Shown: one piece after another, positions 1-52,954 of the stretch
How positions within the stretch are numbered: the first letter of the stretch is position 1
Layout: each line of letters starts with the position of its first letter
Assembly: GCA_026989095.1 (NCBI GenBank)
Contig: JALSKA010000188.1
Coordinates: forward strand, 1-52,954
Length of the DNA stretch: 52,954 nt
DNA from: Ardenticatenaceae bacterium
GTDB lineage: Bacteria; Chloroflexota; Anaerolineae; Ardenticatenales; Ardenticatenaceae
Direction: 5' to 3'
Translations under genes and position numbers: made by a program
Notes under the pieces: generated by a model
What the model saw: only the letters and a program-made list of their open reading frames with translations
Databases searched by the model: none
What the model was told of the DNA's origin: nothing

Positions 1-1
1 G

Positions 2-628
2 GACACCCCCACACCCCCGCCGGCGGAGCCCTCGCCCACGGCGCCCCCCAACCCGCCGCCGCCCACGGCCACGCCCGCCGATCAGCCCCCGCCCCCGCCG
101 CCGGCCACGGCGACGCCCGCGCCGCCTCCGCCGGCGGAGCCCCCACCAGAGCCGCCGCCCCCGGCGTGCCCGATCCGGCTGGAGGGCTTCGTCTTCGACG
201 AGACCGGCGCCCCCATGGTGGACGTGCTCGTGCGCCTGTCCGGCCCCGGCTGGAGCGCCGAGTGGCGCACGGACACCAACGGCTTCTTCTACTTCAACGG
301 CCTCTGCGAGGGCGATGCCACGGTGGAGGCCATCGTCAACGGCCAGGTGATCGCGCGGACGGAGGTGCGCCTCGAAGGGGCGGGGCCGATCCAGGTGACG
401 CTCCAGGCCGGCCAGCCGGGCGCGCAGCCCACGGCGACCACGACGCCCGCGCTGGCGACGGCCACGCCCGCCCCCACGCCGTCCGGGCCAACGCCCACGC
501 CCCAGGTGGTCACCCGCCTGCCCCAGACGGGTTCTTCAACGTTGCCTATGTTGCTGATCGCAGGCGCATTGGCTATAATCATGTTCGGCGTGCGCCTGAT
601 CCGACAACATCGCCACGGGGCGCCGTGA
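2..628 (+). CDS. Partial Pro/Thr-rich surface protein with LPXTG-like C-terminus
   Basis: The gene enters from the left edge with its reading frame open from base 2, so only the C-terminal 208 residues are seen. The first ~55 residues are a Pro/Ala/Thr linker. They are followed by a small beta-sandwich resembling a carboxypeptidase-regulatory/Cna-B-like domain (around RLEGFVFDETGAPMVDVLV). A second Thr/Pro/Ala linker leads to LPQTG, a hydrophobic segment of about 20 residues and a basic tail (RLIRQHRHGAP). That order matches a sortase-type cell-wall sorting signal. The protein is probably extracellular and anchored at the envelope. It lies just upstream of the tad pseudopilin genes. No sortase gene is visible, so the anchoring reaction is inferred. 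The N-terminal function is unknown. Confidence 0.85.
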   Translation, partial: DTPTPPPAEPSPTAPPNPPPPTATPADQPPPPPPATATPAPPPPAEPPPEPPPPACPIRLEGFVFDETGAPMVDVLVRLSGPGWSAEWRTDTNGFFYFNGLCEGDATVEAIVNGQVIARTEVRLEGAGPIQVTLQAGQPGAQPTATTTPALATATPAPTPSGPTPTPQVVTRLPQTGSSTLPMLLIAGALAIIMFGVRLIRQHRHGAP

Positions 629-709
629 GGGACGAAGGTCCACCAACGGCACATCGGGCACGACCGGTTGACTTCAAAGGTCCTGAAAGGGCGTGGGAGC
701 GAGGTCCTA

Positions 710-738
710 TGTTCACGGCGCCCGCTCTTGTGTATAAT
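710..738 (+). promoter_or_regulatory. Candidate promoter of the tad pseudopilin genes
   Basis: A perfect -10 box TATAAT lies at 733-738, and a weak -35 (TGTTCA, 710-715) is 17 bp upstream. About 20 bp further on, positions 759-776 form a compact hairpin (GCACGCC, GGCA loop, GGCGTGC) at the start of the leader. The weak -35 makes the assignment moderate. Confidence 0.5.
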
Positions 739-829
739 GACAATGGTAAAGAGTACCTGCACGCCGGCAGGCGTGCGTGCCCTTGAGCATTGGCGCCCAG
801 AACCGCCCGGAAACGAACGCGGAGCCACC

Positions 830-1396
830 ATGAGAACGCGAAGGGGAAGCCGACATCACCCCAGAAAACAGAGGGACAGGGAGCGGGGGCAGAGCCTCGT
901 CGAGGCGTCGATCACGCTGGTCTTCCTGCTCCTGCTCGTGATCGCCATCTTCGAGATGGCCCAAGTCTTCTCCACGTACCTGGTGTTGGTCAACTCGGTG
1001 CGGGACGGGGCCATCTACGCGGCCAGCCATGCCAAGAGCAACCAGCTCCCACAGGACGTGGAGACGCTGAAGCGGCAGCCCAATTACCAGCCGAACACGT
1101 ACTGCTCGAATCCCACCAACCCGTCCTTGGGCCACTTGAACACCTATTGCGAGCGCATCAAGCAGGGGATCCTGATCCGAGGGCTCGACCCGCAGGGGGC
1201 GTACTTGACCATTCTGGACCCGGTGTTCGTGCCCACGACGAAGAACGCGGCCGGGTTCACGATCTTAGTGGGGGCCGAGTACCGGTTGACGACGCTCTTC
1301 ACCAGCTCGATTTCCCTGCCCCTGCTCGGCCGTATGGGGCTGCCGTCCCAGTACACGGTTTCCTACACGATGGAAGTGGATCCGACAGCATGGTGA
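830..1396 (+). CDS. TadE-like pseudopilin
   Basis: This 188-residue protein has a basic N-terminus, then G20-QSLVE and one long hydrophobic helix (about 27-45). Glu25 falls at the +5 position expected of type IVb prepilins if cleavage follows Gly20. The rest is a periplasm-type globular domain with two cysteines. TadE proteins are minor pseudopilins of the Tad/Flp adhesive pilus, processed by a TadV-type peptidase that is not encoded here. The ATG at 830 was chosen because it places the prepilin motif near the N-terminus. The stop overlaps the next gene by 7 bases, suggesting translational coupling. Confidence 0.85.
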   Translation: MRTRRGSRHHPRKQRDRERGQSLVEASITLVFLLLLVIAIFEMAQVFSTYLVLVNSVRDGAIYAASHAKSNQLPQDVETLKRQPNYQPNTYCSNPTNPSLGHLNTYCERIKQGILIRGLDPQGAYLTILDPVFVPTTKNAAGFTILVGAEYRLTTLFTSSISLPLLGRMGLPSQYTVSYTMEVDPTAW

Positions 1397-1803
1397 GGAA
1401 GATGCCGGTTCGACAACAGAAGGAGAGGGGCCAGGCCCTGTTGGAGTTCGCCCTCTCGTTGCCGGTGGTGCTCATGGTGCTGATCGGCTTCGTGGGGATG
1501 GCCTACTTGTTCTACTCGTGGATCACCCTCTACCACGCGGCCAACGAGGGGGTGAGCTACGCCGTGCGCTATCCCCAGGCCACGGAGTTTCAAATCGTGC
1601 AAAACGCCATTCGCCCGAACATGTTCGCGCTCTACGACGCTTCTAACATTGTGGTGAGAAAATACCCTGACCGAGTGACGATCTTGATCGAGTACCAAGT
1701 TCCTCTGCCAACGGTGCGCATTCCATACGTGCTCACCGACGGCGAAGTGGTCTTATTGCAGCCTTTTCCAATGCGTGTGAGGAGTGTGGCGTTTTATGAT
1801 TGA
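1390..1803 (+). CDS. TadE/TadF-like pseudopilin
   Basis: This 137-residue protein has the same architecture as its upstream neighbour: basic N-terminus, G14-QALLE with Glu19 at +5, a single hydrophobic helix (about 20-42) and a small soluble domain. It is likely the second minor pseudopilin (TadF role) of the Tad pilus. The start overlaps the previous stop; an alternative ATG lies at 1402. The two short proteins probably act as a pair at the pilus base or tip, by analogy with TadE/TadF of other bacteria. Confidence 0.82.
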   Translation: MVRKMPVRQQKERGQALLEFALSLPVVLMVLIGFVGMAYLFYSWITLYHAANEGVSYAVRYPQATEFQIVQNAIRPNMFALYDASNIVVRKYPDRVTILIEYQVPLPTVRIPYVLTDGEVVLLQPFPMRVRSVAFYD

Positions 1804-1862
1804 GAGCATTGACCAAAGACACGTCGCGCCCTGAAAACAAGAAGCTGAAGGAGGTGGCACCC

Positions 1863-4037
1863 ATGCGACGAAATGAACGAGGACAGTCGTTACTGATCAT
1901 GGGCGTGGCCATGGCCGCGCTGCTGGCCCTCATGGCGCTGGTGATCGACGCCGGCAACGGGTATGTCCAGCGGCGCATCGTCCAGAACGCCACGGACGCG
2001 GCCGCCTTGGCCGGCGGCGTCGAGCTGGCCATGACGCCCAAGGTCAACGGCCGGTACGCCGGGTCGCCGGCCGACGAGCGGCGCATCCTGAAGGCTGTGC
2101 TGCGCGTGGCCCAGGAGAACGGGATTCCCGACACCAACGGCAACCCCAACGACTTGATCAACGACAACGTTGTGGTCTACTTCGTGGGGCCCAACGGGGA
2201 GCGGCTCGGCCGCCCACTGCCCCAGAACCGCGGCGTGCCACCTCAGTGGGAAGTTGCGGGCATCGAGGTGCAGATAAACAAGAACTTCGGCACCTACTTC
2301 GCGCGCCTCGTCGGGGTCGACCGCATGACGGCCGCTGCCTCGGCCCAGGGGCTGGCCAACCCCAACTGGTGCCCGGGCAGTGGGGACAACCTCTTCCCCA
2401 TCGCCGTCAGCACGGCCACGTTCGCGGGTGACCCGGGCGGCCAGCCGGTGCCCGGCCAGACGTACCGCATCTGGGAGAAGGGCCGCAATTCGTCCTACGG
2501 CAACTTCGGCTGGCTCTCGTGGAACAACGACCCCAGCAACACCACGCTGGTCGCCAACATGCACGACCTGCGCCGCAGCGGCACGTGGCGCGTAGGCGAC
2601 TTGGTGCCCGGCGCCACGGGCGTGCAGGTGAGCCGGGGCGTGCGCAACGAGCTGGACGCCTACATCGCCGGCCGCGTGCACAACGGCATCGAGCACGACC
2701 CGGCCGTGGTGGTGCCCATCTACGACTACACGGTGGGCCGGGGCAACAACCTGCGCTACCACATCGTGGGCTTCGCCAAGTTCCGCATCACCGACTACAA
2801 CTTCCGCGGCCGCAACAAGTGGATCGAGGGCACGTTCGAGCGCTTCGTCTCCTCGGACGCGGAGCCGGGCGGCGAGTGCTACTTGGGCTCCACGGTGAAG
2901 CTGCGCGAGCCCAAGGACCAGACCCGCAGCATTGTGGGCACGGTGCACATCAACGAGGTCTTCTTCACGCCGGGCTACAGCTCCAGCGTGCACGTGCCCG
3001 TGGACGTGATGCTGGTCATGGACATCTCCGGTTCCATGCGGGCTGGGTGGAGCGGCGGCTCCTCGAAGTTGCAGTCGGCCAAGGACGCCCTGCTCCGCTT
3101 CAACAGCTACCTCCAGCCCGACAAGGGCGACCGGGTGGGGTTGGTCACCTATCCCTACATCACAAGAGGCAGGCGGTACCGCACGGTCTGCCGCGGCTAT
3201 CGGCTGAGCAGCTACTACTTCGGCCAGGTGCGCTCGCCGCTCACGAACAATGTGGCCTACGTGAACAACATCATCAGCGGCTTGAGCGCTAACGGCGGCA
3301 CGCCCATCGCCCACGCCCTCCAGCAGGCGCGCGAGCAGTTGCTGAACGACCTGCGCCCAGGCGCCGTGCCGGTGCTGATCCTGGCGTCTGACGGTATCGC
3401 CAACATCACCATCGACGGCAAGTGGACCGGCTTCAGCGGCGGGGCTGGGCAGGGCCAGAACACGCCGCCGTGCAACAACCAGGCCGAACAGCAGACCATC
3501 GACCAGGCCAACTTGGCCAAGGAGGCCGGCATCATCGTCTTCACCATCGCCATCGGCGACGGCTTCAACACGGACGTGCTCCAGGCCACGGCCTCGCCCG
3601 ACTTCGACCTGAACGGCAACGGCCGCATCGACCCGAACGAGCGCCACTTCTTCATCGCCAGGAGCGACGCCGACCTCGACGCCATCTACGAGCAGATCGG
3701 CAACCGCGTGCGCAACATCGCCCAGGAGGGCAAGATCCGCACGCAGGAGACGGCCGGTGAGGGCGCCGTGGTGCGGCTCTACAACGTGGACACCGGCTCG
3801 GTGCGCACGACCGTGGCCGGACCCGGCGGTGCCTTCGCCTTCGAGGACATCGAGCCCGGCACCTACCGGATCACGGCTTGGGCCACGCGCAACGGCCTCA
3901 CCTACGACATCCTCACCGACGGCAACGGTGGCCCGCCGCTCAACCCGCAGTACGTCGAAATCCAGGTGGGCCAGGGCACCGGGACGACCGACGCGGCCGT
4001 CATCTACCTCGCCACGGACGACATCGTCTCGCCGTAG
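1863..4037 (+). CDS. TadG-like protein with vWA domain and C-terminal Cna/Sdr-like domain
   Basis: This is a 724-residue protein. The N-terminus carries the prepilin-like RGQSLL and a hydrophobic helix (about 10-29), followed by the alternating NATDAAALAGG segment typical of TadG/TadE-family starts. A von Willebrand A domain begins near residue 383, with the MIDAS motif D-I-S-G-S at 387-391 and a later ASDGIAN strand. The C-terminus (about 625-715) looks like a carboxypeptidase-regulatory/SdrD-B fold (FAFEDIEPGTYRITAWA). A strong AAGGAGGTG site precedes the ATG. The likely role is an extracellular metal-dependent adhesion module of the pilus. The N-terminal 200-380 region is not recognised. 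Confidence 0.85.
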   Translation: MRRNERGQSLLIMGVAMAALLALMALVIDAGNGYVQRRIVQNATDAAALAGGVELAMTPKVNGRYAGSPADERRILKAVLRVAQENGIPDTNGNPNDLINDNVVVYFVGPNGERLGRPLPQNRGVPPQWEVAGIEVQINKNFGTYFARLVGVDRMTAAASAQGLANPNWCPGSGDNLFPIAVSTATFAGDPGGQPVPGQTYRIWEKGRNSSYGNFGWLSWNNDPSNTTLVANMHDLRRSGTWRVGDLVPGATGVQVSRGVRNELDAYIAGRVHNGIEHDPAVVVPIYDYTVGRGNNLRYHIVGFAKFRITDYNFRGRNKWIEGTFERFVSSDAEPGGECYLGSTVKLREPKDQTRSIVGTVHINEVFFTPGYSSSVHVPVDVMLVMDISGSMRAGWSGGSSKLQSAKDALLRFNSYLQPDKGDRVGLVTYPYITRGRRYRTVCRGYRLSSYYFGQVRSPLTNNVAYVNNIISGLSANGGTPIAHALQQAREQLLNDLRPGAVPVLILASDGIANITIDGKWTGFSGGAGQGQNTPPCNNQAEQQTIDQANLAKEAGIIVFTIAIGDGFNTDVLQATASPDFDLNGNGRIDPNERHFFIARSDADLDAIYEQIGNRVRNIAQEGKIRTQETAGEGAVVRLYNVDTGSVRTTVAGPGGAFAFEDIEPGTYRITAWATRNGLTYDILTDGNGGPPLNPQYVEIQVGQGTGTTDAAVIYLATDDIVSP

Positions 4038-4065
4038 TCCACGGTGCCATAGCTGTGCCGCACGC

Positions 4066-4100
4066 GGGGGAGAGGAGGACATGTTCGTCACCTCTCCCCC
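4066..4100 (+). terminator. Hairpin downstream of the tadG-like gene
   Basis: GGGGGAGAGG (4066-4075) pairs perfectly with CCTCTCCCCC (4091-4100) around a 15-base loop. The downstream sequence is only mildly T-rich, so it may act as a weak terminator or an mRNA 3' stabiliser. A second, longer-looped inverted repeat (4114-4121 with 4153-4160) follows before the next gene. Confidence 0.5.
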
Positions 4101-4235
4101 TCTCTATTGAATCCCCCGCTTGGCCCTTTGTGACTTACATACCTCATTGTGAAAGCGGGGCGTTAAAGGCGTTTGCAGCACGTTTTGGCCAACCCGGCCG
4201 GCACACAGGGAGAGCACGGAGAGGGTGAGAAGACC

Positions 4236-7200
4236 ATGAACCGAAAAGAGGTGCAGGCGGTGCAATCGGGGAGCCGGAGCTGGTGGCGGGGACTGGGCCT
4301 TGCGGCGCTCCTCGTCGCCGTGTTCGTCCTCTCCTTACAGGCGCTCCTGGCCGTTGTCCGCGCCGAGCCCAGCGCGCCCCAGGCGCCGGCGGCGCTGGTC
4401 ACCGTGGCCGACGACACGGCCGAGGACTTCTACCAGGGATCGTTTTACCACACGGGAGTCTCCCGCCGCACTCCCCCTGAAGGCGACGGCAACGGCGAGC
4501 TGCGCCTGTTGGCCGTGGGCATTGCCGGCACGTGGTACATCACCGAGACGCCCCCCGGCCTGCCCCCCGTCCAGAGCCACTCCCTGGAAATCTACAAGGA
4601 CACCTCGGGCCGTGAACGCCTCTACGTGATTGGCGGCGCAGATGCGGGCCGAGTCCCGACGACGACAATCTACACGGCCCCCATCATCACCAGCACCACG
4701 CCCGGCGTGCCGGACATCCCCGGCCCTTGGACGTTGGCGGCCACCATGCCCTACTCCGTCTACGACCACCAGTCCGTCATCGTGCCGGGCACGAACCAGG
4801 ATTTCCTGTACGTGATCGGCGGCATTGACGCAACGGATAACCCGACAAGCTCGGTCATCTTCGCCCCCATCAACAGGGCCGACGGCTCCATCGGCGCCTT
4901 TTCCACCGCCGCCCCGTTGCCGGCAGAGAACTACGATTGTGACGGCGACGGATTTGCCGACTACCAGAACTACCCGTCCGTTGGACGCGCTCAAATGGGC
5001 GTCGTGCAGGTGAACGGCACCATCTACGTGATCGGTGGTTCACCCTACAGCCCATCGGGCACAAAGTGTGTGTTCTACGCCACGCCGGACCCCAACACCG
5101 GCCAGATTACGAGCTGGACAGGCACCGAAAACTTCCCCGAGCTGGTCTACGGCAACACGGCCACGGTCTACGACGGCACCATCTACAGCATCGGCGGCTC
5201 GGACACGTCGGCGGCCGTCTACAAGATCACGCCCAACGCGGACGGCAGCCTGCCGGCTTCCGGGTGGGTGGCCGAGACGAACACCCAGAACAACCACCAC
5301 CGCTCCGTGGCCGTGACCTACAACGGCCAGGTCCTGCTGGTCGGCGGGGCGATCAACGACCGGCAGACGCCCCAGAACACGGTGAACGTGGCCCTCATCA
5401 ACCAGGACGGCACCCTCGACACGTGGATCACCACCGAGCAGCTCAACTACCCGCGCCTCTTCCACGACGCCGTGGTCTCCAGCCGGGGCTGGATCTACGT
5501 CGTGGGCGGCGACGTGAGCACAACCGGCACGCCCAACATCACCCCGCACATCGAGTACGGCACGATGGAGGGCGAAGGGCGCCAGTACGCCCCTTGGGGC
5601 GAGTTCGTCTCCCGCGTCTTCGCGCTCGACAAGGAGCGCCCGCTCCAGGAGCTGCGCTGGACCACGTACATCACCGATACGTCCAAAATGACGGTGACCA
5701 TCGAGTACAGGATCGCCAACACGCCCTCCGCCCTGGCCGCCGCCCCCTGGCAGGGCCCGTTCAACACCGACTACTCCGTCAACGGGCTGAACACCACCAC
5801 CATTACCTTGGGCGCCCAGACCGCCCAGTTCTTCCAATACCGCATCCGCATGGGGACGCGGATCACGACGGCCACGCCCATCGTGCAGAAGGTGGAGCTG
5901 GTGTACGAGGTCACGCCGCCCGACTTGGCCGTCTCCAAGAAAACTGACGTCACCTCCGCCGGCCCCGGCGACCTGATCACCTACACCATCACCTACGAGA
6001 GCGTGCTCACCGACAGCGCGCCGGCCACGGGGGTGAGGATCACCGAGACCATTCCACCCTTTGTCGATTACGTCTCCGCCTCCCCCTACAACTTCTCCTT
6101 CGTGGGCACCCTGGCCGACGGCTCGAAACAGTACGCCGTCACCCTGCCGGGCGAACTCCAGGGCGGCGTGACGGGCACGCTCACCTTCGTCACCCGGGTG
6201 ACCACCACCATCTCGGCGCTGCCCTTCAACAACCCGCAGATCACCAACACGGTGGAGATCGGCCACGACGGCACCGCCGGACCCGACCGGGCGCAGGCCA
6301 ACAACAAGGCCACCATCTTCACGCCCCTCCAGGTGGTCACGCTCCAGGTCATCAAGGAGAACTCGCCCCAGGGCGAGGTGGAGCCGGGCGACGAGATCGT
6401 CTACACCCTGCGCTACTCCAACACCAGCGATTACCAGGCCACTGGAGTGGTCATCGAGGACCCCATCCCGGCCAACACCACTTACGTGGCCGGCAGCGCC
6501 ACCGGCCCGGTGGACACCAGCCAACTGCCCGCCAAGCTGCGCTGGAACATTGGCACCCTGGCCCCCCACACCGGCGGCGTGGTCTCCTTCAAGGTGCGGG
6601 TGCGAACGGACGTGGAGGGCATCGACGGCGACTTCGAGAACCAGGCCACCATCTGGGGCAACGAGACGCTCCCCAATCCGAGCAACGGCGTGGTCAACAC
6701 GCTGAAGACGGTGGAGGCGCTGGAGATATCCAAGTCGGCCACGCCTGCCGTCGTCAAGGCCGGTGACCTCATCACCTTCACGGTCCGCTACACCAACACG
6801 GGCAACGTTGACCTGAGCCAAGTGGTCATCACCGACCCGGTGCCCTTGCACACCGACTACCTGCCCGGCACCATCACAGGCCCCGGCGCCGACGACAGCA
6901 ACCCCGAAGTGCTCGTCTGGAACGTGGGCACCGTGCCCATCGGCTCGAGCGGCACGGTGAGCTTTGTGGTGCGTGCCAAGAAGCCCTTGGCCGCCGGCAC
7001 CACGGCCATCCAGAACGTGGCCTTCGCCCAGAGCAAAACCATCGGGCCCATCCAGAGTTCGCCGGCCATCGTCGCCGTGGGCTCGAAGCCCAAGTTCGTC
7101 ATCACCAAACGGGCAAGCCCGGCCTACGGCATCAAGCCGGGCGACACCATCACCTTCACCATCGCCTACACGAACGTCGGCAGCATCGGCGCCCAGAATG

Positions 7201-8216
7201 TGGTCATCACAGACCGCCTGCCGGCCAACACCACGCTGCTCGACAGCGGCAACGCCACGTCAACCGCGGGCGGCGTGCTGCGGTGGGAGCACTCCGGCGA
7301 GCTGGTCGGCCTCGGCGGGTCCGGGAGCGTGCAGTTCACAGTGCGCGTGGACGACGTGGGCGCCGGGGGCATCGCCAACGAGGAGTACCGCATCTCCAGC
7401 GCCGAGGGCATCTGGGCCACGGGCAAGCCGGTCTACGTGCCCGTGGGCGCCGACTTCGTGCCCGTCTACTTGCAGGCCACCAAACAGGTGCTCAACCCCA
7501 ACGACACCTTCTCCATCCTGGTGGGCGTGACCAACCAAGGAGGTGCCCCCAACGTCAGCAACCAGAACTGGGGCATCTGGGTGGACCTCTACGTGAAGAA
7601 CTCGCCCACGCCGCCGGCCTCCCCCCAGGAAACGTCGAACACCAACGTCTACTGGTACGTCTTCGGCAACGAGATCGAGGGGGGCACGGTCAAGGACCTG
7701 AGCTCGGCCAGTGGCACCGGGCCGGGCGCGGCCACGCTCACGAAGCTCTCCGGCGCGGGCACCTACTACGTCTACGCCCAGGTGAACACCGACGACGGCT
7801 CGGCCCTCTACCCGGTTCCCGAGTGGCCCACCACCAACAACATCATCGGCCCGCTGGTCATCACGGTGACCAACGAGGTGGCCCCTGCCCCCACCGTGGC
7901 CAGCGTGACCCCGGCAACCTCGGAACCCAAGGAGGGGGTTGAGCTCACCGTCGCCGGCAGCAACTTCCAGAGCGGTGCCCAAGTGTGGCTCTACCACAGC
8001 GGCTACGGGATTCGGCTCGACCCGGAGAGCGCCCAAGTGGCCAACAGCTCCACCATCCGGGCCACCTTCGATCTGCGCGGCCAGCCCAGCGGCCAGTGGG
8101 ACGTGGTGGTGCGCAACCCGGACGGAGGCACCGGCACGCTTCCGCGCGGCTTCAGCCTGCAATCATGCCCGCCCAACTGCTCCATCTACCTGCCGGTGGT
8201 CTCCAACAAGAAATAG
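4236..8216 (+). CDS. Giant Kelch/DUF11 secreted surface protein
   Basis: This 1326-residue protein has an N-terminal signal/anchor helix (about 20-42). A Kelch-like beta-propeller region (about 120-430) shows repeated YVIGG-type strands. Four DUF11 repeats start near 564, 701, 829 and 952, each with the PGD-x-ITYTI/ITFT and ITD-x-(L/V/I)P signatures. A CARDB-like domain (about 1074) and an IPT/TIG domain (about 1221-1305) follow. It ends in CPPNCSIYLPVVSNKK, a tail resembling those of other Chloroflexota secreted proteins. The ATG at 4236 follows a GAGAGGGTGAG site. Its position between the TadG-like gene and cpaB suggests a pilus-associated adhesin or surface-layer component; that role is inferred from context. 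Confidence 0.88.
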   Translation: MNRKEVQAVQSGSRSWWRGLGLAALLVAVFVLSLQALLAVVRAEPSAPQAPAALVTVADDTAEDFYQGSFYHTGVSRRTPPEGDGNGELRLLAVGIAGTWYITETPPGLPPVQSHSLEIYKDTSGRERLYVIGGADAGRVPTTTIYTAPIITSTTPGVPDIPGPWTLAATMPYSVYDHQSVIVPGTNQDFLYVIGGIDATDNPTSSVIFAPINRADGSIGAFSTAAPLPAENYDCDGDGFADYQNYPSVGRAQMGVVQVNGTIYVIGGSPYSPSGTKCVFYATPDPNTGQITSWTGTENFPELVYGNTATVYDGTIYSIGGSDTSAAVYKITPNADGSLPASGWVAETNTQNNHHRSVAVTYNGQVLLVGGAINDRQTPQNTVNVALINQDGTLDTWITTEQLNYPRLFHDAVVSSRGWIYVVGGDVSTTGTPNITPHIEYGTMEGEGRQYAPWGEFVSRVFALDKERPLQELRWTTYITDTSKMTVTIEYRIANTPSALAAAPWQGPFNTDYSVNGLNTTTITLGAQTAQFFQYRIRMGTRITTATPIVQKVELVYEVTPPDLAVSKKTDVTSAGPGDLITYTITYESVLTDSAPATGVRITETIPPFVDYVSASPYNFSFVGTLADGSKQYAVTLPGELQGGVTGTLTFVTRVTTTISALPFNNPQITNTVEIGHDGTAGPDRAQANNKATIFTPLQVVTLQVIKENSPQGEVEPGDEIVYTLRYSNTSDYQATGVVIEDPIPANTTYVAGSATGPVDTSQLPAKLRWNIGTLAPHTGGVVSFKVRVRTDVEGIDGDFENQATIWGNETLPNPSNGVVNTLKTVEALEISKSATPAVVKAGDLITFTVRYTNTGNVDLSQVVITDPVPLHTDYLPGTITGPGADDSNPEVLVWNVGTVPIGSSGTVSFVVRAKKPLAAGTTAIQNVAFAQSKTIGPIQSSPAIVAVGSKPKFVITKRASPAYGIKPGDTITFTIAYTNVGSIGAQNVVITDRLPANTTLLDSGNATSTAGGVLRWEHSGELVGLGGSGSVQFTVRVDDVGAGGIANEEYRISSAEGIWATGKPVYVPVGADFVPVYLQATKQVLNPNDTFSILVGVTNQGGAPNVSNQNWGIWVDLYVKNSPTPPASPQETSNTNVYWYVFGNEIEGGTVKDLSSASGTGPGAATLTKLSGAGTYYVYAQVNTDDGSALYPVPEWPTTNNIIGPLVITVTNEVAPAPTVASVTPATSEPKEGVELTVAGSNFQSGAQVWLYHSGYGIRLDPESAQVANSSTIRATFDLRGQPSGQWDVVVRNPDGGTGTLPRGFSLQSCPPNCSIYLPVVSNKK

Positions 8217-8251
8217 GTGCCTTCGGCGGGCGGGCAACCTGTTGGCCCCGT

Positions 8252-8280
8252 TTGTGGAAAACTTCCACCTGGAGTACAAT
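8252..8280 (+). promoter_or_regulatory. Promoter upstream of cpaB
   Basis: TTGTGG (8252-8257) and TACAAT (8275-8280) are separated by 17 bp. Transcription would start near 8287, inside the hairpin at 8284-8312, so the hairpin would form at the very 5' end of this transcript while also ending transcripts from upstream. Confidence 0.6.
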
Positions 8281-8283
8281 CAA

Positions 8284-8317
8284 GGGGCACAGTCTCCTTG
8301 AGGCTGTGCCCCCTGTT
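8284..8317 (+). terminator. Intrinsic terminator after the giant surface protein
   Basis: GGGGCACAG (8284-8292) pairs with CTGTGCCCC (8304-8312), and an inner CTC/GAG extends the stem to about 13 pairs. A short T-containing tail follows. It separates the structural/adhesin half of the tad locus from the assembly-machine half. Confidence 0.65.
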
Positions 8318-8349
8318 TGACACAAAATTTCAACAAACAGGAGAGGACC

Positions 8350-9138
8350 ATGCGAGGCGGGAGGATTCTCATTTTGCTCGGGTTCATCTTGGCCCTCGGA
8401 GCAGGTTTCATCACCTTCATGTTCCTCCAGAACGCCGCCGGCAACCAAGCAGCCGCACCTGTGGAGACCCAATCCGTCGTCGTGGCCCTCCAACCCGTGG
8501 ACGCCCGCTCGGCCATTCCGCCCGACGCCGTGGGCATCCAGGACTGGCCGGTCACCCTCGTGCCGCCAGGCGCCCTGACGGACACGGCCCAGGTGGCCGG
8601 AAAGCTGACCGTTGGTCCCATTTTCCCGGGCCAAGTCATCGTGCAGGACATGATCGTGGACAAGGAGCAGCTCGAGGCCCAGCCGGCGGCCGCCGCCGCC
8701 CAGCTCGGCTCCGACCTCTCCTACACCATTCCTGAGGGCATGGTGGCCACTGCTTTCCCCGTCACGGAAATCTCCAGCGTGGCAGGCGCCATCCAGCCCG
8801 GCGACCGGGTGGACCTCATCATCACCGTCAACTTGCCCGAAGAGTTGGCCCCCGTCGAGGGCGGGGGCGCCCAGAACGTGGTCACCGGCTTCACCCTCCA
8901 GAACTTGGAAGTCATCAACACCGTGCCGTGGGGGGTCGAGGCCGAAGGCGCCCAAGCCGGCGGGCAGATCTACACCCTGCTCGTCGACCGCGAGCAGGCC
9001 AACATTCTCAAGTACATACGCGAGAACGCCCAGCCCGACTTCGTCCTGAGGCCGGCCGGCGATACAGCAGAATACGAGGTCCAACCGGTCACGCTCGAGT
9101 ACCTCCTCACGACCTTCAACCTCTTACCTGAACAATAA
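8350..9138 (+). CDS. cpaB: CpaB/RcpC-type Flp pilus assembly protein (SAF domain)
   Basis: This 262-residue protein has one N-terminal membrane helix (about 6-28) followed by a SAF-like domain (VVVALQPVDARSAIPPDAV) and the RcpC/CpaB C-terminal region (GDRVDLIITVN and TLLVDREQANIL). CpaB proteins sit at the membrane of the Tad secretion machine and are thought to contact peptidoglycan or the outer channel. In this secretin-less context the cell-wall contact is the more likely role. An AGGAGAGG site precedes the ATG. It starts the cpaB-cpaE-cpaF-tadB-tadC machine operon. Confidence 0.85.
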   Translation: MRGGRILILLGFILALGAGFITFMFLQNAAGNQAAAPVETQSVVVALQPVDARSAIPPDAVGIQDWPVTLVPPGALTDTAQVAGKLTVGPIFPGQVIVQDMIVDKEQLEAQPAAAAAQLGSDLSYTIPEGMVATAFPVTEISSVAGAIQPGDRVDLIITVNLPEELAPVEGGGAQNVVTGFTLQNLEVINTVPWGVEAEGAQAGGQIYTLLVDREQANILKYIRENAQPDFVLRPAGDTAEYEVQPVTLEYLLTTFNLLPEQ

Positions 9139-9159
9139 ACAGACCAGCGAGAGCACACC

Positions 9160-10497
9160 ATGGGCGCAGGAGACAAAATTCGGCTGCTCATTGTGGACGA
9201 CATTCCCGAGACACGGGAGAACTTGAAGAAGCTCCTCTTCTTCGAGAACGACATCGAGGTGGTCGGCACGGCCGGCAGCGGCACCGAGGCCATCGAGCTG
9301 GCCCACAAGCTCCAGCCGGACGTGATCCTGATGGACATCAACATGCCCGACATCGACGGCATCACGACCATCGAGCGCATCGCCAAAGACTTGCCCCACA
9401 TTCAGTTCATCATGATGAGCGTGCAGGGGGAGACGGACTACCTGCGGCGCTCCATGTTGGCCGGGGCACGGGAGTTCCTGGTCAAGCCGTTCACGGCCGA
9501 GGAGCTGTGCAGCAGCATCCGCCGGGTCTACTCCCTGGCCCAGCAGCGGCCCGCCCCGCCCCCGCCGCCCACCACCGTGTCCGAGACGCCCGCCCCGCCC
9601 TTCCCCGGCACGCCCCAAGTCCCTGAAGCCGCGCCTTCGGGCGGCGGCCGCAGGGCCCAGCTCATCTGCGCCTTCGGGGCCAAGGGGGGCGTGGGCACCA
9701 GCACGCTGCTGGTCAACACCGCCATCGCCCTGCGCCACCACCACGCCCACGCCCGGATCGTCATCGTGGACTGTGACCTCCAGTTCGGCGACGTGGGCGT
9801 CATGCTCAACATGGAGACCACCCACTCCCTGGCCGACGTGGCCTCCTCCATCGACGAAATTGACGCCCAATTCCTCGAGAACCTCATGGTCACCCACACG
9901 TCCGGCGTCAAGGCCCTGTTGGCCCCGCCATCCCCTGCCGACGCCGAGCTGGTCACCGCCGAGGTGCTCAAGCGCGTCTTCACGCTCCTGCGCCCCCACT
10001 TCGACTACATCCTCGTGGACACCCGCACCAGTCTGAACGAGACGGTGCTCACCATCCTCGACGAGGCCGACACCATCCTGCTGATCATCACCACGGAAAT
10101 CCCGGCCATCAAGAACGCCAAGATGTTCTTCGAGGTGGCCGAACAGCTCGGGTACCCCGAGGCCAAGGTCAAACTGGTGTTGAACAAGTACGACCCCCGG
10201 GACGGCATCGGCGTTGACGCCATCCAGGGGAGCATCCGACACCCAATTCTCGTGACGGTGAGCGATGACGCGCGGCTCACCCGCAACGCGGTCAACCAGG
10301 GCATTCCCTTCGTCACCAGCCACCAGCGGGCCCAGATCGCCCAGGAAGTGATGCGCTTGGCCAACACGCTCCAAAGCGCACAACAACCGGCCGAACAGGC
10401 CGGCCAACCCGACCCGTCAGCCCGGCCCGGCGCCTCACAGGAGCCGCAGAAACCCAAAGGCAAGCCCTCGCTCTTCGGGCGCCTGTTTGGGCGATAA
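9160..10497 (+). CDS. cpaE: CpaE/TadZ-like: receiver domain fused to MinD/ParA-type ATPase
   Basis: This 445-residue protein opens with a complete response-regulator receiver domain (1-125). Acidic residues IVDD are at 11-14, the phospho-acceptor is Asp59 in ILMDINMPD, and the conserved Lys is in FLVKPF. A Pro-rich linker (about 128-160) follows. The ATPase domain has a MinD-like deviant Walker A (AKGGVGTST, about 173-181) and the motif IVDCDLQFGDVG. CpaE/TadZ proteins localise the Tad machine to the cell pole. Here all phosphorylation residues appear intact, so localisation may be controlled by phosphorylation. The C-terminus is a Pro/Gln-rich tail. The cognate kinase is not obvious nearby. 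Confidence 0.88.
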   Translation: MGAGDKIRLLIVDDIPETRENLKKLLFFENDIEVVGTAGSGTEAIELAHKLQPDVILMDINMPDIDGITTIERIAKDLPHIQFIMMSVQGETDYLRRSMLAGAREFLVKPFTAEELCSSIRRVYSLAQQRPAPPPPPTTVSETPAPPFPGTPQVPEAAPSGGGRRAQLICAFGAKGGVGTSTLLVNTAIALRHHHAHARIVIVDCDLQFGDVGVMLNMETTHSLADVASSIDEIDAQFLENLMVTHTSGVKALLAPPSPADAELVTAEVLKRVFTLLRPHFDYILVDTRTSLNETVLTILDEADTILLIITTEIPAIKNAKMFFEVAEQLGYPEAKVKLVLNKYDPRDGIGVDAIQGSIRHPILVTVSDDARLTRNAVNQGIPFVTSHQRAQIAQEVMRLANTLQSAQQPAEQAGQPDPSARPGASQEPQKPKGKPSLFGRLFGR

Positions 10498-10515
10498 TAT
10501 CAGAAGGAGGTCGCT

Positions 10516-11901
10516 ATGAGCTTACTCCGCCGGTTGGAATCCCGTCAGTCAGGTGACAAGAAGCAACCGCCCGACAACAAGCCGCCCTCCACCAGTATGC
10601 AGAGGATGCGCCGGCGGCCTGTGGCCTCCGTGAAGGACACGCTCAAGGAGCTCAAGCACGAGATTCAGTCCAAGCTCATCTCCGAGCTGGACCCCAAGAC
10701 CATTGACCTGACCAAGGGCGACGAGCTCCGCGCCACGATCCGCTCCATGTTCGACGCCTACTTGGACTCCGAGGGGCTGGTGCTCACCCGTGCCCAGCGC
10801 AACGCCCTCTTTGAACAGATTGTGGCCGAAATTCTGGGCTACGGCCCGCTGGAGCCCCTCCTCCAGGACGACACCATCTCCGAGATCATGGTCAACGGCC
10901 CCAAGTACGTCTACATCGAACGACACGGCAAGATCGAGAAGACGCCCATTCAGTTCGACGACGACGACCACGTGATGCGCATCATCGACCGCATCGTCTC
11001 CCCCATCGGGCGCCGCGTGGACGAGAGCCAGCCCTACGTGGACGCACGCCTGCCGGACGGCAGCCGCGTGAACATCATCATCCCGCCCTTGGCCCTGAAC
11101 GGCCCCACCATCACCATCCGGAAGTTCTCCCGCGACCGGCTCACGGCCGAGGACCTGATCCGCTTCGGGTCGGCCACGCCCGAGGTGATGGAGTTCCTCA
11201 AGGCGTGCGTGGAGGCCCGCCTGAACGTGGTGGTCAGCGGGGGCACAGGCTCCGGCAAGACAACGCTCCTGAACATCCTCTCCAGCTTCATTCCGCCCGA
11301 CGAGCGCATCATCACCATCGAGAACGCGGCCGAGCTCCAGCTCCACCAGGAACACGTGGTCACTTTGGAGAGCCGGCCGCCCAACATTGAGGGCCGCGGC
11401 GAGGTGACGATCCGCGACTTGGTGATCAACGCCCTCCGTATGCGCCCCGACCGCATCATCGTGGGCGAGTGTCGTGGCGGCGAGGCGCTGGACATGCTCC
11501 AGGCCATGAACACCGGCCACGAGGGCTCCATGACCACCGTCCACTCCAACAGCCCGCGTGACACCATCTCCCGCCTGGAGACCATGTGTCTGATGTCCGG
11601 CATGGAGTTGCCCCTGCGGGCCATCCGCGAGCAGATCGCCAGCGCCATCGACCTCATCGTCTACCAGGAGCGCTTTCGGGACGGCTCCCGCAAGATTCGC
11701 TACATCTCCGAAGTGCAGGGCATGGAAGGCGACACCATCGTGATGCAGGACATCTTCGTCTTCCAGCAGACGGGCATCGAGAACGGCAAGGTGGTGGGCC
11801 GGCTGCGGCCCACGGGCGTGGTGCCCAAGTTCATCGACCGCTTCGAGGAACACGACATCTACCTGCCACCCCAAATCTTCGGTGCCAGGAGGACGTTCTA
11901 A
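10516..11901 (+). CDS. cpaF: CpaF/TadA-type secretion ATPase
   Basis: This 461-residue type II/IV secretion ATPase powers assembly of the Tad pilus at the inner face of the membrane. The N-terminal helical domain contains the family signature LLQDDTISEIMVNGP. The catalytic domain has Walker A GGTGSGKTT (about 241-249), an Asp/His box with ENAAELQLHQEHVV, and Walker B RIIVGECRGGEALDML. Length is normal for the family. An AGAAGGAGG site precedes the ATG. The gene is 18 bases after cpaE and 20 bases before tadB. Confidence 0.95.
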   Translation: MSLLRRLESRQSGDKKQPPDNKPPSTSMQRMRRRPVASVKDTLKELKHEIQSKLISELDPKTIDLTKGDELRATIRSMFDAYLDSEGLVLTRAQRNALFEQIVAEILGYGPLEPLLQDDTISEIMVNGPKYVYIERHGKIEKTPIQFDDDDHVMRIIDRIVSPIGRRVDESQPYVDARLPDGSRVNIIIPPLALNGPTITIRKFSRDRLTAEDLIRFGSATPEVMEFLKACVEARLNVVVSGGTGSGKTTLLNILSSFIPPDERIITIENAAELQLHQEHVVTLESRPPNIEGRGEVTIRDLVINALRMRPDRIIVGECRGGEALDMLQAMNTGHEGSMTTVHSNSPRDTISRLETMCLMSGMELPLRAIREQIASAIDLIVYQERFRDGSRKIRYISEVQGMEGDTIVMQDIFVFQQTGIENGKVVGRLRPTGVVPKFIDRFEEHDIYLPPQIFGARRTF

Positions 11902-11921
11902 AGTTCGTGGGAGCGTGAGCC

Positions 11922-12896
11922 ATGGTGAACAACCCGCTCATCATCTCAGCCACGTTTTCGCTGGCCATCTTCCTCATCTTCGTGGGCCTGACGAGCTGGC
12001 TCAACGCGCCGCGCCAGCAGACCGACGAACGGCTGCAAAAGTACGCCCAGCGGAGTGGGGGCGGGTTCACCTTCCTGCCCGAGGATTACCAGGGCAGCGA
12101 GGAGGCCGGCCCCCTGCCCGACTGGCTCAACAAGCGCCTGGAGGAGCGCGCCAAGCGCAGTGGCCTCCTGGTGGAACTCGCCCGGGCCGACTTGAAGTTG
12201 ACGCCGGGCGAGTGGATGGCCTTCACCGTGCTCAGCGTGATCGTGAGTGCCATCCTGGGATGGCTGATCTTCCGGGTGCTCCTCCTGGCCATTCTCGCCG
12301 GAGTCGTCGGGCTCCTCATCCCGCGCTTCTACCTGCGCTGGCGCCAGCAGCGGCGCATCGACGCCTTCAACCGCAACTTGGCCAGCGCCATCGGCCAGCT
12401 CGCCAACGCCCTGCGCGCCGGCTACAGCCTGCTCCAGGCCATGGACAACTTGGCCCGCGAGATGCCCCCGCCCATCTCCACCGAGTTCGAGCGCGTGGTG
12501 CGCGAGATGTCCTTGGGCCTCTCCCTGGAGGAGGCCCTCAACAACATGCTGGAACGGGTGCCCAGCGACGACTTGGACATGATGGTGACCGCCATCAACA
12601 TCCAGGCCGAGGTGGGCGGCAACCTGGCCGAAATCCTCGACATCCTGGCCTACACGATCCGCGAGCGGGTGCGCATCCAGGGCGAGATCAAGGTGCTCAC
12701 CGCCCAACAGATGATGGCCGGCTACGTGCTCACAGCCCTGCCCATCTTCCTGGCCTTGGTCCTCTTCGCGATGAACCGCGAGTACATGGAGGTGATGTAC
12801 ACCACCACATGTGGCTGGATTATGTTAAGCGCTGCCGGGTTCCTCATCGTCAGCGGGTTCCTGGCGATCCGCAAGATCGTGCAGATCGAAGTGTAA
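11922..12896 (+). CDS. tadB: TadB-like inner-membrane platform protein (T2SF domain)
   Basis: This 324-residue membrane protein has an N-terminal helix (about 5-28), a central helix pair (about 98-135), the T2SF (GspF-like) cytoplasmic domain with LANALRAGYSLLQAMDNLA, and C-terminal helices (about 268-320). With TadC it forms the platform on which the CpaF ATPase acts. Gene order cpaF-tadB-tadC and the length support TadB. Confidence 0.9.
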   Translation: MVNNPLIISATFSLAIFLIFVGLTSWLNAPRQQTDERLQKYAQRSGGGFTFLPEDYQGSEEAGPLPDWLNKRLEERAKRSGLLVELARADLKLTPGEWMAFTVLSVIVSAILGWLIFRVLLLAILAGVVGLLIPRFYLRWRQQRRIDAFNRNLASAIGQLANALRAGYSLLQAMDNLAREMPPPISTEFERVVREMSLGLSLEEALNNMLERVPSDDLDMMVTAINIQAEVGGNLAEILDILAYTIRERVRIQGEIKVLTAQQMMAGYVLTALPIFLALVLFAMNREYMEVMYTTTCGWIMLSAAGFLIVSGFLAIRKIVQIEV

Positions 12897-12921
12897 CAGG
12901 CTGTTGGGAGGGAGGTGCCCC

Positions 12922-13848
12922 ATGACACAGGCCCTGCTCGCCTCGACCCTGATGTCCCTCAGCATCCTGCTCATCGTGATCGGGTTCGCGCTCTCACGCC
13001 GGCCGGCCGAAGAGGTGGCCAGCCGGCTCGACCGGTACGGCACCCGCACGCCTCGCTCCATCCAGGAGCTGGAGCTGGAAGCCCCCTTCACGGAACGGGT
13101 CATCCAACCCATGATCCGCAACATTGCCCAAGTGTTGGCGCGCATGGCGCCCCAAGCGCTCATGGAGAGCCAGCGGCAGATGCTGGAGATGGCCGGCAAC
13201 CCCAACCGGTGGTCGCCGGCTGACTTCTTGGGCGTGCGCGGCCTGGCCGCCATCGTCTGTGCGGCCATTCCGGCCGTGCTCTTCTTCCTGGCCGGCGCCC
13301 CCCTGGTCCGCGTGCTCCTGTTCAGCGTCGGCTTCGGCGCCCTGGGCTTCATGTTGCCCGTGCTCTGGCTGCGGCGCCGCATTCGCGAACGCCAGATGTC
13401 CATTGTCAGAACTCTGCCCGACGCCCTGGATTTGCTCACCATCAGCGTGGAGGCCGGCTTGGGCTTCGACGCGGCCCTGGCCAAAGTGGCCGAGAAGTGG
13501 GACATTCCCCTCTCCCAAGAATTCGGGCGCGTGATCGCCGAGGTCCGCCTGGGGCGCAGCCGGCGCCAAGCCCTGCTCGACATGGCCAACCGCGTGGGCG
13601 TCGAGGAGCTCCAGAACTTCGTCTCCGCCATCAACCAGGCCGAACAGTTGGGCGTCAGCATCGGCAAGATTCTCCGCGTGCAGAGCGAGGACATGCGCAT
13701 TCGGCGCCGGCAACGGGCCGAGGAAGCAGCCCACAAGGCCCCCATCAAGATGCTGTTTCCCATGGCCTTCCTGCTCTTCCCGGCCATCTTCATCATCCTG
13801 CTGGGGCCGGCCGTGCCCAGGATCATCGAAGCCTTCAGCAACTTGTGA
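12922..13848 (+). CDS. tadC: TadC-like inner-membrane platform protein (T2SF domain)
   Basis: This 308-residue protein has an N-terminal helix, a central double helix (about 108-155), a T2SF domain (LPDALDLLTISVEAGLGFDAAL) and a C-terminal helix, in the usual TadC arrangement. It is the partner of TadB in the Tad/Flp pilus platform. The start ATG follows a GGGAGGTG ribosome site. It is the last recognisable pilus gene; no Flp pilin or TadV peptidase gene lies in this window. Confidence 0.9.
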   Translation: MTQALLASTLMSLSILLIVIGFALSRRPAEEVASRLDRYGTRTPRSIQELELEAPFTERVIQPMIRNIAQVLARMAPQALMESQRQMLEMAGNPNRWSPADFLGVRGLAAIVCAAIPAVLFFLAGAPLVRVLLFSVGFGALGFMLPVLWLRRRIRERQMSIVRTLPDALDLLTISVEAGLGFDAALAKVAEKWDIPLSQEFGRVIAEVRLGRSRRQALLDMANRVGVEELQNFVSAINQAEQLGVSIGKILRVQSEDMRIRRRQRAEEAAHKAPIKMLFPMAFLLFPAIFIILLGPAVPRIIEAFSNL

Positions 13849-13863
13849 GCCGGCGGACAGGCG

Positions 13864-14214
13864 GTGATACGCATTACCAACATCACCAGGGGAACGGTCG
13901 TCTGCAGGCGGGCGCGAATCGCCCGCTCCTTCTGGCACCGCCTTCGGGGGCTCATGTTCCGGCGCGAGTTGGCCCCGGAAGACGGACTGCTGTTGGTTCC
14001 CGAGTGGTCCATTCACACCTTCTTCATGCGCTTTCCCATTGACGTCATCTTTCTCAGCCGGTCGGACGTGGTGCTCGCCACGCACGAACAGGTGCGCCCC
14101 AACCGGTTGGGCCCCACCTGTCGGGGGGCCCACAAGGTGTTGGAGCTGCCGGCCGGCGCCGTGCGGCGAAGCCAAACGGAGGAAGGGGATCAGCTTGAGA
14201 TCGCAGTGGCGTGA
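13864..14214 (+). CDS. DUF192 family protein
   Basis: This 116-residue protein shows the DUF192 signature: RLRGLMFRREL near the N-terminus, then IHTFFMRFPIDVIFL and VLELPAGAV. The biochemical role of DUF192 is not established. The start is a GTG with a weak ribosome site, 15 bases after tadC. No signal peptide is visible, unlike many DUF192 proteins, so it may be cytoplasmic. Its end overlaps the probable TTG start of the comF-like gene. Confidence 0.8.
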   Translation: MIRITNITRGTVVCRRARIARSFWHRLRGLMFRRELAPEDGLLLVPEWSIHTFFMRFPIDVIFLSRSDVVLATHEQVRPNRLGPTCRGAHKVLELPAGAVRRSQTEEGDQLEIAVA

Positions 14215-14974
14215 TTGGTTCTCCCACGTGTGGCGGGCCACAAGCCACGTCGGGCGCTCCCTCCTGTTCCCGCCCCGCTGTGTGAGCTGTGAGCGGAGCA
14301 CGGGATGGGCCCTGTGCCCGCCCTGCATCGAGCAGAGCGCCGCCTTTCCCCTGCCCCGCTGTTCCCGCTGCGACCTGCCCCTCGAAGCGGAACATGTGTG
14401 CACGCTGCCCCCGGTGCTCCGCGCCGCGCGTGTGGTGGCCCCCCACGCCGGCCCGCTGAGGCGGGCGATTCACGCCCTCAAGTACGAGGGGCGAACCGAT
14501 GTGGCCCGCCCCCTCGGCATCATGCTCGCCGCCCGGTGGCGCCACACGGGGGTGCCCGTCGATGGGCTCCTGCCCGTGCCCTTGGGCGCCGCCCGTCACA
14601 CCCAGCGGGGTTACAACCAGGCCGCGCTGTTGGCCGAGGAAATGGCACATGTGCTCGAACTCCCGGTGCTCTGTGACGCGCTCAGGCGCGTCCGCGAGAC
14701 GCGCCCCCAAGTGGGGCTCAGCCGGAAGGAGCGCCTCGAAAATGTGCGAGGAGCTTTCCGGGCATCGTCGGCCTTGGCCGGCCGGAGCTGGCTGCTCGTT
14801 GACGATGTGTGTACCACCGGCGCGACCCTGAGCGCCTGTGCCCAGGCGCTCTTGGCCGCCGGCGCAACGCGCGTCTACGCCATAACGTTGACGCGCAGCG
14901 CTGAGGAGACCCTTCACGCCTCGCTGGCCCATGAGCTCCGAGCCTGTCACGTCTACTCGCGGGCCCGAACTTGA
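14195..14974 (+). CDS. comF: ComF-like phosphoribosyltransferase-fold protein
   Basis: This 259-residue protein has the N-terminal ComF zinc-binding cysteines (CVSC, CPPC, CSRC and a later C), the LKYEGR segment, a RGYNQAALLAEEMA motif and a PRPP-binding-type loop LLVDDVCTTGAT. ComF proteins are linked to DNA uptake and recombination. In a Tad-bearing organism it could serve competence, but ComF is common without competence. The start chosen is TTG at 14195, because GGAGGAAGGGG lies just upstream and earlier in-frame residues read as a shadow of the DUF192 gene. Confidence 0.8.
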   Translation: MRSQWRDWFSHVWRATSHVGRSLLFPPRCVSCERSTGWALCPPCIEQSAAFPLPRCSRCDLPLEAEHVCTLPPVLRAARVVAPHAGPLRRAIHALKYEGRTDVARPLGIMLAARWRHTGVPVDGLLPVPLGAARHTQRGYNQAALLAEEMAHVLELPVLCDALRRVRETRPQVGLSRKERLENVRGAFRASSALAGRSWLLVDDVCTTGATLSACAQALLAAGATRVYAITLTRSAEETLHASLAHELRACHVYSRART

Positions 14975-14999
14975 CTCACCTGAGCGGCCATGTTAGGAT
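14971..14999 (+). promoter_or_regulatory. Promoter of hpf
   Basis: TTGACT (14971-14976), a 17-bp spacer, then TAGGAT (14994-14999) preceded by TGT, giving an extended -10. It overlaps the comF stop codon and gives hpf its own transcription, fitting a stress or growth-phase gene. Confidence 0.65.
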
Positions 15000-15078
15000 C
15001 CACCCTTCCCTCACGGCACACAACGCCTGTGACAACGGGGTCACGGCGAAACGCTCATGTTATGTGAAGGAGGCGCTT

Positions 15079-15633
15079 ATGAACATCCGCATCGTGGGCA
15101 AAGACGTGGAGATCACCGAGTGGTTGGAGCGGTACATCGAGAAAAAGATCGGCAAGCTTGACCGGTATCTGCCCAGAGCCCAGGAAGTCCTCGTGGAGCT
15201 CCGCCACGAGGCCACCAAGGACGCCAACCAGCGCAACGTGGTGGAGATCACGCTCTACGACGCGCGCGGCGCCGTCCTCAGGGGCGAGGAACGCTCCGGT
15301 GATCTCTTCGCCGCCATCGACGCCGTGGTGGACACCATGTACCGTCAGATTTCCCGCTACAAGGGCAAGCGACTGGCCCGGTATCGCCACGCGAACGCCG
15401 ATGAGGAGCTCTTCGTGCCGGACGAGGAGGAGGTCACGGAGGAGGAGGGGCCGGAGATCGTGCGCGTCAAGCGATTCGCCATGACACCCATGACCCCCGA
15501 GGAGGCCATCGAACAGATGGAGCTGCTGGGCCACAGCTTCTTCGTCTTCTACAACCCCGACGAGGGCAGCATCAACGTGATCTACCGCCGGCGTGACGGC
15601 AAGTACGGCATCATTATCCCCGAGCTGGTTTAA
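15079..15633 (+). CDS. hpf: Long-form ribosome hibernation promoting factor
   Basis: This 184-residue protein has an N-terminal HPF/YfiA domain (1-100, beginning MNIRIVGKDVEITEWLERYIEKK across two short blocks) and a C-terminal dimerisation domain (about 125-184, with EEAIEQMELLGHSFFVFYNPD and INVIYRR). The two-domain long form makes 100S ribosome dimers in bacteria without RMF. The ATG follows a strong GAAGGAGG site. Its own promoter and terminator make it monocistronic. Confidence 0.95.
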   Translation: MNIRIVGKDVEITEWLERYIEKKIGKLDRYLPRAQEVLVELRHEATKDANQRNVVEITLYDARGAVLRGEERSGDLFAAIDAVVDTMYRQISRYKGKRLARYRHANADEELFVPDEEEVTEEEGPEIVRVKRFAMTPMTPEEAIEQMELLGHSFFVFYNPDEGSINVIYRRRDGKYGIIIPELV

Positions 15634-15664
15634 GTCCTCCGCCGGCAGGCGTAGAGTCCATCAA

Positions 15665-15702
15665 CCTCTTGGCCTCTCGGGGCCAAGAGGTTCTCTTTTT
15701 TT
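15665..15702 (+). terminator. Intrinsic terminator of hpf
   Basis: CCTCTTGGCC (15665-15674) and GGCCAAGAGG (15681-15690) form a perfect 10-bp stem with a 6-base loop, followed by a T-rich run (TTCTCTTTTTTT). Confidence 0.92.
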
Positions 15703-15729
15703 CCCAGGTTCTCCGAGGAGGCAAAGGCC

Positions 15730-16251
15730 ATGCAGGCACGCGCCGGAGCTCGTCGCCAGGGCGAAGTGGGCCGGGGGCTCGTGCTCGTGATCTGCACCGC
15801 CAATGTGTGCCGCTCGCCTCTGGCCGCAGCGCTGCTGCTCCACCGGCTCCACAGGGAAGGCTACACCGCCATTCGGGTGGAGAGCGCCGGCACCCACGTC
15901 ACATTGCCAGCGCCGCTCACCCCGTACACGCGCCGCGTGCTCGTCGAGCGCGGGTTTGCCGTAGGCGGGCACCGTGCGCGCCAGGTGACTCCCGGTCACC
16001 TCCGCCGGGCCGATCTCATTCTGGTCATGGAAGCCGCCCACGCCGAGCACGTGGCCCACGTGGCGCCTGACGTCCGCTCCCGCACTCATCTCCTGAGCGA
16101 GCTGGGCGGCAGCGAGTACGACATCCACGCGCCCTATCGGGGGAGCCTGTGGGCCCATCGGCTCTTGGCCGAGGAGATGGCCGGCCTCGTCGAAGCTGGG
16201 TGGCCTCGCGTCATCGCCTGGCTCGCTCACTCGACTTCACGCTCCCGCTGA
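15730..16251 (+). CDS. Low-molecular-weight protein tyrosine phosphatase-like protein
   Basis: This 173-residue protein has the P-loop C-T-A-N-V-C-R-S (Cys22, Arg28) and the overall LMW-PTP order. The family cleaves phosphotyrosine (or phosphoarginine), or in related proteins reduces arsenate. The late loop that normally reads D-P-Y, supplying the general acid Asp, reads H-A-P-Y here. That residue is therefore missing or displaced, with Asp two positions earlier as a possible substitute. An AGGAGG site precedes the ATG. Its 3' end overlaps the convergent glycosyltransferase by 25 bases. Next to glycosyltransferases it could regulate polysaccharide synthesis, as Wzb-type phosphatases do; this is inference. 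Confidence 0.78.
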   Translation: MQARAGARRQGEVGRGLVLVICTANVCRSPLAAALLLHRLHREGYTAIRVESAGTHVTLPAPLTPYTRRVLVERGFAVGGHRARQVTPGHLRRADLILVMEAAHAEHVAHVAPDVRSRTHLLSELGGSEYDIHAPYRGSLWAHRLLAEEMAGLVEAGWPRVIAWLAHSTSRSR

Positions 16252-16994
16252 AGTGCCCACAAGTGGCGACAGACGAGCACCTCGTAACAGGCCATGAGCA
16301 GGCACAGCCCCAGCCCCAGCCGGCCGTCGCGGTAACCCCTCCAGACGACAAAGCGCCGGTAGAACTCGCGCCCCGGCTGCAACAGGAACGTCCACGGGCG
16401 ACACCGTTGGCCCTGAAGGCGCCGCCGGCGGGCCTCGTAGGGCGCGTAGGCCCGCTGCTTGGCCCAGAACTCGGCCCACGAATCGTAGTTCAGGTGGATG
16501 AGGGGCGTGCGCAGCCGGCCGGTCGGGCCGTCCAACTTGGCCACCTCGTGGACCAGCGCGGAGCGGTCGTAGCGGGCGTGTCCTTTGCGCAGCAGGCGGA
16601 GCTGGTAGTCGGGCGCCCAGCCGGCGTAGCGCACCTCGTGTCCCCAGAAGAAATTCCGCCGGGGCACCCACCACCCCACTTCGGGCCCCGTGCGGGCCAC
16701 CGCCCCCCGGACTTCCTCGGCGAGGGCCGCCGGCACCCGCTCGTCGGCGTCCACGAAGAAGACCCAGTCGCCGGAGGCCATGTCGAGGGCGGCCTGCCGC
16801 TGGTCGCCGAAGTGGGTAAAGGGGCGGTGCTCCACGCGGGCGCCGGCAGCACGGGCGATCTCCGGCGTGCGGTCCGTGCTCCCGCTGTCCACGACGAGCA
16901 GCTCGTCGGCCCAATCCAGCGTGGCCAAACAGGCCGGCAGGTGGCGCTCCTCGTTGTACGCCAGCACCACAGCGCTGATGGCCGGCCGGCTCAT
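16227..16994 (-). CDS. Family 2 glycosyltransferase (WaaE/KdtX-like)
   Basis: This 255-residue GT-A enzyme has an N-terminal AISAVVLAYNEERHL, DSGSTDRTPEIA, and the metal/sugar-binding FFVDADERVP. The following region with RRNFFWGHEVRYAGWAPDYQLRLL is typical of the WaaE-like subfamily that extends lipid-linked or surface glycans. The ATG at 16994 starts just before the catalytic fold and overlaps the upstream glycosyltransferase stop by 4 bases. Upstream in-frame residues are low-complexity and were excluded. The acceptor is unknown. Confidence 0.88.
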   Translation of the reverse strand: MSRPAISAVVLAYNEERHLPACLATLDWADELLVVDSGSTDRTPEIARAAGARVEHRPFTHFGDQRQAALDMASGDWVFFVDADERVPAALAEEVRGAVARTGPEVGWWVPRRNFFWGHEVRYAGWAPDYQLRLLRKGHARYDRSALVHEVAKLDGPTGRLRTPLIHLNYDSWAEFWAKQRAYAPYEARRRRLQGQRCRPWTFLLQPGREFYRRFVVWRGYRDGRLGLGLCLLMACYEVLVCRHLWALQREREVE

Positions 16995-18040
16995 GGGCTC
17001 CTCCACCGCCGGCAGGCGAGCCCCAGGCGGACCAGGAGGCGCACCAGAGCGGCGTAGGCCGGTGAGGAGAACTTCCGGTAGTAGCGGAGGCGGCTTTGCC
17101 ACAGGGCCCGGACCATCTCCTCGCGGTACTGCCCCGTGCTCTGGCCGCCGTAGTGAACCACAGAGGCCGAGGGCACGACTTCAACCTCCCACCCGGCCTG
17201 CTTCATGCGCCGGCACCAGTCCAGCTCCTCGACGTACATGAAGTACCCCTCGTCGAGCAGGCCCACGTGCTGAATAACCTCGCGCCGCACCATGAGGGCC
17301 GCCCCCAACACCATGTCCACGCGGAAGGGATGGCCGCGCTCGTACCACGCGCGCGGGTAGCGCCCGTTGAGCCGGCTCTCCACAAGTCGGGGGTGGACGG
17401 GAAACAGGTCGAGCACCACTTGGGCCAGGCCGGGAAAGGCAAAGCCGGCGTGCTGGAAGCGGCCGTCCCCGTAGCGGAGCCGGGGGCTCACGGCCCCCAC
17501 GCGCGGCGCCTCCCGCAGACGGCGCAACAGAATGGCCGGGGCTTCGCCCTCCACCTCCGTGTCCGGGTTGAGCAGCCAGACCGCCTCGGGGAGTTGTGTT
17601 GCCGTCCGGCCTGCCCTCCCGAAGCCCAGGGCACGCAGGGCCACGTTGTTGGCGCGGGCAAAGCCCACGTTGTCGTCCAGCTCAATGAGGTCAACGGAAG
17701 GAAAGCGGGCGCGGACCATCTCCGCGCTGCCGTCACGGCTGGCGTTGTCCACGACAATGATGCGGGCGTCCAAGCCGGCACGGCCCAAGCTCTCCGTGAG
17801 GGAGGCAAGACAGGCGGCCAGGTAACGGCGCACGTTATACGAGACGATCACGACGGCCAAGGGGGCGCCGCCCGAATTCGAGGCCGAAGAAGAGCCCTTG
17901 AGGGGAGTGGCAGACAGATGAGAACGAGCAGCCGGGCCTGTGCCCGGCTGCGGGGAATTCAAGAGAAAACTATCGCCGAACGCCCTCTGAGCCCGCTCAC
18001 GGGCGTGAGCCCAGAAGGTCCTCGACCACTGCGCGCTCAC
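16991..18040 (-). CDS. Family 2 glycosyltransferase (rhamnosyltransferase-like)
   Basis: This GT2 enzyme has [27 protein letters not shown], a [10 protein letters not shown] metal site and the C-terminal [30 protein letters not shown] segment typical of the WbbL-like rhamnosyltransferase group. It acts on surface polysaccharide. The start is uncertain. GTG at 18040 has an AGGAG site 7 bases upstream but lies inside the mdh 3' end and gives a 60-residue unrelated extension crossed by a hairpin. TTG at 17860 begins right at the catalytic fold (289 residues). The gene is translationally coupled to the next glycosyltransferase. Confidence 0.85.
17929..17950 (-). terminator. Hairpin downstream of mdh
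   Basis: CAGCCGGGC and GCCCGGCTG form a perfect 9-bp stem with a CTGT loop, 47 bases beyond the mdh stop, followed on the minus strand by a moderately T-rich CTCGTTCTCATCTG. If it is a terminator, the downstream glycosyltransferase must start after it. Confidence 0.45.
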
Positions 18041-18992
18041 GGAGCAGCTCCTGGGTGGTCACCTCGATCATCTCGCGGATGTAGTCGGGGTGTTCGAGGC
18101 CGTTGACCACGCTGTAGTGGCCGTCCCGGCACGTGACCGGGTAGGAGAAGATAATGCCCTCAGGCACGCCGTACTCGCCCAGCTCCGAGGGCACGGCCAT
18201 CGAAACCCAATCGCCCTCGGGCGTGCCCAAGGCCAACGAGCGCACGTGGTCAACGATGGCGTTGGCGGCCGAGGCGGCCGAGGAGTGGCCGCGCATTTCG
18301 ATGACCGCCTTGCCGCGCTGCTGCACAGTGGGGATGAAGGTCTCCCGAACCCAGGCGTCATCACCGATCACTTGGGGGGCCGGCTCCCCCTTGATCAGCG
18401 CGTGGTTCAAGTCGGGCACTTGGGTGGCCGAGTGGTTCCCCCAGATGGCGATGCGCTTCACGTCCGTCACGTGGACGCCGGCCTTCTTGGCCACTTGGTT
18501 CACGGCGCGGTTGTGGTCCAAGCGGGTCATGGCGGCGAAGCGCTCCTTGGGGATGTCAGGGGCGTTGCTCATGGCGATAAGGCAGTTGGTGTTGGCCGGG
18601 TTGCCCACCACCAACACGCGCACGTCGGGGGCCGCGTTCTCGTTGAGGGCTCGCCCCTGGCCCACGAAGATGGGGCCGTTGTCGCGGATCAGATCGCTCC
18701 GCTCCTGCCCCTTGCCGCGCGGCTTGGCGCCCACCAGCAGCGCCCAGTTGGCGTCCCGGAAGGCCACGGCGGGGTCGTCGGTGAGCACCATGTCGTACAG
18801 CAGGGGGAAGGCGCAGTCCTCCAGCTCCATAGCAACCCCCTTCAGGGCCTGCATGGCCGGGGGAATCTCGAGCATCTGGAGGATGATGGGCTGATCGGGG
18901 CCGAAGGCATCGCCGGCGGCCAGCCGGAAGAGGAGGCTGTAGCCGATCTGGCCTGCCGCTCCGGTCACGGTCACGCGAATGGGGGATTTCAT
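17997..18992 (-). CDS. mdh: Malate dehydrogenase (NAD-dependent)
   Basis: This 331-residue enzyme interconverts malate and oxaloacetate in the TCA cycle. The N-terminal nucleotide site is [14 protein letters not shown], the substrate Arg region is in [14 protein letters not shown], and the catalytic His is in [12 protein letters not shown]. The sequence style ([24 protein letters not shown]) is that of the cytosolic/plant-type branch also found in Thermus. The ATG at 18992 follows GGGAGGTG. It has its own promoter. Confidence 0.96.
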
Positions 18993-19071
18993 GGGAGCAC
19001 CTCCCTCTCGTTGAAGTCTTCTCTTCGGTTGGAACGGCACGCACTGCGGAACGCCGTCGTCCGCCGGGCCT

Positions 19072-19100
19072 ATCATACTCCCAGACGGTCATCTTGACAA
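19072..19100 (-). promoter_or_regulatory. Promoter of mdh
   Basis: On the minus strand, TTGTCA (19095-19100), a 17-bp spacer and TATGAT (19072-19077). The -35 is shared with the T-tract of the moeA terminator just upstream. Confidence 0.7.
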
Positions 19101-19139
19101 AAGAGGGGGGCGACCGGGCGAGTGGCCCCCGGTCGCCCC
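19096..19139 (-). terminator. Intrinsic terminator of the modE-moeA operon
   Basis: GGGGCGACCGGG (19107-19118) and CCCGGTCGCCCC (19128-19139) form a perfect 12-bp stem with a 9-base loop. On the minus strand it is followed by CTCTTTTG. The T-tract runs into the mdh -35 box. Confidence 0.85.
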
Positions 19140-19179
19140 GCTGTGGCAACGCCGGGATTTCAACGGCGCCGATGCGGGC

Positions 19180-20409
19180 TCAGGTGCGGACGGCCCCCAC
19201 CAAGAGCGCCTCCACCACGTCGCCGGCGCGGAAGTGATCGCGCCCCTCGGGCAGTTCGAGGAGCGCGTTGGCGCCCACCATGGAGAGGAGGCGACCGCTG
19301 CCCTGGAAGCCCGTGGTGGTGGCGTGGAACCGCCCGTCGTCCCGGTTGAAGCGCACGACAGCGCGCTGGTACTCGGTTCGCGCGGCCGTGTGGTGAACGT
19401 CGTGGTCCAACACGGCCGGCACGCGCGGCCTTTCAACCCGTTCGGCCGGCCAGCCGGCCATGAGGAGGAGGGCCGGGCGGGCGAAGACCTCGAAGGCCAC
19501 GAGGGAGGAGACGGGGAAGCCGGGCATGGCGAAGACGTGCTTGCCGAGCGCGGTGGCGAAGGTGACCGGCTTGCCCGGCTTCACCGAGACGCGGCCGAAG
19601 TGAACCGTGCCCAAGCGCTCCAGGAGGGGCTTGACGAGGTCCAACTCGCCCATCGAGACGCCGCCGCTGGTGACGATCACGTCGTACTTCTCCAGCCCTT
19701 CCCGCACGAAGGCCTCGAGGGCCTCGAGCGTGTCGGGGGCCAGCCCCATGTCGAACGCTTCGGCGCCGGCGTTGCGCACGGCCGCCATGAGGCTGAACCG
19801 GTTGGCGTCCCGAATTTGGCCGGGGCCGGGCTGCTCATCGGGCTGCACCAGCTCGTTGCCGGTGCTCATGACGCCCACGCGCGGCCGGCGGTAGACGCGC
19901 ACGGCTGTGGCGCCCACCGTGGCCAACAGGCCGATCTCGGCAGGCCCCAACACGGTGCCGGCGGCCACCACCCGCTGCCCCTGCGCGATGTCCTGGCCGG
20001 GGGGACGGATGTCGGCGCCCGGCTCGACGCGCCGGCGGAAGCGCACGAAGCCGTCGCGCACCTCGCTGAACTCGACCATGATGACGGCGTCGGCGCCGGG
20101 AGGAATGGGCGCCCCGGTGGTCACCCGCACGGCCGTGCCCGGCTCCACCCGCAGGTCGGCCTGGTAGCCGGCAAACTGCTCGCCCACGATGCGCCGCCAC
20201 TCGGTGGTGTCGTCCGCCACCACGGCGAACCCGTCCTTGGCACTGGCGGGGAAGGGGGGCATGGGCTCAGCGGCGCGCACGTCTTCGGCCAGGACCAACC
20301 CTTGGGCCCGGTCGAAGGGCACTTCGACCACCTCGAGGGGGCGCACCTGGTCCCGGACAATGCGCTTGGCCTCTTCTACCGAAAGCAACGGCCACTTGGA
20401 CTCGACCAT
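19180..20409 (-). CDS. moeA: Molybdopterin molybdenumtransferase MoeA
   Basis: This 409-residue protein inserts molybdate into adenylylated molybdopterin in molybdenum-cofactor synthesis. It shows the MoeA N-terminal region (LSVEEAKRIV), PPFPASAKDGFAVVADD, VTTGAPIPPGADAVIMVE, and the catalytic-domain motifs VGVMSTGNELV, TSGGVSMGELDLVKPLL and AMPGFPVSSLVAFEVF. The ATG follows GGTGAGGAGGA. It is the last gene of an operon with a phosphoesterase and a ModE-like regulator, so it is probably controlled by molybdate. Confidence 0.95.
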   Translation of the reverse strand: MVESKWPLLSVEEAKRIVRDQVRPLEVVEVPFDRAQGLVLAEDVRAAEPMPPFPASAKDGFAVVADDTTEWRRIVGEQFAGYQADLRVEPGTAVRVTTGAPIPPGADAVIMVEFSEVRDGFVRFRRRVEPGADIRPPGQDIAQGQRVVAAGTVLGPAEIGLLATVGATAVRVYRRPRVGVMSTGNELVQPDEQPGPGQIRDANRFSLMAAVRNAGAEAFDMGLAPDTLEALEAFVREGLEKYDVIVTSGGVSMGELDLVKPLLERLGTVHFGRVSVKPGKPVTFATALGKHVFAMPGFPVSSLVAFEVFARPALLLMAGWPAERVERPRVPAVLDHDVHHTAARTEYQRAVVRFNRDDGRFHATTTGFQGSGRLLSMVGANALLELPEGRDHFRAGDVVEALLVGAVRT

Positions 20410-20420
20410 GTTCTTCCTCC

Positions 20421-21266
20421 TCACCCGATCGTGGCGGGCCTGACGGCCAGCCCCTGTTGGCGCAGGAACCGACGCCAGCTCCTCGGCCCGAGGGACACCT
20501 GCCGCTCGCGGGCCCATCGCTCGTAGTGGTAGAGCAAGCTGCGCGCGTGGACGAATTCGCCGTAGAAGATGTGAGCCATCAGGCCGCTGGCCAAGTACCC
20601 GCTCCGCTCGAAGGCCCGGCACACGGGGCGGCGGTCGTAGGCCAGCCGGCGGAACTCCACGTCCCACGTGCCGTCCTCGCGCGCGGTGAAAATCGTGTAC
20701 TGGGCGCGGGGGTCGCGGTTGAAGGGCACGCCCACCGCGCCGGGGTTGATCACCCTGTGCCCGTTCACCGTCCTGTCCAGGGGGACGTGGGTGTGGGCGC
20801 AGACGATCAGCGGCTCCTCGACGCCCGCGAGAATGTGCTCGATCTCCCCGTCGCTCAGGAAGGGGTGTAGCCCCTCCCGGTTGTGGCGCGGGCTGCCGTG
20901 GACCACCAGGATGGGGTGAGTGCCGGGCTCGTGGAGGCGCACCCTGTCCGGCAGAGCGGCCAGATACCCGGCCCACGCTTCGACCTGGCGGGCCACCCAG
21001 GCGAGGGGGCGCCACATGGGGTCCTCGTACCACTCGGGGGGCACCTGGCCGTAAACCCAGTCGGCCACGAGTTGGTCGTGATTGCCCTGGATGACCTCCC
21101 ACCCGGCCTCCGTCACCATCTCCACCACGTCCGCATTGGCCGGCCCGCGGTTCACCAGGTCGCCGGCCACGACGACGCGCTCGACGCCCTGGCGGACGAT
21201 GTCCGCCATGACGGCCTCGAGGGCCTCTCGGTTCCCGTGAATGTCGGCCAGGATCGCGATTCTCAT
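20421..21266 (-). CDS. Metallophosphoesterase (YfcE/calcineurin-like)
   Basis: This 281-residue protein has the full set of metal-binding motifs: ADIHGN at the N-terminus, GDLVNRGP, GNHD, VHGSPRHN and CAHTHVP. The family hydrolyses phosphodiesters or phosphomonoesters with two metal ions; the substrate cannot be read from sequence. The C-terminal 70 residues extend beyond the core fold and are Arg-rich. It starts 57 bases after the modE-like stop and ends 12 bases before moeA. No obvious ribosome site is seen before the ATG. Confidence 0.88.
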   Translation of the reverse strand: MRIAILADIHGNREALEAVMADIVRQGVERVVVAGDLVNRGPANADVVEMVTEAGWEVIQGNHDQLVADWVYGQVPPEWYEDPMWRPLAWVARQVEAWAGYLAALPDRVRLHEPGTHPILVVHGSPRHNREGLHPFLSDGEIEHILAGVEEPLIVCAHTHVPLDRTVNGHRVINPGAVGVPFNRDPRAQYTIFTAREDGTWDVEFRRLAYDRRPVCRAFERSGYLASGLMAHIFYGEFVHARSLLYHYERWARERQVSLGPRSWRRFLRQQGLAVRPATIG

Positions 21267-21323
21267 CGTGCAGACGTGGCGTAGGCTGCCCCATGCCCTG
21301 CGGAGCCCTGTGTGGCCGCGCGC

Positions 21324-21698
21324 TCAGGTGGAATCTCGGGGCGGGGAGGAGCCCGGCGTCAGGGGACTGGCCGCAAAGATGCGGTTGAAGCGCTCCTCGA
21401 GCATTTGGGGCAGGCCGTCCACGAGCTCGCGGAACTGGAGCACAAGCTGCTCGCCCTCGGGGGTCAGGCGCGTGCCGCCACCACCGGCCCCGCCCACTTG
21501 GCTCTCCACGAGGGGGAACCCCAAACGCTCCTCCATCTCGTGAATTTTGGCCCACGCGGTGCGAAACTGAATGCCCATCTGTTTGGCCGCCGCGTTAATG
21601 GAGCCCGTCCGCTGGACGGTTTCCAGAAGCCGCACCCGCCAGAGCGTGAGAATCACTTCGCCCTCATCTTCGATCCAGACGTTTAGCCGGGGTCGCAT
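21324..21698 (-). CDS. ModE-like winged-helix regulator (DNA-binding domain only)
   Basis: This 124-residue protein is a LysR/ModE-type winged helix: LLETVQRTGSINAAAKQMGI is the helix-turn-helix, then WAKIHEMEERLGFPLVE and the GGAGGGGTRLTPEG wing. The molybdate-binding MOP domains of full-length ModE are absent. Molybdate sensing would need another partner, or the protein may act differently. The link to moeA downstream supports a role in molybdenum metabolism. No modABC transporter is present here. Confidence 0.85.
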   Translation of the reverse strand: MRPRLNVWIEDEGEVILTLWRVRLLETVQRTGSINAAAKQMGIQFRTAWAKIHEMEERLGFPLVESQVGGAGGGGTRLTPEGEQLVLQFRELVDGLPQMLEERFNRIFAASPLTPGSSPPRDST

Positions 21699-21749
21699 GG
21701 CTCTCCTTTCCGCGCGGACACACAGCCCGGGAGTGGCTCACCTGCCGGG

Positions 21750-21778
21750 ATTATAGGCGCTCCGGCACAAGATGTCAA
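21750..21778 (-). promoter_or_regulatory. Perfect-consensus promoter of the modE-moeA operon
   Basis: On the minus strand, TTGACA (21773-21778), 17 bp, TATAAT (21750-21755): both boxes match consensus exactly. It lies about 50 bp from the modE start and back-to-back with the candidate promoter of the plus-strand folate genes. Confidence 0.85.
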
Positions 21779-21785
21779 CGGGAAC

Positions 21786-21814
21786 TTGCCCCTTTCGGGG
21801 AACCGTGATAGGCT
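21786..21814 (+). promoter_or_regulatory. Candidate promoter of the folate one-carbon cluster
   Basis: TTGCCC (21786-21791), 17 bp, TAGGCT (21809-21814) preceded by TGA, giving an extended -10. It diverges from the modE promoter with only 7 bp between the -35 boxes. Confidence 0.5.
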
Positions 21815-21914
21815 ACCACGGAGTTTATCCTCCACTTCTCCACGGACACGCCGCGGCACGTGGACGTGTCCGCTGTCGGACGAAAACCTTCACCGCTTAC
21901 AGGGGGAACAGGAG

Positions 21915-22550
21915 ATGGACTCCGTGCGCACACAACCTGTTGGCACGTTCCTCGACGAGCTGGCCGGTTCCAGCTCGACGCCCGGGGGCGGGGCGGCCTC
22001 GGGGCTAGCAGGAGCCATGGGCGCGGCCCTGGTGGCCATGGTGGCCAACCTCACAGTGGGGCGCAAGAAGTACGCCGGCGTGGAGGAGGAGATGCGCCGC
22101 CTCCTCACCGAGGCCGAGGCGGCCCGCGCCGAGCTCACTAAGCTGGCGGACTTGGACGCCGAGGTCTTCAACCGGGTCATGGAGGCGTACCGGATGCCCA
22201 AGGGCACCGAGGCGGAGCGGGCCGAGCGGGCTCAAGCCATTCAAGCCGCCCTCAAGGATGCCACCCAGGTTCCCCTCCGCGTGGCCGAACAGGCCGTGCG
22301 GGTGTTGGCCCTGGCCCAACAGGCGGCCGAGAAGGGCAACGTCAACGTGATCAGCGACGCCGGCGCCGGCGCCGTGTTGGCCGACGCGGCCCTCGAGACG
22401 GCCGCCCTCAACGTGGCCATTAACCTGGCCCTCATCGAAGACGAGACGTTCGTCCGGGAGGCCCGCCGCCGGCTGGAGGCCTGCCGGGCCGAGCGGGACC
22501 GGCTCAAGGGGCCCACGCTGGAGGCCGTCCACGCTCGCCTCGGCGGCTGA
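21915..22550 (+). CDS. Cyclodeaminase/cyclohydrolase family protein (FchA/FTCD-C)
   Basis: This 211-residue all-helical protein has the family hallmark LAGSSSTPGGGAASGLAGAMGAALVAMVANLT near its start (split here into its Gly-rich halves), then KYAGVEEEM and a C-terminal region with INLALIEDETF. Members are formimino-THF cyclodeaminases or methenyl-THF cyclohydrolases (FchA). Next to folD and near fhs, cyclohydrolase is the better guess. The ribosome site AGGAG abuts the ATG at 21915; a GTG at 21924 has better spacing and may be the true start. Confidence 0.85.
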   Translation: MDSVRTQPVGTFLDELAGSSSTPGGGAASGLAGAMGAALVAMVANLTVGRKKYAGVEEEMRRLLTEAEAARAELTKLADLDAEVFNRVMEAYRMPKGTEAERAERAQAIQAALKDATQVPLRVAEQAVRVLALAQQAAEKGNVNVISDAGAGAVLADAALETAALNVAINLALIEDETFVREARRRLEACRAERDRLKGPTLEAVHARLGG

Positions 22551-22704
22551 CCCTCGCCCTCCAGCCCCCTTCTCCGCGGGGCACGGCCGCCGGCCGGAGG
22601 AGCGGGCACGGCTCCGCCGGGAAGCACACGAGCACGCCGCGTTTCCGCGAAAGCCCCCAAGATGGCGGGCCACGGCGAAGAACAACGACCACAGGAGGCT
22701 TTCG

Positions 22705-23577
22705 ATGGCAACACTCCTCGACGGCCGTTCCCTCGCCCGAACCTTGCGAGAGCAGCTCCAGGCCGAGGCCGAAGCGTGGTCGCGCCTCTCGGGACAGGTG
22801 CCCACCATCGCCCTGCTCCGCGCAGGCGCCGACGAGGCCTTGCTGAGCCACGCCAGGAGCGTGCGCCGCACCTTCGAGCGGGCCGGCTTCGGCTTTCAGG
22901 AGATCGAGCTGCCGGCCGACAGCGACACCGAGGCCGTGATCGCAGAAGTGTGCCGGCTCAACGGCGAGCGGAGCGTCCACGGCATCCTCATCCAAGAGCC
23001 ATTGCCGGCTCACGTAGACCAAAACGCCGTGGTCGAGGCCCTGAACCCCCTGAAGGACGTGGACGGCGTTCATCCCCTCAACGCCGGCCGGCTTCTCCAG
23101 CAACGGGGGCGCTATCACGTGAGCTCCACGCCCTTGGGGGGCATTACGTTGTTGGAGCACTACGGGATCTCCTTCCAGGGTGCCCTGGCCGTCGTGGTGG
23201 GGCGCAGCAACATCGTGGGCAAGCCCCTGGCGCTCCTGCTGCTCCACCGCCACGCCACCGTGGTGGTCTGTCACTCTCGCACCAAGGAGCTGGCCGAGCT
23301 CACCCGCCAGGCGGACATCCTCTGCGTGGCCGTGGGCCGGGCCGGCCTCATCACGGGCGAGATGGTCAAGCCGGGCGCCACTGTCGTGGACTTCGGCATC
23401 AACTTCGTGGACGGCCGCCTGGTGGGCGACGTGGACTTCGACTCCGCCGCCGAACGGGCGGGGGCGATCACGCCGGTGCCCGGGGGCACCGGCCCCGTGA
23501 CGGCCGCCATGCTGCTCCACAACACCCTGCAAGCGGCCCGGTGGCTCGGCGAGCGAGGAGAGGACAACGCCGCGTAG
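22705..23577 (+). CDS. folD: FolD, methylene-THF dehydrogenase with degenerate cyclohydrolase site
   Basis: This 290-residue protein has the FolD fold: HGILIQEPLP, LKDVDGVHPLNAGRL, TPLGGITLLEHY, the NADP-binding VVGRSNIVGKPLA with CHSRT, and the C-terminal PVPGGTGPVTAAML. Canonical FolD has a catalytic Tyr and Lys (Y50/K54 in E. coli) in the first helix. Aligning DEALLSHARSVRRTFERAG with the usual pattern puts His49 and Val53 there. Lys is needed for cyclohydrolase activity, so this enzyme is probably dehydrogenase only. The upstream cyclodeaminase-family protein could supply the missing step. An AGGAGG site precedes the ATG. Confidence 0.93.
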   Translation: MATLLDGRSLARTLREQLQAEAEAWSRLSGQVPTIALLRAGADEALLSHARSVRRTFERAGFGFQEIELPADSDTEAVIAEVCRLNGERSVHGILIQEPLPAHVDQNAVVEALNPLKDVDGVHPLNAGRLLQQRGRYHVSSTPLGGITLLEHYGISFQGALAVVVGRSNIVGKPLALLLLHRHATVVVCHSRTKELAELTRQADILCVAVGRAGLITGEMVKPGATVVDFGINFVDGRLVGDVDFDSAAERAGAITPVPGGTGPVTAAMLLHNTLQAARWLGERGEDNAA

Positions 23578-23612
23578 GCGCCGGACATTGCCTCAAGGCA
23601 GGACGGGAAACC

Positions 23613-23969
23613 GTGGAGTTCACCCTTTTCGGGCGCACCGTGGGCATCCTGAACAACTGGTACTCGGTCCAGTTGGCCGCGGCCTACTACGTGTGGGTCA
23701 CTGTGGCCCTGGTGGGCGTCGTTCAAGCGGCCGCGGGCCACTTCCGCCGGCCCGAGTTGGCCTGGTTCCGCTCGCCGAGGGCGTGCGTCCTGTTCGGCCT
23801 GGCGCTCTGGGCGGGCGGGATGGCCACGTTCTACGTCACCCAATACCGCCTGCTCTTCGCGCCCGGGCCGGCGGCCGGGGAGGCGGCCATCCTCTTCGCC
23901 CTGGCCGCGCTGACCGCGGCGGCCGTGGTCCGCCTGGTAGCCCGGCTGGCGGCGCGGGCGTGGCAGTAG
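23613..23969 (+). CDS. Small membrane protein, unknown function
   Basis: This 118-residue protein is not recognised. It has three hydrophobic helices (about 18-40, 57-77 and 90-112) joined by short basic loops, and no obvious catalytic motif. The start is GTG at 23613, after GGACGGGA, 35 bases past folD. It ends 14 bases before the PAP2 gene. Codon use matches its neighbours. Context suggests membrane-lipid or envelope partnership with the PAP2 protein rather than folate chemistry. Confidence 0.65.
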   Translation: MEFTLFGRTVGILNNWYSVQLAAAYYVWVTVALVGVVQAAAGHFRRPELAWFRSPRACVLFGLALWAGGMATFYVTQYRLLFAPGPAAGEAAILFALAALTAAAVVRLVARLAARAWQ

Positions 23970-23983
23970 CGCGGAGGTGCGGC

Positions 23984-24544
23984 GTGGATTACGCGCTCTT
24001 TCGGCTGATCAACGGCCTCGCCGGCCGCCACCCCCTGGCCGACGAGCTCATGCGCCTGCTGGCCACGGATTACATGGTGCCCACCGCGGCCATGAGCCTG
24101 CTGGTGTGGCTCTGGTTCAGCGGGGAGCGCGCCCGCCAGCACCACGTGCTCCTGGCCTTGGTGGCGTTCGTGGCTGCCAACGTGGTGGTGAAGGCCATGA
24201 ACTTGGTCTACTTTCGCCCACGCCCGTTCACCGACTACGAGGTCACTCTGCTCTTCTATCACCCGAGCGACTCGTCGTTTCCGGCCAATTCGGCCGCTGC
24301 CCTCTGGAGCCTGGCCTGGGCCATCTGGCGCCTTGATCCCCGGCCAGGCCGGTGGCTGGTGGTGCTCGCGCTGCTGATGGGGCTCAGCCGTGTCTACGTG
24401 GGCGTCCACTACCCCCTGGACATCGTGGGCGGAGCGCTCATCGGCATTGGCTGCGCCCACTGGAGCGTGCGCCGCGCCGCGCCGCGCCTGGAGGGTCCCT
24501 TCGACCGGCTCATCCAGACCTTGCGCCGGCTGGCTCTGGCCTGA
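23984..24544 (+). CDS. PAP2-family membrane phosphatase-like protein
   Basis: This 186-residue multi-pass protein has PAP2 motif 1 (K70 and RPRP at 78-81) and motif 3 (S135-R-V-Y-V-G-V-H142-Y-P-L-D146). Members dephosphorylate lipid pyrophosphates such as undecaprenyl-PP or phosphatidate. Motif 2, normally PSGH after S-F, reads SFPANS, so the usual general-acid His is replaced by Ser103. Activity is therefore uncertain. The start is GTG at 23984 behind GCGGAGGTG. Confidence 0.8.
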   Translation: MDYALFRLINGLAGRHPLADELMRLLATDYMVPTAAMSLLVWLWFSGERARQHHVLLALVAFVAANVVVKAMNLVYFRPRPFTDYEVTLLFYHPSDSSFPANSAAALWSLAWAIWRLDPRPGRWLVVLALLMGLSRVYVGVHYPLDIVGGALIGIGCAHWSVRRAAPRLEGPFDRLIQTLRRLALA

Positions 24545-24579
24545 CGCAACGTGAATCCACCTGAAGCAAGGAGGCAAAC

Positions 24580-25947
24580 ATGATGTCCCATTCCGGCAAT
24601 GGTGCCGCCCTACCCCACAGGCGTCCCCTCGTGCGCACCCCGCTCCCCGGGCCCAAGGCCGCCGCGGTCGTCGAACGCGACGCCGAGCTCATCTCCCCCA
24701 GCTACACGCGCAGCTACCCCTTCGTGATGGCCCGAGGCGAGCGCGTCTGGGTGTGGGACGTGGACGACAACCTGTACCTCGACATGACGGCCGGCATTGC
24801 GGTCACGAGCACCGGCCACGCCCACCCTCGCGTGGTGGCCGCGGTGCAGGAGCAGGCAACGCGCTTCCTGCACATGTCCGGCACGGACTTCTACTACGAG
24901 CTCCAAATTCGCCTGGCCGAGCGGCTCAACGCCATTGCGCCCGGCGAGGCTCCCAAGCGGGTCTTCTACACCAACTCGGGCGCGGAGAGCGTGGAGGCGG
25001 CCTTGAAGCTGGCCCGCTACGTGACCGGCCGACCACGGGTGCTGGCCTTCATCGGTGCCTTCCACGGCCGGACGATGGGCGCCCTCTCCCTCACGGGGAG
25101 CAAGCCGATTCACCGCCGTGGCTTCGCCCCCCTGGTGCCCGAAGTGATCCACGTGCCCTATGCCTACTGTTACCGGTGTCCCGTGAACCTCTCGTACCCG
25201 GAGTGCAGAGTGGCCTGCCTCGACTGGATCGAGGAGCAGGTCTTCGCCCACCTGAGCGCCCCCGACGAGGTGGCCGCCATTGTGGTGGAGCCGATCCAAG
25301 GCGAGGGGGGCTACATCGTGCCCCCGCCCGACTTCCTCCCCAAGCTGCGCGCCCTGTGCGACCGCCACGGCATCCTGCTCATCGCCGACGAAATTCAGAC
25401 CGGAATTGGCCGCACGGGCCGCTGGTTCGCCGTGGAACACTGGAACGTGGTGCCGGACATCATCTGCGTGGCCAAGGGCATCGCCAACGGCCTGCCCCTG
25501 GGCGCCATCATCGCCCCCCGGGAGTTGATGCGCTGGCCAGCAGGCGCCCACGCCAACACGTTCGGGGGCAACCCGCTGGCCTGCGCCGCCGCCCTGGCCA
25601 CCTTGGACGTGATCGAGGAAGAGGGGCTGCTGGAGAACGCCCGCCGCCAGGGCCGGCGGCTGGTGGACGGCCTGCGCGCCCTGGCCGAGCGCCACGGGGT
25701 GATCGGCGACGTGCGGGGCGTGGGCCTCATGGTGGGCGCGGAGTTGGTGAGCGACCGCGCCTCACGCCGGCCGGCCCCCGAGCTCCGCGACCGGCTGGTC
25801 CACGCCTGCTTCCGCCGCGGCCTCCTGGTGTTGGGCGCCGGCACCAACGTGATCCGGTTCATGCCGGCCCTCAACGTGCGAGAGGAAGAAATCGACCTCG
25901 CCCTGGAGCTGCTGGACGACGCTCTGAGTGAGGTTGTGGGCTCGTAG
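24580..25947 (+). CDS. Class-III PLP aminotransferase (4-aminobutyrate aminotransferase or amino-acid racemase type)
   Basis: This 455-residue fold-type I PLP enzyme has TNSGAESVEAALKLAR, AFHGRTMGALSLTGS, DEIQTGIGRTGRWF, and the Schiff-base Lys near residue 299 in VAKGIANGLPLGA. The Cys-rich block Y-C-Y-R-C-P followed by ECRVACLDWIEE is a feature I associate with archaeal-type members of this family, which include GABA/ornithine transaminases and broad-specificity amino-acid racemases. Exact substrate is open. An AAGGAGG site precedes the ATG at 24580; a second ATG follows directly. Confidence 0.88.
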   Translation: MMSHSGNGAALPHRRPLVRTPLPGPKAAAVVERDAELISPSYTRSYPFVMARGERVWVWDVDDNLYLDMTAGIAVTSTGHAHPRVVAAVQEQATRFLHMSGTDFYYELQIRLAERLNAIAPGEAPKRVFYTNSGAESVEAALKLARYVTGRPRVLAFIGAFHGRTMGALSLTGSKPIHRRGFAPLVPEVIHVPYAYCYRCPVNLSYPECRVACLDWIEEQVFAHLSAPDEVAAIVVEPIQGEGGYIVPPPDFLPKLRALCDRHGILLIADEIQTGIGRTGRWFAVEHWNVVPDIICVAKGIANGLPLGAIIAPRELMRWPAGAHANTFGGNPLACAAALATLDVIEEEGLLENARRQGRRLVDGLRALAERHGVIGDVRGVGLMVGAELVSDRASRRPAPELRDRLVHACFRRGLLVLGAGTNVIRFMPALNVREEEIDLALELLDDALSEVVGS

Positions 25948-25989
25948 TGACAAGCACCACCGGAAAACGCCACGCCAAGGAGAACCACC

Positions 25990-27786
25990 ATGTCCACGTC
26001 CAGACGCAGTGTGCCGTCCGACTTGGAAATTGCCCGCTCGGCCCGGTTGAAGCCCATCGTGGAGATTGCCCGCTCGGCGGGCCTCGACGAGGAAGACCTG
26101 CACCTGTACGGCCGCTACAAGGCCAAGGTGGACTTGAACGTCCTCCCCAAGCTGAGCTCGCGCCCTTCGGGCAAGTACGTCATTGTCACGGCCATCACGC
26201 CCACGCCCTTTGGGGAGGGCAAGACGACAACGGCCATTGGCATCGTCCAGGGGCTCGGCCGCTTGGGGAAACGGGCGGCCGTTTCCCTGCGCCAGCCATC
26301 GCTGGGCCCCACCTTCAGCATCAAGGGAGGCGCTGCCGGCGGGGGCTTCGCACAGGTGGTGCCCATGGAGGACTTCAACCTCCACCTGACGGGCGACATC
26401 CACGCCGTGGCCGCCGCCCACAACTTATGTGCTGCCGCCCTCGACGCCCGCCTGATGCACGAGCGCAACTACCCTGGGGAGCGATGGGCCCGCCGCACGC
26501 GGGGGGCATCGCGCCCCGAGGGGCTCCCACGGCTCAACATCAACCCCTACACCATCACGTGGGGGCGCGTGGTGGACGTGAACGACCGGGCCCTGCGCCA
26601 CGTGATCGTCGGCCTGGGGGACAAGTGGGACGGGTATCCCCGAGAGGCCCACTTCGACATCGCCGTGGCCTCTGAGGTCATGGCCATCCTGGCGCTCATC
26701 AAGGGCGAGGACGCCCGCACCGCCCTCAAGGACCTGCGCCGGCGGCTGGGGCGTGTGGTCGTGGCCCACACGTATGAGGGCCGGCCGGTGACGGCCGAGG
26801 ACTTGGGCGTGGCCGGGGCCATGACCGTGCTCATGCGGGATGCCATTCACCCCACCTTGCTGCAAACCTTGGAGGGACAACCGGCCTTCGTCCACGCCGG
26901 GCCCTTCGCCAACATCGCCCACGGCAACAGCTCCATCGTGGCCGACCTCGTGGCCCTCAAGCTGGTGGACTACGTGGTCACCGAGGCCGGCTTCGGGGCC
27001 GACATGGGGTTGGAGAAGTTCTGCCACATCAAGTGTCGCACATCCGGCCTGCGGCCGGACGCCGTGGTCCTCGTGGCGACCGTGCGCGCCCTCAAGCTCC
27101 ACGGTGGCGGGCCTCCGGTGACGCCGGGGCGCCCCCTGCCGGCCGAGTACACGGAGGAGCGCCTGGACCTGGTGGAACGCGGGTGCGCGAACTTGGCCTG
27201 GCACATCGGCATCGCCCGCGCGTTCGGCCTGCCGGTGGTGGTGGCCATCAACCGCTTCCCGGCCGACACCGAGGCGGAAGTGGAGGTCGTGCGGCGGGCT
27301 GCCCTGGAGGCCGGTGCCCTGGCCGCCGTGCCCTCCACCCACTGGGCCGAAGGGGGAGCAGGGGCCGTGGCCCTGGCCGAGGCCGTGACCACTGCCTGCG
27401 AGCGCCCCTCGGCGTTCCGCTACCTCTACGAGCTCGACTGGCCGCTCAAGCGGAAGATCGAGAGCATTGCCACGACCTTCTACGGCGCAACTGGCGTGGA
27501 GTACACGCCCGAGGCCGAGGCGCAGATTCGCCTGTACGAGGAAGGGGGGTTCGGGAAGCTGGCCATCTGCATGGCGAAGACGCCCCTCTCCCTCTCCCAC
27601 GACCCGAGCCTGAAGGGCGTGCCCCGTAACTTCGTGCTGCCCGTGCGCAGCGTGCGCCTGAGCGCCGGGGCCGGGTTCGTCTACCCCATCTGCGGCGACA
27701 TCCGCACGATGCCGGGGCTCCCGGCCACTCCCAACTTCTTGGACGTTGACATCGACGAGGACGGCCAGATCGTCGGGCTGTTCTGA
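25990..27786 (+). CDS. fhs: Formate-tetrahydrofolate ligase
   Basis: This 598-residue enzyme makes 10-formyl-THF from formate, THF and ATP. It shows the N-terminal [13 protein letters not shown], the P-loop [36 protein letters not shown], the [11 protein letters not shown] region, [13 protein letters not shown] and [15 protein letters not shown]. It is about 40 residues longer than the usual ~556. An Arg-rich insert near residues 155-180 ([19 protein letters not shown]) accounts for part of this. An AAGGAGAA site precedes the ATG. With FolD and the cyclodeaminase-family protein it completes a formate to methylene-THF route. Confidence 0.95.
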
Positions 27787-27792
27787 CGCGTC

Positions 27793-27830
27793 GGGCCCTC
27801 CTGCCGGGGCGATACCCTGTGGGAGGGCCT
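27793..27830. terminator. Hairpin between convergent fhs and the copper operon
   Basis: GGCCCTCC (27794-27801) and GGAGGGCC (27822-27829), extended by G-T pairs, form a stem in the 49-bp gap between converging genes. There is no clear T-tract on either side, so function is tentative. Confidence 0.4.
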
Positions 27831-27835
27831 CCCGC

Positions 27836-28384
27836 TCATCTCCCTGTCCCCCGGGGATTGGCGGACACCCTTCGCGCCCCCCACCACCAGAGGGCGGCAA
27901 TGGCCGCGAAGGGGGCCAGGCAGAGCAGCGAGGCCACGCTGAAAGGCGACTCGGCAGGCGTGGCCGTGACCGAAAACGTCACCTCGCCGAGGCCGGCCGG
28001 CCCGCGTATGGCGAGCTGCACCCACCATACCCCCTCGGCGTCGAAGGGCACGCGGACGGTGAAGCGCTCCGGCCCCAGCGGGGAAGAGGTGCGCGTGCCC
28101 GTGTAGGTGGCCTCCGGCAGGTGGCCGTCATCGGGCCAGACGCGCGCCGTGACCGTCGTCTCCGGGGGCACCTGCGCTCCTCCTACCGTGGCCTCGACGA
28201 AAAGGCGGCCGTTGCCCACGTCCGGGTCGGCCCAGACGGAGATGGTGTAGGGCCCTGCGGCCTGCTCGGCCAAAATCAGGAGCGGTGCCCCCGAGTGGGC
28301 CGATGCCGGCCGGCCCACGGCGAGCACGGCCACCAGGGCGAAAAGAGCTGTTGCCGTGAGAAGAGGGCCGATTCGCCACCTCAT
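27836..28384 (-). CDS. Membrane-anchored YtkA/CopC-like periplasmic protein
   Basis: This 182-residue protein has a signal peptide (1-31, ending VGRPASA), a beta-rich domain of about 105 residues starting HSGAP, and a C-terminal membrane helix (about 148-168). The mature N-terminal His and the fold (WADPDVGNGRLFVEATVG, GVWWVQLAI) resemble YtkA/FixH- or CopC-like copper-handling domains, though the match is weak. It is the last gene of the six-gene copper operon and overlaps its upstream neighbour by ATGA. Confidence 0.7.
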   Translation of the reverse strand: MRWRIGPLLTATALFALVAVLAVGRPASAHSGAPLLILAEQAAGPYTISVWADPDVGNGRLFVEATVGGAQVPPETTVTARVWPDDGHLPEATYTGTRTSSPLGPERFTVRVPFDAEGVWWVQLAIRGPAGLGEVTFSVTATPAESPFSVASLLCLAPFAAIAALWWWGARRVSANPRGTGR

Positions 28385-29823
28385 GCTAAGAATGTCCCCC
28401 TCATTTCCATGGGCTGGAGCATAAGCCACACGTCCACCAGGGCCAGCACGCCGATGAGAAGGGCCCAGGGCGCGAAGGCTCGCCAGGGGGCCTGGGGAAC
28501 GTCGCGGCGGGCAAGGCGGTAGGCGAGCAAGAGGCTGCCCCACGTGCCCAAGGCAATGAATCCCAATTCCAGCGTGTTCAGCCACTCCACCGGCACGGCC
28601 GGCCCGAGGTCCCACCGGGGCATCCCCAGCCAAGGGCTCCCGGTGAGCTCCACGACCAGGTTCTGCACGACCGGCACCACGCCCCAAAAGCCGCTCAGGA
28701 AGTGGAACAGGTAGTGGGCAGACCAGACCCCCATGCCGAAGGGCACCAGCGCGTAGACGTAGCGCATGATGACCGCGATGAGGGGCTCCTCCCGGCCGCT
28801 CCAGGCGCGGAAGAGCCACGCGGCTCCCCCCAACAGGAAGGCCGGCTCAACGACCAGGGCCCCCACGAAGATGAGGCCCAACACCGGCCACTCGGACGTG
28901 GTGCCCAGCAGGCCGGCCAGCCACGCCTCCAGGGCGTAGACGGGGCTCACCATGCCGAAGGCGTTGAGGAGGGCCCCGAAGGTGAAGAGGACAACGAGGG
29001 CTCCCACGTCGGGCCGGCGCCAGAGCCGGCCAACGCCTGAGCGCAAGCGGTCCTGCCAGAGCTCGCTGCCCGGCAGACGGAAGCGGATGCCCACGTTCCC
29101 GTGAGGGCAGGCGTGGATGCAGTCCAGGCAGAAGGTGCAGTCCATGTTGCCGTACTTCTTCTCCTGAAAGAGCCACAGTTCGCATCCCCGCTGTCCCTCA
29201 CGCCCACGAAAACAGTCCTTCGTGGTGCAGGAGGCACACACGTTGTGGTCTCGCACGGCGATTTCCAGCGGGGAGATGAGCGAGCCCACGAAGTTGAACT
29301 GTCCGATGGGGCAGAGGTATTTGCAGAAGGGAGCGCCGCGAAACAGGCCGTTGACCGTCAGGGCGGCGGCAAAGTAGGCCACGATGACCCACGCCGTCCA
29401 CCGTGGGCTGGCCCAGAGGTCAAAGAGCTCGTAGGCGAAAAGGAAAGCCGCCAGCAGCAGCACGCCGGCCCACTTGGAGCGCAGGGAGCGCGGCCACACG
29501 AGCCGCGCGCGCACGAGGCGCTCAAGCGGAAGCCGAGGCCACATGAAGGGACACGCCATGCAGAAGGCGTTGCCGAAGGCCAGCAGGGCAAGCACGACGA
29601 AGCCCCGGTAGTGGAGCCACGTGACGGTCGTGGCCAGGTTTGTGGGCGCCAGTTGTGGGCCGGTCAGGCCATCCCACACGAGCACCAGGGCCACGAGGAG
29701 CAACAAGAGCTGGAGGGCCGAGCGAAGGTGGCGCCACCGGAACAGGGGGCCCAAAACGGGCCACGCGGTGATGTCCACGGCCTCCCATTCAGCCGCAGGC
29801 CGAACACCTCGGATGCCGCTCAT
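28381..29823 (-). CDS. Polytopic 4Fe-4S ferredoxin membrane protein (CcoG/NosR/NapH-like)
   Basis: This 480-residue protein has about ten membrane helices. Between them are an FCMACPFMWPR pair, the membrane motif CKYLCPIGQFNF, a CASC/DC/GC cysteine group and one classic ferredoxin cluster C-T-F-C-L-D-C-I-H-A-C-P. This layout is that of CcoG/FixG, NosR and NapH. CcoG is a cupric reductase supplying Cu(I) for cytochrome oxidase assembly. The partners here (Sco, PCuAC, FixH-like) make that role more likely than nitrous-oxide or nitrate reduction; this is inference. Start and stop overlap both neighbours by ATGA. Confidence 0.85.
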   Translation of the reverse strand: MSGIRGVRPAAEWEAVDITAWPVLGPLFRWRHLRSALQLLLLLVALVLVWDGLTGPQLAPTNLATTVTWLHYRGFVVLALLAFGNAFCMACPFMWPRLPLERLVRARLVWPRSLRSKWAGVLLLAAFLFAYELFDLWASPRWTAWVIVAYFAAALTVNGLFRGAPFCKYLCPIGQFNFVGSLISPLEIAVRDHNVCASCTTKDCFRGREGQRGCELWLFQEKKYGNMDCTFCLDCIHACPHGNVGIRFRLPGSELWQDRLRSGVGRLWRRPDVGALVVLFTFGALLNAFGMVSPVYALEAWLAGLLGTTSEWPVLGLIFVGALVVEPAFLLGGAAWLFRAWSGREEPLIAVIMRYVYALVPFGMGVWSAHYLFHFLSGFWGVVPVVQNLVVELTGSPWLGMPRWDLGPAVPVEWLNTLELGFIALGTWGSLLLAYRLARRDVPQAPWRAFAPWALLIGVLALVDVWLMLQPMEMRGTFLA

Positions 29824-30233
29824 GGCTCCGCACGCCTCTCCTTGGCCTCCACACCGGGAATGTCCACCGTGTGCTCGAAGGGCTCGCCGTCGGGCAGAAC
29901 ACCTTGTACCACGATGAACCAATCGCCCCCCATAGTGAACTCGAGCGTGGCCACGTAGCGGCCGGGCGAGATTTCCCGCGCCTTGGCGACCACGGGTTTC
30001 ATCCCGGCGTGGGTCATGCTGCCCACGACCCGCAGGTCCGACACGTTCACGGGATTGCCTTGGGCATCGCGCAGGATGATGGTCACAGTTGCCGGCTCCC
30101 CCACGCGCGGCGGCACCGGATCAACGGTGACGGTTATGCCGGCCGGCGCGCTTTGGGCGGAGCTCCGCTGACAGCCCCCCATGCCCACGCCCAAGATGAT
30201 GAGAAGGAGGAACCACCACCTCATCGCCCTCAT
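29820..30233 (-). CDS. FixH/YtkA-like lipoprotein
   Basis: This 137-residue protein has a lipobox (GMGGC, lipidated Cys21) and a YtkA/FixH-type domain: VTVDPVPPRVGEPATVTIILRDAQGNPV, MTHAGMKPVVAKA and GGDWFIVVQGVLPDGE, quoted in pieces. FixH/CcoH proteins help cytochrome oxidase maturation; YtkA-like domains are periplasmic and often copper-linked. GGAGGTG precedes the ATG, which overlaps the PCuAC stop by 4 bases. Confidence 0.82.
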   Translation of the reverse strand: MRAMRWWFLLLIILGVGMGGCQRSSAQSAPAGITVTVDPVPPRVGEPATVTIILRDAQGNPVNVSDLRVVGSMTHAGMKPVVAKAREISPGRYVATLEFTMGGDWFIVVQGVLPDGEPFEHTVDIPGVEAKERRAEP

Positions 30234-30700
30234 TGTCGCACCTCCACGTTGACGGTGATGGAGTCGCTCTGCTCGAAGGAGAGCGTCATCGTGAACCGGT
30301 CGCCCGGCCGCAGCGGACGTCGTAGGCCCATCAGCATGACGTGGTAGCTGCCCGGCCCGAACACCACGCGCTCGCCCGGCGGGACGATCACCCCCTCTGG
30401 CACAGGGACCATGCGGGCCACACCATCTTGCACGCGCGTCTGGTGGATTTCGGCCACCTCGGCCACACGTGTGGTCACGCCGATCAGGCGGTCTGGGGCG
30501 CCTCCGCCGTTGGCCAAGGTGAAGTAGACGGCTCCGACGTTCCCCATGCCTCCCCCGGCATGGCTGCTCCCGCCGGCCGTGGGGCGAGCCCACGCGGCCT
30601 CCACCTGGAGGCGGGGCTCCACCGTGCGCCCACATGCTACCGTGAACGCCAAAAACGTCAACATGACCAATGCGCCCAATGCAGTCGTCCGGACACGCAC
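30230..30700 (-). CDS. PCuAC-type periplasmic copper chaperone (lipoprotein)
   Basis: This 156-residue protein has a lipobox (FTVACG, Cys23) and a PCuAC (DUF461) domain: AWARPT, a Met/His-rich GGMGNVGAVYFTL, AEIHQTRVQDGVARM and YHVMLMGL. His and Met in the last two segments match the family's H-x(n)-M...H-x-M copper(I) site. It hands copper to Sco or directly to the CuA centre of cytochrome oxidase. The start is GTG at 30700 behind GGAGGGG, giving a proper signal sequence; longer in-frame extensions lack one. Confidence 0.88.
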   Translation of the reverse strand: MRVRTTALGALVMLTFLAFTVACGRTVEPRLQVEAAWARPTAGGSSHAGGGMGNVGAVYFTLANGGGAPDRLIGVTTRVAEVAEIHQTRVQDGVARMVPVPEGVIVPPGERVVFGPGSYHVMLMGLRRPLRPGDRFTMTLSFEQSDSITVNVEVRQ

Positions 30701-30743
30701 GTATCCCCTCCGCGTTTCCCGTTGTGATCCGCTCACGCCTGAC

Positions 30744-31337
30744 CTACGGAAGCAGCAGGCGCACGTCATGGGCCATGTCCTCGGGCGATGTGCCGAAGGG
30801 AAAGGTGAGGCGCCACATGCCGTCGGCATCAATGGCGAAGACGGCCGCCGTGTGTTCGACGAGGTAATCGGCCGACGTGCCCTCGGCCGGCAGGGCGTTC
30901 ACGAAGACGTGATAGGCCCGGTAGACGGCGTCCAATTCCTCGGGGGTGCCCGTGAGGCCGATGAAGTTGGGGCTAAAGGCGGCCAGATGGTCGCGCAGGC
31001 GCTCGGGCGTGTCCCGCTGCGGGTCGGCGGTGATGAAGACGAAGCGCACGTCGCGGGCACGATCGCCCAGTTCCTGCTCGACCTGCTTCCACGTGGTCAG
31101 CGTGGTGGGGCAGACGTCAGGACAGGAAGTGTACCCGAAGAAGAGCAGAACCACACGCCCCCTCTGGTCGGCGAGGCGAAAAGGCTGGCCGTACTGGTCC
31201 ACCAAGGTGAAGTCGGCAGCGGGCACCGGGTCGGCGAGCACTGTGCCCTTGAAGGCCGGCGCTCGCCCACAGCCGGCGACAGCGAGCAGCACGAGCACAA
31301 CGGCGATGAGAGGGCTAAGCCAAGGGCGCCGGCACAT
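30744..31337 (-). CDS. SCO1/SenC-type copper metallochaperone
   Basis: This 197-residue lipoprotein (lipobox VAGC, Cys23) has a thioredoxin-like SCO domain. Cys72 and Cys76 lie in GYTSCPDVCPTT, and the copper-ligand His is in the late DYLVEHTAAVF. Sco proteins deliver copper to, or reduce, the CuA site of cytochrome c oxidase. The ATG at 31337 was chosen because GAGGAGGAG lies just upstream, 15 bases after the HTH-NosL stop. Confidence 0.93.
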   Translation of the reverse strand: MCRRPWLSPLIAVVLVLLAVAGCGRAPAFKGTVLADPVPAADFTLVDQYGQPFRLADQRGRVVLLFFGYTSCPDVCPTTLTTWKQVEQELGDRARDVRFVFITADPQRDTPERLRDHLAAFSPNFIGLTGTPEELDAVYRAYHVFVNALPAEGTSADYLVEHTAAVFAIDADGMWRLTFPFGTSPEDMAHDVRLLLP

Positions 31338-31351
31338 TGCACTCCTCCTCA

Positions 31352-31942
31352 TCAGCTCGACTCTTCTCCGTGCATCCACGTTTGGACGAGAGCCGCCGCC
31401 TGTTCCCAGCCGGCCACACGTCCGCCAAACCCTCGGCGGAAACGCTCGGCGTCACGGCGGGACTCGAAGGCCAAAGCGGTGGGCACACAGCAGAGCTCCA
31501 CGTCGGGCCCCACGAGGTAGGTGGCCTGATGGGCGCTCACCGTGCGGCCGGTGAGAAAGTCCGGGACCACGGCGGCCACGATCTCCTCGCCGTGAAGGGC
31601 CAACGACCAGAGCCCACAGTGGGTACAACAGGTGCGCTTCGTCTCCCCACTGCGCAGGTGGAGCGTCATGCCCGTGCGCCCGTCAGGCATGTGAGCGCAC
31701 ATGGGGCACTCGCGTGGCTCACGGGGAGCGGAGGGCACAGCTCCGCCGCGAACTTTGCGCAACAGCCCGCGCTCCGCCAAGGCGTTCAGGTCACGGTGGA
31801 CGGTCATCGGCGAGACCTGGAGCTCACGGCTCAACTCGGCCACCGTGACGCGGCCTCGCTGGGCCAGGAGTTCCAAAATGTGCCGGTGTCGCTCCGCGGG
31901 CAGCATGTGCCCCTTCTCCGCCCCCTTCCGAGTGCCGGACAT
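31352..31942 (-). CDS. DeoR-type HTH fused to NosL-like domain; candidate copper-responsive regulator
   Basis: This 196-residue protein has a DeoR-family winged helix at about 14-66 (RHILELLAQRGRVTVAEL, SPMTVHRDLNALAERGL). The second part (about 75-190) lacks the DeoR sugar-phosphate domain. It matches the NosL pattern instead: C79PMC82, then T-C-C-T-H-C (Cys105, 106, 109), VSAHQATYLVG, and ALAFESRRDAERFRRGFGG. NosL proteins bind Cu(I) outside the cytoplasm. This one has no signal peptide and is joined to a DNA-binding domain. Seven cysteines suggest metal or redox sensing. It heads the copper operon, preceded by GGAGGAGGGG. Confidence 0.85.
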   Translation of the reverse strand: MSGTRKGAEKGHMLPAERHRHILELLAQRGRVTVAELSRELQVSPMTVHRDLNALAERGLLRKVRGGAVPSAPREPRECPMCAHMPDGRTGMTLHLRSGETKRTCCTHCGLWSLALHGEEIVAAVVPDFLTGRTVSAHQATYLVGPDVELCCVPTALAFESRRDAERFRRGFGGRVAGWEQAAALVQTWMHGEESS

Positions 31943-32021
31943 GGTGCCCCTCCTCCGTTGCTCCCCACTATACCTACAAGCACCGGTGATATGGAGCGAT
32001 AAATGTCACAAGTTTTCACGC
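31943..32021 (-). other. Leader/operator region of the copper operon
   Basis: The AT-rich 79-bp stretch between the -10 box and the HTH-NosL start includes the 8-bp palindrome CACCGGTG (31981-31988) and a second -10-like TATAGT (31967-31972, minus strand). These are candidate operator and promoter elements for autoregulation. No known copper-regulator operator (CsoR, CopY, CueR) is recognised. Confidence 0.35.
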
Positions 32022-32049
32022 ATTGTATCACACACTCCCGTGCCCACAA
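32022..32049 (-). promoter_or_regulatory. Promoter of the HTH-NosL copper operon
   Basis: On the minus strand, TTGTGG (32044-32049), 16 bp, TACAAT (32022-32027), with TGA directly before the -10 (extended -10). It diverges from hsp20 and lies 39 bp from the first CTCTAAC heptamer. Confidence 0.65.
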
Positions 32050-32087
32050 GCGCGAAGAGGCCGTGGGGAGGCCGGGGACAAGTAACT

Positions 32088-32138
32088 CTCTAACACCCCT
32101 CTAACGCACCTTTAGTAGCCCTCCAGTGAGCTTCTAAC
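32088..32138 (+). promoter_or_regulatory. Array of five 11-bp-phased CTCTAAC heptamers upstream of first hsp20
   Basis: Heptamers CTCTAAC (32088), CTCTAAC (32099), CTTTAGT (32110), CTCCAGT (32121) and TTCTAAC (32132) are separated by exactly 4 bp each, fitting YTYYARY. A -10-like TACTTT (32149-32154) lies 10 bp beyond the last unit, where no -35 box is seen. The geometry is that of tandem sites for a PhoB/OmpR-type winged-helix activator. No CIRCE or HAIR element is present. Confidence 0.7.
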
Positions 32139-32216
32139 AGGCCACGCTTACTTTAGAAGGCGTGAAGGCGGAGCAAGGGCGAGAAAATCGAGCCAACGAG
32201 TTGAGGAGGTGAGACG

Positions 32217-32663
32217 ATGACGATCTCCCGCTGGGATCCGTTCCGCGAGCTGGTGAACCTGCGCGAGGCGATGGACCGCCTCTTCGAGGACGCGTTCGTG
32301 GTGCCGCGCCGCACGGAGCTTCGCGCCGAGGCCATCTACCGCCTGCCTGTGGACGTGTACGAGACGGGCGATGAGTACGTGGTCGAGGCGGTGATCCCCG
32401 GCATTCCCGTGGACAAGATCAACATCGAGTTCCGGGACAACACGCTCTACATTTCGGGCGAACTGCCCTACGTGGAGCACGAGGGCGCCACGTACCACCT
32501 CCGGGAACGCTGGTACGGCCGCTTCCAGCGCACGCTGACCTTCCCGACGGCCATCGACACCAACAAGATCGAGGCCACGCTGGAGAACGGCGTGCTGCGT
32601 GTCCACCTGCCCAAGGCGGCCGAGGCGCGGCCCAAGCAGATTCGCGTCAAGGCCGTGCGCTAA
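32217..32663 (+). CDS. Hsp20/alpha-crystallin small heat-shock protein (copy 1)
   Basis: This 148-residue ATP-independent holdase has the alpha-crystallin domain (about 45-140): LPVDVYETGDEYVVEAVIPG, GATYHLRERWYGRFQRTL and the conserved ENGVLRVHLPK. The N-terminus (WDPFRELVNLREAMDRLFED) is amphipathic. GAGGAGGTGAG precedes the ATG. Downstream it has a hairpin, and a second hsp20 follows; the C-terminal halves are nearly identical. A C-terminal I-x-I/V motif (IRVKAV) is present. Confidence 0.95.
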   Translation: MTISRWDPFRELVNLREAMDRLFEDAFVVPRRTELRAEAIYRLPVDVYETGDEYVVEAVIPGIPVDKINIEFRDNTLYISGELPYVEHEGATYHLRERWYGRFQRTLTFPTAIDTNKIEATLENGVLRVHLPKAAEARPKQIRVKAVR

Positions 32664-32676
32664 TGGCGTCACAGAG

Positions 32677-32712
32677 GGCCGGGAGCCTGTGCTTGCTCCC
32701 GGCCTTCCCCCT
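32677..32712 (+). terminator. Terminator-like hairpin after first hsp20
   Basis: GGCCGGGAGC (32677-32686) and GCTCCCGGCC (32695-32704) form a perfect 10-bp stem with an 8-base loop, followed by TTCCCCCTCT. Confidence 0.65.
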
Positions 32713-32721
32713 CTGGCCCAG

Positions 32722-32761
32722 CTCTAACAACTTTCTAGCAACCCTCCAACGCGACTCTAAC
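32722..32761 (+). promoter_or_regulatory. Array of four 11-bp-phased CTCTAAC heptamers upstream of second hsp20
   Basis: CTCTAAC (32722), TTCTAGC (32733), CTCCAAC (32744) and CTCTAAC (32755) have exact 4-bp gaps. Compared with the last four units of the first array, heptamers agree at 22 of 28 positions, every difference being a transition. The gaps agree at only 5 of 12. TAGAAA (32768-32773) could be the -10; a separate TTGTCA-17-GATAGC pair lies at 32778-32806. Confidence 0.7.
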
Positions 32762-32852
32762 AGCCCCTAGAAATTCTTTGTCAGTGGAATTGCACCGGTG
32801 GATAGCCGCACGTGTTGCGCAAGATCATCTCGGTGGAAAGGAGGTGAGGCGT

Positions 32853-33305
32853 ATGACCTTGGCCCGCTGGGATCCGTTCCGCGAGATGGTGAGCTTGCGT
32901 GACGCGATGGACCGCCTCTTCGAGGAGTCCTTCATCCTGCCGCGCCGGTTGTTCGGCGACGTGTGGAGCAGCACGGTTTACCAGCTTCCGGTGGATGTCT
33001 ACGAGACCGGCGATGAGTACGTGGTCGAGGCAGTGATTCCGGGCATTCCCGTGGACAAGATCAACATCGAGTTCCAGAACGGCGCTCTGACCATTTCGGG
33101 CGAAGTGCCGCGCACCGAACACGAGGGCGCCACGTATCACCTGCGCGAGCGGTGGTACGGCCGCTTCCAGCGCACGCTGACCTTCCCGACGGCCGTGGAC
33201 GCCGACAAGATCGAGGCCACGCTGGAGAACGGCGTGCTGCGCGTCCACCTGCCCAAGACGGCCGAGGCGCGGCCCAAGCAGATTCGCGTCAAGGCCGTGC
33301 GGTGA
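32853..33305 (+). CDS. Hsp20/alpha-crystallin small heat-shock protein (copy 2)
   Basis: This 150-residue paralogue of the upstream gene has the same alpha-crystallin domain. It differs mainly in the N-terminal region (ESFILPRRLFGDVWSS) and a few domain residues. Long stretches are identical to copy 1 even at the DNA level, pointing to recent duplication or gene conversion. GGAGGTGAG precedes the ATG at 32853. The divergent N-termini may set different oligomers or clients. Confidence 0.95.
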   Translation: MTLARWDPFREMVSLRDAMDRLFEESFILPRRLFGDVWSSTVYQLPVDVYETGDEYVVEAVIPGIPVDKINIEFQNGALTISGEVPRTEHEGATYHLRERWYGRFQRTLTFPTAVDADKIEATLENGVLRVHLPKTAEARPKQIRVKAVR

Positions 33306-33325
33306 TGTCCACAAGGAGTCCACTC

Positions 33326-33358
33326 AGCCCCTCTGCCCGCCGGACGGGCAGGGGGGCT
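33326..33358 (+). terminator. Hairpin between second hsp20 and groES
   Basis: A 14-bp stem with one G-T pair (33326-33339 with 33345-33358) and a 5-base loop. The tail is not T-rich, so it may be an mRNA processing or partial-termination element. Confidence 0.55.
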
Positions 33359-33398
33359 CATCGTGTGGAGAGCTCAAGTGAACGGAGGAGGTGAAGGC

Positions 33399-33692
33399 AT
33401 GAAGATTCAGCCCTTGCACGACCGTGTGCTGGTTCGTCCCATTGAGCAGGAAGAGGTCACGCCCAGCGGCATCATCCTGCCCGAGACGGCCAAGGAGAAG
33501 CCGATGGAGGGCGAGGTGATCGCCGTCGGGCCGGGAGCCTTGCAGGAGGATGGCACCCGCCGGCCCCTCGACGTGCAGGTCGGCGACCGGGTCATCTACG
33601 CCAAGTACGCCGGCACGGAGATCAAGAACGGGGACAGCAAGCTGTTGCTCTTAAAGGAAAGCGACATTCTGGCAAAAGTCGTGGAAGGCTAA
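33399..33692 (+). CDS. groES: Co-chaperonin GroES
   Basis: This 97-residue Cpn10 subunit caps the GroEL ring. It has [14 protein letters not shown] at the N-terminus, a mobile loop with [15 protein letters not shown], and [24 protein letters not shown] at the C-terminus (quoted as its two halves [10 protein letters not shown] and [14 protein letters not shown]). GGAGGAGGTG precedes the ATG. groEL follows after 23 bases. No CIRCE is found in the upstream gap. Confidence 0.97.
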
Positions 33693-33709
33693 ATCCAGGA
33701 CGGAGGTGA

Positions 33710-35344
<1,635 letters not shown>

Positions 35345-35370
35345 CCCTCCCCCACTCACGGCGAGGTCAC

Positions 35371-35414
35371 ACGCCCCCGACGGGGAAAGCCCTGTCGGGG
35401 GCGTTCTTTCTTTC
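35371..35414 (+). terminator. Intrinsic terminator of groESL
   Basis: ACGCCCCCGAC (35371-35381) pairs with GTCGGGGGCGT (35394-35404). Inner pairs extend the stem to about 15 around an AAAG loop, followed by TCTTTCTTTCC. Confidence 0.93.
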
Positions 35415-35420
35415 CTCTAT

Positions 35421-35450
35421 TTGACAGAAATTTACACAACATGCTATACT
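35421..35450 (+). promoter_or_regulatory. Very strong SigA-type promoter
   Basis: TTGACA (35421-35426), an 18-bp spacer and TATACT (35445-35450) with TGC before it (extended -10), in a strikingly AT-rich patch. Transcription should start near 35457 and produce the leader at 35457-35570. Confidence 0.88.
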
Positions 35451-35456
35451 TACTAC

Positions 35457-35570
35457 ATCAAAAGGACAGCAGGGTTGACACTCGTAATGTTTTCGACAGG
35501 CGAGAACACACGCAAGGTCCATACCAGAGCGTGAAGGGCGCGGGGGTTTGTTACGCCCTTTTTTGTTTTC
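35457..35570 (+). ncRNA. Candidate small RNA or attenuator leader
   Basis: Between the strong promoter and the terminator at 35534-35570 lies about 110 nt without a convincing ORF. GGAC (35464-35467) can pair with GTCC (35517-35520), enclosing CTCG/CGAG (35481-35484, 35501-35504). An alternative GCGTGA/TTACGC pairing (35529-35534 with 35551-35556) would compete with the terminator stem. It may be a free small RNA or a transcription attenuator for the Cys-rich gene downstream. It matches no RNA family I recognise. Confidence 0.55.
35534..35570 (+). terminator. Intrinsic terminator in the leader of the Cys-rich gene
   Basis: AAGGGCG (35534-35540) and CGCCCTT (35554-35560) pair around a 13-base loop and are followed by a long T-tract (TTTTTTGTTTT). 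It lies 42 bases before the next start codon. Confidence 0.85.
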
Positions 35571-35611
35571 CGCCCTCTGCACTTTGAAATAGAAAGGGAA
35601 ACAGCAGGCCT

Positions 35612-35965
35612 ATGTACCGAAAGCCTCCGTTCTTGTTCCCGCACGAGAGCGTTCCACACCTGCGCGACATGCGCGACACCCCTTGGGCCGAGCTCGTTGA
35701 CCACATTGCCAGCCTCCCGTCCACGGACGAGGAAAGCTTGGCCTTCCAGCTCATGATGATCCGCATCTGCGGCTGCTTGCGCTGCACCAACTACAAGGCC
35801 AGCTTGGGGTGCACTGTCTGCTCACAGCGCGCCGTCCGCAACACCAAGGCCCCCACCAGCACGCTCCTGCGCTGGTTCCACCGGGCCCGGGACGAAGTGC
35901 GGGCATTTCTGCAGGCGTGGTCCACCCGAGAGCAGAAAGGTGAAGGCGACCGCCGCGCTGCTTGA
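35612..35965 (+). CDS. Small Cys-rich protein, unknown function
   Basis: This 117-residue soluble protein is not recognised. Cysteines at 53, 55, 58, 67 and 70 (ICGCLRC and GCTVC) look like a zinc- or iron-sulfur-binding knuckle. It sits between an acidic N-terminal helix region (PWAELVDHIASL) and a basic C-terminal helix (LLRWFHRARDEVRAFLQAW). AGAAAGGGAAA lies upstream of the ATG. Placement behind a strong promoter and a leader terminator suggests regulated expression. It could be a small regulator or metal-binding factor. Confidence 0.7.
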   Translation: MYRKPPFLFPHESVPHLRDMRDTPWAELVDHIASLPSTDEESLAFQLMMIRICGCLRCTNYKASLGCTVCSQRAVRNTKAPTSTLLRWFHRARDEVRAFLQAWSTREQKGEGDRRAA

Positions 35966-36035
35966 ACCTCGGGGGAGAGCACGGCGGGCCCTGTGGGCGC
36001 GATAGAGGGCTCGCCGGCCGCGAGCATGTGTCTCC

Positions 36036-38483
36036 ATGGCACGCCGACATCGACCCTTCCTCTGGCCCCTCGGCGCCCTCCTCGTGGCCACCCTCGTCCT
36101 CACCTGGCCTACAGTCCGCTACTTGGGCACCCACGTGGTGGACCGCCAGGACCCGCTCCTCAACACGTGGATCATGGACTGGGAGGCCTATCAACTCCTC
36201 CGTGATCCCCTGCGCCTCTTCGACGCCAACATCTTCTTTCCGTATGAGAAAACGCTGGCCTTCAGCGAAACGCTTCTGGGCATCACCGTGTTGGTGCTGC
36301 CCCTCCGGTGGGCCGGGCTCTCGGCCTTGGGCGCGTACAATGTGGCGTTCCTGCTCTCCTTTTTCTTCACATCCTTGGGCGCCTACCTGACGGCAACGGG
36401 CCTGACCAGATCGCGCCGGGCCGGCCTGCTGGCCGCGGTGGCCTACGCCTTTCACCCCTACCGGTTCGGTCACTTGAGCCAAGTGCAACTTCTGGCCACC
36501 GGGTGGCTGCCCTTGACCCTCTTCTACCTCGACCGCTGCCTGCGCGAGCGGCCGCCGGCAAGGCGCAATGCCCTGTTGTGGGGCCTCTTCTTCTCCCTCC
36601 AGGCCCTCTCTTCGTTCTACTCCGCCCTCTTCACGGCCACAGCCTGCCTGGCCTACGCCCTCGGCCGGTGCGCTCTCGTCCGTTCTCTGCCTTCCCGGCG
36701 CGCCACAGCGGGGCTCATCGGCGCCGCGACCCTGGCCGTTTTGGTCGTAGCTCCTGTCGCCTGGCCCTACGTGGAGGTCAACCGCACGTTGGGCGCCGCC
36801 TGGTCCTTGGAGACGAACGAGCGCTTCTCGGCCAGCCTCCAGGCGTATCTCTACGCGCCGCCGGCCACACGACTCTGGGGGGCGCTCACAGCACGCTTCG
36901 CCTACACGTATGGCCCCTGCTGTCCGCCGGACACACTCTTCCCGGGCCTGACCGTGTTGGCCTTGAGCGCCCTCGCCCTCAAGGGCGCGGAGGACCGCCG
37001 CAGGTGGCTCTACGCCCTCTTGCTCGTGGTGGGCTTTACCTTCTCCTTGGGCCCCACGCTCCACCTGCGCGCGGGCGAGCCCACGGGCGTACCACTGCCC
37101 TACAAGTGGCTCTTCCTCCACGTGCCGGGATTTCAGGCCCTGCGCGCCCCCGTGCGCTGGGCCCTGTTGGTGACGCTGGGGCTGAGCATGTTGGCCGCGT
37201 GGGGCGTTGCCCGACACCCGCGCCGCGCCTGGCTCGCCCTGGCGGCCGTGCTCGTGGAATTCGCCGCCCTGCCGGTGCGCCTGGTGGAAGCCCCCCGTCC
37301 CACGGCCGTTGTCGCGTGGCTGGCCCAACAGCCCCCCACGCGCATCGTCGAGCTCCCCCTGGCCGCGGAGTTGCCCGTGGAGCCCACGCCTCCCGATCAG
37401 CCCAGGCGCGCGTGGGAAGTGAGCCGCCTGTTGGAATACCAATACTTCAGCATCTGGCACCGGCACACCACGCCCGACGGCTACAGCGGCTACATTCCCC
37501 CCCGCCACGGCGAGTGGGCGCGGGAGATGGCCGCGTTTCCCTCCCCGAGGAGCTTGGCCACGTTGGACGCCTTGGGCATCGAGTACGTCGTCGTCCACGA
37601 GGCCGACTTGGAGGAGCGCCGGCGGCGTGATGTGCTGGAGGGCATCCGCCAAACTCGCCGGCTGCGCCAAGTGGCCTGTTTCTCCCGAAACGGCGAAGGG
37701 CCCGCTCCCCCCTGCCCGTCGCCGGCCGACCGGGTCTACCGCCTCCTGCCGGCCGCTGAACAGGCGGCCCTCAACTGGCGCCTGTGGGCCACCGCGCCCC
37801 TCGCCCCGTCGGCACCGGCACGCCTCTGGCTCGAGCTGCGCGCCGACGGCGTCGTCGCCCTGCCGACCGACACCCGCCTGGAGGTGGAGCTCACGTGGCA
37901 GGGGCCCGCGCGAGAGGAAGAGGTGCTTCGAGCCCAGCCCCCCATCGTCGTGCAAGAGGTGGCCATCGTGCCCCTCGACGTTCGCCCCCCCGAAGAGCCG
38001 GGGCGCTACGAGGTGGTTGCCCGCGTGCGGGCCCGCAACGGACGGCTCCCCGACCCGCCGACGCCGGAGCGCCTCGTGACATCAGTGGAGGTGGCGGAAC
38101 GCGCCCCGCCGGCGCCCGCGCCCGTCCCCGTGGCCCTGACGGGCGTTCAGGCCACTGCAGAGGATGGGCAGAGGTTCACCGTCCGCGTCGAGTGGCAGGC
38201 CCTCAGCCCGCTGGAACGGTATTACAGCCTGTCAGTGCGCCTGCTCTCCGCGGACGGCCGAGTCATTGCCCAGCAGGACGGCCCGCCCGGCGGCGACGTG
38301 CCCACGCTGGGCTGGCAGCCGGGCGAACGGTATGGAGCCGAGTGGGCCTTGCAGGCCCCCGAAGGCGAACGGCCAGCCCAGGTGGAGATCATCTGGTACG
38401 ACCCAGAGGGAGGGCCGCCGGCGCTCGTCCGGCACCGGGGGGCTTGGCAACAGGCAATTCGCGTGCGGCCAAGGGGGTGGTGA
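36036..38483 (+). CDS. Large membrane protein, probable GT-C-type glycosyltransferase
   Basis: This 815-residue protein has roughly eleven membrane helices in the first ~420 residues. An early acidic loop (TWPTVRYLGTHVVDRQDPLL) is followed by NTWIMDWEAYQLL. This resembles GT-C enzymes that use lipid-linked sugars, although a catalytic Asp pair cannot be assigned firmly. The C-terminal ~380 residues form a soluble, beta-rich extracytoplasmic region with no recognised domain. No ribosome site is clear before the ATG at 36036. The sugar and acceptor are unknown. Confidence 0.7.
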   Translation: MARRHRPFLWPLGALLVATLVLTWPTVRYLGTHVVDRQDPLLNTWIMDWEAYQLLRDPLRLFDANIFFPYEKTLAFSETLLGITVLVLPLRWAGLSALGAYNVAFLLSFFFTSLGAYLTATGLTRSRRAGLLAAVAYAFHPYRFGHLSQVQLLATGWLPLTLFYLDRCLRERPPARRNALLWGLFFSLQALSSFYSALFTATACLAYALGRCALVRSLPSRRATAGLIGAATLAVLVVAPVAWPYVEVNRTLGAAWSLETNERFSASLQAYLYAPPATRLWGALTARFAYTYGPCCPPDTLFPGLTVLALSALALKGAEDRRRWLYALLLVVGFTFSLGPTLHLRAGEPTGVPLPYKWLFLHVPGFQALRAPVRWALLVTLGLSMLAAWGVARHPRRAWLALAAVLVEFAALPVRLVEAPRPTAVVAWLAQQPPTRIVELPLAAELPVEPTPPDQPRRAWEVSRLLEYQYFSIWHRHTTPDGYSGYIPPRHGEWAREMAAFPSPRSLATLDALGIEYVVVHEADLEERRRRDVLEGIRQTRRLRQVACFSRNGEGPAPPCPSPADRVYRLLPAAEQAALNWRLWATAPLAPSAPARLWLELRADGVVALPTDTRLEVELTWQGPAREEEVLRAQPPIVVQEVAIVPLDVRPPEEPGRYEVVARVRARNGRLPDPPTPERLVTSVEVAERAPPAPAPVPVALTGVQATAEDGQRFTVRVEWQALSPLERYYSLSVRLLSADGRVIAQQDGPPGGDVPTLGWQPGERYGAEWALQAPEGERPAQVEIIWYDPEGGPPALVRHRGAWQQAIRVRPRGW

Positions 38484-38491
38484 TGCCCCCC

Positions 38492-40210
38492 TCACACGTC
38501 CTCGCCGTCCACCACGCGGGGGAGGTAGCCGGCCCGCCGCAGGGCCGTCACCAGCGCTTGGAGGCGTTCCGCGCGAACCACCACTGTGCGCTCGTCGAGG
38601 GAGCGGCCGAGCCAGCGGCGCACGGCGGGGTCGCGGCGCATGGCCTCCAGGACGGCCGGCTCGTCCACCTCGAGCACCACCAGGCGGCGCAGCGTGACGC
38701 GGCCGAAGTCGGCCATCCACGAGCGCAAGCGAGCCTCCACCTGCGGGGGCAGCCGGCCGTCGGCCGCCCGGCGCAGGAAGCGCATCACCCTCTCCGGGTC
38801 GCTGCCGGCCACGAGCACGTTGACGATGCGCTCACGGTCGAGCCGGTAGTGCGTCGGAGGGGCAAGGGGCACGGCCAGCCGCTCCAGGTGCAGGCGCTCC
38901 CAGTCGTCAGCCCCCGGCGGCACGGTGACGGTACCGTCGGGCGCGATTGTCATCGGCGCCCTCGGAGGCGCGGGAGGGAGCTCCACATCGCGGCCCAGGA
39001 GGCGGGCTCCCCACGGGGTGATCCTGAAGGCCGTCGGAGGAGCCTCTGTGGCGTCATGTCCTACGTCCACCACGCCCAGCCAGTGGAGCGGCCCGGCGAT
39101 GAGGTAGCGGAGCAAGGCGCCCTCGACAGCATCCCAGCTCTCCCATCCCCGCAGGAAGGCGCCCGTGCGCGCGTCGCGGATGAACCAGGAGTCGTAGTCG
39201 CCGTTGGGGCGCTGGAAGTCGGGGTCCACCCGTTTGACGGCCGCCACGAAGTCGTGGAGAGAAACCCACTCTCCTGGAGGCACCTCTCCCAGCCAGCCCA
39301 ACACCCGTTGCCGTGTTCCCACGGGGTCGTTGTGCCAGCCGGTGGGCTCGACAATGAGGCCGGGCACGTGGTGCAGGTCGTTCCAGCGCGCGTCCGCCGC
39401 CCACGCTCGCTGCAGGCTCAACAGGCGGCGGACACGCGGGGCCCGAAGCCACCGACGCGCGTTCGCAGTGGCCAGGCGAAGCCGCCCTCGCTCGGGAACG
39501 ATGAGTTCGAGGTGCCGCACCAAGTGAATCATCAGCTCCACACGCCGGCGCTCGTGGGCCTGGGAAATTTCGGGGTGGAAGGGAGGAACGCGGGCGTTCA
39601 CCCGGCTCACCAGCTCCGGCGGACACAGCTCCTCACCCCCGAGCCGAGGCGGATGGCGCTGCACTTCGCTGAGCACGGCGAAGGCCGCCTCCACCGGCCC
39701 GTCGGGCACCGCGGAGCGCACATGGGCAGGCGGGGAAACGATCTCCACGGAGAAGGCTTCGTCAGGGCGTTCGGCCGGGGGCAACAGGGGCAGCAGGTCA
39801 GAGGGGATGTAGAACACCCGCCCCCGAAAGCGCCCCACGCGGCCGAAGCCGCTGTGGATGAGCCCACGATACCAGAGCCGCTCCGCGGGCGAGATCGGCG
39901 CCTCCCAAGGGCGTTCCCGTTCGAGCCGGCCGACGCCGAATTCGCGCACGTCGCCGTATTCCCGCCGAACACGGTGGGCCGGGAAGGCTCCTCCCGCTGC
40001 GACGAGACGCTCCAACAGGGCGCGCTCCTCGTCGGTCAGGTGCTCCAAGGCACGGGCCACCACGGGAGGACGGAGGAGGTAATCGGCCAAGACGCGGGGC
40101 AAATCGTGCCGGGCCACGCCACTCACGTCGAGACCATGGCTGGCCGCGATGGCCCGCAACACGGGAGGCGGATGATGTTCCAAGGATTCGACCAGCGTGC
40201 GGATGGTCAT
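38492..40210 (-). CDS. Stand-alone helicase-associated (Helicase_C_3/XPB-like) domain protein
   Basis: This 572-residue protein has an N-terminal helical region (VESLEHHPPPVLRAIAASHG, HLTDEERALLERLVAAGG). The C-terminal region (about 420-570) reads APMTIAPDGTVTVPPG, THYRLDRERIVNVLVAG and VEARLRSWMADFGRVTLRRL. These resemble the helicase conserved C-terminal/XPB-associated domain (PF13625 type). There is no Walker A or other helicase motor motif. It may be a DNA-repair or nucleoid accessory protein. It is transcribed away from rpsF and close to the large membrane protein's 3' end. Confidence 0.7.
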   Translation of the reverse strand: MTIRTLVESLEHHPPPVLRAIAASHGLDVSGVARHDLPRVLADYLLRPPVVARALEHLTDEERALLERLVAAGGAFPAHRVRREYGDVREFGVGRLERERPWEAPISPAERLWYRGLIHSGFGRVGRFRGRVFYIPSDLLPLLPPAERPDEAFSVEIVSPPAHVRSAVPDGPVEAAFAVLSEVQRHPPRLGGEELCPPELVSRVNARVPPFHPEISQAHERRRVELMIHLVRHLELIVPERGRLRLATANARRWLRAPRVRRLLSLQRAWAADARWNDLHHVPGLIVEPTGWHNDPVGTRQRVLGWLGEVPPGEWVSLHDFVAAVKRVDPDFQRPNGDYDSWFIRDARTGAFLRGWESWDAVEGALLRYLIAGPLHWLGVVDVGHDATEAPPTAFRITPWGARLLGRDVELPPAPPRAPMTIAPDGTVTVPPGADDWERLHLERLAVPLAPPTHYRLDRERIVNVLVAGSDPERVMRFLRRAADGRLPPQVEARLRSWMADFGRVTLRRLVVLEVDEPAVLEAMRRDPAVRRWLGRSLDERTVVVRAERLQALVTALRRAGYLPRVVDGEDV

Positions 40211-40219
40211 GCCCCGTTT

Positions 40220-40248
40220 TTGCCAAATTGCCTATCTCATGGTAAGAT
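40220..40248 (+). promoter_or_regulatory. Promoter of rpsF-rpsR
   Basis: TTGCCA (40220-40225), 17 bp, TAAGAT (40243-40248). It gives a leader of about 140 nt before the rpsF GTG. Confidence 0.7.
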
Positions 40249-40341
40249 GTGAGCCTGGAAACTGCTTTTCGCCAGCAGGCGTGCTCAGGAGGCTCAAGCA
40301 CAGAGGCAAAAAAGTTTGCCTCGTTTTATTTTGTCCTCACA

Positions 40342-40386
40342 CTTTCTGCTCCGGTCCAACGGCCGGGGCCACAAGACCACAGAAAG
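40342..40386 (+). promoter_or_regulatory. Structured rpsF leader, candidate S6:S18 autoregulatory RNA
   Basis: CTTTCTG (40342-40348) pairs with CAGAAAG (40380-40386), and the latter overlaps the AAAGGAG ribosome site. Inside, CCGGTC (40351-40356) and GGCCGG (40361-40366) form a CAAC-loop hairpin that can extend by three pairs. Known S6:S18-binding leaders occur in front of rpsF in many bacteria. Here the position and ribosome-site sequestration fit, but I cannot confirm the consensus bulge. Confidence 0.5.
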
Positions 40387-40396
40387 GAGATGAACC

Positions 40397-40888
40397 GTGG
40401 ACGACTTGCGCCGTTATGAGCTGTACGTCGTGCTCCGCCCCGACTTGGAAGACGAGGAACTCGATGCCGCGGTCGAGCGCCTCAACGGGTTCATCACCGC
40501 ATGTGACGGCATTATTCTCTCCGTGGAGCATCGTGGGCGCCGCCGCCTCGCCTACCCCATCAAACACCATTTGGAAGGGTACGACCTCCTCTACGATCTG
40601 CTCCTTCCCCCGCCCGGCCCGGCCTTCGTGGAACACCAGATGCGCCTGCGCGAGGAGATCTTGCGCCATTTGCTGGTGCGGCGCGATGATCTGCCGCCCC
40701 TCACCCCCGAGGAAATCGCCCGGCGGCGCGCCGGTGCTGTTCCGGGCACGGACGACGCCGGGGAGATTGTAGCGGAAAGCCCTCAGAGCGTCGAATCCGA
40801 AGGGGCGTCTGGCGAGGGCACCGACGGTGCCCAGCCGTCGGCGCCGGCCGATGAGCCATCGGCAGCCACTACGCAAGCGGAGGAGTAA
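40397..40888 (+). CDS. rpsF: 30S ribosomal protein S6 with acidic C-terminal extension
   Basis: This 163-residue protein has an S6 domain in residues 1-100 ([41 protein letters not shown] in two blocks). S6 binds S18 on the 30S platform. A further ~60 residues of Ala/Glu/Ser/Pro-rich, strongly acidic sequence follow, which most S6 proteins lack. The start is GTG at 40397, 6 bases after AAAGGAGA. rpsR follows directly; the ssb gene usually found between the two is absent. Confidence 0.95.
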
Positions 40889-40893
40889 ACACT

Positions 40894-41151
40894 ATGGCCT
40901 TCTACGGACGTCGGGGTCGTCGGAAAGCCTGCCAGTTCTGCGTCGACAAGATCACCTACATCGACTACAAAAACGTGGACCTGTTGCGACGATACATTGA
41001 CGAACACGCCAAGATCCAGCCGCGCCGCAAGACGGGCACCTGTGCCAAACATCAGCGCAGGCTCGCCACGGCCATCAAACGGGCGCGGCACCTTGCCCTC
41101 TTGCCCTTCACTGCCGACCACATCCGCCTGTACGGCGACTCGAGCGAGTGA
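40894..41151 (+). CDS. rpsR: 30S ribosomal protein S18
   Basis: This 85-residue protein has [16 protein letters not shown] and the core [19 protein letters not shown], then [22 protein letters not shown] (its usual rRNA-binding helix, split here at [10 protein letters not shown]). The CxxC plus the later Cys indicate the zinc-binding (C+) form of S18. It starts 5 bases after rpsF and is followed by a strong terminator. rplI (L9) is not present next to it. Confidence 0.97.
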
Positions 41152-41186
41152 TGGCGAATTGCCGGTGAGGATCACGTGAATCAGGA

Positions 41187-41224
41187 GGGGTTGCCGGCCC
41201 GCCCACGCCGGTAACCCCTTTTCT
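41187..41224 (+). terminator. Intrinsic terminator of rpsF-rpsR
   Basis: GGGGTTGCCGGC (41187-41198) and GCCGGTAACCCC (41207-41218) form a 12-bp stem with one G-T pair, followed by TTTTCTC. Confidence 0.9.
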
Positions 41225-41248
41225 CTGCACGAGGAGCACGCAGTTCCC

Positions 41249-42835
41249 ATGGCCAAGAAGCAGAAACCCCTCACGCGCAAAGAGCTCTCGCGCCTGGAAC
41301 GTGAGCGCACGATGCAGCGCTACGTGGTGCTGGGCGTGGGAGGGTTGTTGGTCCTGGTGGTGTTGGTGTTGGTGGCTGGCCTGGTCTACGACCGGGTTCT
41401 CCTGCGGCGCCAGCCGATTGCCCGCGTCGGCGACCGGACAGCCACAGTGGCCGAGTACCAGAAGTTGGTCAACCTGGAGCGCTATTTGCTCTACCGCACC
41501 ATGCGCACCCTGGGCGAACAGCTCCGCCAGCTCCCGGCCGACGAATCGGCCGGCTTCCTGCGGCAGGTCTACGTCCAGCGGCTCCAGCAGCTCTCCCAAG
41601 AGTACCAGGGCCTTCCCAACGAGGTCTTCGAGCGGCTCATCCAGGACATGATCATCGAGGCACGGGCAGCCCAACTGGGCCTGACAGTGACCGAGGAGGA
41701 GATCACCAAGCGCATCGAGGAGCAAATGGCCCGGGAGATTAACGCCATCACCCCCGATGAGCTCGACGCCACGGCCACGGCCGTGGTGGAGGCCACCGCG
41801 ACGGCCGCCGTGTGGACGCCGACGCCCACTGTGGAGATCACGGCCACGGCGACCGCAACGGCCACCGAGGAGGTGGCCATCACCCAGCCTCTCACCCCAA
41901 CGGCCACGCCGCAGCCCACGGCCACGCCCAACGTGTTGACCCCCGCGCGCTTCGAGGAGGTCTACCGGGCGTTCCTGGCCGAGCTTCAAGAACAAGTGGG
42001 CATCACTGAGGCCGAATACCGCCAGTTCGTGCGCCGGCAACTCCTGCGGGAAAAGGTCCAACAATACGTGGCCGACCAAGTGCCCACCGAGGAGGAGCAG
42101 GTCTACCTGAAGGCGGTCATCCTGCCCACGGAGGAGGAGGCCCAAGCGCTCCTGGAGGAGATCCGGGCCGGCACGCCCTTCGACGAGGCAGTGGAGGCGT
42201 ATGCGCGCCAGCGGGCGGGCGATCTCGGGTGGTTTGGCCGCGGCCAAATGGTGCCCGCCTTCGAGGAAGCGGCCTTCAGCTTACAGCCGGGGGAGATCAG
42301 CGACCCGGTGGAGACGGAGTTCGGCTGGCACATCATCCAAGTGACCGACCGGGACGACGAGAACGGCCGCGTGCGGGCACGCCACATCCTGGTGGAGAGC
42401 CGCGAAGCGGCCGAGGAGGTCAAACGGCGGCTCGAGGCCGGCGAGGACTTCGCCGAGCTCGCCCGCGAGCTCTCCCAGGACACGGCCTCAGTGGAGGGCC
42501 AAGGCGTCATCGACGTGGGCTGGATCGTGCGAGACCAGCCCGGCATTCCCGAGGAAGTGCTCGATGCCGCCTTCCAGCTCCGGGCCGGCGAGGTGAGCGA
42601 CCCCATCTCGCTGGGCGACACGGGGTTTGTGCTCGCCTTTGTGGAGCAGGGGCCAGAAGTGCGGCCCCTCTCCCCCGACATTCTGGCCCAACGGCGGGAC
42701 GATGCCTTTCAGGCGTGGCTGAGGGAGCAGAGGGCAGAGCTCACCGTGGAGCGCCTCTGGCATCCTTCCAAGGTGCCGGGTGACCCCTTTGAAGGGCGCC
42801 TGCGAGACCTCCTGCGACTGGCACTTTCAGGGTAA
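41249..42835 (+). CDS. Membrane-anchored parvulin-type peptidyl-prolyl isomerase (PrsA/SurA-like)
   Basis: This 528-residue foldase has one N-terminal membrane helix (about 25-47) and a SurA_N-like helical chaperone region. A Thr/Ala/Pro low-complexity stretch (about 170-230) interrupts that region. Two parvulin domains follow: the first (about 290-370) contains GDLGWFGRGQMVPAFEEAAF; the second (about 376-485) has RARHILVESREAAEEV and GVIDVGWI. The first domain lacks the usual HIL start (LKAVIL), so it may be structural, while the second looks complete. It probably folds exported proteins such as the giant secreted ones here. Confidence 0.88.
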   Translation: MAKKQKPLTRKELSRLERERTMQRYVVLGVGGLLVLVVLVLVAGLVYDRVLLRRQPIARVGDRTATVAEYQKLVNLERYLLYRTMRTLGEQLRQLPADESAGFLRQVYVQRLQQLSQEYQGLPNEVFERLIQDMIIEARAAQLGLTVTEEEITKRIEEQMAREINAITPDELDATATAVVEATATAAVWTPTPTVEITATATATATEEVAITQPLTPTATPQPTATPNVLTPARFEEVYRAFLAELQEQVGITEAEYRQFVRRQLLREKVQQYVADQVPTEEEQVYLKAVILPTEEEAQALLEEIRAGTPFDEAVEAYARQRAGDLGWFGRGQMVPAFEEAAFSLQPGEISDPVETEFGWHIIQVTDRDDENGRVRARHILVESREAAEEVKRRLEAGEDFAELARELSQDTASVEGQGVIDVGWIVRDQPGIPEEVLDAAFQLRAGEVSDPISLGDTGFVLAFVEQGPEVRPLSPDILAQRRDDAFQAWLREQRAELTVERLWHPSKVPGDPFEGRLRDLLRLALSG

Positions 42836-42877
42836 CCCCCTGAGCGAAGAGAAGAACACGTTGAGCGAGAGCGATCT

Positions 42878-43876
42878 ATGGGCATGAAGAGGTGGGCCCA
42901 AGCGTTGGGCATGGGCGCGCTGCTCGGCGCCACGGCAGCCGCTTACGACAGGTGGGCGGCAGGCCAAGCCGACCCCCTTCACTCCCATGTGGCCGGCACA
43001 GGCCACTATTACGACTGGCGCGAGGCGCGTGCCTTCTACAAGAGGCACGGCGAAGGTCCCGCCGTGCTGTTGCTCCACAGCCTCCACGTGGCCGCCTGTG
43101 GGTGGGAGATGCGCCGGGCACACGAGTTCCTGGCCCTGAACGGCTTCTCCGTGTACACGCCTGACCTGCCCGGCTTCGGCCTGAGCACGCGGCCGCCACT
43201 GCGCTACACCCACGATTTCTACGCCCAGTTCATCCGGGACTTCACCCGTGATGTCATCGGCGGGGAAACCATCGTGATCGCCGCCGGCCTGACGGCCGGC
43301 TGTGTGGTTTCGGCCGCCGTCCACGAGCCGGAGCTCTTCGGCCCCCTGGTGCTGATCTCGCCGACAGGCGTCGAACGGTGGACGCGCCGGCCGTGGTGGG
43401 GCCCGACGGTGGAGTGGCTGCTGCGCGCGCCGGGGCTTGGCCAGACGCTCTTCAACCTCCTGGTCAGCCGGCCGGCCCTGCGGTGGCTCCTCGGGTCGAT
43501 CCTCTACCACAGCGGTGCCGAGGTGACTAATGAAACGCTCCGCATCTGGTACACCGTCAGCCACCAGCCGAACGCGCGCCTGGCGCCGGCCCACCTCCTC
43601 GGCGGCGCCCTGAACCGCTCCGTCCGACAGGAGTTCGCCGCTCTCCGACAGCCGATCCTCCTCGTGTGGGGCTATCACGCCCGCCTCGTCCCCTCTACCG
43701 ATGGGCCGGGATTTCTGCGTGCCAACCCCAGGGCCGAACTCGTGGGGTTCGAGGCCGGCCTGTTGCCCCACGAGGAAGCCGCGGACGCCTTCAACCGCCA
43801 CGTGCTCAAGTGGCTCCACCGGTGCCTGGAAGACGCCGGCCGTGCAGCCGAGGTACGATTGCGCGTGGTCATGTAA
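42878..43876 (+). CDS. Alpha/beta-hydrolase fold protein with Thr at the nucleophile position
   Basis: This 332-residue protein has a short N-terminal hydrophobic segment and the alpha/beta-hydrolase core: PAVLLLHSLHVAACGWEMRR, VYTPDLPGFGLS, the nucleophile elbow and a late HEEAADAFNRHVLKWL. The elbow reads G137-L-T139-A-G141, with Thr instead of Ser. The late His114-type acid/base pair seems kept. It could be a divergent hydrolase or a non-catalytic member. It lies 43 bases after the foldase gene. Confidence 0.8.
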   Translation: MGMKRWAQALGMGALLGATAAAYDRWAAGQADPLHSHVAGTGHYYDWREARAFYKRHGEGPAVLLLHSLHVAACGWEMRRAHEFLALNGFSVYTPDLPGFGLSTRPPLRYTHDFYAQFIRDFTRDVIGGETIVIAAGLTAGCVVSAAVHEPELFGPLVLISPTGVERWTRRPWWGPTVEWLLRAPGLGQTLFNLLVSRPALRWLLGSILYHSGAEVTNETLRIWYTVSHQPNARLAPAHLLGGALNRSVRQEFAALRQPILLVWGYHARLVPSTDGPGFLRANPRAELVGFEAGLLPHEEAADAFNRHVLKWLHRCLEDAGRAAEVRLRVVM

Positions 43877-43966
43877 CGCCAGGCGAACTTTCGCCCTCAC
43901 CGGGCAGCGGCCACGGGCCCCGCAGCAGGAACCGAAAAGCGCAAATGCCACAGTGGGGAAGAGGCC

Positions 43967-45640
43967 ATGGAACAGGACCGGGCGATGGTGCAGGCGATGT
44001 GGGCGGGCCATTGGCTCTGGTGGGCCATGCTGCTGACACTGGGGTGGCTTGGCGAAGGGCGTTCGGGCCTCCGGTTCCTCGCCCTGATTGGGGCCGTTGC
44101 CCTGCTGGCCCAAGGTGCCCTGTGGCTGCTGGCCCGCGCCCGGCACCTGCGCGTGGGCTACCGGTGGGGCGCCCGCATGGCGGCCCTGCTGGACGGAGTC
44201 GTGCTGCTGGCCCTCCTGGTGCGGGCGCCCGACCGCCTTGTTCCCCTCCTCGCCCTGTTGGCCTTGGGGCCAGGCCTGTGGCTTCTCATGATCCGTGACC
44301 GAAAGGCGGGATGGGGCTTCCTGGTTGCACTGGCTGCCGGCGACCTGCTCTTGCGCCTGTTGCGGAACGCGCTCGAATCAGCGCTCACCTCCTCGCCCCT
44401 GTGGGCGTGGGCCACCGTGCTGGCCACCTTTGCCCTGGCCTCCTACGCCGCTCAGCGGGCGAAGGAAGCGGAGGAGCAACCCGAGGTGCGCGATCAACTC
44501 TCCCTGGTGGACACGCTTGTCGATTTGACGGCCAATTTGCTGGGAAACACCGATTACGAACGCATTCTGCGGAGCGGCCTGGAAGCTGCCGCCCGCGCCC
44601 TGAGCCCACGCGATCACGGCCACATCCAGGGGCTCGGGCTGACATTCAGCCCGACCAACCCCGACGAAGTGGTCGTGGCCGTCATCTTTCAGGCAGACCC
44701 TGGGTGGCGAAGCCGACAAGTGCCCCTGCGGGGGCTCCTGCGCGAGGTGCTCATGGGGGGCGAAATCTTCGTGGGGCGGCCGGACGAGAACCTGGTGAAC
44801 GAGTTCTCAGCACTGCGCAACCGGTGGCTGGTCTGTTTGCCCCTCTACGCCCAGCTCGACCTGTACGGAATGCTCGTCTTGATCCTGCGGCGGGAGCCAA
44901 AAATGACGCCCACTCAGCGGGCCGTGTTGGAGGCCATTGCCCGCCAGACAAGCCAGACGCTCCACGTCCAACATCTGCTCTACGAGCTGGAACGGAACCG
45001 CCGCGAAATCCTCCTCAGCGAGGAAGACACCCGCCACCGCATGGCCCGGGACCTCCACGACGGCCCCATTCAGCGCGTCTCGGCGGCGGCCATGCAGATC
45101 GACTACATCCGCGCGCTCCTGGAGAACCAGCCGGAGCGCGTGCCCCAGGAGCTGGACGCCGTCGAGGAGACCATTCAGCAGGCCATCCAGGAACTGCGCA
45201 CCTTCATGTTCGCCCTGCGCCCCATCGTCCTGGAGAGCGAGGGCATCGTGGCCGCGCTGGAGCAGTATGCCAAGCGCCTGCGCACCCACGAGCGGCTGAA
45301 CATCCGCGTCGAGGCCGAGGACATCCCGCGCCTCGACCCTGTAGTGGAGGAAAACATCTTCGCCATCGTGCAGGAAGCGGTCAACAATGCCCGCAAACAC
45401 GCCGGAGGGGCACCCATCACCGTGAAGTTGCGCATGGTCCGCGACGGGCTGGAAGTGGAGGTGCGGGACGAGGGGCCGGGCTTCGACTTGGAGGAGGTGC
45501 GCCACCGCTACGGAGAGCGCACCAGCTTGGGGCTGATCAACCTGGAGGAGCGGGCGGACATGATCAACGGCGTCCTCGACATCGAGACGGCCCCGGGAAA
45601 GGGCACAACGGTCAAGCTCTTTGTGCCCCTGCGCCAGTGA
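43967..45640 (+). CDS. Orphan NarX/LiaS-type sensor histidine kinase
   Basis: This 557-residue protein has about six N-terminal membrane helices (about 15-160), a GAF-like sensor domain (about 185-330), a HisKA_3 dimerisation helix with the phospho-acceptor His364 in MARDLHDGPIQRVSA, and a HATPase_c domain with QEAVNNARKHAGG, EVRDEGPGFD and TSLGLINLEERADM. Such kinases pair with NarL/LuxR-type regulators, but no regulator gene is adjacent. The signal is unknown; the integral membrane input suggests an envelope or membrane cue. Confidence 0.9.
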   Translation: MEQDRAMVQAMWAGHWLWWAMLLTLGWLGEGRSGLRFLALIGAVALLAQGALWLLARARHLRVGYRWGARMAALLDGVVLLALLVRAPDRLVPLLALLALGPGLWLLMIRDRKAGWGFLVALAAGDLLLRLLRNALESALTSSPLWAWATVLATFALASYAAQRAKEAEEQPEVRDQLSLVDTLVDLTANLLGNTDYERILRSGLEAAARALSPRDHGHIQGLGLTFSPTNPDEVVVAVIFQADPGWRSRQVPLRGLLREVLMGGEIFVGRPDENLVNEFSALRNRWLVCLPLYAQLDLYGMLVLILRREPKMTPTQRAVLEAIARQTSQTLHVQHLLYELERNRREILLSEEDTRHRMARDLHDGPIQRVSAAAMQIDYIRALLENQPERVPQELDAVEETIQQAIQELRTFMFALRPIVLESEGIVAALEQYAKRLRTHERLNIRVEAEDIPRLDPVVEENIFAIVQEAVNNARKHAGGAPITVKLRMVRDGLEVEVRDEGPGFDLEEVRHRYGERTSLGLINLEERADMINGVLDIETAPGKGTTVKLFVPLRQ

Positions 45641-45641
45641 T

Positions 45642-45659
45642 CCCCCGGCGTGCCGGGGG
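45642..45659 (+). terminator. Small hairpin between histidine kinase and ndk
   Basis: CCCCCGGC and GCCGGGGG form an 8-bp inverted repeat with almost no loop directly after the kinase stop codon. There is no T-tract. It may be a weak terminator or processing signal. Confidence 0.35.
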
Positions 45660-45691
45660 CCATCGAATCCATCAGAGTGAGGTGTGAAGAC

Positions 45692-46144
45692 ATGGAACGC
45701 ACATTGGTGATCGTCAAGCCGGACGGCGTTCAGCGCGGGCTGACCGGCGAGGTCATCCGCCGCCTGGAACAGCGGGGCCTGAAGGTCATTGCCCTGAAGA
45801 TGATGCGCGTGTCGCGCGAGCTGGCCGAACGCCATTATGCCGTCCACAAGGGCAAGCCCTTCTACGAGCCCCTGATCGACTACATCACCTCCAGTCCCGT
45901 CGTGGTCATGGTGGTGGAGGGGACGGCAGCCATCCGCGTGGTGCGCAAGACGGTGGGCGCCACCAACCCGGCCGACGCCGAGCCGGGCACCATCCGCGCC
46001 GACTACGCGCTGGAGATCGGGCGCAACATTGTCCACGCCTCGGACAGCCCCGAGACGGCCGAGGCGGAAGTCGCCCTCTGGTTCCGCCCCGAAGAGCTCT
46101 GCCCCTACGAGCGCTCCATCGACGCCTGGATCTACGAGGGCTGA
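45692..46144 (+). CDS. ndk: Nucleoside diphosphate kinase
   Basis: This 150-residue enzyme equilibrates NTP and NDP pools. It has MERTLVIVKPDGVQRGLTGE at the start, KPFYEPLIDYITSSPVV, and the catalytic His in IVHASDSPETAEAE, where the family usually has NxxHGSD. GTGAGGTGTGAAGAC precedes the ATG. Length is normal. Confidence 0.96.
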   Translation: MERTLVIVKPDGVQRGLTGEVIRRLEQRGLKVIALKMMRVSRELAERHYAVHKGKPFYEPLIDYITSSPVVVMVVEGTAAIRVVRKTVGATNPADAEPGTIRADYALEIGRNIVHASDSPETAEAEVALWFRPEELCPYERSIDAWIYEG

Positions 46145-46187
46145 GGGAACACGGGGCCCCACGCCGCAGAAGAGCAACTCCACATGA

Positions 46188-46219
46188 CGAGCGCGGGGGC
46201 GTGATGTCCCCCGCGCTCG
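46188..46219. terminator. Bidirectional hairpin between ndk and the beta-helix protein
   Basis: CGAGCGCGGGGG (46188-46199) and CCCCCGCGCTCG (46208-46219) form a perfect 12-bp stem with an 8-base loop between two converging genes. T-tracts are poor on both sides. Confidence 0.6.
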
Positions 46220-46271
46220 CCCGCAGGACGCCGGTTGCTCCTGCCGGAAAGCGCTGAGCGCGCTCCGCGGC

Positions 46272-49200
46272 CTACCGCTGGACCAACGGGATGTGCACCA
46301 GATAGGGAATCGCCACGCTCGATGTGTTCGTGCTCCGAGCGTGCTCCAAGGCGTCCACAGCAGTGACGCGCACCAAGGTCTCCCCGCCCCCGGCCGGGCG
46401 GAAGGTGATGGTCTCCTCGACCGAAGGCCGGCCGGACGGGTAGGCCACTAGGGAGCCGAGCTGCCACGTGTTTCCCCCATCCTGGGAATACTCGACCACC
46501 AGCGCCGTCACGCCAGACTTGTCATCTTGGGCCCGCACGTCGAGGACGAGGTCGCCCCTCTCGGCCCGCGCGTCGATCAGGCTCGCGCTGGGCGGCGTGG
46601 CGTCCACGGTGTAGGTGACCACGTTGGTGGCGATGGGCGGGTTGGGGGCCCCGAAGGCCCAGAAGACGATCTCGGCCTGGAGCGACATTTGGGTGCCGTC
46701 GGCCACGTCGGCGCGCGGCCGGATGAGCAAGCGGGCCCATCCCTCGCCCCCCGGCGGGTTGGTGTTGGGGGGCAAGTTGATGTTGTCGAAGGTGAGGCGC
46801 AACACGCGCGCGTCCGCGTCAACGGTGGGCGTCATCGGGTGGCTGCTCTCCACCAGGCGCAGCGTGCTCAGGTCCAAGGCTGAGGGCAGGGTGACGGTGA
46901 CCTCAACCCGCTCGGCCGGATCAGTGGCCGTGGGCAAGTTCTCGAAGAAGACGGTCACGTCCAGCTCCTGTTCGGGCCGGATGAAGGGTCCCTCGGGCGC
47001 CGCCACGATTTCGTTGGGGTCGAAGGCGCCCCGCAGCCGCTGGCACCTCGCGTCCCCGGCCCGGCCAGCGGGCGTGCCGAAGTACTGGTCGTACTTGGAG
47101 CCCACGCTGTCCACCTTCTCCCGCACGTCTTTCACCTTGTCGTAATACTCGTTCAGATCCTTCCCGCCCACAACAAGTCTCGCACCGCCGTTGTAGACGT
47201 GAACGGTCACGTCGCCTTTCCTCGTCTTTACCGTGATCGAGGTGCCAAGTTTTATGCTGCCGTCCTTCTCAATGATCATTTGGAACAACTCCTGTGGCCG
47301 CGACTTGGAGCGGTAGACGACGGCGAACTTGGCCGGCTTCACCCGGTTGTCGTACACCAGCTCTGTCTTCAGCCGGTCGAACTTGAGCAGGACGCCAGGG
47401 GCGAGCCGCCACTTGCGGTTGAGCCTCTTGGCGGCGTAGACCACACCCCTCTTGATGCCCTGTTTGGCCAGCTCTGTCACGCCCCCTTCCAGCGGAATGG
47501 CCAACACAGAACCGGTGAACTTGCCGGCCCGCACCAGGTCGGGGTTCACGCAGAGCTGGCCGGCCAACCAGTCGGCGCCCAAGTTCACATCAGGCGTCCA
47601 CCACCCAAAGGTGACGGTGCTCACCAGGCTTTCCACCAAGCCCTCTGCCTCGCCCAGGAGAAAGACGGCCGACTCGCCGGAGGTGATGGACTTCCACGAT
47701 TCCTTGAGGCTGAAGGTGCCCTTGATGATGAACCAAAGGTCACCCCCTGTCTGGGAATAGTACCAGTCCCCGATGCTCCGAATGAGGGAAAGAGGACGCT
47801 GCCCCTCGGCGGCCGGGCTCAGCCGGGGCGATGTGCTCCCCGTGAGCCCGGCGATGGCCTCGGAGAGTTCGTCGTAGAGGCTTATGGCCAGCACGTCCGC
47901 CACGAAGGGGTAGCGGTCGCCCACCACCAACAGGTACTCGTCGGAGGTGGCATCGTCGGGCAACGCGCGGAAGCGGGCAATGGCCTCGCCAGCCTGGTAG
48001 CCGCTGGCCATGAAGGCCAAGGTGAGCAGATCGTCCAGCGCAGCTTGTGGATCGCCGGCGTTGCCCTCCTGGGCCAAGTTCTGGATGTCGTCCCATACCT
48101 CGGTGATAGGTTGGGCCACCAAGTAGGCGGCGAAGTTGACGGGATCGCCCAGGGCAGGCGAGCCGCCTGTGCCCACGGCCGACCAAGGCAGTCGGTAGGT
48201 GAGCTCTACTTCTTGGAGCTCACCGGGGGCCACCGGCACGGCCACGAAGTGGACATCGCCCAGCGGGCTGGGCAGGCTTCCCAAATAAGCGTCCGCGGGC
48301 GTGGTGCCCACGAGCAGAGTGCCCGTGGGCGGCTGGACGGCCACGATGGCCACGCCGGACGCCGAGCCCTCGTTGCGCACCTCCAGCCGGTGGACCCAGG
48401 AGCGGCCGGGCGTGAAGAAGGAGCCGCGCAGGTAGTCTACGGTCATGAAGGGCACGTAGGGGAGCACGTAGAGGCGCGCGCGCCGCTCCTCGCCGTCCTG
48501 GGAGACGACCACGTCCCACGGCCCGCTGCGGTTGGTCACGTTCACGTCAACCTCAATCATCTCGGGCGAGACCACCCGCACGGCTGCCGGCTCCACCTGG
48601 AGGGTCTGGGTCACCAGGCGCATCTCGAGCCGGACTTGGGCACCCGCCCGGAAGCCGGCCCCGTGGACCCGCAGGGTCTGGGTCTGGCCGTGGGTGGCCA
48701 CGAGGACGTTGGGCTCCACGCTGGCAATGCCCCACCGGGTGATGTTGACCTGGAAGGTGCGTTCGGCTGGCTGGCCCGCGTCGAAGTTGTCATAGGGGAT
48801 CACCCTGAGCGTGTACGTGCCGGCCGGCAAACTGCGGGAGAGCGTGAGCGTGGCCGTGACCGGCTGTCCCGTTTCAGCATAGCTGCTCATGTCCCACGAT
48901 TGGGCACCCTCACCGCTCAATTGGTCGAAGATGGCCACACGGGCACCCGCCTGCCAGACCTCGGCCCGGACGAAGAGGGTCTCCGACAGAGTGTCCACGT
49001 CCGACAGGCGCACTTGGAAGCGAATGGGGAGGGCCTCGAAGGTGAGCCCATCTGTCGCCGGCGAGACGACAGTCGCCGTGGGCAAGCGGTTCTCGGCCAC
49101 TTGGATGCCGGCCACCTGGTTCCACGGCTCGAAGAGGACGCCGTCACTCACCGGGTCGCCCACGCCAGCGGGGTTCGCTGAGGGATGGTACGGGCCTGAC

Positions 49201-50525
49201 GGGTGTCCCCAGGCGTTGTAGCGGGCGTCCACGAGCCGGGACGGTGTGGTGTTGAGCAGGCTATAGCCCCCGTTGTTGTAGAAGACGTTGCCGCGCACAA
49301 CGGGCTGGGCGTTGCTCGTAACCAAGCCAGAACGGCCGTTACGGGTAATCAGGGTGCGGCGAATCTCCGGGTTGGCCCCGCTTACGAAGATTCCGTGGCT
49401 CTGGTTGTCGTGAATCCGACACCCCTCCAGCACCACGTCCCCGCTCAAGATTATCACCGCCGACCAGTTGCCGTACCCCGCCGAGTTCACCACGCAGTTC
49501 CTCAGCGCCCCGACGCTCCCGCTCCGAAACCGGATGAAGCTCCACTGCCCGGGCGCCGGCGTTGTGGTCAGGGCCGTGGTGAAGGTCACCGGCGCGCTCG
49601 CCGTCCCAGACGCCTCCAGCCGGCCGTACACGTCCACGGACTGGCCGCTTCCCAGGCGCACTTCCGTTCCCTCCGTCACCGTCACCGTCCGACCTGCGTT
49701 CACCACCAGCCCGCCTGCCAGCGCGAACGCCGCCCCTCCGCTCCTTCCCCTGTCCAGTTCGATGTCCCTCTCGTTCAGCACGCCGCTGTTGACCCACACC
49801 ACGTCGCCCCCGCCGTTGTCCCGCAACGAGAGCCCCTCGTAGGCCGGCAGGTGGTCGATGTCATTCACGTAGAGCCCCACGCCCCCGTTCCGCTCGACCA
49901 CCACGTTCCGCACCGTCGGGGTGATCGGCGTGCTCCCGCCGCTTACGAAGATTCCGTGGCTCTGGTTGTCGTGAATCCGACACCCCTCCAGCACCACGTC
50001 CCCGCTCAAGATTATCACCGCCGACCAGTTGCCGTACCCCGCCGAGTTCACCACGCAGTTCCTCAGCGCCCCGACGCTCCCGCTCCGAAACCGGATGAAG
50101 CTCCACTGCCCGGGCGCCGGCGTTGTGCTACCTGCCGTGGTGAAGATGATCGGGGCGCCGGTTGTTCCAGCAGCGTTCAACTCCCCGTAGACATCAAGGT
50201 AAACCCCGTTCTCGAAGCGTACCTCCACCCCCGGCTCGATGATCAAGCGGCCGCCCGTGTCCACGGTCAAACCGCCCTGCACAATGTAGGGGCTGTTGGC
50301 CACACTCCAGGTCACCGTCGTGGTGATGATACCGCCGGGCACGTAGGTCGGGCCGGCAGCTTGAAGTGTTGCAACGGGTATGAGGACCCCGATCGTGGAG
50401 AGCACGAGGATGGCCAAGCTCCCAGCGCCAACCGCCATGGCCCGTGCCAACGTATTCACCTTGAACCACGCAGAAGCTCTCTCCATCACCGATGCCGCCA
50501 CGCGATTCTCACGTCCGGTGTCCAT
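46272..50525 (-). CDS. Giant secreted parallel beta-helix protein
   Basis: This 1417-residue protein has an N-terminal signal/anchor (about 28-57). A right-handed beta-helix region (about 60-450) carries rungs such as GNWSAVIILSGDVVLEGC and IHDNQSHGIFVSG. Two copies of a 63-residue unit (about 134-196 and 321-383) are identical. The middle holds Ig/TIG-like and CARDB-like domains (for example GTYTLRVIPYDNFDAGQPAER split across strands) and an unrecognised helical region (about 840-1130). The C-terminal part has a DPNE-type domain (about 1168), an Ig-like domain (about 1312), and the tail IPYLVHIPLVQR. GGGAGGGA precedes the ATG. The role is probably cell surface or polysaccharide binding. Confidence 0.88.
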   Translation of the reverse strand: MDTGRENRVAASVMERASAWFKVNTLARAMAVGAGSLAILVLSTIGVLIPVATLQAAGPTYVPGGIITTTVTWSVANSPYIVQGGLTVDTGGRLIIEPGVEVRFENGVYLDVYGELNAAGTTGAPIIFTTAGSTTPAPGQWSFIRFRSGSVGALRNCVVNSAGYGNWSAVIILSGDVVLEGCRIHDNQSHGIFVSGGSTPITPTVRNVVVERNGGVGLYVNDIDHLPAYEGLSLRDNGGGDVVWVNSGVLNERDIELDRGRSGGAAFALAGGLVVNAGRTVTVTEGTEVRLGSGQSVDVYGRLEASGTASAPVTFTTALTTTPAPGQWSFIRFRSGSVGALRNCVVNSAGYGNWSAVIILSGDVVLEGCRIHDNQSHGIFVSGANPEIRRTLITRNGRSGLVTSNAQPVVRGNVFYNNGGYSLLNTTPSRLVDARYNAWGHPSGPYHPSANPAGVGDPVSDGVLFEPWNQVAGIQVAENRLPTATVVSPATDGLTFEALPIRFQVRLSDVDTLSETLFVRAEVWQAGARVAIFDQLSGEGAQSWDMSSYAETGQPVTATLTLSRSLPAGTYTLRVIPYDNFDAGQPAERTFQVNITRWGIASVEPNVLVATHGQTQTLRVHGAGFRAGAQVRLEMRLVTQTLQVEPAAVRVVSPEMIEVDVNVTNRSGPWDVVVSQDGEERRARLYVLPYVPFMTVDYLRGSFFTPGRSWVHRLEVRNEGSASGVAIVAVQPPTGTLLVGTTPADAYLGSLPSPLGDVHFVAVPVAPGELQEVELTYRLPWSAVGTGGSPALGDPVNFAAYLVAQPITEVWDDIQNLAQEGNAGDPQAALDDLLTLAFMASGYQAGEAIARFRALPDDATSDEYLLVVGDRYPFVADVLAISLYDELSEAIAGLTGSTSPRLSPAAEGQRPLSLIRSIGDWYYSQTGGDLWFIIKGTFSLKESWKSITSGESAVFLLGEAEGLVESLVSTVTFGWWTPDVNLGADWLAGQLCVNPDLVRAGKFTGSVLAIPLEGGVTELAKQGIKRGVVYAAKRLNRKWRLAPGVLLKFDRLKTELVYDNRVKPAKFAVVYRSKSRPQELFQMIIEKDGSIKLGTSITVKTRKGDVTVHVYNGGARLVVGGKDLNEYYDKVKDVREKVDSVGSKYDQYFGTPAGRAGDARCQRLRGAFDPNEIVAAPEGPFIRPEQELDVTVFFENLPTATDPAERVEVTVTLPSALDLSTLRLVESSHPMTPTVDADARVLRLTFDNINLPPNTNPPGGEGWARLLIRPRADVADGTQMSLQAEIVFWAFGAPNPPIATNVVTYTVDATPPSASLIDARAERGDLVLDVRAQDDKSGVTALVVEYSQDGGNTWQLGSLVAYPSGRPSVEETITFRPAGGGETLVRVTAVDALEHARSTNTSSVAIPYLVHIPLVQR
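49378..49566 (-). repeat. 189-bp perfect intragenic repeat, copy A
   Basis: Identical base for base to 49939-50127, 561 bp away, and exactly 63 codons long. It encodes beta-helix rungs. Confidence 0.97.
49939..50127 (-). repeat. 189-bp perfect intragenic repeat, copy B
   Basis: Identical to 49378-49566. The in-frame offset (187 codons) means recombination between copies would delete or add one repeat unit without a frameshift. Confidence 0.97.
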
Positions 50526-50577
50526 GGATTTCCCTCCCGTGGTTCAACTGAGGTTCCTCAACGCAGCGCACGGTTCA

Positions 50578-50611
50578 ATTGTACACGTGGGGTGTGAACA
50601 AAGTGTGAACA
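50578..50611 (-). promoter_or_regulatory. PHO-box-like promoter of the beta-helix protein (proximal)
   Basis: On the minus strand two TTCACAC heptamers occur 11 bp apart (within 50592-50611; plus strand GTGTGAAC repeated). They are followed after 8 bp by the -10 box TACAAT (50578-50583). The heptamers occupy the -35 region. The unit closely resembles the GTTCACC 11-bp direct repeats bound by PhoP in actinobacteria, and the spacing resembles E. coli pho promoters. Confidence 0.65.
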
Positions 50612-50657
50612 GCGAACGTGTCCCTTTCCAGCTCACACGGACAGCCAGGATGTCTCT

Positions 50658-50691
50658 ATGGTACGACAGCGGTGTGAACAAAGTGTGAACA
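50658..50691 (-). promoter_or_regulatory. PHO-box-like promoter of the beta-helix protein (distal copy)
   Basis: The same 21-bp double heptamer is repeated exactly at 50671-50691, 80 bp upstream of the first. It again has a -10-like hexamer (TACCAT, 50658-50663) at the same 8-bp distance. It lies between the rsfS stop and the proximal copy. Confidence 0.55.
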
Positions 50692-50782
50692 AAAACGGGG
50701 CAGCAGAGGCTCAATGCGGAGTTCGACGAAGAGAGGGCGCGTCACCGGAGGGAATGCAAGCTTCGGGAGGAGAAAAGGCCCT

Positions 50783-51148
50783 TCATTGAATGTGGAGGAT
50801 GACAGAAGCTCCTTCCCAGACATCTTCCAGGCGGTAGAAACGGCGTTCGGCAGGGCCAAAGAGGTGGACGATCACGTCCAAGTAATCCATGAGGATCCAA
50901 CCCGATTCGGGCGAGCCTTCTATGTGGTGAGGTTCAACGCCCAAGCTGCTGAGATGCTCTTCGACGGCCCGCACGATGGCCCGCAGTTGTCGCTCGTTCT
51001 CGCCAGTGGCGATGACGAAGAAGTCGGCCAAGGGGGAGACGTCTCGCAAGTCGAGCAGGACAATGTCGGCGCCCTTGCGCTCTTCCACTACGTTCACCAC
51101 GTGGTGGGCCAATTCTGTGGGGTCGAGGAGCATTTTCTGTGATCCCAT
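50783..51148 (-). CDS. rsfS: Ribosomal silencing factor RsfS
   Basis: This 121-residue RsfS/Iojap protein binds L14 on the 50S subunit and blocks subunit joining under starvation. It shows the family core KGADIVLLDLRDVSPLADFF, VIATGENERQLRAIV, EGSPESGWILMDYLDVIVHLF and RRFYRLEDVW. The start is ATG at 51148; an alternative ATG at 51133 gives a protein 5 residues shorter. Neither has a strong ribosome site. Confidence 0.93.
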   Translation of the reverse strand: MGSQKMLLDPTELAHHVVNVVEERKGADIVLLDLRDVSPLADFFVIATGENERQLRAIVRAVEEHLSSLGVEPHHIEGSPESGWILMDYLDVIVHLFGPAERRFYRLEDVWEGASVILHIQ

Positions 51149-51177
51149 GGCACACGGTTCAGGGCAATGTCAAGGGA

Positions 51178-51251
51178 AAGGGGTGAGCGCCTGCCCCTGT
51201 TCCCATGGGTGTCCAACACCCGGGGGAGAACAGAGTGCGCGCTCACCCCTT
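51178..51251 (-). terminator. Long stem-loop terminator between ABC ATPase gene and rsfS
   Basis: AAGGGGTGAGCGC (51178-51190) pairs perfectly with GCGCTCACCCCTT (51239-51251). Inner CTGTTC/GAACAG and GGGTGT/ACACCC arms continue the stem. On the minus strand a CCCCTTTCCCTTG tail follows. Confidence 0.8.
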
Positions 51252-51276
51252 CTGTACGCCAGAGGTCTATCGCCTT

Positions 51277-52380
51277 TCACGAGTAGATCGCTTCCTCTGT
51301 TTCGGGATCGAAGAGCTTCATCTGGTCCACGTCCACGTTGAGCGCCACTGTCTCGCCCGCAGTGGCCGAGGCCCGCGGGTCCACGCGGGCCACGAAGTTG
51401 TGGTTGCCGGCCACCACGTAGAAGAGGCGCTCGTTCCCCAACAACTCTTGTACATCCACTTGGGCCATGATGCGCTGGGCGTTGATGTTGGGCGGCGTGA
51501 ACTCAACGTGGTGGATGTGTTCAGGTCGCAACCCCAAGATGACCTCCTTGCCCAGCCACTGGGTCACCGCGTTGGCGATCTTCGTGGGCACCCGCAGGCG
51601 GAACCCGCCCGTGTCCACGTACATCTCCTCCTTCGTGCCGGTCAGGGTGGCGTTGAAGAAGTTCATGGAGGGGCTGCCGATGAAGCCGGCCACGAAGACG
51701 TTGGCCGGGTGCTCGTAGAGGTTCTGGGGCGTGTCGAGTTGCTGGAGCACGCCGTTGTTGAGCACGGCGATGCGGTCGGCCATAGTCATGGCCTCCACCT
51801 GGTCGTGGGTGACGTAGATGAAGGTGGTGCCCAGCCGGCGGTGCAGCTTGGTGATTTCGGCCCTGGTCTGTACGCGCAACTTGGCGTCCAAGTTGGAAAG
51901 GGGTTCGTCCAGCAGGAAGACCTGGGGCTCGCGCACGATGGCACGGCCCAAGGCCACGCGCTGGCGCTGGCCGCCGGAAAGGGCACGCGGCTTGCGGTCG
52001 AGGAGGTTTTCGATGCCCAGGATCTTGGCCGCCTCGCGCACGCGGCGGTCGATTTCGTCCTTGGGCACCTTGCGCAGTTTGAGCCCAAAGGCCATGTTGT
52101 CGTAGACGCTCATGTGAGGGTAGAGCGCGTAGGACTGGAAGACCATGGCGATGTCCCGGTCCTTGGGGGGCACGTCGTTGACGATGCGGTCACCGATCCA
52201 GATGTTCCCCTCGGAGACCTCCTCAAGGCCGGCGATCATGCGCAATGTGGTGCTCTTGCCACAGCCGGAGGGCCCCACCAGGACCAGGAACTCCTTGTCC
52301 TTGACCTCCATGTTGAGGTCGCGGACGGCTACCACTTTTCCGAAACGTTTCCAAACGTGTTCGAACCGAACGTTCGCCAT
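51277..52380 (-). CDS. MalK/UgpC-type ABC transporter ATPase
   Basis: This 367-residue ATP-binding subunit belongs to a carbohydrate or glycerol-3-phosphate type ABC importer. Walker A is GPSGCGKST (36-44), Q-loop [20 protein letters not shown], signature [14 protein letters not shown], Walker [14 protein letters not shown]-loop [15 protein letters not shown], and a C-terminal TOBE/OB regulatory domain (about 240-367). No permease or binding-protein gene is adjacent, so it may serve several sugar transporters, as shared MsmK-type ATPases do. The ATG at 52380 follows GAGAGGAG. Its first codons include the palindrome GAAACGTTTC. Confidence 0.93.
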
Positions 52381-52668
52381 AATGCCGCTCCTCTCAGGTC
52401 TCAGTGCGCCCCCACCACAGCGGCGGCGTGGGTGGCACCGCCGCCTAGGCCGGTGCGCGGGCCGGAAGGGACAGAACTTTTCGGTCGCAGGCGCCAAATG
52501 TGTGACCCCTCACATTTGGCCGGGCACCCCCCTCTGCGGGCCTTGCGCCAACACCGCTCCCGTTCCGGGCCCATTAAGGTGTCAAAAACATCGCCAGCGT
52601 GTGGTGTCAGGGTCCTCTCACCTCCTTTCGACGTTTGACAACATCTGGCCGGCAGGCGATTTGGCCTA
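52381..52668 (-). other. Long structured leader of the ABC ATPase gene
   Basis: This is a 288-nt region with no supported gene, between the promoter and the start codon. On the minus strand it carries an orphan AAAGGAGGTGA ribosome site (about 52618-52628) with no start codon at usable distance. It also has a perfect 10-bp hairpin GCCAAATGTG/CACATTTGGC (52493-52502 with 52511-52520), two TGACACC repeats, and GC-rich stems near the gene. It may hold an attenuator, a leader peptide or an operator. Confidence 0.45.
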
Positions 52669-52698
52669 TTTGTACCATTTTTATGTGCTTTTGTCCAA
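52669..52698 (-). promoter_or_regulatory. Promoter of the ABC ATPase gene
   Basis: On the minus strand, TTGGAC (52693-52698), 18 bp, TACAAA (52669-52674) preceded by TGG (extended -10), in a locally AT-rich patch. Positions 52699-52878 upstream contain nothing I can support as a gene. Confidence 0.6.
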
Positions 52699-52878
52699 TT
52701 GCCGCCTGCGCGCCCGGCCACGAGGGAAGCACTTCGCCCGGCGTATCACTGAGCGGGAACGGGCTACCCACCTCCCCGTACACACGTGGGTCACAAGGGG
52801 GAACAAGCGTTCTCCAAGTGGTCAGACAACGCAAGAACGGCCAGCACCTGAGTGGTGTATGGCAATCAGGAGGAAGTT

Positions 52879-52914
52879 AAAAAGGGAGGGAGCAGGGCAC
52901 AAAGCCCTGCTCCC
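52879..52914 (-). terminator. Intrinsic terminator of a minus-strand gene beyond the right edge
   Basis: GGGAGCAGGGC (52888-52898) and GCCCTGCTCCC (52904-52914) form a perfect 11-bp stem with an ACAAA loop. On the minus strand CTCCCTTTTTAAC follows. A TAG at 52951-52953 (minus) could be the stop of the gene it terminates; the gene itself is outside the window. Confidence 0.8.
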
Positions 52915-52954
52915 ATCCCCTGACAGCGCCCCCCCGAACGGCTCCGGCGTCTAC

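Follow-up and report, generated by a model that had tools for sequence, protein, structure and literature searches.

Phased 11-bp heptamer arrays upstream of hsp20 genes as putative class-wide heat-shock operators in Anaerolineae

INTRODUCTION

What controls a pair of neighbouring hsp20 genes that are each preceded by a tandem array of heptamers in exact 11-bp phase? The genes lie in a stretch of 52,954 nucleotides (the window), which named relatives place in an Ardenticatenaceae MAG of the class Anaerolineae, phylum Chloroflexota. Heat-shock control in bacteria is mostly exerted by alternative sigma factors or by repressors (HrcA, CtsR, HspR). The initial annotation of this sequence proposed an unusual mode for the two genes, in which the arrays are tandem sites for an activator of the winged-helix (PhoB/OmpR) type and the heptamers are held by selection. 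Neither the array element nor the control of heat shock in this group is described in the literature searched, most subscription papers being outside its scope.

RESULTS

Two phased arrays in the window

Direct reading of the sequence recovered every heptamer at its reported position and the exact 11-bp period of both arrays (Table 1). The units of array 1 are CTCTAAC (32088), CTCTAAC (32099), CTTTAGT (32110), CTCCAGT (32121) and TTCTAAC (32132–32138), and those of array 2 are CTCTAAC (32722), TTCTAGC (32733), CTCCAAC (32744) and CTCTAAC (32755–32761). When units 2–5 of array 1 are paired with units 1–4 of array 2, the heptamers are identical at 22/28 positions, all six mismatches are transitions, and the gaps agree at 5/12 positions, which reproduces exactly the figures first reported. 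The 4-bp spacing of the heptamers also stands, but the gap is not free sequence, as its first base is a purine in 9/9 window units. Proximity to a candidate −10 box, another of the original claims, holds for array 1 (TACTTT at +10 bp); array 2 shows only a weak match (AATTCT).

Matches to a three-unit pattern (≤2 mismatches) number 6 in the window, where 0.05 are expected, and every shuffle gave fewer. In the 3.29-Mb genome, the exact three-unit pattern finds three arrays only, and the reversed control finds 0. The two window arrays are real and not the product of chance.

Table 1. Genes and regulatory features of the hsp20–groESL region (positions in the window)
Feature	Position	Strand	Remarks
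Array 1, five heptamers (YTYYARY)	32088–32138	+	11-bp period, purine after each; proposed operator of hsp20-1
Candidate −10 of array 1, TACTTT	32149–32154	+	starts exactly 10 bp past last heptamer
hsp20-1	32217–32663	+	148 aa; PF00011
Degenerate unit CTCTGGC	32711–32717	+	fifth unit, in phase ahead of array 2
Array 2, four heptamers	32722–32761	+	11-bp period, purine after each; proposed operator of hsp20-2
Expected −10 position of array 2, AATTCT	32772–32777	+	weak match; placed by the class-wide distance rule
hsp20-2	32853–33305	+	start taken at ATG 3' of GGAGGTGAGG
groES	33399–33692	+	downstream of hsp20-2; without own array or CIRCE in the window
groEL	33716–35344	+	served as query

The two Hsp20 proteins are 80% identical, and groES is a possible read-through target from hsp20-2. 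In agreement with the initial annotation, neither the CIRCE inverted repeat (TTAGCACTC-N9-GAGTGCTAA) nor the HAIR inverted repeat (CTTGAGT-N7-ACTCAAG) was found in the window with 3 mismatches allowed, and HAIR was rejected on this ground. A gene for a DeoR-type helix-turn-helix protein (31352–31942, minus strand) runs divergently from hsp20-1, and an ORF of SCO1-like appearance comes next on that strand. The C-terminal end of the DeoR-type protein matches NosL weakly, and the domains of this protein led us to reject it as a heat-shock regulator.

Arrays elsewhere in the genome

A search of the window's genome with YTCTARYR(N3) ×3, allowing 3 mismatches, gave 17 matches and 0 for the reversed control. 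The arrays precede both window hsp20 genes, a third hsp20 together with a MerR-like gene (contig C49), dnaK (C158) and a DUF2630-like gene (C140), and two further, weaker places lie beyond these named targets. The dnaK array has TATAAG 10 bp past its last unit.

The array on C49 (G000:C49:7101-7141, L406) belongs to a 119-aa MerR-like protein encoded directly upstream of the third hsp20. The same protein is found at L081 in genome G002, where the copy has a weak PF13591 match, and it is possibly a CbpM- or HspR-like co-regulator within the regulon. The third array of the genome (G000:C140:13350-13390, L001) has four units and stands before the gene of a 74-aa protein with a sub-threshold resemblance to DUF2630 (E 0.0014). 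Small ORFs of this kind also follow arrays in G001 and G005.

Distribution and target genes across the class

With one mismatch allowed, 199 genomes of the class yielded 206 pattern matches in 57 genomes, compared to 8 matches for the reversed pattern. Most arrays from this class-wide listing were fetched and the next gene was read. Pfam assignments for 64 first genes, a set that includes loci reached via hsp20, gave 30 HSP20, 8 HSP70, 4 Clp_N, 2 GrpE and 2 Zn_peptidase_2. When the hsp20-reached loci were left out and only purine-type arrays found by pattern alone were considered, 40/54 stood before a chaperone or protease gene (16 hsp20, 10 dnaK, 4 clpB, 3 lon, 2 grpE, 2 Zn-peptidase, 1 groES/EL, 1 ftsH and 1 site-2 protease), compared to 5/26 for pyrimidine-type arrays. 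The targets of the purine-type arrays are those of a heat-shock regulon, namely chaperones and ATP-dependent or related proteases.

In named genomes reached by the Hsp20 protein alone, roughly half of the sequences upstream of the gene outscore 99.9% of shuffles. Loss of the arrays upstream of hsp20 orthologues in relatives had been put forward as a refutation; we looked for it and found arrays in the same genus, the same family and many other families. The suggested search upstream of chaperone genes in this genome and its relatives likewise bore out the proposal, with arrays also before dnaK, clpB, grpE, lon, groES and ftsH. Among the named genomes of Dehalococcoidia, Thermogemmatispora and other phyla, the array is mostly absent upstream of hsp20. 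By every comparative test available, the array is real, conserved and functional, and this sequence evidence makes it very probable that it serves as a heat-shock operator conserved across the class Anaerolineae.

Two variants of the array were seen. In Anaerolineales, the regions before hsp20 (L032, L205–L239) carry CGCTTGC gttt TTTTAAC gcag, a derived version of the array, and after it a stretch resembling GCGTTTTAAATTAA, which suggests that the operator has changed within this order. In other class genomes, a second array type (L096–L098, L102, L103, L106, L108, L129, L131, L135) shares the TTCTAAC core, the 11-bp phase and the TANNNT at +10 and mostly has C or T after the heptamer. It precedes genes for glycosyltransferases, exosortase, UbiA/UbiD, RadC and an OmpR-type response regulator (L108), and is probably the regulon of a paralogous regulator.

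HrcA is present in 168/199 genomes and CIRCE (≤2 mismatches) in 172/199, and the window's genome has a CIRCE site near hrcA. As HrcA and classical CIRCE are retained, the arrays form a second circuit rather than decayed CIRCE. HrcA was rejected as the binder of the arrays on two grounds: classical CIRCE sites of its own exist in the class, and some genomes with arrays give no HrcA match.

Anatomy of the operator

Over 291 units from the class, the consensus is Y, T (95%), C (96%), T (96%), A (93%), A/G and Y, then a purine (97%) and three loose bases. Given the purine at the first gap position in 97% of these units, the repeating element is YTCTARYR+N3. Its heptamers are conserved, while spacer positions 10–11 are near random. 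Upstream of hsp20 in named genomes outside the genus, 37/42 exact-unit pairs are separated by 11, 22, 33, 44 or 55 bp. Exact units number 59 on the coding strand versus 13 on the other, indicating direct rather than inverted repeats.

The distance to the putative −10 is fixed. TANNNT starts exactly 10 bp past the last heptamer in 63/100 arrays (44/73 purine-type, 19/27 other), compared to at most 6 in either array group at any other offset up to 23 bp. Taking this box as the −10 would place the final pair of 11-bp units at about −40 to −19. The hallmark of the pho box is 11-bp direct repeats in place of the −35. The arrays show the features of OmpR/PhoB-type tandem operators: direct repeats, a period of ∼11 bp, and replacement of the −35 with the −10 at a fixed distance. 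A close parallel is the AfsR box, with two 11-bp repeats, the upstream one at −40 to −30, and a centre at −29.5, where OmpR-type domains engage sigma region 4 (PMC10936776). Taken together, units at the −35, a fixed −10 and the match to the AfsR box suggest that the element is best read as an activator site replacing the −35.

A candidate regulator

Which protein might bind such a site? The window's genome has 16 Trans_reg_C matches, and only three response-regulator groups are common to it and three compact array-bearing genomes. We favour the regulator encoded at G000:C141:14546-15301, which has a receiver domain (PF00072, 2e-33) and a Trans_reg_C domain (PF00486, 3.5e-23) and whose nearest solved relatives are KdpE, RpaA, MtrA and RegX3. 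Its orthology is sharp among 41 relatives, with full-length orthologues at ∼300 bits or more versus <240 for paralogues. An orthologue is present in 140/199 genomes, nearly always as a single copy, and the DNA-recognition helix is nearly invariant across 50 loci.

Gene neighbourhoods link this regulator to heat shock. In its own genome, the gene of a GAF–PAS–HisKA–HATPase kinase ends ∼30 bp upstream, beside htpX; across the class, a kinase of the GAF/PAS family adjoins the regulator in only 22/50 loci. A heat-shock or protease gene lies within 2.5 kb in 8/34 loci fetched before linkage guided the choice (11/50 overall, where 3 of the 16 later loci were picked for a known nearby array), compared to 0/20 for orthologues of the PhoB-like response regulator L146. 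The regulator adjoins dnaK in G034, G067 and G027, with an array between the two genes in G034 and G067. Other neighbours are hsp20 (G033, G017, G048, G073), Lon (G007), a LonB-like gene (G018) and a Zn-peptidase (G039). In the regulator contexts, high-scoring arrays are almost confined to positions before chaperone genes. Counting against the candidate, no array was found before the regulator's own gene.

At the scored hsp20 loci, regulator-positive genomes had an array before hsp20 or before the preceding hsp20 gene, and G011, G028 and G035, without the regulator, had none. Across the 199 genomes, the regulator is present in 48/57 genomes with strict arrays versus 92/142 of the others (Fisher p=0.006). 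This association is only moderate, which we attribute to the many genomes that retain the regulator and whose arrays have drifted beyond the reach of the pattern. The main counter-example is G015, where arrays stand before hsp20 (L340, L018) and no match to the regulator exceeds 191 bits, in a MAG with a completeness rating of 100%. Several less complete MAGs with arrays likewise lack the orthologue, namely G002, G030 and G032 (79–86% complete), G032 having a fragment at a contig edge; so does G079.

Other proteins were considered and rejected as the binder. L146 and the BaeR-like response regulator L149 show orthology that is blurred over the class, and the 20 loci of L146 orthologues lack a heat-shock neighbour within 2.5 kb. 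The FHA-winged-helix protein is absent from G050, which has a dnaK array. On the sequence comparisons, the arrays are probably bound by the OmpR-family regulator G000:C141:14546-15301.

DISCUSSION

The geometry of the arrays suggests how they might work. Several copies of a regulator with an OmpR-fold winged helix would line up head to tail along one face of the DNA, each on its own 11-bp unit. The final two units would sit where sigma would contact the −35, with the −10 starting 10 bp further on, so that the bound regulator could recruit sigma-70 RNA polymerase. At target promoters without a −35, such recruitment would amount to activation. The candidate regulator would be phosphorylated by the GAF/PAS kinase encoded upstream, the presumed signal being heat or misfolding. 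The tandem winged-helix activator proposed in the initial annotation thus gains support from the strict 11-bp phase, the fixed 10-bp distance to the −10 and the linked OmpR-family regulator. We regard the explanation as a whole, class-wide heat-shock operators read by an OmpR-fold activator that is most likely the candidate regulator, as rather more plausible than otherwise.

The best-surviving alternative keeps the operator and the regulon and changes the OmpR-fold binder, which could be the L158/L157 response regulator, an FHA-winged-helix protein (L154, L155) or a SARP-type protein (L159, L160). There is no shortage of such proteins, given the 16 Trans_reg_C matches, and SARPs bind the same geometry, with SARP-like ORFs L159 and L160 present in the window's genome. 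The recognition helix LRLYI-x-YLR of L158/L157 is very similar to that of the candidate, a related response regulator in G018 (L108) has a TTCTAAC array before its own gene, and the array-bearing G015 is without the favoured regulator. The four-genome comparison narrows the field, however, to three response-regulator groups common to all, with G050 lacking the FHA-winged-helix protein. Crisp orthology singles out the favoured group, which also has heat-shock neighbours, compared to 0/20 loci within 2.5 kb for the group examined alongside it. We consider a different binder rather unlikely.

Could the arrays instead be repressor operators, with several bound copies of a winged-helix or some other protein closing the promoter and leaving it only on heating? 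Repression is common in bacterial heat-shock control, and the arrays overlap the −35 position. However, a −10 at fixed spacing with an array in place of the −35 favours an activator. HrcA has its own classical CIRCE elsewhere, arrays occur in genomes without an HrcA match (G018, G085), and the window holds neither CIRCE nor HAIR. We consider repression improbable. Might the arrays have no regulatory role and owe their similarity to simple tandem duplication, or to common descent of the two hsp20 genes? The proteins are 80% identical, and their upstream regions may share ancestry. This reading is hardly credible and in fact refuted: heptamers are conserved with near-random spacers over 291 units, and the same arrays, at a fixed −10 distance, stand before genes as unrelated as dnaK, lon, clpB and grpE in many families. 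Selection on the heptamers, as originally argued, is in keeping with this.

The activator reading invites comparison with known systems. HrcA/CIRCE and HspR/HAIR control the same kind of genes as the arrays, but their sites are inverted repeats bound by repressors, whereas the arrays are direct repeats on one strand. The candidate shares its receiver and Trans_reg_C domains with PhoB, OmpR and KdpE, although the operator sequence (YTCTARYR) and the regulon content differ from theirs. A two-component input to heat-shock genes is likewise found in cyanobacteria, where Rre1 is a NarL-type regulator. There, the Hik34–Rre1 system controls htpG, groESL and other heat-shock genes, with negative control by the kinase reported there and no 11-bp array described in the passages concerned (PMC3264485). 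In Myxococcus, the orphan response regulator MXAN_4468 at groEL2 resembles the candidate in adjoining a chaperone gene; unlike the proposed activator, it controls that gene negatively, partly through HrcA (PMC9040617).

The closest architectural match comes from Streptomyces. SARP boxes are 11-bp repeats that overlap a poor −35, with the 3' repeat close to the −10 (PMC10936776), and SARP/AfsR repeats are described as heptameric in a further report (PMC5930380). Like the arrays, these boxes are arranged head to tail with an 11-bp period, over a poor −35 and just upstream of the −10. The arrays differ from them in sequence, in the number of units (3–6 versus two in the AfsR box) and in the distance from the heptamer end to the −10 (10 bp versus a stated 8 bp). 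Array targets are heat-shock genes rather than the antibiotic genes of SARPs, and the candidate belongs to the response regulators and lacks a BTA domain.

A broader proposal has, in our estimate, about an even chance of being correct. A dedicated kinase–regulator pair would be the master activator of the cytosolic heat-shock regulon (hsp20, dnaK, grpE, groESL, clpB, lon, ftsH and other proteases) throughout the class, acting via arrays of 3–6 units in parallel to HrcA/CIRCE. Surface-polysaccharide, exosortase and other genes would be under a paralogous regulator, whose near-identical site has a pyrimidine after TTCTAAC.

The OmpR-type tandem operator architecture is already known; its proposed use for a class-wide heat-shock regulon would be new. 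If the proposal is true, a two-component activator acting on tandem 11-bp operators throughout a class of Chloroflexota would represent another solution to heat-shock control. Given an exact operator (YTCTARYR per 11 bp, −10 at +10), a list of target genes and a specified candidate regulator, protein-damage sensing in these mostly uncultured bacteria becomes directly testable.
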